64,000 nucleotides of DNA, from the NCBI RefSeq assembly GCF_009765965.1, contig NZ_LMUL01000014.1:2209884-2273883 (forward strand). Reading direction: 5' to 3'. The notes beneath the pieces are model-generated. The model was not told the DNA's origin. It ran no database searches and saw only the letters and a list, made by a program, of their open reading frames with translations. The DNA is from Caulobacter sp. S45 (GTDB taxonomy: Bacteria; Pseudomonadota; Alphaproteobacteria; Caulobacterales; Caulobacteraceae). The position numbers were made by a program, and so were the translations under genes. The first letter of the stretch is position 1. Every line of letters begins with the position of its first letter. This document shows positions 1 through 64,000 of the stretch, piece by piece.

Positions 1-115
1 GACGCAGCCGGATCAGCAGCTTGCCGCGCACCTTCAGCGCCGGCGTGCCGTAGGAGGTGGACAGCTCCACCTCCGGCAAGGCCGACCCGATGGCGACCGC
101 CTCGTCCCAGGTCAC
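1..115 (-). CDS. MmcQ/YjbR family protein, 5' fragment
   Basis: The coding strand reads from a GTG at 115 down to the window edge and gives about 38 residues. They include TWDEAVAIGSALPEVE followed by STSYGTPALKVRGK, the N-terminal signature of MmcQ/YjbR-like proteins (small double-wing DNA-binding-like fold, biochemical function unsettled). The gene lies 7 bp downstream of the VOC gene stop on the same strand, so the two probably share a transcript. No clear Shine-Dalgarno precedes the GTG, which fits translational coupling. The rest of the gene is outside the window. Confidence 0.7.
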   Translation of the reverse strand, partial: MTWDEAVAIGSALPEVELSTSYGTPALKVRGKLLIRLR

Positions 116-122
116 GGAGGGT

Positions 123-530
123 TCAGCCGCCCTTGGCCGGGCCGGTGAAGCCCCAGGCGTGGCCAAAGGGGTCGCGGACCTTGCCCATGCGGCCGTAGAA
201 CTCGTCGTTCGCAGGGCGGATCACCGTGCAGCCGGCGGCGATCGCCCGGTCGAACCAGTGATCCACATCGGCGACGGAGAGCGAGATGGTGCAGGTGGTG
301 CCGCCCAGCGCCTTGGGGCTGCGCATGCCGGTGATGGTCTCGTCGAAGCCGTCGGCCAGCATGACGTCGCCACCGTTGATGCTCAGCGTCGCGTGGCCCA
401 GCCGGCCTTCCCAGGGATAGGTTTCGCGCACCTCGGCGGCGAAGGCGGTCTTGTAGAACTCGATCGCCGCGAAGCCGTCGTCCACGGTGAGATAGGCGCT
501 TACTGGAGAATAAGAGGTCTGTTCGGTCAT
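123..530 (-). CDS. VOC family (glyoxalase/PhnB-like) protein
   Basis: A 135-residue protein with the repeated beta-alpha-beta-beta-beta pattern of the vicinal oxygen chelate fold. Motifs are YLTVDDGFAAIEFYKTAF near the N-terminus, LGHATLSINGGDVMLAD near residue 45, and VRDPFGHAWGF near the C-terminus, typical of PhnB/YkgB-like members. I chose the ATG at 530 because GGAGGG lies directly upstream; an in-frame start 36 bases earlier lacks one. Substrate cannot be predicted: the family includes glyoxalases, antibiotic-binding proteins and dioxygenases. The MmcQ-like gene follows closely, a pairing that suggests small stress or housekeeping proteins. Confidence 0.85.
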   Translation of the reverse strand: MTEQTSYSPVSAYLTVDDGFAAIEFYKTAFAAEVRETYPWEGRLGHATLSINGGDVMLADGFDETITGMRSPKALGGTTCTISLSVADVDHWFDRAIAAGCTVIRPANDEFYGRMGKVRDPFGHAWGFTGPAKGG

Positions 531-662
531 ATATCCCTCCTTCTGAAAGCGCGGCCAGACTAGCACGGTTTGCGTCCCTTGCGGGTGACGACGCCCCCGT
601 CGATGCGCTAGACCGCGTGTCTTCCGGGTGGAAAGCCCGGGTTGAAACGATCGGGAGGATCA

Positions 663-1481
663 ATGGCCGACGCGTACGACCTGCCCAAGGGCGATCTGAT
701 GGCCGGCAAGCGCGGCGTGGTGATGGGCGTGGCCAACGCCAACTCCATCGCCTGGGGCATCGCAGCCCAACTCGCCGCCCAGGGCGCGGAGATGGCCTTC
801 ACCATCATGGAGATGATGGAAAAGCGCGTGCGCCCGCTGGCCGACAGCATCGGCGTCAAGACGCTGATCCCCTGCGAGGTTACCGACGACGCTTCCATGG
901 AGGCCGCGTTCAAGACCATCGAGGACACCTTCGGGACCATCGACTTCCTGGTCCACTCGATCGCCTTCTCCGACAAGAACGAGCTGAAGGGCTCGTTCGT
1001 GGAGAACACTACGCGCGGCAACTTCGCCCGCTCGATGGACATCTCGGCCTATTCGTTCGTGGACGCCTCGCGGCGCGCGGCCCGGCTGATGCCCAGGGGC
1101 GGGTCGCTGGTGACCCTGACCTATCTGGGGTCCGAGCGGACCATCCCCAACTACAACGTCATGGGCGTGGCCAAGGCGGCGCTGGAGGCGTCGACCCGCT
1201 ACATCGCCCGCGACCTGGGGCCGAAGAAGATCCGCTGCAACGCCATCTCGGCCGGCGCGGTGCGCACCCTGTCGCTGGCCGGCATCTCGGGCGGGCGGGG
1301 CATGCTGGCCCACGGCCGCGCCTGGGCGCCGCTGCAGGAGGACACCGCCGTGGAGAGCGTGGCGGGCTGCGCCTTGTGGCTGCTGTCGGACCTCGGCCGC
1401 TCCACCACCGGCGAGGTGGTCCACGTGGATGCGGGCTTCCACATCGTCGGCCTGCCCGACGAGGAGGGCGGCGCGGAATAG
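663..1481 (+). CDS. fabI: Enoyl-[acyl-carrier-protein] reductase FabI
   Basis: A 272-residue short-chain dehydrogenase that performs the last, NADH-dependent reduction in each fatty-acid elongation cycle. FabI-specific features are the GVANANSIAWGIA cofactor-binding loop near residue 22, HSIAFSDKNELKG near 98, and the catalytic Tyr164-(six residues)-Lys171 pair in YNVMGVAKAALE. A further Tyr lies at 154 in LTYLGSERT. The start at 663 follows GGGAGG at good distance. Alphaproteobacteria often carry more than one FabI and often place one next to fabAB; here fabA-fabB is 36 kb away, so this is a separately transcribed copy. Confidence 0.95.
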   Translation: MADAYDLPKGDLMAGKRGVVMGVANANSIAWGIAAQLAAQGAEMAFTIMEMMEKRVRPLADSIGVKTLIPCEVTDDASMEAAFKTIEDTFGTIDFLVHSIAFSDKNELKGSFVENTTRGNFARSMDISAYSFVDASRRAARLMPRGGSLVTLTYLGSERTIPNYNVMGVAKAALEASTRYIARDLGPKKIRCNAISAGAVRTLSLAGISGGRGMLAHGRAWAPLQEDTAVESVAGCALWLLSDLGRSTTGEVVHVDAGFHIVGLPDEEGGAE

Positions 1482-1543
1482 CCGCCCCTTCCACGCCTTG
1501 ACCGGGGGACGCGACGCACGGCCATGATGGGCGCGAAGGAGAC

Positions 1544-2956
1544 TTGGCCCTGACGCACGCGCCTGACGCCCCTACCCCGGATGTGGCCGATATCGGCGCC
1601 CCGGAACCGCCCGCCGCCGCCACGCCGCGCCGGCGGGCCAAGGCCGGCGACGTGCTGAAGGCGCTGGGGCGGCCCAAGGTGCTGGTGATGTTGGCGCTCG
1701 GCTTCTCTTCGGGCCTGCCGTTCATGCTGGTCGGCAACACCTTCAACTACTGGTTGGGCGACGTACATATTGACCTGGCGGTGATCGGGTTCGCCTCGTG
1801 GGTGGGGCTGTCCTACACCTATCAGTTCTTTCTGGCGCCACTGGTCGACAGCCTGTCCCTGCCTTGGATCGGTCGGCTGGGGCGGCGGCGCAGCTGGATC
1901 GGCCTGACCCAGGTCCTGGTCATGGCCGGCCTCTTCGGCATGGCGGCCAGCGACCCGCGCACCCACCTGGCGCAGGCGGTGATGTTCGCCATCTTTGCGG
2001 CCCTCGGCTCGGCCACCCAGGACGTGTCGATCAACGCCTGGCGCATCGAGTCGGCGGCCGACGGCATGGAACTGGACCTGCTGACCAGCGCCTATTCGCT
2101 GGGCTATCGCACGGCCAATATCCTGACTGGCTCGGTGATCCTGATCATGGCCGAGAAGCTGGGCTGGCCAACCTGCTATGCCATCTTCGCTGCTTTGATG
2201 CTGGTGGGCGTGGGCGCCATGCTCACCGCCCGCGAGCCCCAGGCGGCTGCGCGCGCCCTGGCCAAGCGCACGGGGCTGAGCCTGCGGCGGGCCTATGACG
2301 CTGTGGCGGGACCCTTCATCGCCTTCTTCCGCAGCCTGGGCTGGGCGGCGCTGCTGATCCTCCTGACCGTGACCACCTACCACCTGTGCGACTATCTGCG
2401 TGGGCCAGTGATCAACCCCTTCTACGTCCAGGTCCACCTGTCCAAGGCGCTAGTGGGCACGGTGCGACTGGTGGTGGGGCTGCCGGCCTCCATGATCGGC
2501 ATAGCGGCGGGCGGCCTGTTCGCGGCCCGCTTCGGCCACCTGAAGGCGCTGATCGTGGGGGCGGTGCTGCAGCCCCTGGCGGTGGCCAGCTTCGCCATCC
2601 TGGCGACGACGGGGCCGGACACGCATGTCTTCATCGGCCTGATGGCTTTCGACGACTTCTCCATGAGCTTCGCGGGCGTGGTGCTGATCGCCTACATCTC
2701 CACCCTCACCTCGCTGGGCTACACCGCCACCCAGTACGCCCTGCTGGTCTCGGCGGTGAACCTCACCGGCAAGACGCTGAAGGGCTTCTCCGGGGAGCTG
2801 ATCAAGCTCCAGGTCCGTGGTGCGCGGGACCTGACCCACGCCTACGCCCTCTACTTTATCGAGGCGGCGGCGGTGGGGGCTGTGGCGCTGCTGCTCTGCA
2901 TATGGCTGGCCGCGCTCGACCGACGGCGGGACAGGCGGGCGCTCGCCGTCGCCTAA
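1544..2956 (+). CDS. AmpG-like muropeptide permease (MFS)
   Basis: A 470-residue inner-membrane protein with about 12 to 14 hydrophobic segments after a proline/alanine-rich cytoplasmic N-terminus of about 45 residues. The first membrane segment carries LGFSSGLPFMLVGNTFNYWL, and a later stretch has ATQDVSINAWRIES. Both match AmpG, which imports anhydromuropeptides from peptidoglycan turnover and so feeds the AmpR/AmpC induction pathway. Translation appears to begin at a TTG at 1544 preceded by GAAGGAG; two ATGs about 20 bases upstream are out of frame. No ampC or ampR lies nearby, so a recycling role is the safer inference. Confidence 0.85.
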   Translation: MALTHAPDAPTPDVADIGAPEPPAAATPRRRAKAGDVLKALGRPKVLVMLALGFSSGLPFMLVGNTFNYWLGDVHIDLAVIGFASWVGLSYTYQFFLAPLVDSLSLPWIGRLGRRRSWIGLTQVLVMAGLFGMAASDPRTHLAQAVMFAIFAALGSATQDVSINAWRIESAADGMELDLLTSAYSLGYRTANILTGSVILIMAEKLGWPTCYAIFAALMLVGVGAMLTAREPQAAARALAKRTGLSLRRAYDAVAGPFIAFFRSLGWAALLILLTVTTYHLCDYLRGPVINPFYVQVHLSKALVGTVRLVVGLPASMIGIAAGGLFAARFGHLKALIVGAVLQPLAVASFAILATTGPDTHVFIGLMAFDDFSMSFAGVVLIAYISTLTSLGYTATQYALLVSAVNLTGKTLKGFSGELIKLQVRGARDLTHAYALYFIEAAAVGAVALLLCIWLAALDRRRDRRALAVA

Positions 2957-3043
2957 AAGGCGCATACCGCCCTGAACCTGTGTCTTCAGAGCACCGCCGC
3001 CCAGCGACATAAGGGCTGCGCCCGTCTCTACGCGCCTTCGTCG

Positions 3044-3076
3044 TTAGACTTTCTCAACACGTATGTTAGAGTTTCT
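3044..3076 (+). promoter_or_regulatory. Direct repeat TTAGACTTTCT / TTAGAGTTTCT, possible operator
   Basis: Two 11-base repeats differing at one position start at 3044 and 3066, exactly 22 bases (two helical turns) apart. They end 30 bases before the ATG of the gene at 3106. The AT-rich composition contrasts with the surroundings. The spacing is typical of tandem binding sites for response regulators, but the cognate factor is unknown. Confidence 0.4.
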
Positions 3077-3105
3077 ATCGACGCTGCGCCTTTGGAGGGA
3101 TTCGC

Positions 3106-3354
3106 ATGCTTTCGCGCCTCTTCACCCAACATCCCCAGGAAATGGGCGAGACCTATTGGGAGCATCAGCGTTTCGCGCTCGGCTTCGCCTTCAGCCTGTT
3201 CTCGGCCGGAGCGGCTTGCGCGGTCCATGCGGTGGTTCCGGGGCTGTGCAAGCGCACCGGCAGCCGCGCGATCGAAACCTTGCACGACCGCTTGACGGCG
3301 AGCCGCAGACTGGGTGGCGCCGCCCCGTCCCAGCTCCCACATGCAATGCCGTAA
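3106..3354 (+). CDS. DUF6356-like small protein
   Basis: An 82-residue protein beginning MLSRLFTQHPQEMGETYWEH, with one hydrophobic stretch (about residues 23-48, ALGFAFSLFSAGAACAVHAVVPGL) and the following RTGSRAIETLHDRL. This arrangement resembles small alphaproteobacterial proteins grouped as DUF6356, recalled from general knowledge and not checked. Function is unknown; the hydrophobic segment suggests membrane association. GGAGG lies 8 bases before the ATG. A tandem direct repeat lies just upstream and may be its operator. It stands alone between the AmpG-like gene and a secreted hypothetical protein. Confidence 0.75.
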   Translation: MLSRLFTQHPQEMGETYWEHQRFALGFAFSLFSAGAACAVHAVVPGLCKRTGSRAIETLHDRLTASRRLGGAAPSQLPHAMP

Positions 3355-3475
3355 GGTGAGCGCCCGCTTCATGTGAGACGGGAGCCCTATCTTCACCTTC
3401 GGCGTTTCGACTTCGTCATGCGGCGGACCAATTAAAGCCGCGGTCGCTTTCGAGAATGGTGTAAAGGGGGATCGC

Positions 3476-4078
3476 ATGGCGCGTATCAGTTCCAAGCTCG
3501 TGACGATCGTGGCCGCCTGGTTCGCCCTGTGCAGCGCCGCCTTCGCGGCTGCGCCCTCGGATTCCACCGCCCCTTCGGCTCAGTCCCAAGCCCCGATCTC
3601 CGCTTCGATGAGTTCGGACCTGCCGGTGGCGACCACCACCGAAGACCAGACCGCCAAGCAGATCGACGCCTGGCTCGCCAACGACGGGTCCGGCGCTCGG
3701 CCGCCGCAGGGACCGGGGCCTGACCTGGGCCCCCCGCCGCCCCGCGCCATCCACGGCGAGGCCAGCGTGGGCATAGGGTCCAACGGCGCTCGCGAGGCCT
3801 ATGTCGCCGCCGACATCCCCATCGGCGACCGCAGCGATCTCGGCGTTTCACTCTCCGACACCAAGCTGCCCAGCTATCACGGTCGCGGCGGCGGCGAGTA
3901 CAAGTCCGTGGGCGTCAGCCTGTACATCGACACTTCCAAGAACGGCCGCGCGCCTTGCGGACAGCCGCGCTGGGGCGAGCCCCTGCCGTCCGACCAGGGC
4001 GGTCCGGCCTGCGCCGGCGGTGAAGCGGCCGGCCTGATGCCGGGTATCAACGCCATGGCGGCCCAGGCGGCCCGCTAG
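3476..4078 (+). CDS. Secreted hypothetical protein
   Basis: A 200-residue protein with a clear Sec signal peptide (MARISSKLVTIVAAWFALCSAAFA, cleavage near residue 24), then a Ser/Ala/Pro-rich linker. A proline patch (GPDLGPPPPRAIHG, near residue 80) leads to a segment with alternating hydrophobic residues (GEASVGIGSNGAREAYVAADIPIGDRSDLGVSLS) that looks like beta strands of an outer-membrane or surface protein. Two cysteines near the C-terminus (APCGQP, GPACAG) could form a disulfide. I recognise no family. A GGGGG ribosome site precedes the ATG. It ends 2 bases before the convergent FkbH-type gene. Confidence 0.7.
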   Translation: MARISSKLVTIVAAWFALCSAAFAAAPSDSTAPSAQSQAPISASMSSDLPVATTTEDQTAKQIDAWLANDGSGARPPQGPGPDLGPPPPRAIHGEASVGIGSNGAREAYVAADIPIGDRSDLGVSLSDTKLPSYHGRGGGEYKSVGVSLYIDTSKNGRAPCGQPRWGEPLPSDQGGPACAGGEAAGLMPGINAMAAQAAR

Positions 4079-4080
4079 GG

Positions 4081-6210
4081 TCAGCCGACCTTGCGCGGCT
4101 GCGCCAAGGCGCGACGCCAAACCTCGCCGTCGTAGCTGAAATCGTTGTCGGCATAGAGCCGCCGCACCGGCCCGTTGCGCGAGGTCTCGACGATGCGCCC
4201 GACCGCCGCCGCGTCCGTCCGCGCCATGACCGACAGCATGTGCTCCAGGAAGCGGTGCTCCACCCGCAGCCCGATCACCCGGCAGCTCATGGCCAGGGCG
4301 ATGATCTCGCCGCCTTCCACTACAGCCGCCGCCACCAGGCCATAGTCGCCGAAGCGGTCTCGGGCGTGGGCGATGAACACCTCGCCCGCAGCCGCATGCC
4401 GCGCCAGCTCGCCGGCGGAGAAGCGGCGGCCGGTGGTGGTGAACTGGGTGGTGCGTAGGAACAGCTCGCCCACCCGCTCCAGCGCCGGGCCTTCGCGCGG
4501 TTGATCGAAGCTGCAGACCACCCGGAGCGAGGCCACGAAGTCCTGCTCCTGGCCGCCGGCGCGCTCCCGCTCGCGGCCGAGCTGGGCCTTGGTCAGCTCC
4601 GTGCGGGCGGCGGACTCCTCGGTGACTTTCGAAACCTGCAATCGTGCATCGGACAGCAGGATGCGGCGCAGTGCGAACGGGTCCTCTCCCAGCACCTCCA
4701 CCTCCGGCAGGGCCTGCCGGACCCGCTCCCGCTCCAGCGGGTGGTCGTCGATGAACACGAAGGCGTCGAGCGCGAAGCCCAGCTCCTCGGCGATCGAGGC
4801 GATGTTGGTGGGCTTGTCGGCCCAGTTGACCCGCCAGGTGACGAAGTCGTCCGGGGTCAGCAGCCGCTCGTGCGGATAATGCTCCGGATAGCGCCATAGC
4901 TCGCGCACCAGCGCCTCGTCGTTCTTGCTGACGCAGGCCAGCACGATCCCGCGTCGTTTCAACGCCTTCAGCGCCTCGTGCAGGCCGAAATACAGCCCGA
5001 CATAGGAATAGGCTCCGCTGATCTCCGGGGTCCAGGCGAAGGGCGCGCCGGTCTCGGCCAGCACGCCGGGCCATAGGGTCCCGTCCAGATCGACGATCAC
5101 GCACTTCTTGCGGTCGAGCCCAAGCAGGGCGCCGAGCGCATCCATGTGGGCCTTGGCGACCGTGGTCTCGCGCCCATAGGGGCTTCCACCCAGCGCGGTG
5201 GCCAAAGGCTCGACGTCCGGGAACAGGCCGTGCACCGCCGCCAGCTCGCTTTGCGGCCGCTGCAGCATCCAGCCTGGCGAGCCGAAATGGGTGAAGCCCA
5301 CCAGCCCATCGTCGAGCAAGTGCGCCGAGCCCTCCGCATTGATCGCCGCCGCCACGTCCACCACGTGCACATCGCCATAGGCCGCCGCCAGCGTCTCCAG
5401 TTCCAGGTTCAACCGACGGAAGCGGTTGCGATGGCCGTGCACGCCCCGGTCGGCGAACCCGAGCGGCTGGACGGTGGGTTCGGGCAGGTTGTCGATCAGG
5501 ATCGGCGCGTCGCTGTGCGCGCGCAGGCCCTGGATCACCTGACGCGCCTCGGCCAGATAGATCGCCGCCGGATCGCCGCCATGCTCGGCCGGCGAGCCGC
5601 TGGCCACCGCGCGGCGCGACCTGAGCGCCCCGATCAGGATCGCCTGGTGCGGCCGTTCCCCGGCCAGCCGGGCGTCGCCGGGAAAGCCGGTGGCCACGCG
5701 CACCTCGACGCCGCGCGCGACCCCCTCGCGCCGCAGGAAGTCCGCCTCCATCTGCAGCTCGCAATCCCCGAACAGCAGCACGTCCAGCCGGTGCTTGAGC
5801 GGTCGGCCCAGCTCGCCCACGCCCTGGGCCTGGGACACCGACCAGTAGGGATCGGCGCCCTCCTTGGCCTGGCGGCGCAGCTGGTCGAGCGCCTCGCCGG
5901 GATCGCGGCCGTGCAACTCCGCCAGCCGGGCGGCGACCTCGGCGGCCTCGCCCACGGGATCGCGATCGGTCAGCACACCCCGCTCCATCAACGCCGCGAG
6001 GCACCCCGCCAGCGTATCCTCATCGAAGCTGTAGCGGCCGTTGAGCCATGCCATGCCGTCGGGCATCTCGCGCGGCGTCTCGAACCAGGCCAGGATGTCG
6101 GCGACCTCCGCATCGACCACCAGGCGCAGATGGCTGATCGCGTGGATCACCAGGATGCGGTCGGCGTCGAGCGGGGTCAGGTGGACGTAGGTCGACCGGC
6201 GGATCAGCAT
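4081..6210 (-). CDS. FkbH-type HAD-IIIC family protein with N-terminal extension
   Basis: A 709-residue multidomain protein. Residues 1-90 form a small helical domain (VVDAEVADILAWFETPREM then LAALMERGVLTD) resembling a PqqD-like winged helix; this is inference. From about 150 there is an SGNH-hydrolase-like region starting LLFGDCELQ. The HAD core is near residue 373 (VIVDLDGTLWPGVLAE, with the DxDxT nucleophile motif), and the C-terminal third (RTTQFTTTGRRFS, LRVEHRFLEHML) matches the acyltransferase-like tail of FkbH proteins. FkbH enzymes load glyceryl groups on carrier proteins in polyketide and surface-glycan pathways. No carrier protein is visible here. A divergent 2OG oxygenase shares the 114-base upstream region. 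Confidence 0.85.
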   Translation of the reverse strand: MLIRRSTYVHLTPLDADRILVIHAISHLRLVVDAEVADILAWFETPREMPDGMAWLNGRYSFDEDTLAGCLAALMERGVLTDRDPVGEAAEVAARLAELHGRDPGEALDQLRRQAKEGADPYWSVSQAQGVGELGRPLKHRLDVLLFGDCELQMEADFLRREGVARGVEVRVATGFPGDARLAGERPHQAILIGALRSRRAVASGSPAEHGGDPAAIYLAEARQVIQGLRAHSDAPILIDNLPEPTVQPLGFADRGVHGHRNRFRRLNLELETLAAAYGDVHVVDVAAAINAEGSAHLLDDGLVGFTHFGSPGWMLQRPQSELAAVHGLFPDVEPLATALGGSPYGRETTVAKAHMDALGALLGLDRKKCVIVDLDGTLWPGVLAETGAPFAWTPEISGAYSYVGLYFGLHEALKALKRRGIVLACVSKNDEALVRELWRYPEHYPHERLLTPDDFVTWRVNWADKPTNIASIAEELGFALDAFVFIDDHPLERERVRQALPEVEVLGEDPFALRRILLSDARLQVSKVTEESAARTELTKAQLGRERERAGGQEQDFVASLRVVCSFDQPREGPALERVGELFLRTTQFTTTGRRFSAGELARHAAAGEVFIAHARDRFGDYGLVAAAVVEGGEIIALAMSCRVIGLRVEHRFLEHMLSVMARTDAAAVGRIVETSRNGPVRRLYADNDFSYDGEVWRRALAQPRKVG

Positions 6211-6324
6211 TGGCGCACGGCCTCCTCACATCTCGCCGCAGCCTCCGCGCCCCGCATTGCCTCTTGGTTAACGGCTTGGCTCTTACACCTTCGATCCTGT
6301 CCGTTTGCGCGTGAAAACAGGCCG

Positions 6325-7410
6325 ATGTCGCATCCTTCAGACGCTTCCCCGCCACCGCTTCTCCAGCCTGGGGATGTCCTTCCCTTCTGCTACGGCATGA
6401 CCGGCGAGCAGCGGTACTTCTCCTTCGAGGATCAGGCGGGTCGCCCGGCGGTGCTGATCCTGGCGGGCGAGCAGCCCCCCTCCGCGGTTGCGGGGTTGAT
6501 CGAGGCCTTCGCCTTGTTGACCAACGACTTCGCCGCCCGCGCCGCCGACATCTGGGTGCTGGCGATGGCCGGGGCGCCGGGCTGGGCGACAGCCAAGACG
6601 CCGCCGGGGGTGAGGCTGTTGCACTGCATGGATGCGGCCCTGTTCGCGGCTGTGGGTGCCTCGCCGGCGGTGGTGATCGCGGATCGGGCGCTGAGGCTCG
6701 CGGCGGTCGTGGACAGCCGCGACGCCGGGGCCGCCCCGGCCATAGCCCTCGCTATTCTGGACGCCCTGCCTGGCGACCCGGCCCACGAGGTCCGCTGCCC
6801 TGCGCCCGTGCTGATCCGGCCCGCCCTGCTGGACGCCGACCTGTGCCGCCGCCTGATCGCCCGCTTCGAAGCCGGCGAGCATGTCCAGGGGGCCATGGCC
6901 TCGATGGACGCGGAGGGCGCGGCGATCAACCGGGTGGATGCGGGCAAGAAGCACCGCCGCGACCTGATGCTGGACGCCGAGGAGCCGCTGCATATCGAGG
7001 TGATGACCGCGCTCTCCACGCGCCTGGTGTCCGAGATCGCCAAGGCCTTCCAGGTGCAAGTGGCGCATGTGGATCGCATCCTGATCGCCCGCTACGACGA
7101 CACCGGCGGCTACTTCCGCCGTCACCGGGACAACTCCTCCGCCCATCTGGCCTATCGCGAGTTCGCCCTGTCGGTGAACCTGAACGCCGGCGCGTTCGAG
7201 GGCGGGCGGCTGCTGTTCCCCGAATACGACGACAACCGCTACGACCCGCCGACCGGTGCGGGCATGGTGTTCTCGGCTTCGCTGCTGCACGAAGCGGCGC
7301 CTGTGGTCCGGGGCCAGCGCTATGTGCTGCTCACCTTCCTGCACAGCCAGGCGGCGGAGATGCGCCGGCAAGCCTTCGTCGGCGTCGAAGCGGAACAGCC
7401 TGCCGCCTAG
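6325..7410 (+). CDS. 2OG-Fe(II) oxygenase with peroxiredoxin-like N-terminal domain
   Basis: A 361-residue protein. Residues 10-165 have the spacing of an AhpC/thioredoxin-like domain (LQPGDVLPFCYG, then VLILAGEQPPSAVAGLI), but the peroxidatic cysteine expected after the second strand is missing. The C-terminal half is a prolyl-4-hydroxylase-type 2-oxoglutarate dioxygenase: HRD near residue 267 supplies the HxD iron ligands, LLHEAAPV the distal His, and GQRYVLLTF the Arg that binds 2-oxoglutarate. The ATG at 6325 was chosen because the open frame upstream overlaps the divergent FkbH gene antisense. Substrate is unknown; hydroxylation of a peptide, lipid or small molecule is possible. Confidence 0.85.
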   Translation: MSHPSDASPPPLLQPGDVLPFCYGMTGEQRYFSFEDQAGRPAVLILAGEQPPSAVAGLIEAFALLTNDFAARAADIWVLAMAGAPGWATAKTPPGVRLLHCMDAALFAAVGASPAVVIADRALRLAAVVDSRDAGAAPAIALAILDALPGDPAHEVRCPAPVLIRPALLDADLCRRLIARFEAGEHVQGAMASMDAEGAAINRVDAGKKHRRDLMLDAEEPLHIEVMTALSTRLVSEIAKAFQVQVAHVDRILIARYDDTGGYFRRHRDNSSAHLAYREFALSVNLNAGAFEGGRLLFPEYDDNRYDPPTGAGMVFSASLLHEAAPVVRGQRYVLLTFLHSQAAEMRRQAFVGVEAEQPAA

Positions 7411-7496
7411 AGGCCGAACCAAGGCCCTTTTGCATGGCGCGATATCTCGCCATTAAGGGCGCACGCCCTCGATCCGCAGGGCCCTCGGGAGTTCCT

Positions 7497-8348
7497 GTGT
7501 CGCGTACGGTTTCCAGAATCGCCGGACTGCTTCCGCCCTCGCTGCGCCGGGCGGCTGCGGGCGCGTGGCTGGACGCCAAGAGCCTGCCTGCGCGTGTCAG
7601 GGACCCGGTCCGCCGGGGCGAGCCCTGGCAAACCCTGCACAATGTGGGCGGCGGCGACTTCGCCAGGGCCGGTCTGGAGAACCTGGAGCTTCTGCGCGCC
7701 TACGCCGGCCTGACGCCCGATAGCGACGTGCTGGATATTGGCTGCGGCGCCGGGCGCATGGCCTGGCCGTTGGCGACCTATCTGCATCCCGGCGCCGCCT
7801 ACGTTGGCTTCGACGTTTCGCCCAAGGCTGTCTCGCTTTGCCGCCAGCGGTTTTCCCCCGTGCGGCCGGACTTCCGCTTCATCGAGGCCGACGTCGCCAA
7901 CCGCGAGTACCGGGCCGGCGGCCAGGAGCCGGAAGACCGCTACCGGTTTCCGGTCGACGACGCCTGTATCGACGTCGCCTTCGCCACCTCGGTGTTCAGC
8001 CACATGACGCTGGCCTCGATCCGGCGTTACCTGAGCGAGACGGCGCGGACCTTGAGACCGGGCGGCCGATTCCTGTTCACCGGCTATGCGCTGACGCCCT
8101 CTCGGAGCGAGGCCCTGGCGCGCGGGGAGGGCCGTTTCGCCTTTCGACCGTGGCAGGAGGGTTCGATGGTGATCGATCCCCGCTCGCCCGAGCGGGCGAT
8201 CGCCCACCCGCTTCCCGATTTCCTCGACGCCGTTCACGCCGCCGGCCTGACGATGGCCGACGAGGTCAAGCTCGCGGGTTGGCTCGGTCCCGCCGATTAT
8301 CCGGGCGGCCAGGACCTGTTCGTCGTGCGCAAGCCTTCCGCCGCATAG
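7497..8348 (+). CDS. Class I SAM-dependent methyltransferase
   Basis: A 283-residue protein with the Rossmann SAM-binding motif VLDIGCGAGRMAWPLA (motif I), followed by YVGFDVSPKAV (motif II acidic residue) and the post-motif ARTLRPGGRFLFTGY, all typical of Methyltransf_11/25 enzymes. I prefer the GTG at 7497, which has GGGAG five bases upstream; an in-frame ATG at 7434 would add 21 residues of low-complexity sequence without a ribosome site. It follows the 2OG oxygenase by under 90 bases on the same strand, so the two may be co-transcribed. Substrate not predictable. Confidence 0.85.
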   Translation: MSRTVSRIAGLLPPSLRRAAAGAWLDAKSLPARVRDPVRRGEPWQTLHNVGGGDFARAGLENLELLRAYAGLTPDSDVLDIGCGAGRMAWPLATYLHPGAAYVGFDVSPKAVSLCRQRFSPVRPDFRFIEADVANREYRAGGQEPEDRYRFPVDDACIDVAFATSVFSHMTLASIRRYLSETARTLRPGGRFLFTGYALTPSRSEALARGEGRFAFRPWQEGSMVIDPRSPERAIAHPLPDFLDAVHAAGLTMADEVKLAGWLGPADYPGGQDLFVVRKPSAA

Positions 8349-8361
8349 GGCCGCCAGGTCT

Positions 8362-10440
8362 TCAGTGCGCCTTGCCCGTCCTGGGCGCCGCGCCGGCCCT
8401 GGTGGTCTGCGCCACGTGCACCGGCGCGCCCTTGGTGTTGGCTGTGGCGACCAGGCTGGCGCAGTCCGCGTCGTGCGCGAGGTTGAGGTTCACGAACGGC
8501 AGGATCACCAGTAGCGGATTGACCGCCGCCGCCAGCGCGGCCGCCACGCCGCCCTGGGCCAGCGCCCCACCAGGCGAGATGCCGAACTTGGGGCTGGAGA
8601 GGTGGCCGCCGATCAGGATCGGGGCGTTGATCTTGATCAGCCGGAACTTCTTGGGCTGGCCCTTGAAGGTGAGATCGACGCTCTCGTCGTTCAGGTTGAT
8701 CGAGCCCGTTCCGTTGACCTGGACCACGCCGGTGTCGAGCACCACCTTTTGGGCCTGCATCACCCCGTTGCTGACCCGGAAGTCGGCGATGGCGCAGCGC
8801 ACGTCGGTCTGGTGCTGATCCTTGGCCAGCAGCATGAACAGCCCTTTGGTGGCGTCGATCCCCATCAGTTCGGCCAGGGCCTGACGCACCACGCCCTTGG
8901 GCATCACCAGGGTCATCTCACCGTTGGAGGTCGATGCCGCCTTGTGGATCGAATCGCCGGTCGCGGTCGCCCGCACCCGCGCATCCAGAACGCCCTCCAG
9001 AGGGGCCGAGCCGTTTTTCTTGGTGATGAAGTTCTCCAGCGACACGCCGTTGAGGCGCAGGTCGATGGCGTCCTTCTGCACCGCGCCCCGCGCGTCGATC
9101 CTGGCGGTCCCGCTCAGGCGACCCTGGGGGAAGCTCACGTCGATGGGATCGAGCTCCAGCAGGCCATGATCGAGCTTGGCGCCCACCGACACCTGCCGCA
9201 GGGGCAGATTCGGCGAGGCGCGCACCGTCAGCGCGCGGTAACGCACGTCGGCGTCCATGCCGCGAATCCGCTGCACGTCCAGCGGCGCATCGGGAAGCAG
9301 CCGGCGGGCCGCGACCTGGGCCTGGGGCGCAGCGCTCAGCTTCGGCGCCGTCGGCGCGTTGGCGCCGGAGGCCCCGAACAGGGCGCCCAGGTCCTTGAAG
9401 TCCAGCATCCGCGAATGCAGGTCGGCGGTCATGTCGGGTCGGCCGTGATCGGAGGTGTCGACCTTGAGGGCGCCTTCGAGGTCGCTGTCGCCGACCCGGC
9501 CGGCGATCCTGTCGACGTTGTAGATCAGGTTGTCCCTGCTGACCCGGGCGGCGATGGAATAGGCCGGGGTGTTCGGCAGAGTCAGGCCGGTAAGGTAGTA
9601 GAGATCGGCCAGGTTGCGCCCGCTGATCGATACCGCGCCCTCGACTTGGCCGAGGTTGAACGGATGGGTCACCCGGCCCTTGGCTGTCACTCGGATGTCG
9701 CCGGCGCTCACCCGGGCGTCGAACGGGTAGGGCGTATTGGGCCGCACGTTCAGCAGCGGGCCGCCCGAGGCGTTGAGGTGGAAGGGCTTGTTGTTGAGCG
9801 TCCCCTGGCCGGTGAGGCTGAAGCCTTCTCCGCCCGCGGCGCTGGCCTTCTCGTGCGCATTGACCGTGCCGGTCAGCTTGAGCCGCCGCTGCAGGCTGAT
9901 GATCGACAGCTTGCCGTCGTTGATGATGAAGTTCTGGATCGCCGGCAGCTTGGCCGGCTTGCCGGGGGCCGCGCCGTCGCTGAAGTCCCAGTTGGCGCGA
10001 CCCGTCTGGTCCTGGAACATCGCCACGCGGGGCCGGTCCACCTGCACGCGGGGCAGCACGACATGGCCGGTGAACAGCGGCATGAGCGACGCCACCACCG
10101 TGATGCTGTCGATGTCGGCCAGGTCGGTCTTGGGCGCCCAGTCCGGTTCGCCGATCTTCAGCCCACCGAGGGTGGCCGACGGCGTCCAGCTGAACAGATT
10201 CACCCGTAGGTGACCGTCGATGCGCACCGGCCGATGCAGCTTGCCCGACAGCATCCGCGCCAGCGGCGGCCGGAACCAGTCCCAGTTGAACAGGGCCAGG
10301 AAGATGGCGATCGCCACCAGCAACAGGACGATCCCGCCCGCCACCCAGCGCAATACGGGGCGCCTGTGCGGGCCGGGAGGGCGCTTCGGCGCGGCGGGAT
10401 CGGTGTCGCTCCGGGGTGCGGAGACGGCGGTGGACGTCAT
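8362..10440 (-). CDS. AsmA family protein
   Basis: A 692-residue protein with a basic, proline-rich cytoplasmic start, one membrane anchor near residues 30-52 (WVAGGIVLLLVAIAIFLALF) and then the AsmA N-terminal signature (FRPPLARMLSGKLHRPVRIDGHLRV). The long periplasmic part is rich in beta strands and includes the C-terminal AsmA repeat (FTKGQPKKFRLIKI-like, reading LTFKGQPKKFRLIKINAPI). AsmA/YhdP/TamB relatives are bridge-like proteins linked to phospholipid movement to the outer membrane. I chose the ATG at 10440, preceded by GAGG, over a TTG 18 bases upstream. It converges on the methyltransferase with a 13-base gap. Confidence 0.88.
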   Translation of the reverse strand: MTSTAVSAPRSDTDPAAPKRPPGPHRRPVLRWVAGGIVLLLVAIAIFLALFNWDWFRPPLARMLSGKLHRPVRIDGHLRVNLFSWTPSATLGGLKIGEPDWAPKTDLADIDSITVVASLMPLFTGHVVLPRVQVDRPRVAMFQDQTGRANWDFSDGAAPGKPAKLPAIQNFIINDGKLSIISLQRRLKLTGTVNAHEKASAAGGEGFSLTGQGTLNNKPFHLNASGGPLLNVRPNTPYPFDARVSAGDIRVTAKGRVTHPFNLGQVEGAVSISGRNLADLYYLTGLTLPNTPAYSIAARVSRDNLIYNVDRIAGRVGDSDLEGALKVDTSDHGRPDMTADLHSRMLDFKDLGALFGASGANAPTAPKLSAAPQAQVAARRLLPDAPLDVQRIRGMDADVRYRALTVRASPNLPLRQVSVGAKLDHGLLELDPIDVSFPQGRLSGTARIDARGAVQKDAIDLRLNGVSLENFITKKNGSAPLEGVLDARVRATATGDSIHKAASTSNGEMTLVMPKGVVRQALAELMGIDATKGLFMLLAKDQHQTDVRCAIADFRVSNGVMQAQKVVLDTGVVQVNGTGSINLNDESVDLTFKGQPKKFRLIKINAPILIGGHLSSPKFGISPGGALAQGGVAAALAAAVNPLLVILPFVNLNLAHDADCASLVATANTKGAPVHVAQTTRAGAAPRTGKAH

Positions 10441-10585
10441 CACGGGGACCTCGTTCAAGCTGGTTGAACGCGTGAAGCCGCCGAAATCGTTCCCGTCCGA
10501 TCAGCAGCGACAGCCTTCGCTGGGTGTGAGCGGGGTCAGGGTCGGGTGTGAAACGCTGAGGTGACGCCCAGCGGGGCGTGGCCAG

Positions 10586-11410
10586 TCAGGGCCAGGACCA
10601 GGCATCCACCTCGCGCACGACCATCTTCTGTTCCGTCAAGCTGGCCGAGGGCTGACCTGGCCACGCGCCGCCAATGTTCAGGTCGAGCAACAGGTACATG
10701 GGAACCGTGTAGTCCCCAGGCGTCGGCGTCTGGCCGACAAGCTTGCGGTCCACATAGTAGGCGATCGTATTTGCCGTCCAAAGCACGCCGTAGGTGTGGA
10801 ACCCGAGCGTGCAAGACACCGGCGACGACACCGTGTTCGATGTCGCCACCCCAAGGGCGTCGCTATGGACCGTCCAGTAGGCGATCCCGGCGCCGACGAT
10901 TTCGGGCGCATCGATTTCCCCGTGGAGAGGCCACACACCGGTTTCCGGCAGCAGCCAGAAGGCCGGCCACGTGCCGGGGACGCACGTCGGCATCTGGGCG
11001 TTGATCTCGAAATAGCCGTATAGCTGGCTGAAGCTGAACTTGGTGTTGAGGAGTTGGGACCGCCACGTCCGGCCGAACGGCTGAGCCTGTCGGGTCGCCG
11101 CGATCACCAGCCCGGCGGTCTCCACATAGGCGGGTGGAGAGCCAAGCCCGTCGCCCGAGCTTCCGAACCATGTATTCGTCGAATCGGAACAGCAGTCGGC
11201 CGTGGGCGGCGTCTGCGGGGCTTGCAGGATCGTGCGCCATGTGTGCAGCGGCTGGACGGCGGCGGTTGCATCCGGCCCGGCGTCCAGTGTTTTGAAGGTG
11301 TCCTGAAACGTCTGAGGGCCGAGGGTGGTGGGGTCGATGGTCGCCGGCGCCTGGGCTGACGCGGCCGACGCGTAGAGGGCGCCCGCCAGGGCGACGAAGC
11401 TGAACTTCAT
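10586..11410 (-). CDS. Secreted GH16 family glycoside hydrolase (beta-glucanase-like)
   Basis: A 274-residue protein starting MKFSFVALAGALYASAASAQ, a Sec signal peptide cleaved near residue 20. The mature part has the GH16 jellyroll pattern: YGYFEINAQMP, WPAFWLLPE, then GEIDAPE, whose two glutamates flank the Asp as nucleophile and acid/base in the ExDxxE signature. LGFHTYGVLWTANTIAYYVDRKLV near 215 is also typical. Family members hydrolyse beta-1,3 or beta-1,3-1,4 glucans, agar or xyloglucan; which one cannot be read from the sequence. The gene stands alone, with a 450-base AT-richer leader region upstream. Confidence 0.88.
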   Translation of the reverse strand: MKFSFVALAGALYASAASAQAPATIDPTTLGPQTFQDTFKTLDAGPDATAAVQPLHTWRTILQAPQTPPTADCCSDSTNTWFGSSGDGLGSPPAYVETAGLVIAATRQAQPFGRTWRSQLLNTKFSFSQLYGYFEINAQMPTCVPGTWPAFWLLPETGVWPLHGEIDAPEIVGAGIAYWTVHSDALGVATSNTVSSPVSCTLGFHTYGVLWTANTIAYYVDRKLVGQTPTPGDYTVPMYLLLDLNIGGAWPGQPSASLTEQKMVVREVDAWSWP

Positions 11411-11861
11411 ACAGCCGACATCCTCTTCGTCTTGAAGTCTTCCAACTGGGTGGTCAGGTGCGCACGCCACAATCCGTCGGGGCGGCGTCCGAGTCGCTCA
11501 TATCGCCCGCGTGGCGCAAAACGCCGTTCGAGCCGCTTGCGGCAGCGTATTGTTGATGGCGATGCATACATAAGTCAACGCTCAGTCGAGTCATTGTTGC
11601 AACCAAACGGCGAATAACCACCGCACTATGCCATGAATCAAGATATATTGCTGCATAAATCCGTATTGAGTGGTCAAAAATTCCAATTTATTCTCTCATT
11701 TATGTCAATTCTGACAAATCTAAACCTATCGCCTCGCTCTGGAAGCTCGTCTGTATCTAGATCGTTCTCGAAGCGGTCGGAGGGCGTTCATGAGGTGGTC
11801 TGGCGACCCCTACCAGTCGGAGGCGCCTGACACATCCGTCAGGCCCGCATAGACTGGCGGC
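11411..11861. other. Intergenic region, AT-rich, no supported gene
   Basis: This 451-base stretch between the divergent GH16 and ModE genes is much richer in A and T than its surroundings, especially about 11625-11760. It would hold the promoters of both genes. A 65-codon open frame at 11633-11830 lacks a ribosome site and recognisable sequence, so I do not call it. I see no strong hairpin followed by a T-run. Confidence 0.6.
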
Positions 11862-12650
11862 ATGGTCGACACCCTCACCGCCAATATTGTTTTCGATTCG
11901 GGGATCGGGCGCGTCGGGCCGGAACGGATCGGCGTGCTGGACGCCATCGACCAGACCGGGTCCATCACCGGCGCGGGGAAGCTGCTGGGGTTGAGCTATC
12001 GCGGCTGCTGGGATGCGGTTCAGGCGCTGAACAACCTGTTCGGCGAGCAACTGGTGGCGACCAGCCCCGGCGGCCAGGCCACGCGCGGCGCGGTGCTGAC
12101 CGACGCCGGCCGCCGACTGCTGTCGGACTATCGCGAGCTGCAGCAGGAGATGGCCGAGGTGGTGGAGCGGCTGCGCGCCCGCCTGGGTCCGCGCGCCAAC
12201 AAGGTCTCGACCCTGCCGCTGGTCTCGGTGCGTTCGACTGCGCGCAACGTCTGGCGGGCTGTGATCTCCACCCTGATCGAGGGGCCGATCATCGCCGAGG
12301 TGGGGCTGGCCCTGGCCCCGGGCGTGGATTTGATCGCCACCGTGCCGGTGCGCAGCCTGGCCGACCTCGCCCTTGCGCCGGGGTCCTCGGTGCTGGCCCT
12401 GGTCAATCCGAACGGGATCGTCCTGGCCAAGTCCGACATCGGCCGCACCTCGGCCCGCAACCAACTGACCGGGGTGGTGATCCGGCGCGAGGACACCGTC
12501 GCCGGCAGCGAGATCACCCTCGATCTCGGCGGCGGCAAGACCCTGTTCGCCACCATGGGCGCGATCAGCGCCGCCGAACTGGACTTCAAGGAGGGCGAGC
12601 GGGCCTGCGCCCTGGTCAAGGCCACCGAAGTCACCCTGTTCGCGACCTGA
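11862..12650 (+). CDS. modE: ModE-type molybdate-responsive transcriptional regulator
   Basis: A 262-residue protein in the ModE layout. Residues 20-80 form a LysR-like winged helix-turn-helix (ERIGVLDAIDQTGSITGAGK, SYRGCWDAVQALN). Two molbindin/TOBE domains follow, the first near 130-190 with STARNVWRAV and the second near 197-260 with SARNQLTGVV; SARN is the oxyanion-contacting motif. ModE binds molybdate and then controls molybdate uptake and molybdoenzyme genes. No modABC transporter lies beside it, but a molybdopterin formate dehydrogenase is in the same window 41 kb away. The ribosome site is weak. Confidence 0.9.
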   Translation: MVDTLTANIVFDSGIGRVGPERIGVLDAIDQTGSITGAGKLLGLSYRGCWDAVQALNNLFGEQLVATSPGGQATRGAVLTDAGRRLLSDYRELQQEMAEVVERLRARLGPRANKVSTLPLVSVRSTARNVWRAVISTLIEGPIIAEVGLALAPGVDLIATVPVRSLADLALAPGSSVLALVNPNGIVLAKSDIGRTSARNQLTGVVIRREDTVAGSEITLDLGGGKTLFATMGAISAAELDFKEGERACALVKATEVTLFAT

Positions 12651-12714
12651 GCGTGTCAGGCGGACGTTGCGATTGACGAGCAGTGGAAATTCAACAACCG
12701 TTTTGGGGGGCGCT

Positions 12715-13425
12715 GTGTATCCGTGGTCGGGGGATCGGTTGAAACTAAGGTTCTTTAGTCTGTGCACTTTGCTAGTCTTCGGGAGCGTGTGGCCGGCTGC
12801 CGCTCGGGCCCCAGCTAGCACGCTGCTGAAGGAGCAGGACGAAATCCTCTTTTGCAGTGTTAGCGACACGCTCATGGCCAATAATTGTAGCCCGTCGCCC
12901 GGCCTGCCAGCTTCCGCCCCAACCAAACGTACGGACGCGTTTATACAAGCCGAGAGCAACGCTCCCGACTATCTGGTGGGCGCGACGCCCGGTGAACATG
13001 TCTTGGTCATGATCCGTAGGTCCCTGGCGTCGCCACTCGACGACGCCAATCCTGGCCGTGCTGTCGTATCTGCGTCGATCGCTTCAGCGCCTATCGTCGA
13101 TCCGGTTTGGGCGGTGATGCCAAGACAGGATGACATCGACGGCTATTTCCCCGACCGGCCTGCTCGGACTGCTATCTCGGGAAGCGCAACAGCGCGATGC
13201 ACTGTCGGTCCAAAGGGGGACCTCCTCGGCTGTTGGATAGCTAATGAAAACCCGTCGGAGATGGGCTTTGGCTACGCGGCCTTGAAACTGTCGACCTCTA
13301 TTCAGATGAAGTCGGAAACAAAGGATGGAGTGCAGACCGTAGGTCGCCCCTACGCGTTTCATGCCGCTTTCGATGTCAACATGAAGGCTCGAACGGCCAA
13401 GATCACGCTCTCAAGCGGACAGTAG
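12715..13425 (+). CDS. Secreted protein with TonB-C-like domain
   Basis: About 236 residues with an N-terminal signal peptide (LKLRFFSLCTLLVFGSVWPAAARA). The C-terminal 85 residues (YFPDRPARTAISGSATARC, then GFGYAALKLSTSIQMK) follow the pattern of TonB C-terminal domains seen in many Caulobacteraceae periplasmic proteins, with Cys pairs in the TARCTV and LGCWI strands. It lacks the membrane anchor plus proline-rich linker of a working TonB, so a partner-binding role is more likely than energy transduction. The start is uncertain: GTG at 12715 follows a GGGGGG run, TTG at 12739 follows GGGGG and leaves a cleaner signal peptide. Confidence 0.65.
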   Translation: MYPWSGDRLKLRFFSLCTLLVFGSVWPAAARAPASTLLKEQDEILFCSVSDTLMANNCSPSPGLPASAPTKRTDAFIQAESNAPDYLVGATPGEHVLVMIRRSLASPLDDANPGRAVVSASIASAPIVDPVWAVMPRQDDIDGYFPDRPARTAISGSATARCTVGPKGDLLGCWIANENPSEMGFGYAALKLSTSIQMKSETKDGVQTVGRPYAFHAAFDVNMKARTAKITLSSGQ

Positions 13426-13490
13426 GGGCGCCTGCGGACGGATCGGCCATTTCAGAATTTTGATAGGCCATCGCTGAAGTGACTGGCCAC

Positions 13491-13538
13491 GTCCGCTTTG
13501 GGTCGAAACCCGCCATAACCACCCGGCCCGAAGCGGAC
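13491..13538. repeat. Short inverted repeat GTCCGCTT ... AAGCGGAC
   Basis: Eight-base perfect arms at 13491-13498 and 13531-13538 enclose 32 bases that contain a nested GGGT/ACCC pair at about 13500-13511. The element lies between two convergent genes and could form a transcript-end hairpin, although no T-run follows. Similar GTCCGCTT-type dyads occur scattered in alphaproteobacterial genomes, from general recollection, so it may be a degenerate interspersed repeat. Confidence 0.4.
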
Positions 13539-13564
13539 CCAGCCTGGACCATCATGGTACACGC

Positions 13565-14692
13565 CTAGCCTTCGGACGGCGCTCCGCTCGGCGAGCGCCC
13601 CGGGACCGCATCGCCATCCTGGCCCAGCGTCGCGACCCGCAAGTTCGGCGTCGAGGGCTCACGGGCGAAGCGGATGGGCGTGTTCAGGTGCGGCGCGCCG
13701 TCCTCATCGGTCAGGATTATTCCGCGACTTTCCGTATGCGGATGAGCCAATGCTTCGGCGTAGGTCAGCACCGGGCCGACCGCGCCGGCCAGGGGCGCGA
13801 GGTGCTCCATCCAGTTGTCCAGGGTGTCGCTGGCGATAGTCGCCGTCAGGGCCGCGCGCAGCGCCGCCTGGTCCCGCCCAGGCGGCTTGTCGGCGATCTC
13901 GACCAGCTCGGCCATGCCCAGCAGCTTCAGTAGAGCCACGATCGTGCGTGGCTCCCGCGCGCCCAGGCATAGCCAACCGCCATCCAGGGTGCGGTAGGTC
14001 TCGGTCAGCGCCAGCCCGATCTCCGGCCGGAAGGCGCGCGGATCCTCGCGGGCGGCCAGGGCGGCGGCGGTCATCCCGCCGCGTACGGCAAGCGCCGCGT
14101 CGTGCATGGAGATGTCGATGTGCTCGCCGCCGTTCCCCGCCCGCGCCGACAACAGCCCCATCAGGATGGCCGACATGGCGAATAGCGCCGCCGCGACCCC
14201 GGCCAGCGACACCGAGGGGGGCGTCGGCCGTCCCTCGGCGTCGTAGGCGAAGGCGCCGGCCAGCCCCTGCACCACCGTGTCATGGGCGGCGAGGTCCTTC
14301 AGCGCGCCGGTCTGTCCGAAGGCGGACAGCGAGCAGTAGACCAGGTCCGGGTTGCGCGCCCGCGCCGCCGCGTAGCCGACGCCCAGCCGCTCGGCGACGC
14401 CGGGACGGAAGGACTCGACCACCACGTCGGCCTCGGCGATCAGGTCTAGCGCGGCTTCCTGATCGGCCGGGGCCTTCAGGTCGAGCACCACGCTCAACTT
14501 GCCCCGGTTCAGCACCTGGAAGCTGTCGCCCGTCGCCTGGCCCGGCCGGCTGCGCGGACCATGGCGGGTGGGATCGCCGCCCGGAGGCTCGATCTTGATC
14601 ACCCGTGCGCCATGGTCGGCCAGCATGGCCGTGGTCATCGGCCCGGCCATGAACTGGGAGAAGTCCACGACCGTGACCCCGGACAGCTTCAT
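13565..14692 (-). CDS. CaiB/BaiF (family III) CoA-transferase
   Basis: A 375-residue protein with the family III fold signatures [28 protein letters not shown] at the N-terminus, then [28 protein letters not shown] and [11 protein letters not shown]. Such enzymes move CoA between carboxylates, or racemise 2-methylacyl-CoAs in AMACR relatives. Oddly, the position that normally holds the catalytic aspartate (ADxAGG in AMACR-type members) reads VSLAGV here, with Ser in place of Asp by my alignment. It is the last of three leftward genes after an acyl-CoA ligase and an enoyl-CoA hydratase, 7 bases from the latter. Confidence 0.88.
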
Positions 14693-14699
14693 GTCGAAC

Positions 14700-15545
14700 T
14701 CAGCGTCCGGTGAAGTTTGGGGCGCGCTTCTCGATGAAGGCCTTCACCCCCTCGGTGGAGTCGGTGGAGCCGACCAGCGAGGACTGGGCCAACCGTTCCA
14801 GCATGCGGCCGGAATCGGTGTCGATGTTCTGGCAGGTGTTGGTGATGTGCTTGCCGATGCCGATGGCCAGCGGCGCGCCCTTCATCAGCAGCTTGGCGTA
14901 GGCCAACACCTCTTCCATCAGCTTGTCGGCGGCGGCCACGCGGCGGACGAAACGCATCTCGCGGATTTCGTGGGCGTCGACGGTGCGGCCGGTCATGACC
15001 ATGTCCTTGACGTTCTCGATGCCGACCATCGGGATCATGCGCGAGCAGGCGCCCGACGCCGGGATCACCCCGATGAAGATCTCCGGCAGCAGGAAGGTCG
15101 CGGCGTCGGAAGCGAAGCGGAAGTCGCAGCTCGCCGCCAGCTCGATGCCGCCGCCGGCGCAGATGCCGTTGATGGCCGCGATCACCGGCTTCTCGATCGC
15201 CTCGAAGTCGTCGAGCATCTCGTGGTTGGCGCGGACATAGGCGCGGTAGTGGGGCAGGGGCATGCCGCGCTCGCCGCGCAGCTCCTCCACGTCGCGCCCG
15301 GCGCAGAAGCCGCGACCCTTGCCGGTGATCACGATCACCCGCACCCGCTCGTCGTAGTTCATCCGCCACATCGCCGCGCGGATCTCGCCGATCATCTCGG
15401 TGTTGAAGGCGTTCAGCTTATGCGGGCGGTTCAGGGTGATCAGGGCCACGCCGTCGGCGGGCATGGTGATCTCGAGCGTCTGGAACTCTTCGGGCTCGAC
15501 CAGATAGCCGCGCGGGCCGGCTTTGGTGTCGGGGGTCCACTTCAT
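14700..15545 (-). CDS. Enoyl-CoA hydratase/isomerase
   Basis: A 281-residue crotonase-fold protein. The CoA-binding and oxyanion segments are GKGRGFCAGRDVEEL near residue 75 and GICAGGGIELAASCDFRFASD near 127. Both catalytic glutamates of true hydratases appear to be present, one in GGGIEL and one in LPEIFIGVIPASGA. The N-terminal 28 residues extend beyond the usual start of the fold. It sits between the ligase and the CoA-transferase genes, which implies hydration or isomerisation of the CoA thioester they make. The trio recalls caiB-caiC-caiD of carnitine metabolism, though no caiA homologue is present and the substrate is unknown. Confidence 0.92.
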   Translation of the reverse strand: MKWTPDTKAGPRGYLVEPEEFQTLEITMPADGVALITLNRPHKLNAFNTEMIGEIRAAMWRMNYDERVRVIVITGKGRGFCAGRDVEELRGERGMPLPHYRAYVRANHEMLDDFEAIEKPVIAAINGICAGGGIELAASCDFRFASDAATFLLPEIFIGVIPASGACSRMIPMVGIENVKDMVMTGRTVDAHEIREMRFVRRVAAADKLMEEVLAYAKLLMKGAPLAIGIGKHITNTCQNIDTDSGRMLERLAQSSLVGSTDSTEGVKAFIEKRAPNFTGR

Positions 15546-15592
15546 GTTCGATTCCTGTCGTTTTCTTGAGGGCGGAGGTTTTGACGGAGTGG

Positions 15593-17152
15593 TCAGGCGG
15601 TGGCGGTGGCGAAACGCTGGCGCAGCTCACGCTTGAGGATCTTGCCGGCGGCGTTCATCGGGAAGTCGTCGACGAACTTCACCGCTTTCGGCGCCTTGTA
15701 TCCGGCCAGTTTCAGGCGGGCGAAGGCGATCAGGTCGGTCTCGGAGACGCTCTCGCCCGGCTTGGCGATCACCGCCGCGGTGACCAGTTCGCCCCAGTCG
15801 TCGTTCGGCACGCCGAACACGGCGGCGGCCTTCACCGCCGGATGGTCCATCAGCACACCCTCGACCTCGGCGGAGGAGATGTTCATGCCGCCACTGAGCA
15901 CCATGTCCTTCACCCGGTCGACCACGTGCAGCAGGCCCTCGGCGTCGAAATAGCCGACGTCGCCGGAATGGACCCATTCGCCGCGCAGGGTCGTGGCGGT
16001 CTCGTCGGGACGGTTCAGGTAGCCGGAGAAGTTGCTGGGCGAGCGCACGGTGATCTCGCCGGCCTCGCCCCGGATCGCGGGCGAGCCGTCTTGCAGACTG
16101 CGGATCACCACCTCGGCGTAGAGGGCCGGGCGGCCGACGGTGGAAAGCCGCGCCAACCCCGCTTCGTCGTCCAGGGTGCGGGGATGGTCCTCGGGCTTGA
16201 GGTAGGAGACCAGTCCGCCCATCTCGCCGCCGCCGAAGCCCTGGTAGAACGACCAGGGCAGCAGGCCGAGTGCGCGCCGGATCACCGCCGGGGGCATGGG
16301 CGAGCCGGTGTAGCCGAACAGCTTCAGCGAAGAGACGTCGTAGTCGCCGGCCTCGAACGCCTCGCACATCCGGCCGAGCATGGTCGGCACGCCGCAGGCA
16401 TGGCCGACCCGATAGCGGCCGATGGCCTCCAGCGCGTCGGCCGGGCGGAAGGACTCGGGGATCACGTTGGCCACGCCGTGATAGGCGGCGGCGAACGCCA
16501 TCCAGATGCCGGCCCCGGAGAACAGCGGCAGCAGCTGTAGGAAGGGCGCAGCCGGCACGTCCAGCTCGCGATAGAAGTTGGCGATGCTGGCCAGGATCTG
16601 GCTGTGGGTGCTGAGGCAGCCCTTGGGCGCGGCGGTGGTGCCGCTGGTGTAGCGGATGGTGCGCAGGTCGTCGGGGCTGACCGCGCCGGCGTCATAGGTC
16701 CCGCCCGTCAGTTTCAGCGCATCGGCGTCGTGCCAGTCGCGGGCCAGGCCCTCGATACCGCCGCGCACGACGACCGGGACGCCGGCCGAGGCCATCACGT
16801 CGCCCAGGCTGTCGACGAAGGCCCGGTCCACCAGGATGGCGTGGGGACGGCTGTCTTCCAGGATGGCGCGGACTTCGGAGACCGTCAGGCCGTAATTGAC
16901 GGGAACGCCGAGGAAGCCGGCCTTGGCGCTGGCGAACAGGGCTTCGACCGCGCCGGCCCCGTTGCGCACCACCGTGGCCACCCGGTCGCCGCGCTTCAGG
17001 CCCAGCCCCGAAAGCCCGGCGGCCAGGCGATGGGCGGCGTCGTCCAGCTCGGCCCAGGTCAGTGAGGCCCCGCCGGGCTCGATCACGGCCAGTTCGTCAG
17101 GACGCGACGCGGCGTTGTGCGCCAACAAGTCACCAACACGCAAACGGCTCAC
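15593..17152 (-). CDS. Acyl-CoA synthetase (class I adenylate-forming enzyme)
   Basis: A 519-residue AMP-binding enzyme that activates a carboxylate as acyl-AMP and then acyl-CoA. Core motifs are the phosphate loop YTSGTTAAPKG near residue 175, the hinge region HSGDVGYFDAEGLLHVVDRVKDMV near 395, and the C-terminal lysine in NAAGKILKREL. The A5 motif, normally YGxTE, reads FGGGE (in GFGGGEMGG), keeping the Glu but losing Tyr and Thr, so substrate or adenylate binding may differ. Translation starts at GTG with GGAGGG upstream. It is the first gene of the leftward catabolic operon, with two dyad repeats 120 bases ahead. Confidence 0.9.
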   Translation of the reverse strand: MSRLRVGDLLAHNAASRPDELAVIEPGGASLTWAELDDAAHRLAAGLSGLGLKRGDRVATVVRNGAGAVEALFASAKAGFLGVPVNYGLTVSEVRAILEDSRPHAILVDRAFVDSLGDVMASAGVPVVVRGGIEGLARDWHDADALKLTGGTYDAGAVSPDDLRTIRYTSGTTAAPKGCLSTHSQILASIANFYRELDVPAAPFLQLLPLFSGAGIWMAFAAAYHGVANVIPESFRPADALEAIGRYRVGHACGVPTMLGRMCEAFEAGDYDVSSLKLFGYTGSPMPPAVIRRALGLLPWSFYQGFGGGEMGGLVSYLKPEDHPRTLDDEAGLARLSTVGRPALYAEVVIRSLQDGSPAIRGEAGEITVRSPSNFSGYLNRPDETATTLRGEWVHSGDVGYFDAEGLLHVVDRVKDMVLSGGMNISSAEVEGVLMDHPAVKAAAVFGVPNDDWGELVTAAVIAKPGESVSETDLIAFARLKLAGYKAPKAVKFVDDFPMNAAGKILKRELRQRFATATA

Positions 17153-17548
17153 TCAACGACCCTCCCTGGATCTGTCGACGCGGAAAGCAGCCCGCGCGCT
17201 CGTCCGGTCTTCTGCCGGCTTGAAGGGCGGGGATCAGGCGCTCGGGGCGTCGATCGGCGGGGTTGGTATCACCATGCAGTTCGACTGCATAGATATTACA
17301 TGCAGAAATTTTGCATATAGGCGGACGTTGAGTGGCCGCTGCCCATAGCGCCGCAGCCAAGCCAGTCTGGATTCGGCTGCGTGGCATTAGGTCGGCTGAT
17401 GTCAAACAAAAGAATTTCCCGCTTGTGGTAATGTCGAGCGTCGCCCAACACTAGGGTCAGATGGCGCGCCGTCGATCACAAGACATCGCAATCGATCGAC
17501 GTTCAAATGCTGACGCCATGACCAATTTGCTTACCGGGAGATGAATTC
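17153..17548. other. Divergent promoter region of the catabolic island
   Basis: This 396-base gap separates the leftward acyl-CoA ligase operon from the rightward monooxygenase operon and contains no credible gene. It becomes AT-rich near 17285-17325, where two related dyad repeats lie; these are listed separately. Promoters for both directions must be in this stretch, but I cannot assign -35/-10 elements with confidence. Confidence 0.6.
17274..17316. promoter_or_regulatory. Tandem dyads ATGCA-N7-TGCAT, probable operator pair
   Basis: Two 17-base palindromes with identical arms lie at 17274-17290 (arms extend to ATGCAGT/ACTGCAT around TCG) and 17300-17316 (AT-rich core GAAATTT). Their centres are 26 bases apart. 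Both sit in the divergent intergenic region, about 120 bases upstream of the ligase start. Repetition of the same half-sites with the same 7-base spacer argues for a dimeric repressor or activator. The LysR regulator encoded at 19668 or an unlinked TetR/GntR-type protein are candidates. Confidence 0.6.
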
Positions 17549-18865
17549 ATGATCCTTACCGCAGCACTGATGCATGGTTTGGGTATCCACCTCGGCGCCT
17601 GGATGGCGCGCGATGGCGAAGCCTCCGACTATGTTTCGCCCGCTTTCTACAGCGCCCTGGCCAAGAAGGCCGAAGCCGGCAAACTTCATGCGCTGTTCCT
17701 GGCCGAGCAGATCACCAACCAGGAGAATGGCGTCGAGCGCCCCTGCGGCACCCTGGACGCAGTGACCGTGCTGTCGTTCATGGCCGCGCAGACCTCGAAG
17801 ATCGGGCTGATCGGCACGGCGTCGACCACCTACAACGTGCCCTACGAGCTGGCCCGCAAGTTCGCCACCCTGGACCACCTGAGCGCCGGCCGCGCCGGCT
17901 GGAACTCGATCGCCACCCAGAACCCCCACACCATCGAGCAGTTCGGCGGCGGCGAGCACCCCGACCACGAAGGCCGCTACGAGCGCGCCGACGAGTTCAT
18001 CGACGTGGTGTTGAAGCTGTGGGAGAGCTGGGAAGAGGGCTCGCTGGTCGGCGACAAGGCCAACGCCGTCTTCGGCCTGGCCGACAAGGTCCATGAGATC
18101 AACCACATCGGCAAGAACTTCCAGGTCAAGGGTCCGTTGCCCTTCGCCCGCACGCCCCAGGGCCGCCCGGTGGTGTTCCAGGCCGGCGCCTCGCCGCGCG
18201 GTCGCGAACAAGCCGCCAAGTACGCCGACTGTGTGTTCACCGCCGCCCACCTGATGGAAGACGCCATCGACTTCCGCAACGACATGCGCACTCGCGCCCA
18301 GGCTGAGGGCCGTCACCCCGACAGCATCAAGATCCTGCCCGGCGTGTCGCTGATCCTGGGCGAGACCGAAGAGAAGGCCTGGGACCGCAAGAAGCAGCTC
18401 GAAGGCGTGCTGGGCGTCGGCCCGAACGTCGCCAAGCTGGCCCGCCGCCTGGGCATGCCGGTCGAGGCCATGGAGCTGGATAAGCCGCTCGACCTCAGCA
18501 AGATCATCCCCGAGTCGGAGTACAAGGGCTCGATCGGCTTCCGCCGCTCCATGCTCAACCTCGCCGCCAAGGAAAACCTGACGGTGCGCGAGCTGAGCCT
18601 GCGCTATGGCGGCGGCCACCAGGAGATGATCGGCAGCGCCGAACAGGTCGCCGACATGATGGAGACCTGGATGAAGGCCGGCGCCGCCGACGGCTTCACC
18701 ATGATGATCGACATGCTGCCGTCCGGCCTGGAAGCGGCCGTGGACATGCTGGTGCCGGAACTGCAGCGCCGGGGCCTGTTCCACACCGACTACGAGCACG
18801 AGATGTTGAAGGACAACCTCGGCCTCGCCCCGCGCGACGCCAAGGTCACGGCCGAGGCCGCCTGA
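17549..18865 (+). CDS. NtaA/SnaA/DszA family FMN-dependent monooxygenase
   Basis: A 438-residue flavin-dependent monooxygenase of the bacterial luciferase superfamily. Typical stretches are GIHLGAWMARDGEASDY near the start, KLHALFLAEQ, LSAGRAGWNSIATQNP near 115, and GRPVVFQAGASPRGREQAAKYADCVFTA near 205. Relatives (nitrilotriacetate, pristinamycin and dibenzothiophene-sulfone monooxygenases) are two-component enzymes that use FMNH2 from a partner reductase; such a reductase is encoded next. GGGAG precedes the ATG. Substrate is not predictable, but the divergent acyl-CoA genes suggest that its product enters CoA-thioester catabolism. Confidence 0.9.
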   Translation: MILTAALMHGLGIHLGAWMARDGEASDYVSPAFYSALAKKAEAGKLHALFLAEQITNQENGVERPCGTLDAVTVLSFMAAQTSKIGLIGTASTTYNVPYELARKFATLDHLSAGRAGWNSIATQNPHTIEQFGGGEHPDHEGRYERADEFIDVVLKLWESWEEGSLVGDKANAVFGLADKVHEINHIGKNFQVKGPLPFARTPQGRPVVFQAGASPRGREQAAKYADCVFTAAHLMEDAIDFRNDMRTRAQAEGRHPDSIKILPGVSLILGETEEKAWDRKKQLEGVLGVGPNVAKLARRLGMPVEAMELDKPLDLSKIIPESEYKGSIGFRRSMLNLAAKENLTVRELSLRYGGGHQEMIGSAEQVADMMETWMKAGAADGFTMMIDMLPSGLEAAVDMLVPELQRRGLFHTDYEHEMLKDNLGLAPRDAKVTAEAA

Positions 18866-19010
18866 GGCCAACGCCGGTTAGCGACGGGACCCCTCCGACC
18901 TCCCCCGGAGGCGGCTCCCGTCGCGCCAACGCCTATCGTCGGCGTCGCGTCCGGAGCGCAACGGCTCGGACGCCCGCCCCACCCGTCTCGAACGAGAAGG
19001 TCCAAGGGCA

Positions 19011-19631
19011 ATGAACAAGCCTTTTTCCATCGACCAGAACGCCACCCTCGAAGACCCTACCAGCGTGCCGGTGGTCCTGGGCATCGGCGGCACCCTGCGG
19101 CCGGGCTCGTCCTCAGAAGTGGCGCTGCGCCACGCGCTTAAGGCCGCCGCCGCCCAGGGCGCGGTCACCGAGATCATCACCGCCACCGAGCTGAACTTCC
19201 CGGCCTACGACCCGGAGACTGCGGACTCGGTGGAGGCCGCCCAGCGCCTGATCGAGGCCGCACGCCGCGCCGACTGCGTGATCATCGCCACGCCCGGCTA
19301 CCATGGCGGCATGTCCGGCATGCTGAAGAACGCCATCGACTACCTCCAGGGCCTGGCCGCCGATCCGCAGCCCTATCTGCACCACAAGGCGGTCGGCTGC
19401 ATCGTCTCCGCCGCCGGTTGGCAGGCGGGCGTCACCACCCTGGCCTCGCTGCGGGCGACCGTGCATTCGCTGCGCGGCTGGCCGACCCCGCTTGGCGTGG
19501 TGATCAATTCCACCACCAAGCCCTTTGGCGCGGCCGGGGAAGTGCTGGACGCCAAGGTCGGCGAACAGCTGGCCATGCTGGGGTCGGAAGTCACCACTTT
19601 CGCCAAGGCGCGGGTCAAGCACTTCGCCTGA
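19011..19631 (+). CDS. NAD(P)H-dependent FMN reductase
   Basis: A 206-residue flavodoxin-fold protein of the NADPH-dependent FMN reductase family. GIGGTLRPGSSSEVALRHAL near residue 25 is the phosphate-binding loop (usually GSxRxxS), and TPGYHGGMSGMLKNAIDYL near 94 is the conserved flavin-contact segment. It most likely supplies FMNH2 to the monooxygenase encoded 145 bases upstream. AAGGG precedes the ATG. It is followed at 36 bases by the LysR gene, so the three probably form one transcription unit. Confidence 0.9.
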   Translation: MNKPFSIDQNATLEDPTSVPVVLGIGGTLRPGSSSEVALRHALKAAAAQGAVTEIITATELNFPAYDPETADSVEAAQRLIEAARRADCVIIATPGYHGGMSGMLKNAIDYLQGLAADPQPYLHHKAVGCIVSAAGWQAGVTTLASLRATVHSLRGWPTPLGVVINSTTKPFGAAGEVLDAKVGEQLAMLGSEVTTFAKARVKHFA

Positions 19632-19667
19632 TCTGACAGAACCGCCAAGTTGAGCCTATAAGTCGCC

Positions 19668-20576
19668 ATGCTCGACTCCAGACGGCTGGAAATCTATTGC
19701 GCCGTCGCGGAGGAGGGCTCCTTCACCGCGGCGGCCGCCCGGCTGAACCTGACCCAGTCCGCCGTCTCCCAGCAGATCGCCATCCTGGAGCGCGACGTCG
19801 GCTTGGCGTTGATGGAGCGGGTGCCGCGCGGGGTGAAGCTGACCCCGGCGGGACAGTTCCTGGCCAAGCGGGCGCAGGGTCTGCTGCGCGAGATGTCGGG
19901 CCTGGAGCAGGAGCTGCACCGCCTGGCCGACCCGCCCAAGGCGGTGACGCTGGGCGTGTTCGCCACCGCCGGCGCCCATCTGGTGCCGATGCTGGTCTCG
20001 CGATACCGCCAGCGCTATCCCGAGACCCAGCTGGTGCTGCACGCCTCCCAGCCCGAGGACCTGCCGGCCAAGCTGCTGGCCGGAGAGATCGACGTCGGGA
20101 TCACCTGGGACTACGACTTCCTGATGCGGCCGGTGGGCGACCTGCATCGTCAGCACCTGCTGGCCGATCCCATGGTCCTACTGCTGCCGGCCGATCATCC
20201 GTTGGCGGACGAACAAGGGTCGTTGCGGCTGACCGAACTCTCCGAAGAGCCCTGGATCGTGCGCACCCACCGCTCGACCCGCTACGAGGACGCCTTCGAG
20301 GTGATGTGCCGGATCGCCGGCTTCGAGCCGCGCATCGTCTTCCGTACCGAGGACTACCAGTCGGTCCAGGGCATGGTGGCGGCCAAGGTGGGGGTGGCTG
20401 TGGCTCCGCGCTTGTCGATGCGCGCCCAGCGACCCGACATCGTCGTCCGCCCGATCCACAGCCCGGCTTTCGCCCGCCGCATCGACGCCATCGCGCTGCC
20501 CGGCTACCGCAGCAACCCGCTCGCCGAGCAGCTGCTGGTGCTGCTCGGCGAGCTGCGGGAAGACGCTGCGCCCTGA
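19668..20576 (+). CDS. LysR-family transcriptional regulator
   Basis: A 302-residue protein with an N-terminal winged helix-turn-helix (LEIYCAVAEEGSFTAAAARLNLTQSAVSQQIAILERDVGLALMER, residues 4-50) and a periplasmic-binding-protein-like effector domain from about 90 (VTLGVFATAGAHLVPMLVSRYRQ, then GEIDVGITWDYD). It is the last gene of the monooxygenase operon and is the obvious candidate to control this operon and the divergent acyl-CoA operon. The ligand is probably a substrate or intermediate of the pathway. A large inverted repeat begins 28 bases after its stop. Confidence 0.93.
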   Translation: MLDSRRLEIYCAVAEEGSFTAAAARLNLTQSAVSQQIAILERDVGLALMERVPRGVKLTPAGQFLAKRAQGLLREMSGLEQELHRLADPPKAVTLGVFATAGAHLVPMLVSRYRQRYPETQLVLHASQPEDLPAKLLAGEIDVGITWDYDFLMRPVGDLHRQHLLADPMVLLLPADHPLADEQGSLRLTELSEEPWIVRTHRSTRYEDAFEVMCRIAGFEPRIVFRTEDYQSVQGMVAAKVGVAVAPRLSMRAQRPDIVVRPIHSPAFARRIDAIALPGYRSNPLAEQLLVLLGELREDAAP

Positions 20577-20604
20577 CGGCTCGAGCGAGCGGTCAATTCC
20601 GTTT

Positions 20605-20727
20605 CCGCTCATCCCGGCGAATGCCGGGACCCAGATCGAAGGTCGCGGCCTTGGGATCGCTTGAGCGCCCTTATCTCCCAGTACTAAGCCCTATGATCTG
20701 GGTCCCGGCATTCGCCGGGATGAGCGG
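20605..20727. repeat. 33-bp perfect inverted repeat element
   Basis: Arms at 20605-20637 and 20695-20727 are exact reverse complements over 33 bases and enclose 57 bases. Each arm contains its own small palindrome CCCGGC-GAAT-GCCGGG. The element lies between convergent genes (lysR and the DUF885 gene). It may end transcription from both sides, or be a short non-autonomous repeat of the kind widespread in Caulobacterales. I see no second copy in this window. Confidence 0.85.
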
Positions 20728-20741
20728 TAGTTGGGAACGGG

Positions 20742-22604
20742 CTAACCCCGCTTCACGTCGGCAATGTAGGCGTCGATGGCTGTGGCGAGGACGGTGAGCG
20801 GCACGCCGCCGGTCTTGACCACCGCGTCGTCGAAGCCGCCCAGGTCGAAGCGCGGTCCTAGCGCGGTCCTGGCCTTCTCGCGCAGGCGCAGGATCTCGTT
20901 GTGGCCGGTCTTGTAGCCGCAGGCCTGGCCCGGCGCGACGCAGTAGCGGTCGGTCTCGCTGGTCATGGCGTCGGCGCCCTTGCCGGTCTGTTCGCTGAGG
21001 AAGGCCACCGTCTGCTCGCGCGACCAGCCCATGGAATGCAGCCCGGTGTCGGCGACCAGCCGGCAGGCGCGGAACTGCTGGGCCTGGAGATAGCCGATCT
21101 GGCCGAACGGGTCCTCGGCATACAGGCCGTGCTCGTCCACCAGTTGCTCGGAATAGAGCGCCCAGCCCTCGACGAAGGCGTTGAAGCCCATCAGCGAGGT
21201 GATCAGCGGGATCTCGGCATGGTGCTCGGCCAGGTAGGCGCCCTGCCAGGTGTGGCCGGGAATGCCCTCGTGGGCGGTCAGGGTCGGCAGCTGGTACTTG
21301 GGCCAGAGCGAGGTGGACTTCAGGTTGACGTAATAGATCGCCGGCCGCGACCCATCCAGCGCCGCGAAGTTCATATAGCCCAGCGCCGCCCCGTCCTGGA
21401 TGTCGGGCGGCACGCGCTTGACCATGACGTCGGCCTTCAGTCCCAGGTGCGAGACCTGGGGCAGGATCGGGCGGATGCGGGCGATGCAGTCGTTCAGATA
21501 GGCGATCAGCTGGGCGCGGCCGGCGTCGGTGTTCGGATACAGGAAGCGCGGGTCTTTGTTCAGCGCCTGCACCCGCTCGCCCACCGTGCCCTGGGTCAGG
21601 CCCTGCTTCTTCAGCAGGCCGTCGATACGATCCTGGATGGCGCGGTTCTGTTCCAGGCCGATCTTGTGGACCTCGGCCGGAGACTGGGTGGTGGTGGTGC
21701 CGAGCCGTAGCGCCCAGGCGTAGAAGGCGTCGCCATGGGGCAGGCGCTGAAGGCCGGCGGTGTGGGACGCGTGGGCGGTGGCGGCGGAGAAGGCGGCGAT
21801 CTGGCGATCCAGCGCCGGATAGACCTCGGACTCCACCAGCTTGGTGCAGCGCGCGGTCCAGTCGCCGGCGATCCCGGCCTTCTGGGCGCGTGAGGCCAGC
21901 GAGGTCACCAGACGCTGCTGGCCGGCAGGCGTGGCGCGGAAGCCTTGGAGCTGGCCCAGCGTGGTCGCGGCGATGAAGTCCGGCGGCACCACGCCCCGTC
22001 CGGCGTCGGCGCGGATGTGGGCGGTCTCTTCGTTGAGCTGGCGCGCGAACGCCGACACCCGCGCCAGATAGGCCTCGGCGTCGGCGGCGTCACGGACCTG
22101 GTGCTGGGAATCCAGGAACTCGGGCACGCTGGTCACAGCCCCGTTCTGCTGGCTGATCACATAGGGCGCCGCGCCGCCGCTAAACCCGGCTCCGGCCCCG
22201 CCGCCATAGCTGAAGCCAGCGCCCTCGATTCCACGGTCGGCGGCGTAGAGCACGGTGTCGTAGCGGATGCGGTCGGCCTCCGACAGCGACGCCCGGTCCA
22301 CGGCCGACAGGCGGCGACGCATGCTGCGCACCTGCGCCGCCCACTCCGCATCGCCGGTCGGCGACAGGTCCGACAGCTGCGATTTCAGCGCGGCGTAACG
22401 ACCCTTGTCGATGCCGAGCGAGGTGGCCTGCTCGGGCGACATGCGCACGATCTCGTCGGCGAAGGCGTCCAGGGTGGTGCGGAAAGCGTTATCTTGGCCG
22501 CTCGGGGCCGCCCGCGCCATCGGCGCGGCGGCGACCGCCGCCAGCGCCGCCCCCGCCTGCAGAATCCGGCGACGGTCGAACGCGGGCGATAGGGTCACAG
22601 ACAC
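20742..22604 (-). CDS. DUF885 family protein, probable exported metallopeptidase
   Basis: A 620-residue protein beginning with a twin-arginine-like signal (DRRRILQAGAALAAVAAAPMARA, cleavage near residue 33). The body matches DUF885, with PTLTAHEGIPGHTWQGAYLAEH near residue 440. The HExxxGH-like arrangement is thought to bind a metal, as in carboxypeptidase-like relatives. SYGGGAGAGFSGGAAPYVISQQNGAV and SEQTGKGADAMTSETDRYCVAPGQACGYK are further family-like segments. It is probably periplasmic and may degrade peptides. A TonB-dependent receptor gene lies 96 bases upstream on the same strand. Confidence 0.85.
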   Translation of the reverse strand: MSVTLSPAFDRRRILQAGAALAAVAAAPMARAAPSGQDNAFRTTLDAFADEIVRMSPEQATSLGIDKGRYAALKSQLSDLSPTGDAEWAAQVRSMRRRLSAVDRASLSEADRIRYDTVLYAADRGIEGAGFSYGGGAGAGFSGGAAPYVISQQNGAVTSVPEFLDSQHQVRDAADAEAYLARVSAFARQLNEETAHIRADAGRGVVPPDFIAATTLGQLQGFRATPAGQQRLVTSLASRAQKAGIAGDWTARCTKLVESEVYPALDRQIAAFSAATAHASHTAGLQRLPHGDAFYAWALRLGTTTTQSPAEVHKIGLEQNRAIQDRIDGLLKKQGLTQGTVGERVQALNKDPRFLYPNTDAGRAQLIAYLNDCIARIRPILPQVSHLGLKADVMVKRVPPDIQDGAALGYMNFAALDGSRPAIYYVNLKSTSLWPKYQLPTLTAHEGIPGHTWQGAYLAEHHAEIPLITSLMGFNAFVEGWALYSEQLVDEHGLYAEDPFGQIGYLQAQQFRACRLVADTGLHSMGWSREQTVAFLSEQTGKGADAMTSETDRYCVAPGQACGYKTGHNEILRLREKARTALGPRFDLGGFDDAVVKTGGVPLTVLATAIDAYIADVKRG

Positions 22605-22699
22605 AACTCCTCGGTATGAGCCGAACAGCTTATGCGCGAGCGCGGGCCTTGGCCAAGCCTTGTGGCGTCAACCCGCGCCTTTTGTCGATCCGTCCTCGA

Positions 22700-24895
22700 T
22701 CAGAAGTCGAAGTCGAGGTTGGCCATGAAGGTGCGCGGGGCGCCGAGATAGGCGGTGTTGGCGCCGGGGCTGCCGACGATGTTGCCGTCCGCGATCGACG
22801 AATAATAGTGGGTGTCGGTCGCGTTGATCACCTCGAACCGCGCGGTGATGTGGTGGCCGTCGTAGTTGAACGGGTAGCGCACGCCCGGGTCGATGGTGAC
22901 GTAGGATGGGGCGAAGGAGTTGTTGGTGTCGGTCGCCGCGCGCCGGCCCTCGTAGTTGACCGTGAAGGTGAAGGCCGCGCCGCCGGCGAAGGCGGGGTGG
23001 TAGTCGAACACCAGGTCGGTCTTCACCTCGGGCACGCCGACGATCAGCTTGCCGGCGGTGGTGGCGTTGTTGGAGTTCAGCAGCCGCGCGTCGATATAGG
23101 TCGCGCCGCCGAACAGGCTGAGATCGGGTGTGAGCTCGCCCTGGACGAAGGCCTCCACGCCATTGTTGCGCTGCTCGCCCACCACTTCGAAGATGTTGGA
23201 GGGGGCGACATTGGTGGCGAAGGGCCGGGTCATGTGGAAGGCGTCCAGCGTCAGCAGCACCTTGCTGGACAGGGCGTACTTGGCGCCGACCTCGTAGATT
23301 TCGTCCTGGTAGGGGGTGAGGAATTCGTTGGCGTTGGGCGAACCGGCCGGGGCCTGGTCGCCCTGCTCGATGCTTTGGGCCCAGGTGGCGTGCAGGCTGA
23401 GTTTGGGGATCGGCTTGTAGATCAGGCTGATGGTCGGGCTGGCCACGCCGTCGCGCTTGTCGTCGCTGGTGACCGCGCCGGTGGCGGCGAAGCTGATCGA
23501 GTGGATGAAGGAGGTGTTGACCACCGCCTGCAACGCCAACTGGTCGGTGAGGTGCAGGGTGTCGCCCAGGATGATCGACTGCTCGAACACATGGCTGGAT
23601 TCGTACAGGCCGCCGTTGGCCGGCGTCGGCTTGGGCGTCAGCACCTGCGGGTCGGCCAGGTTCTGGGCGGGCGTGAGGTTCACCGCGATCGAGGTCTTGT
23701 GCGAATACTGGCCGTTGACGAAGCCGTTGGTGCCGATCGAGATGTCGTTCATCATGCCTAGCACCTGGACATGGCCGTTCAGATAGCCGCTGAAGCTGCC
23801 GATGGTGAACTGCGGCACGGCGGTGAAGTTCTTGGTGACGGTGTAGTCGCCGGTGTTGTCGGTCAGGGTGTTGGTGATGCCGGTCAGGCCGCGCAGGGCG
23901 TTCTGGTACAGGCCGCCGACCTCCAGGCTCCAGTTGTCGTTGAAGCTGTGCTTGATCTTGCCGAGCGCGGTTTCGGTGCGCAGGTTGGTGCCCGCGTCGG
24001 GCTGGCCGTAGCCCACGCGGGTGGGGTCGGGGGCTGCGGGCAGGATGCTGTTGCCCTTGCCGCCGGCCGCGGTGCTGGCGCCGTCGTAGACGAAGCTGCC
24101 GGGCAGGCCGTTCGCCTCGGTGGTGTAGTGGCTATAGTCCAGCTCGAGCACGGTCTTGGAGTCGATGTGGTAGTCCATGTCGAGGCTGACCAGGGTGCGA
24201 TTGGTGCTGCTGCCCTCGACATAGCTTTCGCCCTCGCCGTGGACGACGTTCAGGCGCACGCCGAGCCTGTCGTCCGGCCCGAAGCGGCCGCCGACGTCGG
24301 CCTGCTCGGTGAAGATGCCGTTGGACTGGAAGCCTTCGGAGTAGCGCAGCAGCGGCGTGTCGGTCGGCCGCTTGAGGATATAGTCGAACACCCCGGCTGG
24401 GGATTCCGGGCCGTACAGGGCCCCGCCCGGCCCGTTCAGCACCTCGATGCCGGCGAGGTTCTCGGCCGGGATGGCGGTGGTGCCGATGATGTTGAGCCCG
24501 TCCAGGCGGGTGTTCTGCACGATGCTGCCCATGAAGCCGCGCGACTGCGGACGTGACACCTCAAGGCCCTGCTGATCGCGGATCTCCACCGACGGCAGGA
24601 AGCGCAGGGTGTCGTTGACCGTGCGGGTCTGCAGATTGACGATCAGGTCCTCGGGAACAACCGTCACCGCCTGGGGCGTGTCCAACAGATTCTGCTCGCC
24701 CAGCGGGCCGAGGGTGGCGACCGGCTTGTCGTACTGCGGCGGCGTGCCATAGGCTTGGTCGGTTCCGTGGGCGGTCACCGTGACGCCCCGCAGCTGGGTC
24801 GGCGGTGCGCTGGCGGGCGAGGAGTCCGTCTGCGCGAAAGCCGGCGCGCCCATGAGGGACACCAGCGCGGTCGCGCCGAGCAGTATGAGTTTCAT
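22700..24895 (-). CDS. TonB-dependent siderophore-type receptor
   Basis: A 731-residue outer-membrane receptor with signal peptide MKLILLGATALVSLMGAPAFAQ. A TonB-box-like VTVTAHG occurs near residue 37. The plug domain is residues 60-190, with DTPQAVTVVPEDLI, SRGFMGSIVQNTRLDGL and IEVLNGPGGALYGPESPAGVFDYILKRP, typical of the siderophore-receptor subgroup. A 22-strand barrel ends in the aromatic residue of MANLDFDF. I chose the ATG at 24895 because the signal peptide begins there. The ligand is unknown: an iron chelate or another large solute. A 12-base palindrome lies 67 bases upstream. Confidence 0.92.
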   Translation of the reverse strand: MKLILLGATALVSLMGAPAFAQTDSSPASAPPTQLRGVTVTAHGTDQAYGTPPQYDKPVATLGPLGEQNLLDTPQAVTVVPEDLIVNLQTRTVNDTLRFLPSVEIRDQQGLEVSRPQSRGFMGSIVQNTRLDGLNIIGTTAIPAENLAGIEVLNGPGGALYGPESPAGVFDYILKRPTDTPLLRYSEGFQSNGIFTEQADVGGRFGPDDRLGVRLNVVHGEGESYVEGSSTNRTLVSLDMDYHIDSKTVLELDYSHYTTEANGLPGSFVYDGASTAAGGKGNSILPAAPDPTRVGYGQPDAGTNLRTETALGKIKHSFNDNWSLEVGGLYQNALRGLTGITNTLTDNTGDYTVTKNFTAVPQFTIGSFSGYLNGHVQVLGMMNDISIGTNGFVNGQYSHKTSIAVNLTPAQNLADPQVLTPKPTPANGGLYESSHVFEQSIILGDTLHLTDQLALQAVVNTSFIHSISFAATGAVTSDDKRDGVASPTISLIYKPIPKLSLHATWAQSIEQGDQAPAGSPNANEFLTPYQDEIYEVGAKYALSSKVLLTLDAFHMTRPFATNVAPSNIFEVVGEQRNNGVEAFVQGELTPDLSLFGGATYIDARLLNSNNATTAGKLIVGVPEVKTDLVFDYHPAFAGGAAFTFTVNYEGRRAATDTNNSFAPSYVTIDPGVRYPFNYDGHHITARFEVINATDTHYYSSIADGNIVGSPGANTAYLGAPRTFMANLDFDF

Positions 24896-24961
24896 GGAAT
24901 TCGCCCCGATCGTTCCGGTCGCCAGCCACACGGACCCGATCTCGCCAGGCGGCGTCGACCT

Positions 24962-24973
24962 TCCGTATACGGA
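24962..24973. promoter_or_regulatory. Perfect palindrome TCCGTATACGGA, candidate operator
   Basis: A 12-base perfect dyad lies 67 bases upstream of the receptor start. It is a plausible dimeric-regulator site, but it is not an evident Fur box, and the binding protein is unknown. Confidence 0.35.
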
Positions 24974-25114
24974 GGCGTTTCGAGCGTTATGCACTCAAAA
25001 CAAATAGCGGCAAGATCGTGGATCGATCTAGGCGACCACGGTGGTCGGACTGCGGTCTATGGGCAACAGTTGGTCGGACGGTAAGACAGTTCGAATCACA
25101 GGGTGCGGTCTCGG

Positions 25115-25134
25115 CTGGGCGAGGTTTCGCCCAG
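25115..25134. other. Hairpin CTGGGCGA-GGTT-TCGCCCAG
   Basis: Perfect 8-base arms around a 4-base loop, about 70 bases beyond the stop codon of the leftward pseH-like gene. It may end that transcript or stabilise its 3' end. There is no T-run on either strand, so a simple intrinsic terminator is not supported. Confidence 0.4.
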
Positions 25135-25201
25135 TGTCGCTGGCCGACTGCTGAGGTCGTGGAAACCCGCGTATCCTTCGGACAGCCGACGGAATGAAGC
25201 C

Positions 25202-25756
25202 TTAGGCGGCGATCAGGCGCGAGGCGACGAGATCGCGCCGCACGCTGTCACGCTTGGCGGCCCATTCCTCCGAGAGAATGGCCAGCAGCACCACGTCGCG
25301 GAACTCGCCGTTCTTGAACGCGTGGCGGCGCAGATAACCCTCGCGGCGGAAACCCGCCGTCGCTTGGGCCTTCAGCGCGGTCTCGTGGCCGGCGGGCACC
25401 TCCGACCAGACCTTGTGCAGGTCGAATTCCGAGAAGGCGCGGTCCAGGCCGAGCGCCTGGGCCGCCCGTCCGGCGCCGCGACCGCGCGCCTCCGCCTCGC
25501 CGATGAACCAGCCCCACTGCGCTCGCCGCTGGGTGCGCGAGATGCCGTACAGGTGCAGGAAACCGCAGGGCGCGCCGTTCAGGGTGATCATCCAGCCGCG
25601 CCGCTTCGGGTCGGCGCGGTGTTCATCGAACCATTTCTGGTGTTCGTCGAACTGGCCGGGCGGCAGTTCGTACATCCAGCGGTCCACCTCCGGCTCGCGC
25701 CGCCAGCGGAACAGGTCGTGGACGTCTTCGTCCCGAAAGTCGCGGAGTTCGATCAT
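25202..25756 (-). CDS. pseH: PseH/FlmH-type GNAT N-acetyltransferase
   Basis: A 184-residue GNAT-fold protein: IELRDFRDEDVHDLFRWRREPEV at the start, RRGWMITLNGAPCGFLHL in the core strand, and the acetyl-CoA-binding stretch WGWFIGEAEARGRGAGRAAQALGL near residue 100. The sequence follows PseH/FlmH, which acetylates the 4-amino group of the UDP-sugar precursor of pseudaminic acid. The neighbouring divergent gene encodes a PseI-type synthase, which strongly supports this. The ATG at 25756 was chosen over an upstream in-frame start because the fold begins right after it. Pseudaminic acid decorates flagellin, and hook genes follow. Confidence 0.8.
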   Translation of the reverse strand: MIELRDFRDEDVHDLFRWRREPEVDRWMYELPPGQFDEHQKWFDEHRADPKRRGWMITLNGAPCGFLHLYGISRTQRRAQWGWFIGEAEARGRGAGRAAQALGLDRAFSEFDLHKVWSEVPAGHETALKAQATAGFRREGYLRRHAFKNGEFRDVVLLAILSEEWAAKRDSVRRDLVASRLIAA

Positions 25757-25842
25757 GACCGCACCTCTCGCCGTAAATGGCGACAAAGCCTTAACGATGG
25801 CGCGTCAAGCTATGCTTAACGCCGTTTTCCGTCAGGTCCCGC

Positions 25843-26931
25843 GTGACGCCTTCCCAGACCACAACCGATCCCAAGTCGCCGCCAGGCTTCGCCATCGCCG
25901 GCCGCCCCGTGGGCCCCGGCTGTCCGCCGTTCATTATCGCGGAACTCTCGGGCAATCATAACGGCGATATAGACCGGGCGTTTCGCCTGATCGACGCCGC
26001 CGCACAGGCGGGCGCCGATGCGGTGAAGCTGCAGACCTATACCCCCGACACCATCACCCTGGACCATGACGGCCCTGGCTTTCGCCTGGAATCCGGCCTG
26101 TGGGAAGGGCGTACGCTCTATGATCTCTATACCGAGGCCCATACGCCCTATGCCTGGCATGGGCCCCTGTTCGCCCATGCCCGCGCGCGGGGCTTGATCG
26201 TCTTCTCCTCGGTGTTCGACGAGACGGCGGTCGAGCTGCTCGAAGGCCTGGACGCGCCGGCCTACAAGATCGCCTCGTTCGAAGCGATCGACCTGCCCCT
26301 GATCGCCCGCACGGCCAGGGCCGGCAAGCCGCTGATCGTCTCCACCGGCATGACCACGCCCGCCGAGATCGCCGCCGCCATCGCCACCGCCCGCGCCCAC
26401 GGGACCGGCGATGTGGCGCTGCTCCACTGCGTCAGCGCCTATCCGGCCCGGTTCTCCGACGCTAACCTGCGCATGATCCCGCGCCTCGCCGCCGACTACG
26501 GCTGCGTGGCGGGGCTGTCAGATCACACCCCAGGGACGGCGGCCTCGGTGGCGGCGGTGACGCTGGGCGCGGCGGTGATCGAAAAGCACGTGACTCTGGC
26601 CCGCGCCGACGGCGGTCCCGACTCCAGCTTCTCGCTGGAGCCCGACGAGCTCACGCGCCTGACCTCGGACTGCCGGCACGCCTGGGAGGCCCTGGGCGAG
26701 GCGGCCTATGCGCGGGGTCCGGAAGAGGGGGTCAACCGCACCTTCCGGCGTTCGCTTTATATCGTGCGCGACGTGGCTCTGGGCACGCGCCTGACCGCCG
26801 CCGACGTGCGCTCGATCCGGCCCGGGTTCGGGCTGGAGCCCGAGCGGCTGGCCGAGGTGCTGGGTCGCTCCGCCATGCGCCCTTTGAAGCGCGGCGAGCC
26901 CCTGGCCTGGGACATGATCGGCGACGCCTGA
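25843..26931 (+). CDS. pseI: Pseudaminic acid synthase (PseI/NeuB family)
   Basis: A 362-residue protein that condenses a 6-deoxy-AltdiNAc sugar with phosphoenolpyruvate to make pseudaminic acid. NeuB-family landmarks are PFIIAELSGNHNGDIDRAFRLIDAA near residue 30, AGADAVKLQTYTPDTITLDH, KIASFEAIDLPLI near 145, STGMTTPAEI, and GLSDHTPGTAASVAAVTLGA. The C-terminal 60 residues (SLYIVRDVALGTRLTAADV) form the antifreeze-like SAF domain. GNHNG and the long LWEGRTLYDLYTEAHTPYAWH segment favour PseI over sialic acid synthase. Translation appears to start at GTG. It is divergent from pseH and 160 bases before the fliK unit. Confidence 0.9.
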   Translation: MTPSQTTTDPKSPPGFAIAGRPVGPGCPPFIIAELSGNHNGDIDRAFRLIDAAAQAGADAVKLQTYTPDTITLDHDGPGFRLESGLWEGRTLYDLYTEAHTPYAWHGPLFAHARARGLIVFSSVFDETAVELLEGLDAPAYKIASFEAIDLPLIARTARAGKPLIVSTGMTTPAEIAAAIATARAHGTGDVALLHCVSAYPARFSDANLRMIPRLAADYGCVAGLSDHTPGTAASVAAVTLGAAVIEKHVTLARADGGPDSSFSLEPDELTRLTSDCRHAWEALGEAAYARGPEEGVNRTFRRSLYIVRDVALGTRLTAADVRSIRPGFGLEPERLAEVLGRSAMRPLKRGEPLAWDMIGDA

Positions 26932-27063
26932 GTCCGACGACCGCTCGGCAGGATTTGACGCCTGCGCCGGTTCGGGCGGCAGAAACCGCCGCCCCGCCCG
27001 GGCGAAGCTTAACGCGAACCGCGTCAAACCCTTACAGGACTGGAATTTAAGGTTAACCCAGAC

Positions 27064-27078
27064 TGGCGCGGCGGTTGC
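27064..27078 (+). promoter_or_regulatory. Sigma-54-type promoter (-24/-12) for fliK-flgD-flgE
   Basis: TGGCGCG-GCGG-TTGC matches the sigma-54 consensus TGGCACG-N4-TTGC with one mismatch. The invariant GG (27065-27066) and GC (27077-27078) are correctly 12 bases apart. Late flagellar genes in Caulobacter are known to use sigma-54. The predicted transcript start, near 27090, is only two bases before the fliK ATG, which would make the mRNA leaderless. An imperfect dyad TTAACGCG-AAC-CGCGTCAA lies upstream at 27009-27027. Confidence 0.65.
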
Positions 27079-27091
27079 TCCGTGATCTGCG

Positions 27092-28843
<1,752 letters not shown>

Positions 28844-28853
28844 GGAGACCTCG

Positions 28854-29573
28854 ATGTCCAGCGTCTCAAACTTTGTCAGCAACCAAAGCGCGCCGCAAAC
28901 CCAGGTTGGAAGCACCGGCGGCTCTGGCACCGGCAACGCCGCCGACCTGGCCTCGGGCGTCAGCAATCTCGACACGTCGTACCAGACGTTCCTCACCCTG
29001 CTGACCACCCAGCTTCAGAACCAGGACCCGTCCGCACCGATGGACCCCAACACCTTCACCACCGAACTGGTGCAGATGACCGGGGTGCAGCAACAACTGC
29101 TGTCCAACCAGCTCTTGCAGCAGCTCGTGACGGCGTCTCCGTCCAGCGGGGTGTCCAGCGCGGTGAACCTGATCGGCAAGGACGTCACCGCCACCAGCTC
29201 GGTCACCAACCTGACCAACGGCCAAGCGAGCTGGAGCTACAACCTGCCCTCCACCGCGGCTACAGCCACGGTCACGGTGAGCAACTCCGCCGGCAATGTC
29301 GTCTTCACCGGGACTGCGCCGAGTTTCGCTTCCGGGAACAGCACGTTCAACTGGAACGGCCAGAACAGCAGCGGCGTCCAGCAGCCCGACGGCGCCTACA
29401 CGCTGAGTATCGCGGCGGCCGACGGCTCGGGCGGGACCATCACCCCGACCATCTCGGTCTCGGGCGTCGCCAGCTCCATCCAGAGCGCCGCCGGCACGAC
29501 CATGGTCACCATCGGCGCCACCGCCGTCCCGGTCTCCTCCATCACCAACGTGACCAACGCGAGCGGATCATGA
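28854..29573 (+). CDS. flgD: Flagellar hook capping/assembly protein FlgD
   Basis: A 239-residue protein with the FlgD N-terminal signature LDTSYQTFLTLLTTQLQNQDPSAPMDPNTFTTELVQMTGVQQQLLSNQ (residues 39-86), then a beta-rich FlgD Ig/tudor-like region (SWSYNLPSTAATATVTVSNSAGNVVFTG and NWNGQNSSGVQQPDGAYTLSI). FlgD caps the growing hook and is required for FlgE polymerisation outside the cell. The ATG at 28854 follows GGAG and lies 10 bases after fliK, so the two are co-transcribed. Confidence 0.93.
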   Translation: MSSVSNFVSNQSAPQTQVGSTGGSGTGNAADLASGVSNLDTSYQTFLTLLTTQLQNQDPSAPMDPNTFTTELVQMTGVQQQLLSNQLLQQLVTASPSSGVSSAVNLIGKDVTATSSVTNLTNGQASWSYNLPSTAATATVTVSNSAGNVVFTGTAPSFASGNSTFNWNGQNSSGVQQPDGAYTLSIAAADGSGGTITPTISVSGVASSIQSAAGTTMVTIGATAVPVSSITNVTNASGS

Positions 29574-29625
29574 TCCGGCGCGCCCAAACCCCGCTCCTCG
29601 GAGCGTCTCCAGCAAGGACCGAACC

Positions 29626-31053
29626 ATGAGCATCAACAGCGCTTTGCTCGCCGGTGTGTCCGGCCTCGTCGCCAACTCCTCCGCCCTGGCCTCGATCGCC
29701 AACAACATCGCGAACGCCAACACCGTCGGCTACAAGACGGTGGACACCAACTTCTCCGATATCGTCAACAATTCCGGCGTTGTCGGCGACGCCGACGCCG
29801 GCGGCGTGTTGGCGACCAGCCAGCAGCTGGTGACCCAGCAGGGGACGGCCGAACAGACCACCTCCAACACCGACCTCAGCATCGTCGGCCAGGGCTTCTT
29901 CGTCACCACCGCCACTTCCGACCCGACCATCAGCGACGCGCGCAACTTCACCCGCGCTGGTTCCTTCACCGTGGACGCCAACGGTGATCTGGAAAACGCG
30001 GCGGGCCAGTTCCTGCAGGGCTGGCCGGTGAACCCGGACGGCAGCGTCACGGTTGATCCGTCCAACCTGGCTTCGCTGCAGACCATCAATGTCGGCAACG
30101 AGGGCGGCATCGCCGCGCCCACGACCCAGGTGAACCTGAACGCCAACCTGGACGCCTCCCAGCCCATTTCCGCCGCCGCCGCCGCCGCCGCCCAGACTCC
30201 GCCGGGCGCCGGGGCCTACAACGCCGCCACCAACAACATGGCGTCCTATGACCCTACGACGGGAACAGGGGTGAAGCCGGACTTCACCATGCAGATCCCC
30301 ATCTCCGACAGCCAGGGCGGCCAGCACACGCTGCAGCTCGACGTGCTGAAGACCTCCTCCAACACATGGTCTGCCGAACTGGTGGCTGTGCCGGCGAGCG
30401 ACGTGCAGGACGGGACGGGCCTGAATAACGGTCAGATTTCGACGGGCACCATCAGCTTCAACGCCGACGGCAGCATCAACATGGCCAACTCGTCGGTGTT
30501 CGGGGGCACGACCTCGCCCACGATCAACATCGGCGCTTCCGCCACCCCGCCGGCGGCTGGACAGGTGTCGTGGGCCACGAGCCTCGGCATCGGAGCGCAG
30601 AAAGTAAATCTCGACGTGGATACGGCCCCTGGCGGTATCAGCCAGTTCGCCAGCGCCTCGATCACCCAGTCGGTGGAGACCAACGGCACCCAGTTCGGAA
30701 ACCTTACCGGCGTCACCATCGACGACTCCGGTTTCGTCACCGCCACCTACGACAACGGCGTCACCCGCAACATCGCCCAGGTGGCGGTCGCCACCTTCCC
30801 CAACCCCGATGGGCTGACGGCGGTGTCGGGCGATTCCTATCAAGTCTCGACCGCCAGCGGGAACTTCAACCTGAAGGAACCGGGCACCGGCGGCGCGGGC
30901 AGCCTCGATCCGAGCACCCTGGAAGCCTCGACCGTCGACCTTAGCCAACAGTTCGCGGGGCTGATCACGACCCAGCAGGCCTACTCCGCGTCAGCAAAGA
31001 TCCTGACTACTGCAGATCAAATGCTACAGGCTCTGATAAACATACAACAGTGA
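29626..31053 (+). CDS. flgE: Flagellar hook protein FlgE
   Basis: A 475-residue axial protein. The N-terminus LLAGVSGLVANSSALASIANNIANANTVGYK is the rod/hook signature, NTDLSIVGQGFFVTT near residue 85 starts the FlgE domain, and the C-terminus STVDLSQQFAGLITTQQAYSASAKILTTADQMLQAL is the matching coiled-coil segment. Both ends pack into the inner tubes of the hook. Spacing to flgD is 52 bases, so it is most likely in the same sigma-54 unit, the three products being regulator of length, cap and subunit of the hook. sciP follows. Confidence 0.95.
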   Translation: MSINSALLAGVSGLVANSSALASIANNIANANTVGYKTVDTNFSDIVNNSGVVGDADAGGVLATSQQLVTQQGTAEQTTSNTDLSIVGQGFFVTTATSDPTISDARNFTRAGSFTVDANGDLENAAGQFLQGWPVNPDGSVTVDPSNLASLQTINVGNEGGIAAPTTQVNLNANLDASQPISAAAAAAAQTPPGAGAYNAATNNMASYDPTTGTGVKPDFTMQIPISDSQGGQHTLQLDVLKTSSNTWSAELVAVPASDVQDGTGLNNGQISTGTISFNADGSINMANSSVFGGTTSPTINIGASATPPAAGQVSWATSLGIGAQKVNLDVDTAPGGISQFASASITQSVETNGTQFGNLTGVTIDDSGFVTATYDNGVTRNIAQVAVATFPNPDGLTAVSGDSYQVSTASGNFNLKEPGTGGAGSLDPSTLEASTVDLSQQFAGLITTQQAYSASAKILTTADQMLQALINIQQ

Positions 31054-31148
31054 TTGGCCGCGTTAACGAATAGGCTCGCACACACCCTGCATTAACTAAT
31101 GTGTGCCAGAAAGAGACACCAAAATTATGCTCTTGTTTACTACCGCCA

Positions 31149-31163
31149 TTAAGCGCGCGTTAT
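31149..31163 (+). promoter_or_regulatory. Near-consensus CtrA box upstream of sciP
   Basis: TTAA-GCGCGCG-TTAT differs from the CtrA full-site consensus TTAA-N7-TTAA by one base and lies 50 bases before the preferred sciP ATG. In Caulobacter, sciP is a CtrA-activated gene, so the position fits. A nearby palindrome CATTA-AC-TAATG (about 31093-31104) may also matter. Confidence 0.45.
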
Positions 31164-31212
31164 GCCACATGGGCTATGGTCCTTGTTGTAAGTGAGCAAG
31201 AGGGCGCAAGTG

Positions 31213-31494
31213 ATGCTGCAAGCGCAGAAGCTGGACAAGCAGGGCGAGCGTTACGTTATCGGCCCGACTGGCACGCGTCTGACGCTGGAGGATCTTCCGC
31301 CGGCCAATACGCAACGCTGGGTCATCCGCCGTAAGGCGGAGGTGGTGGCCGCCGTCCGAGGTGGACTGCTATCGTTGGAGCAGGCGTGCGAACGCTACAC
31401 GCTGACCAGCGAAGAGTTCGTCACCTGGCAGGAGGCGATAGACCGTCATGGTCTGGCCGGCCTGCGAACTACCCGGATTCAGCAGTACCGCTGA
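31213..31494 (+). CDS. sciP: SciP (DUF1153) inhibitor of CtrA-activated transcription
   Basis: A 93-residue helix-turn-helix protein. The stretch RWVIRRKAEVVAAVRGGLLSLEQACERYTLTSEEFVTWQEAIDRHGLAGLRTTRIQQY is the hallmark DUF1153/SciP sequence. In Caulobacter, SciP accumulates in G1 swarmer cells and blocks CtrA-dependent activation. Two starts are possible: the ATG at 31213 with GAGGG upstream, or a GTG at 31192 that adds 7 residues; I prefer the ATG because the shorter form fits the family length. It sits between the hook operon and a strong terminator, with a CtrA-like box ahead. Confidence 0.93.
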   Translation: MLQAQKLDKQGERYVIGPTGTRLTLEDLPPANTQRWVIRRKAEVVAAVRGGLLSLEQACERYTLTSEEFVTWQEAIDRHGLAGLRTTRIQQYR

Positions 31495-31512
31495 ACCGGT
31501 TCAGGATGAATC

Positions 31513-31544
31513 ACGGCCGGCCCCGGCGACGGGGCCGGCCGTTT
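31513..31544 (+). terminator. Intrinsic terminator after sciP
   Basis: A 12-base perfect stem, ACGGCCGGCCCC with GGGGCCGGCCGT, around a 6-base loop GGCGAC, ends in TTT 19 bases after the sciP stop. The T-run is short, but the stem is very stable. It may also serve the convergent oligopeptidase gene. Confidence 0.75.
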
Positions 31545-31612
31545 CCGTTCATCATGTCGGGTGAATGCGCCGGGGCGCGATCCGGGTGTTTAAACCCAGG
31601 CCCGAGCTTCGT

Positions 31613-33418
31613 TCAGGTCAGGGCTTCGAACTCGTCGACCAGACGCTCCAGCCGTGCGCAACCCTCGGCCCAGAAGGACTTCTGGCGGGGGTCCATCTTG
31701 AACGGCGCCAGGGCCTCGACATAGGTCTTGGTCCCACCAGCGGCGAGCAGCCCCTCATAAAGCGGTGCGAAGCCTTCCGGGTCGGCGCGGCGCCGCTCCA
31801 TCAGCGCCGAGACCAGCAGGTCCCCGAAGGCGTAGGCGTAGACGTAGAACGGCGCGTGCACGAAGTGGCTGACATAGGTCCAGTAGTGCTCGTAGCCCGC
31901 GTTCAGCCGGACGGCCGGTCCCAGGCTTTCGCCCATCACCTCCAGCCATAGGGCGCCGATCTGCTCGACCGACAACTCGCCCTGCACGCGTTCGGCGTGG
32001 AAGCGGGTCTCGAAGCGGTGGAAGGCGATCTGGCGGAACACGGTGTTCAGTCCATCCTCGATCCGCCCGGCCAGCAGGACGCGCCGCTCCTCGCCGGTCG
32101 CTTCGGCTAGCAGCCGCTCGAACACCAGGCCCTCGCCGAAGATCGACGCGGTCTCGGCCATGGTCAGCGGGGTGTCGGACAGCAGCGTGCCCAGCGGCGC
32201 GGCCAGGGTCTGATGCACCGCATGGCCGAGTTCGTGGGCCAGGGTCAGCACGTCGCGCCGCTCGCCCATGAAGTTCATGAGCACGTAGGGGTGCTTGTCG
32301 GACGACACGGGATGCGAATAGGCCCCCGACGCCTTGCCGGGACGCGGCCGGGCGTCGATCCAGGGATTATCGAAGAACCGTTGCGCCCGTTCGGCGAAGG
32401 CGGGGGTGAGGGCGCGGAAGGCGTCCAGCACCACGGTGCGCGCCTCCACCCAGGCGTAGCGGCGCTGCGGACCTTCGCCGAGCGGCGCATTGCGGTCCCA
32501 GTAGTCCAGCACGTCCTTGCCCAGGGCCTTGGCCTTCAGTGCGTAGTAGCGGTGGGAGACGCGCGGATAGGCATCCACCACCGCCGCCTCCAGGGCGTCC
32601 ACGGCGTCGGCGTCGACCTCGTTGGCGATGTGGCGGGGTTGGGCGGGGAAGGTGAACTTGCGCCAGCGGTCCTCGACCTGCTTTTCGAACGCCAGGGTGT
32701 TGAGGCACAGCCCCTGCACCGGCGCGGTCGCCTCCAGCGCCGTGGCCAAGCCCTCGGCCGCCAACTTGCGCTGGGCCGGCGAGGGATCGGACAGCCGGTT
32801 CAGCGCCTCGGCCAGGGTCAGGCCCTCGCCGGCGACCGTCACCGTCAGCCGGGCCAGGGTCTCGTCGTATAGCCGACTCCAGTTGGCGACCGCCGGGCCG
32901 CGGTCCACCAGCAGGCGCTCCAGGTCGGGGGTCAGCTCGTGCTCGCGCACCAGCCGCACCCGGCGAATCCAGGGCCGCCACTTGGCGGCGACGGGGTTGG
33001 CCTTCAGCGCGCCCTCGATCTCCCAGTCCTCGAGCTGGTTCAGCTCCAGGGTCAGGAACACGGTGTCGGCGGCGATGGCGGCCTGGCGCGCGCGCAGGTC
33101 GCCCTCGAACTTGGCCCAGGCGGGATCGTCGCGCGCGGTCGAGGCGGACAGGCTGGCGTAGGCGGCGGAGGCGGACAGCAGGTTGGTGAACCGCTCGGTC
33201 AGGGTCATGGCCTGATTGATCAGCAGGCCCAGCCGTTCGGCGTTGGCGCGGGCGGCCACGAAGGCGCCCTTCAGCTTCACCAACTCGTCGACGGCGACGC
33301 GCGCGGCCTTCAGATCGGTTTCGATCGCGGGGTCGCTCGGGTCTTTGTAAAGGTCTGTCAGGCTCCACTCGGGCGCGTCTGAGGACAGCGACACAGGGGC
33401 GGCGACATGTACGGTCAT
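31613..33418 (-). CDS. pepF: M3 family oligoendopeptidase (PepF type)
   Basis: A 601-residue cytoplasmic zinc metallopeptidase that cleaves oligopeptides. The zinc motif is in RRDVLTLAHELGHAVHQTLA (HExxH, near residue 380), with the downstream glutamate ligand in SIFGEGLVFERLL. The N-terminal half is the helical PepF domain (WSLTDLYKDPSDP near residue 20). The start at 33418 gives a normal length for the family; upstream in-frame starts overlap the divergent trmD promoter region. It converges on sciP. Confidence 0.92.
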   Translation of the reverse strand: MTVHVAAPVSLSSDAPEWSLTDLYKDPSDPAIETDLKAARVAVDELVKLKGAFVAARANAERLGLLINQAMTLTERFTNLLSASAAYASLSASTARDDPAWAKFEGDLRARQAAIAADTVFLTLELNQLEDWEIEGALKANPVAAKWRPWIRRVRLVREHELTPDLERLLVDRGPAVANWSRLYDETLARLTVTVAGEGLTLAEALNRLSDPSPAQRKLAAEGLATALEATAPVQGLCLNTLAFEKQVEDRWRKFTFPAQPRHIANEVDADAVDALEAAVVDAYPRVSHRYYALKAKALGKDVLDYWDRNAPLGEGPQRRYAWVEARTVVLDAFRALTPAFAERAQRFFDNPWIDARPRPGKASGAYSHPVSSDKHPYVLMNFMGERRDVLTLAHELGHAVHQTLAAPLGTLLSDTPLTMAETASIFGEGLVFERLLAEATGEERRVLLAGRIEDGLNTVFRQIAFHRFETRFHAERVQGELSVEQIGALWLEVMGESLGPAVRLNAGYEHYWTYVSHFVHAPFYVYAYAFGDLLVSALMERRRADPEGFAPLYEGLLAAGGTKTYVEALAPFKMDPRQKSFWAEGCARLERLVDEFEALT

Positions 33419-33508
33419 AGGCGCCGTATGAACCCGCGCGCTTCGGCGATCAACGCGGAAAGGCGCGGTCCTGTTGGCGATCGCGTGCACATGAGCCATT
33501 GCTGACAC

Positions 33509-34267
33509 ATGCCTTCCGATCCTCCCGCCGATCCCATGGCCGTGCTTCCGGCCGCCCCGCCCTTTGCAGCCACCGTGCTGACCATGTTCCCGGACGCCTT
33601 TCCCGGCCCGCTGGGGGTCAGCCTGATCGGCACGGCCTGGCGGGAATCGGGCCTGTGGGCGCTGGAGACAGTGGACATTCGCGCCTTTTCCAAGGATAAG
33701 CGCGGGTTCCTCGACGACACCCCTGCGGGTGGCGGCGCGGGCCAGGTGCTGAAAGCGGACGTCATCGCAGCTGCCCTCGATTCCATCGAGGGCGCGGGAC
33801 GGCCGTTTTTGTACATGAGCGCGCGCGGATTTCCCCTAACCCAGGCGCGCGTGCGCGAGTGGGCGGCGGGGCCGGGCGTGGTGGTGCTCTGCGGCCGGTT
33901 CGAGGGGGTGGATCAGCGGGTGCTCGACGCCCGGGGGTTCGAAGAGGTCGCCGTCGGCGATGCGGTCCTCGCCGGTGGCGAGGCGGCGGCGATGGTGGCG
34001 ATCGAGGCGTGCGTACGGTTGGTGCCCGGCGTTCTTGGGCAGGCCGCATCGCTCAGTGAAGAGAGTTTCGAGGACGGTCTCCTCGAACATCCGCAGTTCA
34101 CCCGACCGCGGACGTTCGAGGGGATCGACATCCCCGAGATCCTGCTTTCCGGCAACCACGCGGCGATCGCCAAGTGGCGGCAGGCGGAGCGGGAACAGGC
34201 GACGCGGGAAAGACGGCCAGATCTCTGGTCGGCCTATCTCGCCAATCAACAGGCAAAGGGCGGCTGA
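33509..34267 (+). CDS. trmD: tRNA (guanine-37-N1)-methyltransferase TrmD
   Basis: A 252-residue SPOUT methyltransferase that makes m1G37 in tRNAs and prevents +1 frameshifts. Landmarks are [19 protein letters not shown] at the start, [22 protein letters not shown] near 68, the knot segments [17 protein letters not shown] near 125 and [19 protein letters not shown], and EHPQFTRP near 193. The N-terminus carries an extra 18 residues before the usual start. It is followed by rplS, the usual partner; rpsP and rimM, normally upstream, are absent here, where pepF is divergent instead. Confidence 0.95.
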
Positions 34268-34300
34268 AGCCCAGTCATAGTCAGCGAAGGATTGAGACCG

Positions 34301-34693
34301 ATGAACGTCATTCAACAACTCGAAGCCGAAGAAGCCGCTCGTCTGGGCGAGCGCCGCGCGTCGGTGGACTTCCAGGCCGGCGACACCCTGCGCGTCAACG
34401 TGCGCATCAAGGAAGGCGAGCGGGAGCGGATCCAGGCTTTCGAAGGCGTGTGCATCGCCCGCGCCGGCCAGGGCGTCCAAGAGAACTTCACCGTCCGCAA
34501 GATCAGCTTCGGCGAAGGCGTCGAGCGGGTGTTCCCCGTCATGTCGCCCAACATCGAAAGCATCGAAGTGAAGCGCCGGGGCGCCGTGCGCCGCGCCAAG
34601 CTCTATTATCTGCGCGATCGCCGCGGGAAGTCGGCTCGTATCGCCGAACGCAAGGTGACCCAGACCAAGGTCGAGGCCCCCTCGGAGGCCTGA
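34301..34693 (+). CDS. rplS: Large ribosomal subunit protein bL19
   Basis: A 130-residue ribosomal protein. [31 protein letters not shown] near residue 22 and [41 protein letters not shown] in the second half are diagnostic. bL19 lies at the interface of the two subunits. The ATG at 34301 is chosen; an in-frame start three codons earlier is unlikely. It is 33 bases after trmD and is followed by a strong terminator. Confidence 0.97.
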
Positions 34694-34763
34694 TCGCTGC
34701 CGGCCGCCGCTCTTGCGCGGTGGCGACAGGGTCTGTCCCCAAATACGATTGTCTAAGCTCGAA

Positions 34764-34791
34764 CCTGAGCGCCCCGGGCGCTCAGGTTTTT
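34764..34791 (+). terminator. Intrinsic terminator of trmD-rplS
   Basis: CCTGAGCGCCC pairs perfectly with GGGCGCTCAGG around a one-base centre (effectively a smaller stem with an open tip) and is followed by TTTTT. It lies 70 bases after the rplS stop. Confidence 0.88.
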
Positions 34792-34948
34792 GCGTATGGC
34801 CGCCGGCGGTCCCCGTCCCCAGTGTGTCGCCCTCGACACACCTGGGCGCATTTGTCGCGTTCGCGATCTATCAAGTTGAATCGCGTTGAACATTTTCCAG
34901 TCGAAGCCGCTTACACTCGACCAAGTAGAGTGGGGACGACGTGCGGTA

Positions 34949-35260
34949 ATGTATTTCGTGGTCCGACGGACATGGCTCGCTGGCGCTGATCCGACCGGCG
35001 AACCGGACATCGTCAAAACGGTGGCCAAGGCTGTTTCGCACGAAGCGGCCGAACAGCGCGCCGCCATTCTGGCGCAGGCGTCCAGCCGGGCCCGCCTCGA
35101 CGCTGAGCAGGGGGTGTGGCTGTGCAAGGCCCCCGACGCGCTGCATGTCTTCCAGGTCGTCGCCGAGGATGAAGCCTCCGCGACCGTGGGGGCGGCCAGG
35201 GGCGGCGCGCGGACGGAGGTCGTGCGCGTATCCATGCGGCTTCTGGGCGCCTCGGCCTAA
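34949..35260 (+). CDS. Hypothetical protein
   Basis: About 103 residues beginning MYFVVRRTWLAGADPTGEPDIVKTV, with a helical centre (SHEAAEQRAAILAQASSRARLDAEQ) and a C-terminal strand-rich part (VWLCKAPDALHVFQVVAEDE). I recognise no family. It is soluble and without a signal peptide. The ATG at 34949 is preceded, somewhat far away, by GGGG; a TTG at 34886 would add 21 residues. Its codon use is like that of neighbouring genes, which supports a real gene. It stands alone after the rplS terminator and converges on the dehydrogenase gene. Confidence 0.5.
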   Translation: MYFVVRRTWLAGADPTGEPDIVKTVAKAVSHEAAEQRAAILAQASSRARLDAEQGVWLCKAPDALHVFQVVAEDEASATVGAARGGARTEVVRVSMRLLGASA

Positions 35261-35285
35261 GCGGTCGGCGAACCCAGGCGCGCCC

Positions 35286-36272
35286 TCAAAGCATGGAGGG
35301 CAGCACCCGGTCGGGCGGCTTATGCCCATCCTCGAACGCCTTGATGTTGATGATCACCTTGTCGCCGGTCTCCGCACGGGCCTCCGCCGTGGCCGAGCCC
35401 ATATGTGGTAGCAACACGACATTGGGCAGTTTCAGCAGGCGCGGATTGACCGCCGGTTCGTGCTCGAACACATCTAGTCCAGCCCCCGCCAACGCGCCCT
35501 CCGCCAACATGTTGGCCAGCGCCGTCTCGTCGACGATCTCGCCGCGGGCGGTGTTGATCAGGATGGCGTGGGCCGGCATCAGCTTGAGCCGCCGGGCCGA
35601 CAACAGGTGATAGGTGCCGGGCGTATGGGGGCAGTTGACCGAGATCACGTCCATGCGGGCGAGCATCTGATCCAGGCTTTCCCAGTAGGTGGCGTCGAGT
35701 TCCTGGGCGATGCGGGCCGGGACGGGTTTGCGGTTGTGGTAGTGGATCGACAGGCCGAACGCCTTCGCCCGCCGCGCCAGCGCCTGGCCGATCCGGCCCA
35801 TGCCGACGATGCCGAGCGACTTGCCGCGCACCCGGCGGCCCAGCATCCAGGTGGGGGTCCAGCCGACGAACTGGCCGCGTTCCAGCGCCCGCACGCCCTC
35901 CACCATCCGGCGCAGGTTGGCCAGGATCAGCGCCATGGCCATGTCGGCGGTGTCTTCGGTCAGCACGCCCGGCGTGTTGGTCACCGTGATCCCGCGCAGG
36001 TTGGCCGCGGCGACGTCGATATGGTCGAAGCCCGCCCCGAAATTGGCGATCAGCTTCAGGTTCGGCCCGGCATGGGCGAGCGCTTGGGCGTCGATGCGGT
36101 CGGTGACGGTGGGCGCCAGTACGTCGGCCCGCGCCAGCGCCGCCGCCAGGGCATCGGCGTCCAGCGGCAGGTCATGAGGGTTCAGCTCGACATCGAACAG
36201 TTCGCGCATACGCGTCTCCACCGCTTCGGGGAGTTTGCGTGTGACGACGACTTTGAGCTTGCGATTGGCCAT
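35286..36272 (-). CDS. D-isomer-specific 2-hydroxyacid dehydrogenase (glyoxylate/hydroxypyruvate reductase-like)
   Basis: A 328-residue NAD(P)H-dependent dehydrogenase. The Rossmann motif is KSLGIVGMGRIGQALARRAKAFG near residue 153. The catalytic residues appear in order: Arg in NTARGEIVDE, Glu in GAGLDVFEHEP and His in LPHMGSAT. The N-terminal substrate domain holds LIANFGAGFDHIDVAAA near 75. The overall sequence resembles GyaR/GRHPR enzymes that reduce glyoxylate or hydroxypyruvate. The start at 36272 is 22 bases from the divergent SH3 lipoprotein start; no ribosome site is evident, so the mRNA may be leaderless. Confidence 0.9.
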   Translation of the reverse strand: MANRKLKVVVTRKLPEAVETRMRELFDVELNPHDLPLDADALAAALARADVLAPTVTDRIDAQALAHAGPNLKLIANFGAGFDHIDVAAANLRGITVTNTPGVLTEDTADMAMALILANLRRMVEGVRALERGQFVGWTPTWMLGRRVRGKSLGIVGMGRIGQALARRAKAFGLSIHYHNRKPVPARIAQELDATYWESLDQMLARMDVISVNCPHTPGTYHLLSARRLKLMPAHAILINTARGEIVDETALANMLAEGALAGAGLDVFEHEPAVNPRLLKLPNVVLLPHMGSATAEARAETGDKVIINIKAFEDGHKPPDRVLPSML

Positions 36273-36293
36273 GAGGGGGCATGAATAGAGCGC

Positions 36294-36857
36294 GTGAGCA
36301 CGCTCGGGACCACGGTCTGTAGCAAAGCGGCCGGTGGGGGCCAATGGGCGCTGAGCTTTGCGGTCGTCGCCGCCTTGTGCTTGGGGGGCTGTTCGCGTCA
36401 TTCCGGGCAGCCGGCGCCTCAGGCCGGGCGCCAGACGCCCTCCGGCCTGCCGGTGCCGCGCTACATCTCGCTGAAGTTCGGCAAGGTGAACGCGCGCGGC
36501 GGTCCCGGCGACGAATACAAGCTGCTCTGGATCTACCAGGTGAAGGGCCTGCCGCTGCAGGTGGTGGCGGAGACGCAGGAGTGGCGCCGCGTGTGCGACT
36601 ATAGCGGCGCCATGTCCTGGATCCACCGACGTACCACCGAGGCCCAGCGCACGGTGCTGAGGACCCGGGCCGAGGACCTCCAACTGCGCGCCCATCCCAG
36701 CGACACCGCCGCCGTCAGCGCCACCCTGGTCGGCCACGCGCTGGCCGACCTGAAGGGCTGCAAGGACGGCTGGTGCGAGGTCTCGGTCGGCCACGCCAAG
36801 GGTTGGGCTCCGGCCGGAGCCGTCTGGGGCGCCGCCGATCCGCCCCAGTGCCACTGA
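36294..36857 (+). CDS. SH3-domain lipoprotein
   Basis: A 187-residue protein starting at GTG, with a hydrophobic signal segment ending in the lipobox LCLGGC (cysteine near residue 33). The remainder has two bacterial SH3-like repeats: KFGKVNARGGPGDEYKLLWIYQVKGLPLQVVAETQEWRRVCDYSG near 60, and RAEDLQLRAHPSDTAAVSATLVGHALADLKGCKDGWCEVSVGHAKGWAP near 125. Such domains bind peptidoglycan peptides or protein partners. Cysteines in the repeats (RRVCDY, LKGCKDGWCEV) could form disulfides. It is divergent from the dehydrogenase. Confidence 0.82.
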   Translation: MSTLGTTVCSKAAGGGQWALSFAVVAALCLGGCSRHSGQPAPQAGRQTPSGLPVPRYISLKFGKVNARGGPGDEYKLLWIYQVKGLPLQVVAETQEWRRVCDYSGAMSWIHRRTTEAQRTVLRTRAEDLQLRAHPSDTAAVSATLVGHALADLKGCKDGWCEVSVGHAKGWAPAGAVWGAADPPQCH

Positions 36858-37008
36858 AGCCGCTTCGTTGTTTCCCGCGTCGCATCGATCTTCGCCTGGC
36901 CAATCTCACGGCCGCGGTTGAGGCGGCGGCCTTGGTCGTGTAACCGGGGCGGCTCGACCCGCCGGTTCCGCCACCGGCGGCTCTCGCTTAAGGATATAAG
37001 ACCCCCGA

Positions 37009-37530
37009 ATGACGGCCGCCGCCAAGACCAGTTTCGATACCGAGGACCTGCTGTCCTGCGCCCGTGGCGAGATGTTCGGTCCGGGAAACGCGCAGCTTCC
37101 CGCCCCGCCCATGCTGATGGTCGATCGCATCACCGAGATCAGCAAGGACGGCGGTACGCACGGCAAGGGCTTCATCCGAGCCGAACTCGACATCAGCCCC
37201 GAGCAGTGGTTTTTCCTCTGCCACTTCTATGGCGATCCGGTGATGCCGGGCTGTCTGGGCCTGGACGCCATGTGGCAACTGGTGGGCTTCTTCCTCGGCT
37301 GGTCCGGCGCGCCGGGGCGCGGACGGGCGCTCGGCGTGGGCGAGGTTAAATTCACCGGCCAGGTGACGCCAGCTGTCAAGAAAGTGGTCTACAAGATCGA
37401 CTTCAAGCGGGTGATCATCCGCAAGCTGGTGATGGGCGTGGCGGACGGCGTCATGGAAGCGGACGGCAAGCCGATCTACAGCGCCCAGGATTTGCGCGTC
37501 GGCCTGTTCGACGCCAAGGACCTGGTCTGA
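37009..37530 (+). CDS. fabA: 3-hydroxydecanoyl-ACP dehydratase/isomerase FabA
   Basis: A 173-residue hot-dog-fold enzyme that dehydrates 3-hydroxydecanoyl-ACP and isomerises the trans-2 to the cis-3 product, the branch point to unsaturated fatty acids. The active-site His72 is in [15 protein letters not shown] and the Asp86 in LGLDAMWQL, spaced as in E. coli FabA. fabB follows after 35 bases, the classical pair. The ribosome site is weak (AAGGA about 15 bases upstream). Confidence 0.97.
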
Positions 37531-37565
37531 CCAGGTCCACACCGAGGTAGGGGGGCGGAGAGACT

Positions 37566-38798
37566 ATGCGCCGCGTCGTGATAACCGGCATCGGCATCGT
37601 GTCCTCTATCGGCGGTACGGCCGATGAGGTGACGACCTCGTTGCGCGAGGCGCGTTCCGGCGTCGTCGCCGCGCCGGAATACGCCGAGCTGGGCTTCCGC
37701 TGTCAGGTTCACGCGCCACCCCATATCGACGGCAAGCCGATCGACTGGGAGGCGTTGGTGGATCGCCGCGCCGCCCGGTTCCTCAGCCCCGGCCTCGCCT
37801 ACGCCCACCTGGCCATGGAACAGGCCATCGCCGACTCCGGTCTGCAGCCGGCCGAGATCGCCCATGAGCGCACCGGCCTGATCGTCGGTGCCGGCGGCCC
37901 CTCCACCCGCGCCATCGTCCAGGCCGCCGAGACCACCCGCGCCAAGGGCCCCAAGCGGGTCGGCCCCTTCGCCGTGCCCAAGGCCATGTGCTCGGGCCCG
38001 TCGGCGGTGCTGTCCACCTGGTTCAAGACGCGGGGGATCAACTATTCGATCTCCTCGGCCTGCGCGACCTCCACCCACTGCATCGGCGCAGCCTACGAAC
38101 AGATCCAGCTCGGCAAGCAGGACCTAGTGTTCGCCGGCGGCTGCGAGGAGCTGGACTGGACCCTGTCGGTGATGTTCGACGCCATGGGCGCGATGTCGTC
38201 GGACTTCAACGACCGCCCAGCAGTGGCCTCGCGCGCCTATGACCGCGACCGCGACGGCTTCGTCATCGCCGGAGGGGCTGGGATCGTGGTGGTGGAGGAT
38301 CTCGAACGCGCCCTGGCCCGCGGCGCCAAGATCTATGGCGAGATCGTCGGCTACGCGGCCAACGCCGACGCCCACGACATGGTCGCCCCGTCCGGCGAGG
38401 GCGCGGTGCGCTGCATGCGTCTGGCGTTGCAGGACGTGAAGGCGCCCATCGACTACCTCAACCCGCACGGCACCGGCACCCCGATCGGCGACGCCAAGGA
38501 AACCCAGGCCATCCGGGAGGTGTTCGGCGACAAGCTTCCCGCCATCTCCTCCACCAAGTCGCTGACTGGCCACAGCCTGGGCGCAGCGGGCGCGCAGGAG
38601 GCGATCTACTGCCTGCTGATGATGCAGCACGGCTTCATCGCCGAGAGCGCCCACATCGACAATCTGGACGAGGCCTTCGCCGGCCTGCCGATCCTGCGCG
38701 CGAGACAGGACGGAGCCCAGCTCCAGACCGTCATGTCCAACAGCTTCGGCTTCGGCGGCACCAACGGTTCCTTGGTGATTAGCCGCTACGATCGCTAG
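37566..38798 (+). CDS. fabB: 3-oxoacyl-ACP synthase I FabB
   Basis: A 410-residue ketosynthase that elongates cis-3-decenoyl-ACP for unsaturated fatty acids. The nucleophile Cys166 sits in [10 protein letters not shown]. The two catalytic histidines are in [12 protein letters not shown] near residue 300 and [15 protein letters not shown] near 335; the glycine-rich end [14 protein letters not shown] is present. Pairing with fabA identifies it as FabB, not FabF. GGGGCGGAG precedes the ATG. purU follows 30 bases later on the same strand. Confidence 0.96.
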
Positions 38799-38828
38799 AG
38801 GTTTCCCAAGCCTCCGCGAGGTTGCTCC

Positions 38829-39677
38829 GTGCGCCGGACCTATATCGTCACCCTGACCTGCGCCGACCGGATCGGCATCGTCGCCGACGTGGCCGGCTGC
38901 CTGGCGGCCCAGGACTGCAACATTCTGGAGAGCGGCCAGTTCGGCGACGGTGTGGTGGGGCGGTTCTTCATGCGCTCGGTGGTGGAGGCGCCCAACGCCT
39001 TGACCCTGGACGCGCTACGGCTGGCGTTCGCGCCGGTGGCGGCCCGCTATGGCATGGACGTCCGCTTCTACGACCAGGCCGCGCCCACGCCGACGGTGAT
39101 CATGGTGTCGCGGCTCGGGCACTGCCTGAACGACCTGCTGTTTCGCGCCCGCATCGGCGCCCTGCCCATAGATATCCGCGCGGTGGTCTCCAACCACGAG
39201 GACTTCCGCGACCTGGCCGAGGCGTCGGGCGTCCCCTTCCACCACCTGCCGCTGGACGCCGGCAAGGCGGCGCAGGAGGCGCGGCTGATCGAGGCGGTGG
39301 AGGCGTCCGGCGCCGAGCTGATCGTGCTCGCCCGCTACATGCAGGTGCTCTCGCCGGAGCTGTGCGCGCGGTGGAGCGAGCGGACGATCAACATCCACCA
39401 TTCCTTCCTGCCCAGCTTCAAGGGGGCCAAGCCCTATCACCGCGCCCATGCCCTGGGCGTGAAGCTGATCGGGGCCACGGCCCATTATGTCACCAGCGAC
39501 CTGGACGAGGGACCGATCATCGAACAGGCGGTGGAGCGCGTGCAGCACAGCCTGAGCATCGCCGATTTCGTGGCGGTGGGACGCGATATCGAGGCGCAGG
39601 TTTTGGCCAGGGCGATCAAATGGCACGCCGAGCGCCGCATCCTGCTGAACGGCAGCCGCACGGTCGTTTTCCCGTAA
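38829..39677 (+). CDS. purU: Formyltetrahydrofolate deformylase PurU
   Basis: A 282-residue enzyme that hydrolyses 10-formyl-tetrahydrofolate to formate and tetrahydrofolate. An N-terminal ACT domain (YIVTLTCADRIGIVADVAGCLAAQDCNILESGQFGD) is followed by a formyltransferase-like domain with the catalytic Asn/His in TINIHHSFLPSFKGAKPYH near 205 and the Asp in HYVTSDLDEGPI near 228. Translation starts at GTG. The formate it releases could in principle feed the formate dehydrogenase encoded 15 kb away; that link is inference. Confidence 0.95.
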   Translation: MRRTYIVTLTCADRIGIVADVAGCLAAQDCNILESGQFGDGVVGRFFMRSVVEAPNALTLDALRLAFAPVAARYGMDVRFYDQAAPTPTVIMVSRLGHCLNDLLFRARIGALPIDIRAVVSNHEDFRDLAEASGVPFHHLPLDAGKAAQEARLIEAVEASGAELIVLARYMQVLSPELCARWSERTINIHHSFLPSFKGAKPYHRAHALGVKLIGATAHYVTSDLDEGPIIEQAVERVQHSLSIADFVAVGRDIEAQVLARAIKWHAERRILLNGSRTVVFP

Positions 39678-39759
39678 TGCGCGTGATGGCTCCGATGTCT
39701 CCTCTGGGGAAGCATTCCAGCCGTCCGCGTTAGGGAAAATTCGTCATCGGATGTATACT

Positions 39760-39779
39760 TCCCTTAAAAATATAAGGGA
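39760..39779 (+). promoter_or_regulatory. Hairpin covering the ribosome site of the aspartyl protease gene
   Basis: TCCCTTA (39760-39766) can pair with TAAGGGA (39773-39779) around the 6-base loop AAAATA. The right arm includes most of AGGGAGG, the best ribosome site for the GTG at 39787. An AT-only loop and this position suggest control of translation, for example by temperature, though stability is modest. Confidence 0.4.
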
Positions 39780-39786
39780 GGCGAAG

Positions 39787-40722
39787 GTGACGCGTTCTGG
39801 CTTGTTAGGTGTGGCCCTCGCTGCGCTATGCGTGACCTCGACCAGTTCAAGTCACGCGACTCCGCCGGTGCTGACCGGGCCGATAACGCGCATCCCGACA
39901 TCGCAGACCGACTCCCTGGCCGCCGCGCGCGACGCCGCCGACCGTATGACGGTGCCGGTGATGGTCAACGGGCAGGGACCCTTTCCCTTCGTCATCGACA
40001 CCGGCGCGGATCGCACCGTGATCTCGGCCGAGCTTGCCGCCACCCTCGACCTCAAGCCGGGCGAGCCGGTGGTGGTCAACGGCACCGCCGGCGTCGACCT
40101 CACGCCCACCGCCATCATCCCCCGGCTCGCCGTGGGCGTGCGAGAGATCCTGGACGTGGATGCGCCGATGCTGACGGCGGCGAACCTCGGCGCCGTGGGC
40201 ATGCTGGGCATCGACAGTCTGAGGGACCAGCGCATGGTGATGGACTTCCACGCCAAGCGCATGACGGTCGAGGCGTCCAAGCGCGAGCATTTCGCCTCCG
40301 ACGTCATCGTCGTCCATGCCCACAGGCGGTTGGGTCAGCTCGTGCTGGTGGACTCCTCTATCGGCCGGGTGCCGATCTTCGTGATCCTGGACTCCGGCGC
40401 CCAGAACACTATCGGCAACTTCGCCCTGCGCGATTTTGTGCGCGGGCAGCGGCGGGGCGACAGCAAGTTGCCGGTCGACGTGGTCAGCGTGTCCGGCCGC
40501 ACCACCCCCGCCCAGTTCGCCAGCCTGTCGAACGTGAAGATCGGCGGCGTGACCCTGCACAACCTGCCCATCGCCTTCGCCGACCTCCACACCTTCAAGG
40601 AGTTCGACCTGAACGACCAGCCGGCCATGCTGCTGGGCATGGACGTGCTGCGCCATTTCGACCGGGTGTCGGTGGATTTCGGCCGCAAGGAAGTCAGTTT
40701 CCGCGTCCCCGACGAGGGCTGA
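39787..40722 (+). CDS. Secreted retropepsin-like aspartyl protease family protein
   Basis: A 311-residue protein with a signal peptide (MTRSGLLGVALAALCVTSTSSSHA). Two retropepsin-like half-domains are visible: FPFVIDTGADRTVIS near residue 70 and PIFVILDSGAQNTIGN near 197, with DTG and DSG catalytic triads, so the chain is a tandem duplicate able to form an active site within one molecule. MLGIDSLRDQRMVMDF and LLGMDVLRHFDRVSVDF are the matching flap-distal motifs of each half. The GTG at 39787 follows AGGGAGG, which is why I prefer it over an ATG at 39751. Likely periplasmic. Confidence 0.85.
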   Translation: MTRSGLLGVALAALCVTSTSSSHATPPVLTGPITRIPTSQTDSLAAARDAADRMTVPVMVNGQGPFPFVIDTGADRTVISAELAATLDLKPGEPVVVNGTAGVDLTPTAIIPRLAVGVREILDVDAPMLTAANLGAVGMLGIDSLRDQRMVMDFHAKRMTVEASKREHFASDVIVVHAHRRLGQLVLVDSSIGRVPIFVILDSGAQNTIGNFALRDFVRGQRRGDSKLPVDVVSVSGRTTPAQFASLSNVKIGGVTLHNLPIAFADLHTFKEFDLNDQPAMLLGMDVLRHFDRVSVDFGRKEVSFRVPDEG

Positions 40723-40872
40723 ACCCCCTCCGCACGCATGGAAGACGCCGGGTCGCCTTGACCGCGGGCGGATCGCTCGCCAGGGAACAGCTTGGCCGTC
40801 GCAGCATGTCTCGGCGAGCCCTCTCGGAGCTGTACGCAGAGACATGGCGAGAAACATGCCCAGGGACACGCC

Positions 40873-42399
40873 ATGAGCGTCGTCCCGCCTGCTTCCCCGC
40901 CTCGCACCGGCTGGCCGACACGTCCGACCCTGTGGGACGCGCTTTCGCTTCTCACCCTGGCGCTGTTCGCCTTCGCGGCCCTGGTCTGGCGTTACGACGC
41001 CACGCCGCTCCAGCTTTGGGACGAAAGCCGCAACGCCAACAACGCGCTGGAGATCGCGCTTAACGGCCACTGGCTGACCCCCACCTTCGGCGGCGTCCCC
41101 GACCACTGGAACACCAAGCCGCCCCTGCTGATCTGGCTGATGGCCGCGGGGCTGAAGCTCGGCCTGCCGCCGCTGATGGCGATCCGCCTGCCGTCCTGGA
41201 TTGCGGCCTTCGGGACCTTGGGCCTGGTTTGGACCGCACTGCGTTTCGGCCTCAAGGATCGGATCGCCGCCTTCGTCGGCGGCGCCCTGATGCTGTCTTC
41301 GCTCGCCTATGTCGGGGCGCACGCCGCGCGCACCGGCGATTTCGACGCCCTGGAGAGCCTGTTCGTCGCCGGCTACGTGCTGTCGGGATGGGCGGCGTTC
41401 GAGGATGGGCGTCGCCGGGTGAGGTGGCTGGCGGCGACCGGCGCGTTCGCCATGCTGGCGGTGATGACCAAGGGGGTGGCGGGCCTGCTGGCGGCGCCGG
41501 GCCTCGTGGTCTTCGCTCTGGTCCGGTCCAAGGCCCTGCTCGCCATGGTGCGGGACTGGCGGACCTGGCTGATCGCGGCGGCGGCGCTCGGTGTATGCCT
41601 CGGCTACTATCTGCTGCGCGAGCGATTCGATCCCGGCTACATCCGCGCCGTCCTGGCCAACGAGGTCGGCGGCCGGTTCATGACCGTCAGCGACGAGCAC
41701 CGGGGCGGGTCGGACTACTACCTCCAGGTCCTGGCGACACGCTTCGAGCCCGGCCTGATCCTGCTATCGACCGCCGTCCTGCCCCTGGCGGGGCGCGATG
41801 TCCGGCGGCGGTCCCTGGCGCTGGTCGCCATCCTGTCGGCGGTCGCTTTGCTGGCGGTGCTGTCGGCGGCCAAGAGCAAGCTCGACTGGTACGCCACGCC
41901 GATGATCCCGCTGTTCGCCACGGCGGCGGCGGTGGGGACCTCCGACCTGCTCGCCCGGCTCAAACCGAGGCTCGCCTCGGCGATGGGTATCGGGACGGGG
42001 ATGGCGCTCGCGGCGGCGATGGCCTTCACCGTCTTCCTGCAGCAGACGGCCACGACCACCAGCCACGGGGACCTCGACGGCCCCCAGTTCGGCTACGCGC
42101 GGCTGTTCGCCCGGATCGAGGCCGCCCACGCCGCGCGTTCGGTGATCGCGGTGGACGACGGCTTCGCCAACGCCGCGGGCTTCAAGGCCTACAACCCGAT
42201 CCTGAAATTCTACGCCCTGCGCGAAGCCGGCCGGGGGCTCCAGGTGGCCATCCTACCGGCGCAGGTATGGCTGGGCGTGGGCGCCGATATCGTCACCTGC
42301 GATCCGTCCGCCCTGGACCGGCTGCGCGACGACTATCGCCTGACGGTGCGGCTGCGCGACCGCGATTGCGTGCTGGCGCGGATCACCGGCCTGGCGTGA
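40873..42399 (+). CDS. ArnT/PMT-like membrane glycosyltransferase (GT-C fold)
   Basis: A 508-residue integral membrane protein with about 11 hydrophobic segments. The first periplasmic loop has LQLWDESRNANNALE, whose Asp-Glu pair is the metal/acceptor motif of ArnT and PMT enzymes. HWNTKPPLLIWLMAAGLKLG and DFDALESLF follow in the expected order. Such enzymes move sugars from polyprenyl phosphates to lipid A, proteins or glycans on the periplasmic side. The ATG at 40873 has AGGGA upstream. Its 3' end overlaps the convergent glycosyltransferase gene by 17 bases. Confidence 0.85.
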   Translation: MSVVPPASPPRTGWPTRPTLWDALSLLTLALFAFAALVWRYDATPLQLWDESRNANNALEIALNGHWLTPTFGGVPDHWNTKPPLLIWLMAAGLKLGLPPLMAIRLPSWIAAFGTLGLVWTALRFGLKDRIAAFVGGALMLSSLAYVGAHAARTGDFDALESLFVAGYVLSGWAAFEDGRRRVRWLAATGAFAMLAVMTKGVAGLLAAPGLVVFALVRSKALLAMVRDWRTWLIAAAALGVCLGYYLLRERFDPGYIRAVLANEVGGRFMTVSDEHRGGSDYYLQVLATRFEPGLILLSTAVLPLAGRDVRRRSLALVAILSAVALLAVLSAAKSKLDWYATPMIPLFATAAAVGTSDLLARLKPRLASAMGIGTGMALAAAMAFTVFLQQTATTTSHGDLDGPQFGYARLFARIEAAHAARSVIAVDDGFANAAGFKAYNPILKFYALREAGRGLQVAILPAQVWLGVGADIVTCDPSALDRLRDDYRLTVRLRDRDCVLARITGLA

Positions 42400-43891
42400 G
42401 CCGGGTGCAGCCGAGCACGCCGAAGCGCCCGGACCCGTACTGACGGCACCCCCAGCTGGGGTCCAGATGGGTGATCGCGGGGCGGATGCGGTTGGCGGCG
42501 GTGCCCTGGACCACGCTGTCATAGAGCCACAGGATCGCCGAACCCTGAGGTGCGGCCTCGCTGAGCAAGCGGATGTTGGGGTCCTCACCGGGCTTCAGGA
42601 TCACCGCATCCACGGGGATTTGGGCGCCGGCGCGGTGGAGGAAGAAGCCGCCCAACGCCGCGAGCTGTTCGGGATGCAGCACCGGGTCCACCGGATGGTC
42701 CCACAGGAACACCAGGCGCGAGGGATGGCTTCGCGCGAGCGCCGCCGAGGCGCGCTCGAAGTTGTAGCGGCGCGGCGCCATGCGGAAATGCTGGGCGGTG
42801 AGGGCCCAGCCGCTGAGCGCCCCAAAGGCGACGATCAGGGCGGCGAAGGCGTAGACCGCGCGCTGGCCGGCCAGCAGCCGGGCCGTCAGAACGAACCCCA
42901 GCAGGATGCCCGGCGCGAACGGCGTCAGGTAGCGGAAGGCGAAGCTCGGCCGGAAAAAGCCCATCGTGATCAGCACCGACGCTCCGATCGCCGCCGCCAG
43001 CAGCGCGAACCAGGCGCTGGTCTCCCCCCGCTCCATGCGCCCCCGCCCCGGCCAGGCGAAGCGCAGGGTCAGCGATCCCGCCGCGATGAAGCCGAGCGCC
43101 CACAGCTGCGGCTCGCGCCCGGCGATATAGCCCGCCACCGCCCACAGCTGGGAGGGTTGCAGGGGCGAGTACCAGGCGATATCGGGCCGCGCGAAGGCCT
43201 GGATGCGGGGCAGGTGGAACACCAGCCAGCCGAACGCCGGCAGGAAGGCCAGGGCCGCCGGCCAAGTCTTCACGGCGCGCAGGCGGTGGACCGCGAGGTA
43301 GATCATCCCCTGGGCGGCGGCCAGCAGGATGGCGTCGTAGTGGGTCAGGATCGCCGTCGCGCCCAGCGCCGCCCAGACCGTGGCCCGTCCCGTGTCCGGT
43401 CGATGCATCAGGCGCAGGAAGGCGAGGGTCTGGAGTGCGCTGACGAACAGCAGCAGGGCGTAGCAGCGCGCTTCCTGGGCGAAGCACAGCGCGGGGAACC
43501 ACAGCGCCGTCACGGCGCCCCAGGTCAGCCGCTCGGCGCGCGGGAGGCTCTCGACCGGCGTGAAGGTCAGGGCCAGGGGCGTCAGCACGGCGCAGATCAG
43601 GCTGGGCACGCGCATCGCCGCGTCGGACAGCCCGAACACGCCCTGCCACAGGTGCATCAGCAGGTAATAGAGCGGTGCGTTCACGTCCCAGTAGACCTGG
43701 TGGAAGGTGTCGATCCAGGAGCGCTGCCCGACGATGGCCCCGGTCCAGCTCTCGTCGAGCCAGAAAGCGTCGTTCCGCTGCACCCAGAACTCAAGCCACA
43801 GCGCCGTGAGTAGGGCGACGGCTCCTAGGATCAGCAAGGCTCTGGGCGGGGGTGTGCGCGTGGACGTCGGGCCGGTCTTAGCGAGGGGCAT
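42383..43891 (-). CDS. GT39-like membrane glycosyltransferase
   Basis: A 502-residue multispanning protein of the GT-C type. FWLDESWTGAIVG near residue 43 provides the conserved acidic pair in the first loop, followed by WDVNAPLYYLLMHLWQGVFG, matching PMT_2-like transferases. About ten further membrane segments and a soluble C-terminal domain from about residue 385 are visible. Donor and acceptor are unknown. It is convergent with the ArnT-like gene and shares its last 17 bases with it; two polyprenyl-phosphate-sugar transferases side by side suggest modification of a cell-surface glycan. Confidence 0.82.
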   Translation of the reverse strand: MPLAKTGPTSTRTPPPRALLILGAVALLTALWLEFWVQRNDAFWLDESWTGAIVGQRSWIDTFHQVYWDVNAPLYYLLMHLWQGVFGLSDAAMRVPSLICAVLTPLALTFTPVESLPRAERLTWGAVTALWFPALCFAQEARCYALLLFVSALQTLAFLRLMHRPDTGRATVWAALGATAILTHYDAILLAAAQGMIYLAVHRLRAVKTWPAALAFLPAFGWLVFHLPRIQAFARPDIAWYSPLQPSQLWAVAGYIAGREPQLWALGFIAAGSLTLRFAWPGRGRMERGETSAWFALLAAAIGASVLITMGFFRPSFAFRYLTPFAPGILLGFVLTARLLAGQRAVYAFAALIVAFGALSGWALTAQHFRMAPRRYNFERASAALARSHPSRLVFLWDHPVDPVLHPEQLAALGGFFLHRAGAQIPVDAVILKPGEDPNIRLLSEAAPQGSAILWLYDSVVQGTAANRIRPAITHLDPSWGCRQYGSGRFGVLGCTRLTPGR

Positions 43892-43966
43892 GTTTCTGCC
43901 CTAGAGCAGGTCGGGCCCGGATGGAAGCGGCGCCTCTCCAGGCTGGATCACTGAAGGACCGGCGCG

Positions 43967-45919
43967 TCAGCCGTTCTTGTGGAAGAAGCCGTAGACGCGC
44001 TCCGCCAGCGCCCGGCTCACCCCGTCCACCTTCTCCAGGTCGGCGACCGACGCGCGCGAGACGCCGCGCGCCGAACCGAACGCGTGCAGCATGGCGCGCT
44101 TGCGGCCGGGACCCACGCCCTCGATCTCGTCCAGCGGATTCTTGGCCATGTCGATCCGGCGCTTGGTCCGGTGGGTGCCGATGGCGAAGCGGTGGGCCTC
44201 GTCGCGCAGGCGCTGGAGGTAGTAGAGGATCGGGCTCTTGGGCTCGAACATGAACGGCGCCGCTCGTCCCGGCACGAAGAAGCGCTCCAGCCCCGCGTCG
44301 CGGTCCGGTCCCTTGGCCACGCCGACCACGGGAACATCGTGCAGGCCCAGGCCCTGCAGGATGGTCAGGGCCGCGTCGAGCTGGCCCTGGCCGCCGTCGA
44401 CCAGCACCAGGTCCGGGCGCGGCGGGGTCTCGCCGGCTTCCTCTTCCTTCACCAGCCGGCCGAAACGGCGCTGCATCACCTCGCGCATCATGCCGAAGTC
44501 GTCGCCGGGGACCAGGTCCTCGCCGCGGATGTTGAACTTTCGATAGGCGTTCTTCTGGAACCCCTCCGGCCCGGCCACGATCATGCCGCCGACCGCATTG
44601 GTCCCCATGATGTGGGAGTTGTCGTAGACCTCGATCCGTTCCGGCGGCGCTTCCAGGCCGAACGCCTCGCAGACGCCCGCCAGTAGTTTGGCCTGAGCCG
44701 AGCCTTCGGCCATCCGCCGGCCCAGGGCTTCCTTGGCGTTGGTCATGGCGTGGGCGATCAGCTCGCGCTTCTCGCCACGCTGGGGGACGGCGATTTCCAC
44801 CTTGTGGCCAGTCTGGATGCAGAAGGCCTCGGCCAGCAGCTCGCGGTTGGGCACGTCGGTGGACAGCAGGACCAGGCGCGGGACCGGCTTGTCCTCGTAG
44901 AACTGGCCCAGGAAGGCGTCGAGGATCAGCCCAGCCTCGTCCGCTTCCGTAGGCTCTTCGCCTTCCCGGATTTCGTCCCCGATCATGGTGTTCACTCGGG
45001 GGAAGTAGGCGCGGTTGCCCCAGTTCTGGCCGGCGCGGAAGAAGAACACCTGGACGCAGGCCTGGCCGCCCTCGACGTGAAGGGCGAAGACGTCGGCCTC
45101 GTCCACCGTCTCGGGATTGATCGACTGCTCCATCGAGATCGCCGAGAGGGCGCGGATGCGGTCGCGCAGGCGGGCGGCGCGCTCGAACTCCATCTCCTCC
45201 GCAGCGGCCGACATCTCGGTCGACAGCCGCTCCATCACCGCGCGGCTCTTGCCGGTGAGGAACTGGTGCGCCTCGTCCACCAGGCCGGCGTAGTCGGCCT
45301 GCGAGACCAGCCCGGTGCAGGGCGCCGAGCAGCGCTTGATCTGGTGCAGCAGGCAGGGGCGTGTGCGGCTGTCGTAGACGCTGTCCGAACAGGACCGCAG
45401 CAGGAAGGCCTTCTGTAGGATGTTGACGGTGCGGTTCACCGCCCAGGTGCTGGCGAAGGGCCCGAAATAGTCGCCGGGAATGGTGTGGGCGCCGCGGTGC
45501 TTGCGCACCTGGGGGGCGACATGGTCGCGGCGGAGCAGGATCTCGGCGAAGCTCTTGTCGTCGCGCAGCACCACGTTGAAGCGGGGCTTCAGCCGCTTGA
45601 TCAGGTTGGCTTCCAGCAGCAGGGCCTGGGTCTCGGTGCCGGTGGTGATGAACTCCATCGACCGGGTCAGGTGGACCATGTGGGCGATGCGCTGGCTGTG
45701 GAACCGGCCCTGGGCGTAGTGGCCGACGCGCTTCTTCAGCGAGCGCGCCTTGCCCACGTACAGCACCTCGGCCTCCTCGCCGATCATGCGGTAGACGCCC
45801 GGCGCGTCGGGCAGGCGCTTAACCTCGTCCTGGATCAGGGCCATGCCGACGAGACGCGCAGCTTCGGGACGCTCGGCCTCGGCGGACGTGGCCTGGGGCG
45901 CGGCGGGGAGTTCGCTCAT
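43967..45919 (-). CDS. uvrC: Excinuclease ABC subunit C
   Basis: A 650-residue nucleotide-excision-repair nuclease. The N-terminal GIY-YIG domain is near residues 38-120 ([31 protein letters not shown]), the UvrB-binding UVR motif near 235 ([19 protein letters not shown]), the RNase-H-like second nuclease near 435-590 ([45 protein letters not shown]), and a C-terminal helix-hairpin-helix pair ([18 protein letters not shown]). The first 30 residues extend beyond the usual start, so an internal ATG could also be used. The neighbouring polysaccharide genes are unrelated. Confidence 0.97.
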
Positions 45920-45986
45920 GGCGCCTATATAGGCGTGGCGATCCCGCCGCGTCGCGGGCGGGTTGTCGCCCTTGGGGGTCGCGGGT

Positions 45987-47084
45987 TTAGGCTTTGCGAG
46001 CCCGCAGAGTCTCGACCACGCGCTTGACGTCCTGGGCCCGGTCCTTGGGCAGCACCACCACCGCGCCGCCAGCGGCCACCACGATCACGTCGCGAAGGCC
46101 CACCACGCCCACCTGCACCCCGATGTCGGCCCAGACCATGCAGTCGTCGCTGTCCAGCACCACGGAATGGGCGGGGGTGACGTTGCCGCGCGCATCCTTG
46201 TCGCCCAGCCGCCAGAGTTCGCTCCAGGAGCCGATGTCCGCCCAGCCGGCCGTGCAGGGGGCGACCGCCGCCAGGCGGGTCGGCTCCATCACCGCCACGT
46301 CCACCGATTCGGAGGGTACGGCGGCGAAGGTCGCGTCGGTCAGGCGGATCGTCGTGTCTTCGCGCTCGGCGGCGTCCAGGGCGACCGTCACCGCCGTCAG
46401 GATGTCCGGGCGGTGGGCCTCGAGTTCCGACAGCATCACTTCCGGCGCGAACAGGAAGATGCCGCCATTCCATGAATAGCCGCCCTCCGCCACGTAGGCT
46501 TCGGCGATCGCCCGCGCGGGCTTTTCGGCGAAGCGGACCACTTCGAACACGCCTTCGCAGATCGGCGCTCCGCTCTGGATATAGCCGTAGCCGGTCTCAG
46601 GCGCGGTCGGCGTGATGCCGAAGGTGACGATCCGCGTCGACGCCGCCACGCCGCAGGCCACGGCCGCGCGAAACGCCCGTTCGTCGGCGATCACATGGTC
46701 GGCGGGCAGCAGCACCGCCAGGGCGCCAGGACAGAGCTCCTGCACCAGCTTCGCCGCCATGGCGGCCACGGCGGCGGTGTTGCGCCCGAACGGCTCGAGC
46801 ACCACGGCGAGGGGCTCGACCCCGATCGCCTTCAGATGATCTCGCGCCAGCGCTTCGTGGGCGCGGTTGCAGATGATGATCGGAGGCAGGAAGCTCAGGC
46901 CCATTTCCAGGCCCGACTCCGGCGAGAACCTGAGTGCGGTCGCCTGGATCATGGTCGCGGCGCCGCCCAGGGGGTGGAACTGCTTGGGCCGTGCGTCGGT
47001 GGACAGCGGCCAGAGCCGGGTCCCCGATCCGCCGGACATGATGACCGGAACGATCCGCATCGGCGTCCTCGCGTCTGCCGCCAT
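45987..47084 (-). CDS. manC: Mannose-1-phosphate guanylyltransferase
   Basis: A 365-residue nucleotidyltransferase producing GDP-mannose. The activator loop is [27 protein letters not shown] at the N-terminus, LLPADHVI holds the metal-binding Asp near 135, and [17 protein letters not shown] supplies the EKP motif near 185. It lacks the C-terminal isomerase domain of bifunctional ManC/AlgA, so isomerisation needs a separate enzyme. The ATG at 47084 overlaps the stop of the upstream glycosyltransferase as TGATG, showing translational coupling; GGAG lies upstream. GDP-mannose would supply the linked O-polysaccharide genes. Confidence 0.9.
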
Positions 47085-48364
47085 CAAATCCAAGCTCCTG
47101 TTTCATCGTTGCGTCGCCCCGAGTCAGGCGGACGGGGTTGTCCCAGCATGCTCGACACGTGCGACAGCCACTTGCGCCGGTCGAACACTTCCTCCGCCCT
47201 GGCGCGAGCTCGGGCGCCGAGGGCCGACCGTGCGCTCGGATCGGCGATCAGGGTGCGCAGCGCCGCCGCCGCCGCATCCAGGTCCGGATCTGCCCACCAT
47301 CCGCCTGCATAAAGCGCCTGGGGATCTTCGACCGGAATGGGGCGCCAGCCCACGAGCACCGAAGACGCCTCATTCATGAAGTCCATATTGCCGGACCAGG
47401 CGGTGGCGACCACGCATTTTCCGAGCCACATGGCTTCGGCGGGCAACAAGCCGAATCCTTCGGCACGGTGCAAGGATAATAGGATGTCGGCGCTGGCGAT
47501 CAGGCGCGTCATGTCTTCGGTTGAGAGGTCTTCCGAGAGCAACACGATATCGCTACGCGTTTCCGCCTCCTGTTTGAGCGCGTCGAACAGGGCGGGTTCC
47601 TGGCGCGCGCCGGACAGTTTGCAGACCAGCCGCACGCCCGCGCGCGGTTCGGGCATGGCGCGCCGGAACGCTTCGAGACCGCCCCAGGGGTTCTTGCGAG
47701 CGGCGGTGGACTTCAGGTCCAGGCCCATGAGCGTGATGCAGGCGTCCACGGGTAGTCCGAACCGGGCGCGATCGGCCTCCAGGCGTGGAATCATGAAGAT
47801 CGGGTGCGGCACGACATGGATCGGAATGCCGGGAGGCGCAGCCTTGCGCACCGCCTCGGCTGTGAAGTTGGAGGGGCACCAGACCTCGTCCACATAGGCG
47901 AACGCCTTCAGCCAGCTTTGCGGAATGGTCGGCAACTCCCATGCCCAGTAGCCGATGTGCCGGCGTCCCCACAGCGCCTGACCAAGGGTGCGTGGCAAGA
48001 AGCGAACGAGCTCGGTCGGATTGAAGTGGGTCACGACCACGCCGCCCCTGAGCGGGTGGGCGGAGCGTAGGGGATCGCCAAGGTCCGCGGGTGCATGGAG
48101 CGTGGGCCCCACGTCCAGGGTTGCGACCTCGCAGGCGCCGGCGAGCGCCTGGGCGAACAGTCGCGCGCCCTGACCAAGTCCCGTGCTCGAGGAAAATAAG
48201 CCGGCGACCAGGAGGGGAGGGGCCGCCGGCCGTCCTCGGCGCCAGACAACGGCCATCAGCGTCGGTGTGATCGCCGTGAGCGCACGATCCCAGGATAGGT
48301 GGGCGGATCGGCGCCATCTTTCGGGCAGCCCCTGCCACGTTCGCCGCAGGAGGCTCGCCGTCAT
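47084..48364 (-). CDS. GT4 family glycosyltransferase
   Basis: A 426-residue GT-B-fold transferase. STGLGQGARLFAQAL near residue 60 and IGYWAWELPTIPQSWLKAFAYVDEVWCPSNFTAEAVRK near 137 belong to the acceptor domain. LLSLHRAEGFGLLPAEAMWLGKCVVATAWSGNMDFM near 295 is the donor-site EX7E region, with glutamates in RAEGFGLLPAEA. It is translationally coupled to manC, so GDP-mannose or a derived sugar is a plausible donor. Together with the following ABC exporter it appears part of O-antigen or another surface polysaccharide pathway. Confidence 0.88.
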   Translation of the reverse strand: MTASLLRRTWQGLPERWRRSAHLSWDRALTAITPTLMAVVWRRGRPAAPPLLVAGLFSSSTGLGQGARLFAQALAGACEVATLDVGPTLHAPADLGDPLRSAHPLRGGVVVTHFNPTELVRFLPRTLGQALWGRRHIGYWAWELPTIPQSWLKAFAYVDEVWCPSNFTAEAVRKAAPPGIPIHVVPHPIFMIPRLEADRARFGLPVDACITLMGLDLKSTAARKNPWGGLEAFRRAMPEPRAGVRLVCKLSGARQEPALFDALKQEAETRSDIVLLSEDLSTEDMTRLIASADILLSLHRAEGFGLLPAEAMWLGKCVVATAWSGNMDFMNEASSVLVGWRPIPVEDPQALYAGGWWADPDLDAAAAALRTLIADPSARSALGARARARAEEVFDRRKWLSHVSSMLGQPRPPDSGRRNDETGAWI

Positions 48365-48423
48365 GGCGGCGACCTTGGATGGGCGGCTATGGCGTTTGGG
48401 CGTGGCGTCGGAATCTGCGGGCC

Positions 48424-48684
48424 TTACTGCGGCGTTGCGGGTAGGGGTGCGGGGTGAGGCTGTATACCGGCTGGGGCGGCAGGTACGCCGCTCATGGCGT
48501 TGGCTGGGGCGGCGTTCGGTGCGGCGGGGACGCTGTTGGCGGGTTTGGCGGGCTTATGGGCGACGACGCGCCAGGCGAGGGCGCCGAGGATGACGACCAC
48601 GACGATGGCGATGATGATCCACAACTCGGCGCGAGTGCGCTCGGCCTCGGGGTCGTGGATCCTGGAATAGTCCTTGGGGGCCAT
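48424..48684 (-). CDS. Small single-span membrane protein
   Basis: An 86-residue protein with a charged N-terminus (MAPKDYSRIHDPEAERTRAE), one membrane helix at about 21-42 (LWIIIAIVVVVILGALAWRVVA) and a periplasmic Pro/Ala-rich tail. A GAGAGG ribosome site precedes the ATG. It starts 9 bases after the Wzt-like ATPase stop and ends 59 bases before the glycosyltransferase start, so it belongs to the same leftward unit. No family recognised; it could be an accessory of the polysaccharide exporter. Confidence 0.7.
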   Translation of the reverse strand: MAPKDYSRIHDPEAERTRAELWIIIAIVVVVILGALAWRVVAHKPAKPANSVPAAPNAAPANAMSGVPAAPAGIQPHPAPLPATPQ

Positions 48685-48693
48685 GATCGCCTC

Positions 48694-49455
48694 TCAGGCC
48701 TCCGCCATCTTCAGGCCGCCGCCGCCGGCGACCCAGCCTTCGGTGGGACCGAAATAGGTGATGCGCCCGCTGTCCATCACGCACACCTTGTTGCAGACCT
48801 GCTGGGCGAGGGCGAAGTTGTGGGTGCCCATGACCACGATCTTGGCCCGGTCGACAAAGCCCTGCATCCGCTCCATCGCCTTGGTTATGAAGTCGGCGTC
48901 GCCGGCCGCCAGCCACTCGTCGAGCACCAGCACGTCGGCGTCGAACTCGGTGGCGCAGGCGAACATCAGCCGCGCCATCATGCCCTGGGAGTAGGTCTTC
49001 ATCGGCAGGCGCACGAAGTCGCCCAGGCCGGAGAACTCCACGATCGCGCCCATGCGCGCGTCGATGGCCTTGGCGGGGATCATGCGCATGGCCCCCATCT
49101 TGCGGATATTCTGCAGGCCGGTGGCGTCCATATCCAGACCCGCGCCGAGCGCGATCATGCTGGTCATCTCGCCTTGGACGTCCACCCGGCCCCGGGCGGG
49201 CAGGTAGATGCCGGCGATGACCTTGAGCAGGGTGGTCTTGCCCGAGCCGTTATGGCCGATCAGGGCCAGACGATCGCCTTCCTCGAGGTTGAAACTGACG
49301 TTTTCCAGAGCGCGCACGACGGTGATGTCGCCCTGGTCCTTATAGAGCTTGCCGCCGACGGCCATGTTGAACACGGCGTTGCGCAGCGACTGGGCGCGCA
49401 CGCTGTAGACGTAATAGTCCAGGGTGACGCCGTCGAGGCGGACCGAACAGCTCAT
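48694..49455 (-). CDS. Polysaccharide ABC transporter ATP-binding protein (Wzt/KpsT-like)
   Basis: A 253-residue ATPase. Walker A is ALIGHNGSGKTTLLKVIAG near residue 66, the signature is TYSQGMMARLMFACATE near 153, Walker B is DVLVLDEWLAAGDADF, and the H-loop is VVMGTHNF. The YSQGM form of the signature and the N-terminal VRLDGVTLDYYVYSVRAQSLRNA extension are typical of exporters of O-antigen and capsule. It lacks the C-terminal carbohydrate-binding domain of Wzt from strains such as E. coli O9a, which suggests chain length is not sensed by this protein. It is 9 bases downstream of the permease gene. Confidence 0.92.
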   Translation of the reverse strand: MSCSVRLDGVTLDYYVYSVRAQSLRNAVFNMAVGGKLYKDQGDITVVRALENVSFNLEEGDRLALIGHNGSGKTTLLKVIAGIYLPARGRVDVQGEMTSMIALGAGLDMDATGLQNIRKMGAMRMIPAKAIDARMGAIVEFSGLGDFVRLPMKTYSQGMMARLMFACATEFDADVLVLDEWLAAGDADFITKAMERMQGFVDRAKIVVMGTHNFALAQQVCNKVCVMDSGRITYFGPTEGWVAGGGGLKMAEA

Positions 49456-49464
49456 GATCGCTCC

Positions 49465-50253
49465 CTACAGCCAGAACACGACGCGCTTGCGGAACAGCGC
49501 AAGCATGACGATGACGATCGCGAACTGGGCGAACAGGGTGGCGAAGCCCCACTCCCAGCTCAGCAGCGCAGGCGCGTGGCCGAGCAGGGGCTGGCGGACC
49601 AGTTCGAGCAGGTGGGCGAGGGGGCTGTATTGCGCCACCAACCGCAGGGGCCTCGCTGCGGTGGCCGGGGCCCAGAAGATCGGAGTCAGGAAGAACAATA
49701 TCTGGGTGAGGAACAGCACCGTCTGGTTGATGTCGCGGAAGCGGGTGGAGGGGATGGCGACGATCAGGCTCATCAAGGTCATGTTGGCCAGCACCAGGGG
49801 CAGGCTGAGCAGGATGTGCCAGGTGGGCAGGGCGCCCAGGCGCAGCAGCGCCAGGACCACCCAGAAGGCGATCAACTGGGCCAGGAAGTTGATGAAGGCC
49901 CGGTGCATCATCAGCAGAACGTGGAAGGTCAGCGGCAGCTTCATCGTCTGCATAAGGCCGGCTGAGGCGAGGAAGACGCCCGAAGCCTCGCCGAGCACGC
50001 CGCCGATCAAGTTCCAGGCGAGGATGCCGCCGATGATGGTGGGGAAGTTGGTGCGGTAGTCGACGCCCGACAAAGCGCCGAAGACGAAGGCGAGCGCGAA
50101 GGAGATCGCCAGCAGGTTGGCGGTCAGCCAGAAAGGGCCCAGGATGGTGCGGCGGAAGCGGGCGACGGTCTGTTCCCAGCCCAGGCGGGACCACAGCGGC
50201 GTCAGCCGGAACCCGTCGATGATGTCGCGAACGGCGCCTTCGACAGCGTCCAT
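49465..50253 (-). CDS. Polysaccharide ABC transporter permease (Wzm/KpsM-like)
   Basis: A 262-residue ABC-2-type permease with six predicted membrane helices. WEQTVARFRRTILGPFWLTANLLAISFALAFVFGAL near the N-terminus is the amphipathic interface helix plus first span seen in Wzm/TagG/KpsM, and the RFRDI loop near 175 is typical. With the Wzt-like ATPase it would export lipid-linked polysaccharide to the periplasm. It is the first gene of the leftward unit that continues through the ATPase, a small membrane protein, the GT4 enzyme and manC. The 292 bases upstream contain its promoter and no gene I can support. Confidence 0.92.
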   Translation of the reverse strand: MDAVEGAVRDIIDGFRLTPLWSRLGWEQTVARFRRTILGPFWLTANLLAISFALAFVFGALSGVDYRTNFPTIIGGILAWNLIGGVLGEASGVFLASAGLMQTMKLPLTFHVLLMMHRAFINFLAQLIAFWVVLALLRLGALPTWHILLSLPLVLANMTLMSLIVAIPSTRFRDINQTVLFLTQILFFLTPIFWAPATAARPLRLVAQYSPLAHLLELVRQPLLGHAPALLSWEWGFATLFAQFAIVIVMLALFRKRVVFWL

Positions 50254-50545
50254 CTAGTTCCAATCCAAGTGTGCTGATCCAGCCGGGCTGCGTGGCCGGC
50301 CGTCTGTCCAGGTGTCAAAAGGCGATTTTGGGGCGGCCCAGCTGTGCAAACGCCCTCAATGTTTCAGTTTGGAATATCCTTGCGAACCGATTGGCGACGA
50401 GCGCTGGTGAAGCGCTCCTGCCGCCGCTGATGTTCCCGGCGGAGCTAACAGATCGACCCCGACGAAACAAGACACGGCTTCCACGCGATCCTCCGGCACC
50501 CCACTCTACGACGAGTTGCGTCGCATCGAACGCGAACTGCTTGAT

Positions 50546-51256
50546 CTAGCGCGGATAGGCGCTCGGCGCGTCGCCAACCAGCTTCTCCCCGCACATTTCC
50601 GCCGTACGGGCGTCGCGCGCGCCAATCGCCGCGGCCAGGGTGCGGTGAAGCTCGATGTCGGCGAGCTGCTCCGCCGGGCTCTGTTTCTCCATGGCGTAGA
50701 TCCAGAACCGGGTGGCGATATTCTGCAGCGACACGACGAAGCGAGCCAGCATGGGGTTATGCGTCGCCGCCGCCACCGCCTTGTGGAAGCGGCGATCCAT
50801 TTCCAGCAGGGCGCGGAAGTCGCCGGCCTCCACCGCCGCTTCGGCCCCCACGAAGGCGGACTCGATGGCGAGCAGGTCGCTTGCCGTGGCGTTTTGCGCC
50901 GCCAGGGCGGCGGTGCGCGCCTCCAGCATGTGGCGGACCTGGAAGGCGTTCTCGATCTCGCGGATGTCCAGGGGGGCGACGACCGTCCCCACCCGTGGTC
51001 GGCGCAGCACCAGGCCCTCCAGCGCCAGCCGGCCTAAGGCGTCGCGCACGCCGGAGACGCCCGCAACGTATTTCGCGGCCAGGGCCCGCTCGTCCAGGAC
51101 CCCGAGGGGGCGAAGCTCGCCCAGGATGATGTCCAGCAGGAGCTGTTCGTAGACGCGCGCCTTCTGAAGTCCAGGCGACCAATCGCCATCCGCGGAGACG
51201 CTGGCGTCGGGGCCTTTCATTCGGCTGGCGACTTGCGGGGCGACGGACGTGTTCAT
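50546..51256 (-). CDS. GntR family regulator, FCD subclass
   Basis: A 236-residue regulator. The winged helix-turn-helix is near residues 33-100 (ARVYEQLLLDIILGELRPLGVLDERALAAKYVAGVSGVRDALGRLALEGLVLRRPRVGTVVAPL), and the all-helical FCD effector domain follows, with metal/ligand residues in MDRRFHKAVAAATHNPML and IELHRTLAAAIGARD. FCD regulators mostly sense small organic acids. The gene is divergent from a TonB-dependent receptor with 76 bases between starts, so it probably controls the receptor and itself. The ATG at 51256 has no clear ribosome site. Confidence 0.9.
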   Translation of the reverse strand: MNTSVAPQVASRMKGPDASVSADGDWSPGLQKARVYEQLLLDIILGELRPLGVLDERALAAKYVAGVSGVRDALGRLALEGLVLRRPRVGTVVAPLDIREIENAFQVRHMLEARTAALAAQNATASDLLAIESAFVGAEAAVEAGDFRALLEMDRRFHKAVAAATHNPMLARFVVSLQNIATRFWIYAMEKQSPAEQLADIELHRTLAAAIGARDARTAEMCGEKLVGDAPSAYPR

Positions 51257-51266
51257 GGTGCGTGAA

Positions 51267-51275
51267 ATGTTACAT
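51267..51275. promoter_or_regulatory. Dyad ATGT-T-ACAT, candidate GntR operator
   Basis: A perfect short palindrome in the 76-base divergent region, 11 bases from the GntR start and 58 bases from the receptor start. Its TGTnACA core resembles operators of the FadR/GntR group, so autoregulation is plausible. Confidence 0.4.
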
Positions 51276-51332
51276 CCGCATGTCTTTGCAATAGGTTGTC
51301 GCCCGTTCGTCCGTGACTGTAAAGCCGACGCC

Positions 51333-53741
51333 ATGGGGACACCTAAACTGATCTACGTCGCCTTGGCCTTCGTCGCGCCTGGATTGGCGGAGGCGCAGAC
51401 TACGGATGCGCCGGGCGCCACGACCGTGCAGGCGGTGGTGGTCGTCGCCGACAAGGCGGGCCTGCTCTCCCGCAAGGCCGGCAATGTGGTGCTGGGGATC
51501 GACAAGCCGCTGAGCGAAACGCCCCGCTCCGCCACCACCATCAGCGACACCACCCTGCAGCGCTACGGCGCCCAGACGGTGAACGACCTGGTGGCGCTGT
51601 CGCCGGGCGCCTTCACCGCCAGCTATTACGGCGTGGCGGGCGCGCTGAACCTGCGCGGCACGCTGGCGGAGACCTATTTCCGCGGCTTCAAGCTGATCGA
51701 GGACCGGGGCACCTACACCACGCCGATCGGCGATGCGGCTCAGATCGATATCGTGCGCGGGCCGCCCAGCCCCATCTATGGCGCCGGCAAGGTGGGCGGC
51801 TTCCTGAACATCACGCCCAAGACCGCCGCCGATCAGGCGGGTTCGCTGGACCAGCCCACCGGCGAGGTGTCCGCCACGCTGGGCAGCTACCAGCTCAAGG
51901 ACTTCACCGCCCAGGTCGCAGCCCCGCTGAAGCTCGGGACTCTCGACGGCGGGGTCTACGGCTACGGCGACTATTACGACGCCCACAGCTACTATCGCGG
52001 CATCTATCCCAGCCACCAGAACGTCGAGCTGGCGGCCAACCTGAACCTGCCGGACGGCTGGCGGTTCGAGGTTGGCGGGATGTATCTGCACGAGGAAGGC
52101 AATATCCAGACGCCGGGCTGGAACCGCCTGACCCAGGACCTGATCGACAACGGGACCTACATCACCGGCCACAACACCACCCTGGTGGACTCCAACCACG
52201 ACGGCCGTCTGGAGCCGGGCGAGGTCGGGCCGGGACCCGCCAGCTCCTATCCGTTCGGGACGTCGATCCTGCAGTTCGTCGGCGGGGCCGCAAAGCCCAC
52301 GGCCGATCCGCGCTTCGTGCTCGACACCGGCTTGGGGACGACCCAGCTCAGCCCGCGCGACGTGTTCGTCAGCTCAGCCGACTTCTCCCACACCGACACC
52401 CATGTCTACTACGCCGACCTGGACAAGACCTTCTCCAAGGACAGCGACCTGAAATTCCAGTTGTTCTACAACGACTTGGATAACAAGCGCTTCGTCAGCT
52501 ACGGCTTTCCGGCCTGGTATCGGACCTATGTCGCCGAGGCGCGCGTCCCCTACCATTTCAAGCTGTCCACGGCGGACGGCGGCCTGAGCGCCGACACGGT
52601 GCTGGGGGTCGACTACCGCTACACCCAGGCCCACCGGATGGAGAGCTTCGACTCCGGCCTGATCGCGGTGGACCGGCGCGACCTGTCGGTCGGCGCCACG
52701 CCGACGGACATCTTCGACAGCCCGTTCGACAATTCGCCGGGCGGGATCGGCTGGGAAATCGACAACCGCACGCGCGAGCGCGACGCGGGCGGCTTCGTCA
52801 CCACCGACATCGCCGTGGCGCACCGGCTCGACCTGATCCTGGGCGGCCGCTACGACTTCTTCAACGTAGAGGGCCGCGACACCGGCATCTTCTCGTTCGA
52901 GCCCGCCGGCACGCTGCGCGCCGGCCAGGGCAAGGGCACCTGGTCGGCCAGCGTGACCTACAAGCTGCCGCTGGGGCTGATCCCATACGTCACCTATTCC
53001 GAAGACGCGGCGTTGGAGGTCAACCAGGCCAGCGACATCCCGACCTCGGCTATCGCCAGCGGCGGCTGGCTGTCCAAGTCCGACCTGCGCGAGGCGGGCG
53101 TCAAGTTCAGCGAACTCAAGGGCGCCCTGGTCGGATCGGTCGACGTCTACCGCCAGACCCGCTCCCAGTTCGCCGGCCTGAATTCCGCGGTGCAGGGCAC
53201 GGTCGGCAAGGGGGTGGAGTCCGAGGTCCGCTGGTTGGCCACCTCCAACCTCAGCTTCACCTTCGCCGGCGACATCCAGCATACCGAGGTCAAAGGACCG
53301 GACGGCAGCCAAGTGCTGATCCCGCCCTCGGCGGTCGGCGTGCCGGACATCGACGGGTTCGGCGGGTCGTACTTCGCCACCATCTCGAGCCTGCCGGGGC
53401 GCGCGGGGAACTACGCCTACACCCTGATCCCGCACGGCACCTTCAGCCTGTACGCCAACTACATCACCGACCCGGCGGAGTGGGGACGCGCGGGCGCCAC
53501 CATCGGCGCGACCCACCAATCGCAGACCTCGGGCGTCATCGAGGGGGCGGTGGTCTATCCGGCCTACTTCGTGGCCAACGGGTCGATGTTCTACCGCAAG
53601 GGACCCTGGGAGACGGACCTGAACGTCGACAACCTGTTCGACAAGACCTACTTCACCCCCGACGCCGATATCCTCTCGGAAGTGGCCGCGCTCCCTTCGG
53701 TGGGACGGACATGGCGGCTGACGGTGAAGCGGAGCTTCTAA
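51333..53741 (+). CDS. TonB-dependent receptor
   Basis: An 802-residue outer-membrane receptor. The signal peptide is MGTPKLIYVALAFVAPGLAEAQ. A TonB-box-like segment VQAVVVVADKAG follows, and the plug contains ETPRSATTISDTTLQRYGAQTVNDLVALSPGAF, then VRGPPSPIYGAGKVGGFLNITPKT near 150. The barrel ends RTWRLTVKRSF with the C-terminal Phe. I chose the ATG at 51333 because the signal peptide starts there. The divergent FCD-type GntR gene suggests a role in uptake of an organic ligand instead of, or besides, iron chelates. The stop overlaps that of the convergent gene at 53738. Confidence 0.92.
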   Translation: MGTPKLIYVALAFVAPGLAEAQTTDAPGATTVQAVVVVADKAGLLSRKAGNVVLGIDKPLSETPRSATTISDTTLQRYGAQTVNDLVALSPGAFTASYYGVAGALNLRGTLAETYFRGFKLIEDRGTYTTPIGDAAQIDIVRGPPSPIYGAGKVGGFLNITPKTAADQAGSLDQPTGEVSATLGSYQLKDFTAQVAAPLKLGTLDGGVYGYGDYYDAHSYYRGIYPSHQNVELAANLNLPDGWRFEVGGMYLHEEGNIQTPGWNRLTQDLIDNGTYITGHNTTLVDSNHDGRLEPGEVGPGPASSYPFGTSILQFVGGAAKPTADPRFVLDTGLGTTQLSPRDVFVSSADFSHTDTHVYYADLDKTFSKDSDLKFQLFYNDLDNKRFVSYGFPAWYRTYVAEARVPYHFKLSTADGGLSADTVLGVDYRYTQAHRMESFDSGLIAVDRRDLSVGATPTDIFDSPFDNSPGGIGWEIDNRTRERDAGGFVTTDIAVAHRLDLILGGRYDFFNVEGRDTGIFSFEPAGTLRAGQGKGTWSASVTYKLPLGLIPYVTYSEDAALEVNQASDIPTSAIASGGWLSKSDLREAGVKFSELKGALVGSVDVYRQTRSQFAGLNSAVQGTVGKGVESEVRWLATSNLSFTFAGDIQHTEVKGPDGSQVLIPPSAVGVPDIDGFGGSYFATISSLPGRAGNYAYTLIPHGTFSLYANYITDPAEWGRAGATIGATHQSQTSGVIEGAVVYPAYFVANGSMFYRKGPWETDLNVDNLFDKTYFTPDADILSEVAALPSVGRTWRLTVKRSF

Positions 53742-54082
53742 ACCTCCAGGCCAGGTAGCGCCGACTGCAGATCCACGAACCAGCCTCGCGCCTTGTCCAG
53801 CTCGGCCCAGGGGACCGCGCCTAGGGGGAAGTGGCCGGCGATCACCATGGCGATGACGGCGCTGAGCTTGGACAGCCGGTCGCGGTCGCCCTGCGCCGGG
53901 TGTTCGCGTTGCGCCTGGATCAGCGCCTCGCGGTAGGCGCTCAGGGCTTTGGTGGCGGCGGTGAAGGCGTTGCCGTCGTTGTGCGGCCGCCCAGCCAGGG
54001 CCGCGTCCATCCGCGCCAGGGCGTCGGCATGCAGACCGGCCAGCGCATCGGCGGCCGATACATGGGTGTCCGCCGCGCTCAT
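53738..54082 (-). CDS. Uncharacterised protein coupled to formate dehydrogenase
   Basis: A 114-residue, mostly helical, soluble protein (MSAADTHVSAADALAGLHADALARMDAAL at the start, AVIAMVIAGHFPLGAVPWAELDKARGWFVDLQ near the end). Its ATG overlaps the stop of the formate dehydrogenase alpha gene as ATGA, so it is translated with it and probably acts with it. No family recognised, no cysteines; a cofactor chaperone or assembly factor is possible but unproven. Its stop codon overlaps, on the other strand, the stop of the TonB receptor. Confidence 0.75.
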   Translation of the reverse strand: MSAADTHVSAADALAGLHADALARMDAALAGRPHNDGNAFTAATKALSAYREALIQAQREHPAQGDRDRLSKLSAVIAMVIAGHFPLGAVPWAELDKARGWFVDLQSALPGLEV

Positions 54083-57000
54083 GTCTCGGTCACCAGACGC
54101 AGGGCTTCCGGCAGGCGGCCCGCGCGGATGTTGCAGGTGAGCGCCTTGGTGACGTTGATGCCGGTGTTGGCGTCGCCAGTGATGGCGAGGAGCGTGTTGG
54201 CCGCCGCGCCGTGGGCGTAGCCCTTCCAGCCGAACACCCAGGGCATGCCGATCAGGTGCACCTGCTTGCGGCCGATCTTGAACGGTCGCAGGCGTTCGGT
54301 GACCAAGGCCTTCACCTCGATCTCGCCGCGCAGGGTGGACAGCACCGTCCAGTCCAGGGTCCTGATCCCGATCTCTTCGGCCAGCTCGGGCGAAATCTCC
54401 ACGAACGCTTCCGGCTGCAGCTCGGCGGTATGGGGCATGATCCGGGTGCTGATGCCGGCGCAGTGCATCTCGGTCAGCCGGTAGGTGGTGAACACGTGCG
54501 GGAAGCGAGGGTCCTGCGGCGCGTGCAGCTCGTTGCCCTCATGGCGCCAGATGCGGGCGGTGGGGTTGAACTGGCGGCCGTAGAACAGGTTCTTCACCGG
54601 GCTTTCCACCGGCTCGTAATAGGTCGGCAGGGGGCCGTCCTTCAGGCCCGACGTCGCGAAGATGGCGCAGCGCCCGTCCGCGGTCATGATGAAGGGGTCC
54701 GAGCCGGATAGCGCGTCCATCCCCCGTGCGCCCTTGGACCAGTCGGGCTGGTAGTCGGGCCGCTTGTTGGCGACGAAGTCGGGCACGTCCAGGCCGGTCC
54801 ACTTCCCGCCTTCCTCGTCCCACCAGATCATCTTCTTGCGTTCCGACCAGGGCTTGCCCTCGGGATCGGCGGAAGCGCGATTGTACAGGGTGCGTCGGTT
54901 GGCGGGCCAGGCGAAGGCCCACTCATGATGACCCGATGTTGCGTCGGGCGCGTCGGGAATGCGCGAGCGGGTGGCGTTGTGGGTCTCGGTCGGGAAGGCC
55001 CCGGCATAGATCCAGCAGCCCGAGGCGGTGGAGCCGTCGTCCTTCAGGTCGGCGAACTTCGCGATCTGCTTGCGATCGGCAGTGGTGTAGCCGTTGATTT
55101 CCTTCAGCACCGCCTCGGCGCTGGGCTCCATGCGGTCGCCCTGCAGCGGATAGTCCCAGGTCAGGTCCTTCAGCGCCTGGTCGGCCGGCTCCTGGCTGTC
55201 GGCGTACATGGCCTTCAGTCGCCGGCCCAGGTGGTAGATGAACCAGAGATCGGAGCGGCTGTCGCCCGGCGCATCGCAGACATGGTCGTGCCACTGCACC
55301 AGGCGCGTGGTGTTGGTGAAGGTGCCTTCCTTCTCGCCCGGCATGGCGGCGGGCAGGAAGAACACCTCGGTGCCGATCTGGTCGGGGCGGATCGTCCCCC
55401 GCTGCACCCGCTGGCCGTTGTTCCAGAAGTCGGCGGTCTCGGTCATGGCGAAGTCGCGCACGACCAGCCATTCCAGCTTGGATAGGCCCTCCTCGACGAA
55501 CAGGGAGTTGCCGGCCCCCACCGCGGGGTTCTGGCCCATGATGAAGTGGCCTTTGATCGCTTCGTCGACCATGTTCAGGATCGAAGGCTCGTAGGAGGCG
55601 TCCCCGATCAGCTTGGGCAGGTGCTGGTAGCCATACTCGTTCTCCGCCGTGGCGGCGTCGCCGTACCAGGCCTTGAGCAGGCTGATCACGTACTTGGGCG
55701 TATTGGCCCACCAGCCGGTCGTCGGGGTCTCGGACCTTAGATAGCCCTCCAGGGTGGCGTGGTCCCGGAACAGCTTGGGCTGGGGCAGATAGCCCGGCAG
55801 GGTGTCGAACAAGGTCGGGATGTCGGTGGAGCCCTGGATGCTGGCATGGCCCCGCAGCGCCATGATCCCGCCGCCCGGCCGCCCCATGTTCCCGAGCAGG
55901 CCCTGCAGCAGGGCGGCCGCCCGGATCACCTGCACCCCGTGGGTGTGCTGGGTCCAGCCCAGAGCATAGCAGATGGTGGTCGTACGCTCGCGGCCCGAGT
56001 TGCGGGTCACCGTCTCCGCCACCCTCAGGAAGGTCTCCTTGGGGCAGCCGGTGGCCGCCTCGACCATCTCGGGGGTGTAGCGCGCATAGTGGCGCTTCAG
56101 GATCTGGTAGACGCAGTTGGGGTGTTGGAGCGTGGGATCGCGCTCGGCCGGCCCCTGGGTCATGGACTCGAAATCGCGTCCAAGCTCGGGCGGATCGGTG
56201 GCGATCTGGTGGTCCGGCAGCGGGGGCGGGACCATCTTGCCCTTATATTGCCAGGTGTCCTGCCGATAGATGCCGTTGTCCGGGTCGTAGCCCGAGAACA
56301 CCCCGTCCAGCTCCTCGGTGTCCTGGAAGCCGTCTTCGATGATGTTGGAGATGTTGGTGTAGTTCATCGCGTATTCGCGGAACCACAGATCGTTCTCGAT
56401 CACATAACGGATCAGGCCGCCGAGGAAGGCGATGTCGGAGCCCGAGCGAACCGGCGCATGGATGCCCGAAAGCGCCGAGGTGCGGGTGAACCGCGGGTCG
56501 GCGTGGATGACGGTCGCGCCCTTACGCTGGGCCTCGATCACGAAGCGGAACGCGATCGGATGGTTCTCCGCCATGTTGGAGCCCATGACGAACACGCAAT
56601 CGGCGTTCGCCACGTCCCAGAGGGCCATCGTCGCCGCGCCGCGGCCGAAGGTGGCGCCCAGACTGGGCACCGATGAGGAGTGTCATATTCGAGCTTGGTT
56701 CTCGATATTGACCATGCCCAGGCCGCCGCTGAACAACTTCTTGATGAGGTAGTTTTCCTCGTTGTCCATGGTCGCGCCGCCCAGGTGGCTGATCGCGGTG
56801 GTCTGGTTCACCACCCGCCCGTCGGGCAGGGCGTGGACGTGGGTTTCGTCGCGCGCCTTCTTGGTCAGCTCGGCGATGCGGTCCATCGCCCATTCCAGGG
56901 GCTTGACCTCCCAGGTGTCGGAATTCGGGGCGCGATATAGGGTCTGGTTCACCCGCTTGGGGCTCAGCAGCATGCCGAGCGTGGCGCCGCCCTTGGGGCA

Positions 57001-57276
57001 GAGGCAGCCGCGGTTCACCGGGCTGCGGGGATCGCCCTCGATATGGATGGGCTTGCGGTTCTTGGCGTAGACGAGCTGGGCGCAGCCGACCGCGCAGAAG
57101 GGGCAGATGCTGGTGCCTATCGTGTCCGCCTCCTCCAGCCGGGGGCGGAGGTCGTTGGACAGGGAACTCTTGGATGCGGTCGAGAACATGTCCTCGCCCG
57201 CCAGTTGGCGCGGAACGGCCCAATCGCGGAGGAACCGCTCGGCGCGGCTCACAATGGTCTTACGCAGTCTCTTCAC
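54079..57276 (-). CDS. Selenocysteine-containing formate dehydrogenase, alpha (catalytic) subunit
   Basis: One gene of 1,066 codons, read through an in-frame TGA at 56685-56683 that should encode selenocysteine at residue 198. Before it: the [4Fe-4S] motif CPFCAVGCAQLVYAKN with later Cys in GCLCPKGG (residues 58-94), and the lead-in NIENQARI. After it: HSSSVPSLGATFGRG, as in E. coli FdnG, where Sec is at residue 196. Further on, YALGWTQHTHGVQVIRAAALLQGLLGNMGRPGGGI and the C-terminal molybdopterin-binding domain match the FdnG/FdoG family. A SECIS-like hairpin follows the TGA. No twin-arginine signal is visible at the N-terminus (MKRLRKTIVSRAERFLRDW), unlike FdnG. Start is GTG with GAGGG upstream. 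Confidence 0.9.
56653..56685 (-). promoter_or_regulatory. UGA codon plus SECIS-like hairpin
   Basis: On the coding strand the TGA (56685-56683) is followed by 11 bases and then the hairpin GGTGCCC-AGTCT-GGGCGCC (56671-56653): a 7-pair stem with one G-U pair and a 5-base loop AGUCU. Bacterial SelB recognises just such a short upper stem about 11 bases after the UGA; E. coli fdhF has a GGUCU-type loop at the same distance, from memory. This distinguishes recoding from an ordinary stop. Confidence 0.82.
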
Positions 57277-57305
57277 GCGACCCTCGTCGTCGACCCCGAT
57301 GGGTG

Positions 57306-57334
57306 GACCCGATGGAAGATTGTTAGACCCGATG
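57306..57334. promoter_or_regulatory. Direct repeat GACCCGATG in the divergent formate dehydrogenase promoter region
   Basis: Exact 9-base repeats begin at 57306 and 57326, 20 bases apart, and a third copy with one extra C begins at 57292. They lie in the 172 bases between the divergent alpha-subunit and small-protein genes. Regular spacing suggests a regulator site controlling both directions; the factor is unknown. Confidence 0.4.
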
Positions 57335-57448
57335 CGGGTGGGTTCCTAGCGTCGGAAAGGGAAAAGCGCCCTTTCAGATCGCGATTTCTGTTATCGTTTC
57401 ACCGCCGACCGGGATCGCCGTCTTGAGTGGGGTCGGGAGGATGGATGC

Positions 57449-57700
57449 ATGTCTAAAGCCGCCGCCGGCCCTATGGCCGAGATGGAAGGCGTCGTCACCG
57501 TGGTGCAGGAAGGTCGTTTTCAGCTCACCGACCTTGGCGGGGTTTCGCACAATTTCATGCTGAGCCGTTTCGCCCTGGCGGAGACCGAGCAGCTACCGGC
57601 GCTCCAGAACGCCCAGTCGCGGGTGCGCGTTAAGTATTCCCAGGCCGACAAGCTGATCGCCTATCTCGCCCACCGTATCGACCTGCTGGACGTCGCCTGA
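57449..57700 (+). CDS. Small uncharacterised protein of the formate dehydrogenase operon
   Basis: An 83-residue protein: EMEGVVTVVQEGRFQLTDLGGVSHNFMLSRFALAETEQLP then VRVKYSQADKLIAYLAHRIDLLDV. The first half reads as a small beta barrel, resembling OB-fold-like or ribosome-site-adjacent accessory domains, without a recognised family. It has no signal peptide, membrane span or cysteine. It starts the rightward unit and lies 11 bases before the iron-sulfur subunit gene, so it is likely involved in the enzyme's function, assembly or regulation. GGGAGG precedes the ATG at suitable distance. Confidence 0.75.
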   Translation: MSKAAAGPMAEMEGVVTVVQEGRFQLTDLGGVSHNFMLSRFALAETEQLPALQNAQSRVRVKYSQADKLIAYLAHRIDLLDVA

Positions 57701-57711
57701 GGAGGCCGGCT

Positions 57712-58656
57712 GTGGAAATCCATCCTTTCGCCCGCGCCCGTGAGTATCCGGACTCGGTGTTTCACGACGTCATCCCCAACGAATCCGAGTTAACCGGCGG
57801 GGTGACGATCGAGCCCGGCAAGCAGTACGGCTTCTTCACCGACACCACCGTCTGCATCGGCTGCAAGTCCTGCGAAGTGGCCTGCAAGGAGTGGAACAAC
57901 CTGCCTGCCGACGACATCGGGCTGACGGGGCAGAGCTACGACAACACCGGCGCGCTTTCCGCCAACACCTGGCGGCATGTGAACTTCATCGAGAAGAAGC
58001 AGGCGCTGGCGGACGACACCGCCGAGCGGCCCGCGCGCGGGGTGCGCGATAACGACCAGAACGCCTTCCAGAGCGGCTGGTTGATGATGAGCGACGTGTG
58101 CAAGCACTGCCATCACGCGCCCTGCATGGAGTCGTGCCCCACCGGCGCGCTGTTCAAGACCGAGTTCGACACCGTGGTGGTGCAGCAGGACATCTGCAAC
58201 GGCTGCGGCTACTGCGTCTCAGCCTGTCCGTTCGGGGTGGTGGCCCTCAACCCGCTCGACGGCAAGGCCCACAAGTGCACCCTCTGCTACGACCGGCTCA
58301 AGGGCGGGTTGGAGCCGGCCTGCGCCAAGGCCTGCCCCACCGAGAGCATCCAGTTCGGCGAACTGTCCGACCTCTGGGAACGCGCCGCGACCCGGGTGGA
58401 GGACCTTCATGCGCGCGGCGTGACCAGCGCCTACACCTACGGCACGCCCGATGCGCCCGGCGCCACCGGCGACATGAAGTATCTCAACTCCTTCTTCCTG
58501 CTCACCGACCGGCCGGAAGCCTACAACCTGCCCGCCGCCCCCACCCGCCCGTCCAACCGGGTGGCGCCGGCCTTCGCCGCCGGCCTGAGCACGATCGCCG
58601 GGCTGGCCCTGGCGGCGGCGGTGTTGTTCGCCGGCGCAAAGACCACGAGAGACTAG
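57712..58656 (+). CDS. Formate dehydrogenase iron-sulfur (beta) subunit
   Basis: A 314-residue electron-transfer subunit with four [4Fe-4S] motifs: VCIGCKSCEVACKEWN near 44, VCKHCHHAPCMESCPTGA near 128, ICNGCGYCVSACPFGV near 162 and KCTLCYDRLKGGLEPACAKACPTES near 188, the FdnH/FdoH arrangement. The last 30 residues (FAAGLSTIAGLALAAAVLFAGA) form one membrane helix, as in FdoH. It passes electrons from the selenoprotein alpha subunit to the membrane partner. Start is GTG with GAGGAGG upstream. The NrfD-type gene begins 2 bases later, so these two are coupled. Confidence 0.92.
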   Translation: MEIHPFARAREYPDSVFHDVIPNESELTGGVTIEPGKQYGFFTDTTVCIGCKSCEVACKEWNNLPADDIGLTGQSYDNTGALSANTWRHVNFIEKKQALADDTAERPARGVRDNDQNAFQSGWLMMSDVCKHCHHAPCMESCPTGALFKTEFDTVVVQQDICNGCGYCVSACPFGVVALNPLDGKAHKCTLCYDRLKGGLEPACAKACPTESIQFGELSDLWERAATRVEDLHARGVTSAYTYGTPDAPGATGDMKYLNSFFLLTDRPEAYNLPAAPTRPSNRVAPAFAAGLSTIAGLALAAAVLFAGAKTTRD

Positions 58657-58657
58657 G

Positions 58658-59668
58658 ATGCCTGAACATCGCGATGGCCGCGCCGTATCCAAGGGCGCCG
58701 CATCCCCGGAGGCGGCGGCCTGGAAGGGGCCGACCTATTACGGCCGATCCCAGCTCAAGCCCTCGCCGTTCAACGCCTGGGTGGTGGGCGGCTACATCTT
58801 CCTGGCCGGTCTCTCCGGCGCCTCGGCGGTGGTCTCGACCGTGGCCGAGGCGGTTCAGGGCGAGCGGGGCGCGAGCATCGGCCGAAAGGGGCGCTACCTG
58901 TCGATGCTGGCGCCGCTGGTCGGCGCGCCGCTGCTGATCCTCGACCTGCACACGCCGACGCGCTTCTACAACATGTGGCGCATCGTCAAACGCACCTCGC
59001 CCATGTCGCTGGGCACCTGGATCCTCACCGCCTTCATTGGCGGGGCCGGGGTGGCGGTGGTCGCCCAGCTCGGCGTCGACCTGCTGGGGCTGAAATGGCT
59101 GAAGCGGATCGCGCGGCTGGGCTCGGCGCCGGCCGCGATCACCGGGGCGGGCATCTCGACCTACACCGCCGCCCTGCTGGCGGCCACCAGCGCGCCTTAC
59201 TGGGCCGCCGACGAAAAGGGTTTGGGCGTGCGGTTCGCCTCGTCCTCGATCGCCGCGGGCTCGGCCGCCCTGGCGCTGGGGGAAAAGTCCCGTTCCACCC
59301 GCCGCACCCTCAACGCCATCACCGGCATCGCCCTGCTCACCGAGCTGGTCGCCACCGCCGTCCACCACAAGAACGTCAAGGCCAAGGGCGTCGGCGCCTC
59401 GCTGGAGAGCGAGTGGGCGCATATCGAGGAGGCGGCCGTGCTGGGCCTGGGCGTCCTGCTGCCGCTGGGCCTGTACGTCGCCTCCCGGCGGCTGGGCGAC
59501 CGCAAGCGCGCTGGGGCGGTTTCGGACCTCGCCTCGCTCGCGGTGATGGCCGGAAGCGCCATGCTGCGGGTGTCCACCATCCGCATCGGCCAGGATTCCG
59601 CCAGCCGGCCGGAGGTGAGCCTGCGCTTCAGCCAGCCTGAAAACCTGCCCAAAAAGCGGAGGGCCTAG
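58658..59668 (+). CDS. NrfD-type membrane subunit
   Basis: A 336-residue polytopic protein with about eight membrane segments. NAWVVGGYIFLAGLSGASAVVSTVAE near residue 40, then APLLILDLHTPTRFYNMWRIVKRTSPMSLGTW near 92, are the NrfD/PsrC signature, with the conserved LxLxRPxRF(Y)-type loop. NrfD proteins take electrons from an iron-sulfur subunit to reduce quinone without heme. Its use in place of the cytochrome b gamma subunit of E. coli FDH-N/O is notable. Coupled to the beta-subunit gene. The C-terminal tail (GQDSASRPEVSLRFSQP) is cytoplasmic by charge. Confidence 0.88.
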   Translation: MPEHRDGRAVSKGAASPEAAAWKGPTYYGRSQLKPSPFNAWVVGGYIFLAGLSGASAVVSTVAEAVQGERGASIGRKGRYLSMLAPLVGAPLLILDLHTPTRFYNMWRIVKRTSPMSLGTWILTAFIGGAGVAVVAQLGVDLLGLKWLKRIARLGSAPAAITGAGISTYTAALLAATSAPYWAADEKGLGVRFASSSIAAGSAALALGEKSRSTRRTLNAITGIALLTELVATAVHHKNVKAKGVGASLESEWAHIEEAAVLGLGVLLPLGLYVASRRLGDRKRAGAVSDLASLAVMAGSAMLRVSTIRIGQDSASRPEVSLRFSQPENLPKKRRA

Positions 59669-59812
59669 CCGCTTTGCGGGCCTTTTCTGAGCTGTCGACG
59701 TCGACCGCGCCCGCTCGCCGCAGGGTGGCGTCGCTCGCCCACACGCCAAGTTAAACATTAACCGGCACACTGGCGTCCGCTCGGCCTCCCCGCCCTACGG
59801 ACTCGGTTCAAA

Positions 59813-60685
59813 ATGTTTCAGATCATCGGCGTTGTGCTGCTGTTTGGCCTGGTGTTCGGCAGCTTCATCATGTCCGGCGGCAATATGGGCGTGATCATCG
59901 AGGCCGCCCCACACGAGCTTATGGCGATCCTGGGGGCGGGCGTGGCCTCGTTCCTGATCTCCAACAGCATGGTGGTGATCAAGGCCACCGGCGGCGGCTT
60001 CGGCAAGATCTTCAAGGGCCCGAAGTGGAAGGCCAAGGACTACACCGACCTGCTGTCGCTGCTGTTCGTGCTGACCAAGACCATGAAGACCAAGGGGGTC
60101 ATCGCGGTCGAAGGCCACATCGAGAAGCCTTCCGACAGCGCCATCTTCTCCAAATACCCCAGGATTCTAAAGGACCACTTCGCCGTGGACTTCATCTGCG
60201 ACACCCTGCGGATGATGACCATGAACCTGGAGGACCCCCACCAGGTCGAGGACTGCATGGAAAAGCAGCTCGAGAAGCACCACCACGAGGGCCTGGGCCC
60301 CGCCCACGCCCTGCAGAGCCTGGCCGACGCCCTGCCGGCGCTGGGCATCGTGGCGGCGGTGCTGGGGATCATCAAAACCATGGGCTCCATCACCCAGCCG
60401 CCGGAAATCCTAGGCGCGATGATTGGCAGCGCCCTGGTCGGGACTTTCCTCGGGGTGTTCCTGGCCTATGGCCTGGTCGGCCCTATGGCCACGCGCCTGA
60501 AGGAGGTGGTGGACGAGGAGAGCGCCTTCTACGCCATCATCCGTTCGGTGCTGGTCGCCCACCTGCACGGCAACGCGGCCCAAATCTCGGTGGAGATCGG
60601 CCGTGGCGCGGTGCCGTCCTCATCCCAGCCGAGCTTCATGGAGCTGGAAGAAGCCTTGAACACCATGTCTGCGGAGGCCGCATAA
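59813..60685 (+). CDS. motA: Flagellar motor stator protein MotA
   Basis: A 290-residue membrane protein with four predicted helices. The first is IIGVVLLFGLVFGSFIM and the second HELMAILGAGVASFLISNSM. A cytoplasmic loop includes the charged segment that contacts FliG (FSKYPRILKDHFAVDFICDTLRMMTM near 105), and the conserved proline-bearing third helix is LPALGIVAAVLGIIKTMG near 176. MotA with MotB forms the proton-driven stator. No motB is adjacent, as in Caulobacter, where the two are separate genes. TTAA-rich sequence lies about 60 bases upstream, but I cannot define a promoter. Genes with hook roles are 30 kb away. Confidence 0.95.
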   Translation: MFQIIGVVLLFGLVFGSFIMSGGNMGVIIEAAPHELMAILGAGVASFLISNSMVVIKATGGGFGKIFKGPKWKAKDYTDLLSLLFVLTKTMKTKGVIAVEGHIEKPSDSAIFSKYPRILKDHFAVDFICDTLRMMTMNLEDPHQVEDCMEKQLEKHHHEGLGPAHALQSLADALPALGIVAAVLGIIKTMGSITQPPEILGAMIGSALVGTFLGVFLAYGLVGPMATRLKEVVDEESAFYAIIRSVLVAHLHGNAAQISVEIGRGAVPSSSQPSFMELEEALNTMSAEAA

Positions 60686-60860
60686 GCTCGGCCGTTTTCA
60701 CGGAACCGCAGATCACGCTTGCGTGTTCAACCCTTCGTCGCGCATATTGTGCGAAGCGCTGCAGGTTTCGGTCCTTGCGGCCGGCGGGTCGTCCCCTCCG
60801 GTTCTAGGGTTGGGTCTGCGTTTTACCGCGCTCTAACCTCCAACTGGGGACCAAGGGACA

Positions 60861-61094
60861 ATGACCTCGATCCGTAAGATCATGCTTGCTGGCGCTGCCG
60901 TCGCCGCTCTGGGCGTCGCAGCTTGCCACGGCGGTGGCTCGGCCACCAACGAGACCGCCAACACCACCACCACCGACACCACCACCACGACCACCCCGGA
61001 CAACTCGACCGGCATGACCTCGAACACCACCACGACCAACACGGACGCTGGCGGCAACACCGAGACCACCAACACGACCACCAACTCTCAGTAA
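60861..61094 (+). CDS. Small Thr/Asn-rich lipoprotein
   Basis: A 77-residue protein with signal MTSIRKIMLAGAAVAALGVAAC; the LGVAAC stretch is a plausible lipobox with Cys22 lipidated. The mature 55 residues are almost only Thr, Asn, Gly, Ser and Asp (TTTTDTTTTTTPDNST, TSNTTTTNTD), a flexible hydrophilic tail, encoded by runs of ACC and AAC codons. AAGGGA precedes the ATG. A strong terminator follows. Function unknown; such surface lipoproteins may act as spacers or be targets for O-glycosylation. Confidence 0.78.
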   Translation: MTSIRKIMLAGAAVAALGVAACHGGGSATNETANTTTTDTTTTTTPDNSTGMTSNTTTTNTDAGGNTETTNTTTNSQ

Positions 61095-61116
61095 GAGTTG
61101 CGCGATCTCGCGTTGG

Positions 61117-61145
61117 AAGGGCCGTCCTCCGGGGCGGCCCTTTTT
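61117..61145 (+). terminator. Intrinsic terminator of the small lipoprotein gene
   Basis: AAGGGCCG pairs with CGGCCCTT around a 10-base loop (the inner bases can add pairs), and five T residues end the structure. It lies 23 bases after the stop codon and 28 bases before mnmC. Confidence 0.85.
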
Positions 61146-61172
61146 CGTTGTGCGAGCTGTAGCGATTAATCC

Positions 61173-62948
61173 GTGAGCGACGATCTCGACTGGACGGAAT
61201 CCGGACCGCGCTCGCGCCGGTTCGACGATGTCTACTTCTCCGCCGTCGACGGCTTGGCCGAGAGCCGGGCGGTGTATCTGGCCGGGGCTGGGCTGCCGCA
61301 GGCCTGGCTGGGCCGCCAGCGGTTCACGGTCGGCGAGCTCGGCTTCGGGACCGGCCTCAACATCGCCGCCCTGCTCCAGCTCTGGCGCGAGACCCGGCCC
61401 GCGGGCGGTCGCCTCTCCATCTTCTCCGTCGAAGCCTACCCGATCACGCGCGAAGCCGCCGCCCGGGCGCTGGCCAACTGGCCCGAGCTGACGGACGCCG
61501 CGGCCCCCTTGCTCGACGGCTGGCCGGATGGGCGCCGGGGTTTTCATCGCATCGACCTGCCGGGGTTCGACGCCAGCCTCGACCTCTACATCGGCGAGGT
61601 GGCCGAGGCGCTGGCGGCCTGGGACGGGCTGGCCGACGCCTGGTTCCTCGACGGCTTCGCGCCGGCCCATAATCCCGAGATGTGGCGCGACGAGGTGCTG
61701 GCGCTGACCGCCGAGCGCTCCGCCCCCGGCGCGCGCGCGGCCACCTTCACCGTGGCTGGCCAGGTCCGGCGCGGGTTGGCGACCGCCGGGTTCGAAGTCG
61801 AGCGCCGTCCCGGCTTCGGCCGCAAGCGCGAGCGGCTGGAGGCGATCCGGCCAGGCGCGCCCTGGGCGGTCACGCCGCCGCGTTCGGCCGTGGTCATTGG
61901 CGCCGGGGTGGCGGGTGCGGCGTTGGTGCGGGCGCTGCAGGCCCTGGGCGTGGCCTGCAGCCTGGTCGACGCCGATGGCCTGGGGTCGGGAGCCTCGGGC
62001 AATCCAGCCGCCCTGGCGACGCCGCGCTTCGATGCGGGGCTGGGTCCCCCGGCGCGACTACACGCCCAGGCCTTCGCCCGCGCGGTGCGGCTGTACCGCG
62101 ACAGCGGCGCCGTGTTCGCCGAGGGCGCGCTGCAACTGGAGACGCCCAGCCGCAGCCGCGATCGTTTCGCCCGGGTGGCCGGCTGGGACGGGTTCGCGCC
62201 CGAAAGCCTGCGCTTGCTCTCCGCCGCCGAGGCCAGCCTGCGCCTTGGCGAACCCTCGGCGATTGGCGGCATGGAGGTGCGCGACGCCCTGGTGCTGGAG
62301 CCTCGTATCGTGCTGGAGGCGTGGACGGCGGGTTGCGAGGTCCGCATCGCCCGTTTCGTCTCCCTGCTCCGGCGCGAAGGGCTCTGGCGTGTCCTGGGAG
62401 GCGACGGCGGAGAGTTGGCTGCGGGCGAAATCGTCTGCCTGGCCATGGGTGCGGACACCGCCGCCTTCTTCCCGGCCGGCCGTTTGCGACATGTACGGGG
62501 TCAGCTCGAACACACCGAGGCTCTGGCCTTTTCTGGCACGGCCGCCGCCTGGGGCGGCTACGCCATCCCGACGCCCGGGGGCGGGGTGCTGTTCGGCGCC
62601 ACCCACGGCCGTGACGATGTCGGTAGGGATTTGCGGGGCGAGGATCGGGCGCGCAACCTTGATGAACTGGCCAAGGGGCGACCGGTCCTGGCCGCGGGCA
62701 TGGCCGCCTTGTCGCCGGACGCGATTCACAGCCGCGCGGCTATTCGCACCGCGCCGCCAGACCACATGGCCCTAGCCGGCCCGATCCCCGGTCAGCCGGG
62801 CGCCCATATCCTGACCGGACTGGGCGGCCGGGGCTTCACGCTCGCGCCGCTCCTAGCCGAGCATGTCGCGGCCCTCGCGGTCGGCGCCCCCTCACCCCTG
62901 CCGCGCGACCTGGCGCGACTGGTTGCGCCGGGCCGGTTCTCGACCTAG
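61173..62948 (+). CDS. mnmC: Bifunctional tRNA mnm5U34-synthesis protein MnmC
   Basis: A 591-residue two-domain enzyme finishing the mnm5(s2)U modification of tRNA wobble uridine. The N-terminal methyltransferase (MnmC2-type, residues 1-225) holds the SAM motif GELGFGTGLNIAAL near 48 and the active loop WFLDGFAPAHNPEMW near 155. The C-terminal FAD oxidase (MnmC1-type) begins at about 237 with VVIGAGVAGAALVRAL, followed by GSGASGNPAALATPRFDAG and, near the end, GLGGRGFTLAPLLAEHVAA. Both halves are fused in one chain, as in E. coli. Translation begins at GTG. Confidence 0.92.
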   Translation: MSDDLDWTESGPRSRRFDDVYFSAVDGLAESRAVYLAGAGLPQAWLGRQRFTVGELGFGTGLNIAALLQLWRETRPAGGRLSIFSVEAYPITREAAARALANWPELTDAAAPLLDGWPDGRRGFHRIDLPGFDASLDLYIGEVAEALAAWDGLADAWFLDGFAPAHNPEMWRDEVLALTAERSAPGARAATFTVAGQVRRGLATAGFEVERRPGFGRKRERLEAIRPGAPWAVTPPRSAVVIGAGVAGAALVRALQALGVACSLVDADGLGSGASGNPAALATPRFDAGLGPPARLHAQAFARAVRLYRDSGAVFAEGALQLETPSRSRDRFARVAGWDGFAPESLRLLSAAEASLRLGEPSAIGGMEVRDALVLEPRIVLEAWTAGCEVRIARFVSLLRREGLWRVLGGDGGELAAGEIVCLAMGADTAAFFPAGRLRHVRGQLEHTEALAFSGTAAAWGGYAIPTPGGGVLFGATHGRDDVGRDLRGEDRARNLDELAKGRPVLAAGMAALSPDAIHSRAAIRTAPPDHMALAGPIPGQPGAHILTGLGGRGFTLAPLLAEHVAALAVGAPSPLPRDLARLVAPGRFST

Positions 62949-62994
62949 CGGGGACGCATTTCCGCCGGCTCGAACGCGCACGGCGGGAAAGACC

Positions 62995-63192
62995 TCAGTG
63001 CTGCAGGCCCTGGGGTTCCTCGTTGAAGGCCAGGACGTCCTCGCTGAGCCAATGACCTTCTTCGTCGGCGATGCGCACGTTCCACATGCCGTCCTGTCGA
63101 AGTTCTCGCGCCTTTTTGAGCGCGCTTGGCGCGTTCTCGCGTTCGAGGGCGATCGCCCCCAGGAGGTTTTGCGCGAAGATGTTGTAGACCAT
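62995..63192 (-). CDS. Small hypothetical protein
   Basis: A 65-residue protein, MVYNIFAQNLLGAIALEREN, then KKARELRQDGMWNVRIADEEGHWLSEDVLAFNEE. GAAGGAG lies just before the ATG at 63192, which makes this start convincing. The C-terminal half reads as a small beta-hairpin domain common in short alphaproteobacterial proteins of unknown role. It lies 79 bases downstream of the porin gene on the same strand and converges on mnmC. Confidence 0.7.
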   Translation of the reverse strand: MVYNIFAQNLLGAIALERENAPSALKKARELRQDGMWNVRIADEEGHWLSEDVLAFNEEPQGLQH

Positions 63193-63271
63193 CGCCAGCT
63201 CCTTCGTCTCTGAACGGACAAACGGACGCCTCGAAATGCGCGACGTCAAGCGCTCTGCTGGCCGATGGCGA

Positions 63272-64000
63272 TCACATCGCCGCGTGTATACGAAACGCGA
63301 GCACGGATGCTGGTCCACGGTCGGCGTTGTAGGCGGGGTGTTCGAGGAACTGGTAGTCCACCGTCAGATGCAGGGCCTTGAACGCCGCCCAGTCGTAGTA
63401 GGTCTCCAAGATCTCCTCCGGCCCGGAATGGATGAGGCGCCCATCGCCGATCAGGATGCCGAGGCCGCCGGCGGCCAGGTAGTCCTTGAAGTCCTTGGAG
63501 ATGTCGTTGGCCACCCCGGCCAGCCCGATCACGTCGTCGGGCCGCCCCCAGCGCTGGCCGCTCAGGGCCGCGCCCAGGCTGACGGTGCGGTTGACGTCGG
63601 TGAACTCGTAGGACTGCTGGTGGCCATCGTTGACGCCGGCGCGGGCGAAGACGCCGAGGTCGCCGCTGACCTGTTGCTCCAGATTGAGGCTGAGCCCCGC
63701 ATGGCTGCGGTAACGGCGCACGTCCAGCACGTTGGGGATAGTCCCGTCGGCGGCGGCGAGGCGCAGGGCGTCGGCGTAATCGCCCATGCGCGCGCGGCTG
63801 TCGAAGCCGGTGAGCTTCAGCTTGCCCGGCTGGCCGTCCAGGCTGTAGCGGCGCTCGCCCTCGATCACGGTCTGGAACTGGTCGAAGGTCGGGTCGGGGA
63901 TTTCCCCGTTAGGATCGCGCGACATGTCGAACAGGCCGAGCCTGAGCGCCCACGGCCCCTGATACCATTCGCCCGTGGCGCCGTAGGTGTAGCCCCAGGA
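63272..64000 (-). CDS. Carbohydrate porin, OprB-like (5' part beyond window)
   Basis: The last 242 residues of an outer-membrane beta-barrel protein. The coding frame is open from 64000 downward and reads WGYTYGATGEWYQGPWALRLGLFD near the edge. The core pattern ALSGQRWGRPDDVIGLAGVANDISKD is followed by GILIGDGRLIHSGPEEILETYYDWAAFKALHLTVDYQFLEHPAYNADRGPASVLAFRIHAAM, the C-terminal OprB signature. OprB proteins admit sugars across the outer membrane. The N-terminus, including any signal peptide, is missing because the gene continues past the window. Confidence 0.85.
   Translation of the reverse strand, partial: SWGYTYGATGEWYQGPWALRLGLFDMSRDPNGEIPDPTFDQFQTVIEGERRYSLDGQPGKLKLTGFDSRARMGDYADALRLAAADGTIPNVLDVRRYRSHAGLSLNLEQQVSGDLGVFARAGVNDGHQQSYEFTDVNRTVSLGAALSGQRWGRPDDVIGLAGVANDISKDFKDYLAAGGLGILIGDGRLIHSGPEEILETYYDWAAFKALHLTVDYQFLEHPAYNADRGPASVLAFRIHAAM

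Follow-up and report, generated by a model that had tools for sequence, protein, structure and literature searches.

The UGA codon within the formate dehydrogenase gene of the window, which is the whole stretch of 64 kb analyzed here (C9:2209884-2273883 of an assembly of 4.89 Mb in 19 contigs, 99% complete), almost certainly encodes selenocysteine (Sec), a confidence that refers to the codon, and does not extend to the side of the membrane on which the enzyme lies. The product of the locus is best explained, on the evidence of its sequence, as a membrane-bound, Sec-containing molybdenum or tungsten formate dehydrogenase (FDH).

The gene of the catalytic (alpha) subunit lies on the minus strand (54079..57276), where two open reading frames in the same frame, 57276-56683 (197 aa) and 56670-54079, are joined by a single TGA at 56685-56683, in confirmation of the initial annotation. 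When read through, the gene encodes a protein of 1065 aa with Sec as residue 198, if translation starts at the GTG at 57276, which is the probable start, being preceded by GAGGG and agreeing in position with the ATG starts of the homologs. This protein scores 1472 bits against the NCBIfam model NF041513 (cut-off 1400) and 978 bits against TIGR01553, which is also above the cut-off. In the phmmer alignments, the residue encoded by the TGA (56683..56685) lands on the Sec (written as “X”) of Escherichia coli FdnG (1kqf_A; 718.9 bits) and on that of the FDH of Megadesulfovibrio gigas (1h0h_A; 711.8 bits), as had been proposed for FdnG at the outset. In both cases the homology spans the full length of the protein, on both sides of the TGA, and a conserved histidine follows the Sec directly, the residues around the codon being NIENQAR-I-Sec-HSSSVPSLGATFGR. 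The expectation that the gene would escape automated callers is only partly justified, given that a curated NCBI model, NF041513, covers exactly this family.

The messenger RNA beyond the codon contains a bacterial Sec insertion element (bSECIS), located at 56653..56671 on the minus strand. The RNA 3' of the TGA reads CACUCCUCAUC-GGUGCCC-AGUCU-GGGCGCC, that is, a spacer of 11 bases followed by a stem of seven pairs, one of them U.G, and an AGUCU loop, exactly as first described. Folding with ViennaRNA recovers the same hairpin with one more pair (A22-U26), which leaves a loop of 3 nt, at -14.9 kcal/mol. The hairpin agrees with the generic bSECIS rule (a stem of 4-16 bp, a G as the first or second base of the loop, 16-37 nt from the UGA, and an energy of at most -7.5 kcal/mol; PMC13188914), although this rule is satisfied after 178 of the 1046 codons of the alpha gene, and the fold energy (z of about -1.7) is weak evidence alone in a gene so rich in GC. 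As many codons of such a gene pass, neither the generic rule nor the fold energy was taken as primary evidence. A hairpin in this specific register, by contrast, follows only one of the 1429 TGAs in the window, under a rule derived from the window hairpin itself, and is not a product of chance.

The conservation of the hairpin is seen in an alignment of 35 sequences, in which the seven stem pairs form in 89.5% of the cells, compared with only 36-55% in control hairpins slid along the sequence. Four of the seven pairs change on both sides, with a covariation score that was reached by none of 500 shuffles, a count that does not equate to a probability among rows that are related to one another. 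Positions U17 and U24 show no variation and G23 almost none, and all three are reported to be important in the fdhF gene of E. coli (PMC8659212). The comparison with the E. coli element follows the published fdhF numbering (PMC8659212), because a DNA search for the fdnG of E. coli gave nothing beyond a short match to napA. One small difference is that U17 is bulged in fdhF, whereas it is predicted to pair, as U.G or U-A, in the family of the window enzyme. Rfam, at its gathering thresholds, returned nothing in the window, which speaks neither for nor against the hairpin.

A long gene with an in-frame stop might also be a pseudogene or the result of a sequencing error, with the TGA as a true nonsense codon, and it is here that the homologous loci are decisive. 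A scan of the genomes recovered 42 loci encoding relatives, and those with the NrfD-type membrane subunit described below, from the scan and from the genus and class samples, have a TGA wherever the site is covered and readable, in the context ENQAR-x-(TGA)-HS. The homologs of this type that carry the TGA come from the Alphaproteobacteria, Eremiobacterota, Acidobacteria, Chloroflexi, and Actinobacteria. As every readable locus of this type has the TGA at this residue, the hairpin is conserved, and the genome has a complete set of sel genes, the nonsense-codon reading is hardly credible, and no evidence against the insertion of Sec at the TGA was found in the analysis. As all the covered and readable NrfD-type loci carry the TGA, a sense codon at 56683-56685 masked by a sequencing error, the alternative named in the initial annotation, is excluded in practice. 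In one public record, that of Methylobacterium sp. 2A (L045:6001-9186), the Sec codon is given as TGN, its last base as if masked.

No sel genes were seen within the 64 kb of the window, and their predicted presence elsewhere in the genome was borne out. The genes selD, selA, and selB and the tRNA-Sec form one cluster on the same contig, at 2087-2092 kb, some 118 kb before the window. The scores are 426 bits for selD, which is on the minus strand, 556 bits for selA, 308.9 bits for selB, which is over the cut-off and has winged-helix and beta-barrel domains, the former at the C-terminus, and 77.4 bits for the tRNA-Sec, which ARAGORN identifies as tRNA-SeC with anticodon tca; the three protein genes have no internal stops. 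The search of the genome suggested initially thus recovers all four components, and the absence of selB and tRNA-Sec, which would have spoken against Sec, is not the case. Matches to RF01852 near 51 bits were set aside as candidates for tRNA-Sec, the one in the window genome being a tRNA-Ser according to ARAGORN. The distance between the tRNA-Sec and the FDH alpha gene is approximately 170 kb in this genome, unlike another genome of the same genus, in which the tRNA-Sec (381-469 of G010:C128; loci L083 and L017, which are the same) and the alpha gene of the FDH share a contig and are some 3 kb apart. FdhD, the sulfurtransferase required by FDHs, is encoded at C9:642760-643470, and there is no detectable copy of FdhE in the genome.

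The distribution of the machinery follows that of the codon in the sample of 289 genomes of the Alphaproteobacteria, 41 of which have selA. An FDH of the NrfD or FdoG type is present in 12 of the 289, and 11 of these 12 have selA, together with a TGA where the site was read, while in the twelfth (G403) the codon is TGC, for cysteine, G23 and U24 of the hairpin are missing, and there is no selA and no selB over the cut-off. In the family sample, the NrfD type occurs in four genomes, all of them with selA, although in one (G027) the FDH gene is represented by its C-terminal piece only. A tRNA-Sec above the cut-off of the family is present in 32 of the 37 carrier genomes, including one (G447) in which the score is only at the level of a tRNA-Ser. 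Among the remaining five, four are assemblies in which selB is over the cut-off, and the fifth is G007, a member of the Caulobacteraceae that is 99% complete.

In G007, an FDH gene with a TGA at the Sec site and a hairpin (L063 / L080) lies on a contig of 5297 bp (C26), and no selA, selB over the cut-off, or tRNA-Sec was found in this genome; the short contig may represent contamination or a stranded selenoprotein gene. Elsewhere in this family, 18 of 149 genomes (G083, G026, and G066, for example) have selA but no FDH match at E <= 1e-100, and would therefore have a different selenoprotein, an FDH that is more divergent, or a system that is not in use.

The membrane subunit sets the window enzyme apart from the best-known Sec-containing FDHs. 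On the plus strand, and thus divergent from the alpha gene, are the genes of an iron-sulfur (beta) subunit (57712..58656), with ferredoxin-type [4Fe-4S] domains (Fer4_11, 86.9 bits) and a C-terminal transmembrane helix recognized by its hydropathy, and of an NrfD-type integral membrane subunit (58658..59668; PF03916, 57.7 bits, cut-off 25.8) with a probable quinone site. The beta subunit scores 163.9 bits against the FDH-beta model TIGR01582, which is below the cut-off. The NrfD gene adjoins the FDH genes in most of the homologous loci, and the divergent order is kept in most of the alphaproteobacterial homologs, while the alpha, beta, and NrfD genes are co-directional in the Eremiobacterota, Acidobacteria, Chloroflexi, and Actinobacteria.

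It might still be argued that the locus encodes a classical FDH-N/FDH-O (fdoGHI), in which the catalytic subunit is exported by Tat and the gamma subunit is a cytochrome b, given that the alpha subunit exceeds the cut-off of TIGR01553 at 978 bits and that FdnG is its best solved match. This is very unlikely, however, as a Tat signal is lacking from alpha, the locus encodes an NrfD-type (PF03916) membrane subunit and no cytochrome b gamma subunit, and FdhE was not found. In addition, a maximum-likelihood tree of 50 proteins, built by a quick method and rooted at the midpoint, separates all the Tat-less, NrfD-linked enzymes from the alphaproteobacterial FdoG by a branch with 100% support. The window enzyme is, then, not a close ortholog of FdnG or FdoG, and belongs to a separate NF041513 clade, without a Tat signal and with an NrfD membrane subunit. 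The likeness to FdnG proposed initially holds for the active site, but not for the clade or the architecture.

The N-termini of the two types were compared with the same script. In the FdoG proteins, an RRxF motif is combined with a hydropathy of 1.0-1.75, whereas the maximum over 15 residues ahead of the first cluster is below 0.8 in most of the NrfD-type proteins, with a single value (L019) of 1.08, which overlaps the lowest hydropathy of the true signals. None of the NrfD-type N-termini read has an RRxF with a hydrophobic core, and a few contain RRx[FILV] by chance. For the alpha subunit of the window, the script started at an internal methionine, and the full N-terminus, which has no Tat signal, was judged by eye.

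Two small proteins accompany these subunits, and neither has a match in Pfam or NCBIfam. The first, of 114 aa (53738..54082, minus strand), has an ATG that overlaps the stop of the alpha gene (ATGA), and is conserved, unannotated, after alpha in approximately 20 alphaproteobacterial loci. Its predicted structure (pLDDT 86) is a four-helix bundle, for which a fold search recovered generic four-helix bundles with no specific relative, and it is possibly an assembly factor or a subunit. The second, of 83 aa (57449..57700, plus strand), lies upstream of beta, and is found, also unannotated, beside this gene in approximately 20 alphaproteobacterial loci of NrfD-type FDHs, with 41-73% identity. Its AlphaFold2 model (pLDDT 86) has five strands in a barrel-like fold and one helix, and the fold search returned weak, uninformative matches to SilF (E 5e-4, 11% identity) and to generic OB-like barrels. 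A limited search of the open-licence literature found no paper on the alphaproteobacterial branch of the NrfD type or on its two small companions.

The catalytic subunit of FDH is the most widespread bacterial selenoprotein (PMC13188914, PMC5029168), and clusters of Sec-containing FDH and sel genes have been documented in the Alphaproteobacteria, including the Caulobacterales, as fdoGHI (PMC8124441). The FdnG of E. coli and the alphaproteobacterial FdoG share with the window enzyme the catalytic fold, the Sec-His active site, the C-terminal helix of beta, and the register of the bSECIS, but they form a separate clade, in which alpha carries a Tat signal and the gamma subunit is a cytochrome b. 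The NrfD-linked type has already been described in Rhodococcus equi 103S (WP_162096942.1), where the part of the account consulted reports a Sec-containing alpha subunit of approximately 1080 aa, an FdnH-like beta subunit with one transmembrane helix, an NrfD-type third subunit, and no signal detected by SignalP, as in the window (PMC13332983). This species belongs to the Actinobacteria, however, and its tRNA-Sec and sel genes are adjacent to fdh in the same cluster, rather than in a separate one, while the divergent gene order and the two small proteins are not mentioned in that part of the account (PMC13332983). In Actinomycetospora chiangmaiensis, the membrane-bound, Sec-containing FDH1 has an FdhA1 of 1078 aa, and the removal of formate by the cultures depends on selenite (PMC7176365); this strain, of another phylum, has three Sec-FDHs (PMC7176365), and its FDH1 is likened here to the window enzyme by its published description. 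The window enzyme is, in other words, an ordinary example of an enzyme type already described, from a less-studied branch without an export signal.

In the mechanism proposed here, SelB would bind the hairpin just beyond the UGA and deliver Sec-tRNA-Sec, the hairpin and the SelB gene both being present, with the sel gene products supplied from the single cluster located elsewhere in the genome. By homology, Sec 198 would be a ligand of the bis-MGD metal, Mo or W, and formate would be oxidized to CO2 at the catalytic subunit. The families of the subunits suggest that the electrons would then pass from the [4Fe-4S] cluster of alpha to the clusters of beta, the NrfD-type subunit, and, finally, quinone.

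The missing Tat signal and the missing FdhE suggest an alpha subunit that faces the cytoplasm, unlike FdnG and FdoG, and this is the probable arrangement, although the absence of FdhE can have other causes, and the chance RRx[FILV] motifs and the overlapping hydropathy of L019 weigh somewhat on the other side. The same NrfD-anchored selenoenzyme could instead reach the periplasm, either through a degenerate Tat signal or carried along by another subunit. The authors of the R. equi study argue that a degenerate motif directs export by Tat (PMC13332983), and, in the alphaproteobacterial members, the first cluster is preceded by a conserved block, FLxDWSxPRQLAG, at the N-terminus. Export is unlikely, nevertheless, as the hydrophobic core of the true Tat FDHs is lacking, the N-termini in the Eremiobacterota (MAKTTIDIT...) are unrelated and have no Tat feature, and the beta subunit starts without a signal.

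If the cytoplasmic arrangement applies generally, the whole clade of these Sec-FDHs, in bacteria associated with soil, lichens, and plants, might operate at the cytoplasmic face of the membrane and supply quinone through NrfD, which might also move ions, while the two small proteins specific to the Alphaproteobacteria would be dedicated subunits or assembly factors, a proposal with slightly less than an even chance of being correct. The annotation of the alpha gene is corrected to that of an intact selenoprotein, rather than two genes or a pseudogene, and the locus provides a clean case, within the Alphaproteobacteria, in which selA accompanies the Sec codon. Members of the branch to which it belongs, without an export signal and anchored by NrfD, occur in at least five phyla, and it is disputed on which side of the membrane they lie and, therefore, how they contribute to the proton motive force.

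Follow-up and report, generated by a model that had tools for sequence, protein, structure and literature searches.

Formate dehydrogenases anchored by an NrfD-like membrane subunit received their names from genome data and were described as uncharacterised (PMC8076601). In the account given there, the tentatively named FqoABC formate:quinone oxidoreductase possibly has three subunits and combines an FdnGH-like alpha-beta pair with an NrfD-like membrane subunit. The enzyme encoded in the window (the whole 64,000-nucleotide stretch of DNA that was analysed) has the same make-up, with FdnGH-like alpha and beta subunits and an NrfD-like one. Two differences stand out as far as that account goes: it includes neither the small gene nor the gene for a 114-residue protein described below, and its FqoC taxa do not include the Alphaproteobacteria, the class of both named plasmid hosts of this work. 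A precedent for an additional subunit is ForE (DUF1641) of Bacillus subtilis ForCE, a small uncharacterised protein that turned out to be indispensable as a partner subunit of the formate dehydrogenase (PMC8808070). Our small gene likewise accompanies a formate dehydrogenase catalytic gene, and its product is small and uncharacterised; unlike ForE, that product has no Pfam link, whereas ForE is a 17-21 kDa DUF1641 protein that goes with FdsA-type alphas.

Other accessory proteins come to mind as well. FdsD, FdhD and FdhE are accessory proteins of formate dehydrogenases, NapD is a small cytoplasmic protein encoded in the operon of one molybdoenzyme, with a ferredoxin-like fold, and binds a Tat signal, and HypC/HybG are small barrels that need an N-terminal Met-Cys. 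The small protein has no Pfam match to FdsD, FdhD or FdhE; no FdsD, ForE (DUF1641) or FdhE profile was listed for the 14 members of its family, and a search of the window's genome for FdhE_N gave no match. In contrast with NapD, it has a predicted OB-fold and the alphas of its carriers lack a Tat-like signal; at E up to 1, the 14 members drew 10 Pfam families, and NapD is not one of them. A small barrel, predicted here, is also the form of HypC/HybG, for which a role as enzyme-specific chaperone of a metalloenzyme is described (PMC9002611). A Met-Cys start was found in 0 of the 14 members, and HupF_HypC was not listed for any of them.

The small gene (57449..57700, + strand) codes for a protein of 83 residues devoid of Cys and Trp, and a ribosome-binding-like site, GGGAGG (57435..57440, +), can be read 8 bases upstream of its ATG. 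Its stop codon is separated by 11 bases from the GTG at 57712 that starts the gene of the beta (iron-sulfur) subunit (57712..58656, +), a protein with a single C-terminal hydrophobic segment at residues 284-310. The gene for the NrfD-like membrane subunit comes next (58658..59668, +; PF03916, 2e-15). The catalytic alpha subunit is encoded on the other strand (54079..57276, -). It scores 1472 bits against the NCBIfam formate dehydrogenase profile NF041513, above the curated cut-off of 1400 bits, has no Tat-like signal, and contains an in-frame TGA (56683..56685, -) as the selenocysteine codon at residue 198. As alpha is divergent on the minus strand, the small gene opens the beta-nrfD operon. 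These coordinates confirm an earlier note on this DNA, made from the sequence alone, which had placed the gene at the head of the operon, 11 bases before the iron-sulfur gene.

That note had recognised no family for the product. Our searches agreed: Pfam, NCBIfam and sequence comparison with the PDB all failed to give a convincing match. A same-genus genome (G002) retains the gene with ~70% identity to the window copy, and the differences between the two copies are distributed 18/11/32 over codon positions 1/2/3 (73 codons). This retention, the codon bias and the occurrence of homologues as far as the Chloroflexota put the small ORF beyond chance; on these comparisons it is a genuine gene, from a family not described so far. 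Its relative in Chelatococcus is annotated 'hypothetical protein', and no description of a gene of this kind was found in the titles and abstract openings that searches of the open-licence PubMed Central literature returned.

To collect the family, the window protein (P0001) and then profiles of 7 (A1) and 14 (A2) sequences were used as queries, and 14 members were obtained from the window's class and the Chloroflexota, 12 in genomes and 2 on plasmids. Among 60 near relatives, members were found in the window's own genome and G002; among 289 genomes of its class, in its own genome, G151 and G217; among 398 genomes of its phylum, in its own genome, G217 and G491; among 150 genomes of the order of G491, in G491 and G1034; and among 18 genomes of the order of G151, in G151. 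The Chloroflexota (221 genomes) contributed G700 (Kouleothrix aurantiaca), G713, G789, G837, G861 and G877. These samples overlap, and their totals should therefore not be added. In 72,556 plasmid records, members were found on plasmids of Indioceanicola profundi and Chelatococcus sp. CO-6. Genome-wide searches covered the window's phylum and the Chloroflexota; the Actinomycetota were covered through three records of the plasmid collection (L027, L029 and L030), all of the NrfD type and devoid of the small gene, two of them with selA, selB and selD alongside. Profile scores of members were at least 37.2 bits. Weak profile matches of 20.9-26.2 bits in G666, G501, G901, G778 and G1061 were set aside, as were weak class-sample matches in G066, G099, G180, G182, G286 and G319 that the profile did not confirm. 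No alpha, beta, nrfD or 114-residue-protein gene match was found in the stretches examined around these 11 rejected candidates. An 82-residue Thermomicrobium gene located 3' of nrfD was also discarded; its product is lipoprotein-like and the small-protein profile did not match it.

Formate dehydrogenase genes adjoin the small gene in 14 of the 14 members, and they are of one enzyme type, NrfD-anchored with an NF041513 alpha. The link to NrfD-type formate dehydrogenases drawn in the earlier note thus held, and the opposite pattern, homologues mainly away from such genes, was not observed. The small gene is located 5' of alpha on the same strand in six loci (L002, L012, L013, L049, L052 and L056), 5' of beta with a divergent alpha in the window, L057, L058 and L060, and 3' of nrfD in L050, L051 and L053. 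In G217 (L059, 118-674), an intact small gene is followed by an alpha cut down to about its first 110 codons, and a search of that genome with NF041513 gave nothing at E <= 1e-100. Thus, the small gene can outlast the enzyme, at least briefly. In G837, it shares a contig with nrfD, and a piece of alpha is on another contig (L148).

A second gene is co-conserved with the enzyme. It codes for an undescribed 114-residue protein, lies directly after alpha in the window (53738..54082, -), and is kept with this formate dehydrogenase clade, after alpha or after nrfD. Its profile matches 9 of the 14 carrier loci, three others (L002, L050 and L059) being cut off or broken; loci other than those of carriers gave no convincing score (best 14.1 bits), and no Pfam match was found for the six members tested.

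The association was also examined from the alpha side. Alphas above the cut-off are present in 2 of the 289 genomes of the class sample, both of them carriers of the small gene, and in 2 of the 150 genomes of the order of G491, exactly the two carriers. In the Chloroflexota they are present in 48 of 221 genomes. Among 60 Chloroflexota regions around strong alpha matches, a set that includes L148, the small gene was found only on the already known Kouleothrix contig of G700, the remaining carriers there having been retrieved separately; matches below ~1000 bits are mostly outside this set, where a clade member devoid of the gene could hide. Twelve carriers have a usable alpha, and in a tree of 76 alphas they form one clade that contains zero non-carriers (SH-aLRT 99), and the carrier trait changes once, versus 11.4 times on average after shuffling. 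Left out of it were L050, L054 and L055 (no alpha), L059 (127 aa) and L148 (374 aa). A more careful tree of 31 rows supports the carrier clade with bootstrap/SH-aLRT values of 100/99, and the grouping is identical in 100% of 200 bootstrap trees. Since carriers were partly recruited through the small gene, the statement that every clade member possesses it rests on the independent alpha-side searches, which recovered 11 of the 12 tree carriers (5 Chloroflexota, 2 from the class sample, 2 from the order sample and 2 plasmids). The small protein has a mean identity of 34% among the 12 carriers and alpha one of 63%, and the distances of the two proteins correlate (Mantel r 0.60, a value that none of 9999 permutations reached). 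G713 and G861 each harbour a second NF041513-like formate dehydrogenase (L130 and L120) that bears a Tat-like signal and lacks the small gene, and G151 and G491 harbour additional, lower-scoring FdnG-like alpha paralogues. In these trees and loci, the small gene follows a single clade in its inheritance and is missing next to sister enzymes, including those that share a genome with it.

The earlier note had also suggested an assembly or regulatory partner, perhaps specific to selenoprotein formate dehydrogenases with NrfD subunits, and this specificity did not stand. Eleven of the 12 tree carrier alphas have Sec; that of Chelatococcus has Cys (ARVCHANSVP) with the small gene kept, and 55 of the 64 non-carrier loci have a Sec alpha together with nrfD. 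A selenium-specific role was therefore rejected. On this evidence, the small gene is a mark of one clade of enzyme, not of selenium use.

A scan for Tat-like signals found them in 0 of 13 carrier alphas versus 19 of 65 others, the latter including the alpha piece of carrier G837 (L148), which has none. The carrier enzyme should thus face the cytoplasm, and the absence of a Tat-like signal is not exclusive to carriers. Column-by-column comparisons of carriers and others revealed few private residues in alpha, none in NrfD, and a private N-terminal tail in beta. With the upstream reading frame included, the motif T.[GQ]..[IV].PG..YGFFTD marks each of the 11 carrier betas and is missing from all of the 59 others, a count made without L031, L032, L132 and L133, which are of other formate dehydrogenase types, and without loci lacking a beta match. 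In the window it corresponds to beta residues 28-44, TGGVTIEPGKQYGFFTD (57793..57843, +), a putative docking site. As the tail and the small gene mark the same clade, they represent one evolutionary event, not 11. This coincidence suggests that the beta tail and the small protein may work together. An N-terminal extension of alpha was considered as a private partner and discarded; by eye it is similar in the non-carriers L027, L029 and L091 and differs in the carriers L051 and L053.

The small beta barrel without cysteines anticipated in the earlier note was recovered by modelling, at modest confidence. An AlphaFold2 model of the window protein with the Kouleothrix homologue (two-sequence alignment; pLDDT 71, pTM 0.63) has strands at residues 10-20, 23-28 and 33-43, a helix at 46-54, and strands at 58-64 and 72-79, which is the OB order b1-b2-b3-alpha-b4-b5. 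Modelled alone, the Kouleothrix homologue gave a pLDDT of 56.5, too poor for use. Many of the structural matches are OB proteins, and CusF/SilF, PriB, RecO, SSB and IF-1 are among them, the best Foldseek E being 3.7e-3 and none reaching 0.001 or less. CusF and SilF are the top fold matches, with Z of 9.2 and 7.9-8.4 (2qcp: rmsd 2.4, 71 aligned), and values near 8 are common for small folds. Based on this model, the protein probably adopts an OB-fold, and the matches suggest a fold rather than a function. In the alignment of the 14 members, G14, E21, R23, G31, L38 and V61 are invariant, and Q20, F24, L26 and V59 nearly so. No Cys, His, Met or Trp column is conserved, and the net charges range from -3 to +5, without a general basic excess.

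Because the gene travels with one branch of the enzyme in distant bacteria, its product probably serves that enzyme alone, as a component or as a helper, and we consider it quite likely to be a protein partner of this clade, as a subunit or an assembly factor. The gene stays closely linked to the enzyme across two distant groups and through three gene orders, which supports such a partnership, as do the alpha clade that coincides with the gene, its absence from sister enzymes, the carrier alphas without Tat-like signals and the private beta tail. Sister enzymes lack the small gene, which is hence not generally needed. Between the two kinds of partner, we lean tentatively, and with less than even confidence, towards a stable accessory subunit on the alpha-beta module, docked near the beta tail; the private tail, with ForE as a precedent, tips us that way. 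On this view, a small cytoplasmic protein with a predicted OB-fold serves a single clade of NrfD-anchored, 'Fqo' type formate:quinone oxidoreductases (alpha-beta-NrfD); it would attach on the cytoplasmic side to the peripheral alpha-beta module and stay bound. It would dock on or near the N-terminal tail of beta, just before the first [4Fe-4S] ligands, where it might keep alpha joined to beta or protect the first cluster. Its candidate contact face is the conserved Q-E-x-R-F turn that links strands 1 and 2. If so, the small gene marks a likely missing component of NrfD-anchored formate dehydrogenases. Such enzymes attract interest for formate/CO2 conversion, and their expression may fail without the small gene. 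A more elaborate proposal, which we regard as unlikely, would make it a fourth subunit, an OB-fold clamp on the beta tail that forms with the 114-residue protein an accessory set replacing FdhE-type maturation in the clade.

A transient assembly or proofreading chaperone of alpha or beta follows close behind the subunit reading, and the data presented here do not separate the two. Such a protein, modelled on NapD for NapA or HypC for hydrogenase, would stay on the cytoplasmic apo-subunit while the cofactor is inserted and until alpha and beta have joined, and then leave. We find this possible, if somewhat doubtful. The protein is small, cluster-bound and enzyme-specific, and this enzyme class requires the insertion of a large cofactor. 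FdhE_N was not found in four of the six carriers of the window's class (G000, G002, G217 and G1034), and in the other two, G151 and G491, it shares a contig with the FdnG-like paralogue; the second co-conserved small gene also suggests an accessory set. Nevertheless, we detected no convincing sequence link to a known chaperone family, related Sec formate dehydrogenases occur without the small gene, and a permanent subunit explains the private beta tail equally well. Moreover, none of 40 Chloroflexota genomes searched for FdhE_N, with or without the small gene, gave a match, and its absence is thus uninformative there.

The predicted OB-fold, with IF-1, PriB and SSB among the structural matches, and the position of the gene, which leads operons and is directly 5' of alpha in six loci, could also fit an RNA- or DNA-binding regulator of the cluster, such as a translation or selenocysteine-insertion factor resembling IF-1 or the cold-shock proteins. 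We consider such a regulator improbable. The net charges of the 14 members are near zero, which makes nucleic acid binding less likely, and IF-1 and cold-shock profiles gave no match to any of them at E up to 1. Furthermore, the Chelatococcus Cys alpha retains the gene, the gene also occurs 3' of nrfD, and the 55 non-carrier loci with a Sec alpha do without it.

CusF and SilF are metal chaperones with conserved His/Met/Trp metal ligands. Their rank among the fold matches, together with weak UreE_N matches in 3 of the 14 members, would fit a CusF-like or UreE_N-like carrier that delivers Mo/W or a cluster. This role is very improbable, because residues of the metal-ligand type are not conserved: in contrast with CusF and SilF, the family has no invariant His, Met, Trp or Cys ligand column. 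The UreE N-terminal domain matches are not significant (best E 0.064) and are near chance, and the Z-scores carry little weight for so small a fold. Lastly, that the gene is a passenger without any role in the enzyme, retained by shared history, is hardly credible: it is intact beside the broken alpha of G217, but it has been kept through three gene orders at its low mean identity, and the same-genus pair shows third-position bias.

Some neighbouring genes deserve mention. On the Indioceanicola plasmid, a 728-residue ORF (L012, 4733-6919) upstream of the small gene looks, as judged by eye, like a fusion of a selenophosphate synthase with a pyridine-nucleotide oxidoreductase. The Chelatococcus plasmid formate dehydrogenase with Cys in place of Sec (L013, 7231-10461) is encoded downstream of sugar-alcohol genes. 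In the window, the flagellar stator gene motA (59813-60685, +; MotA1 match) directly follows the formate dehydrogenase operon, and a 77-residue ORF (60861-61094, +) codes for a protein with, by eye, a lipoprotein-like start and an extremely Asn/Thr-rich tail.
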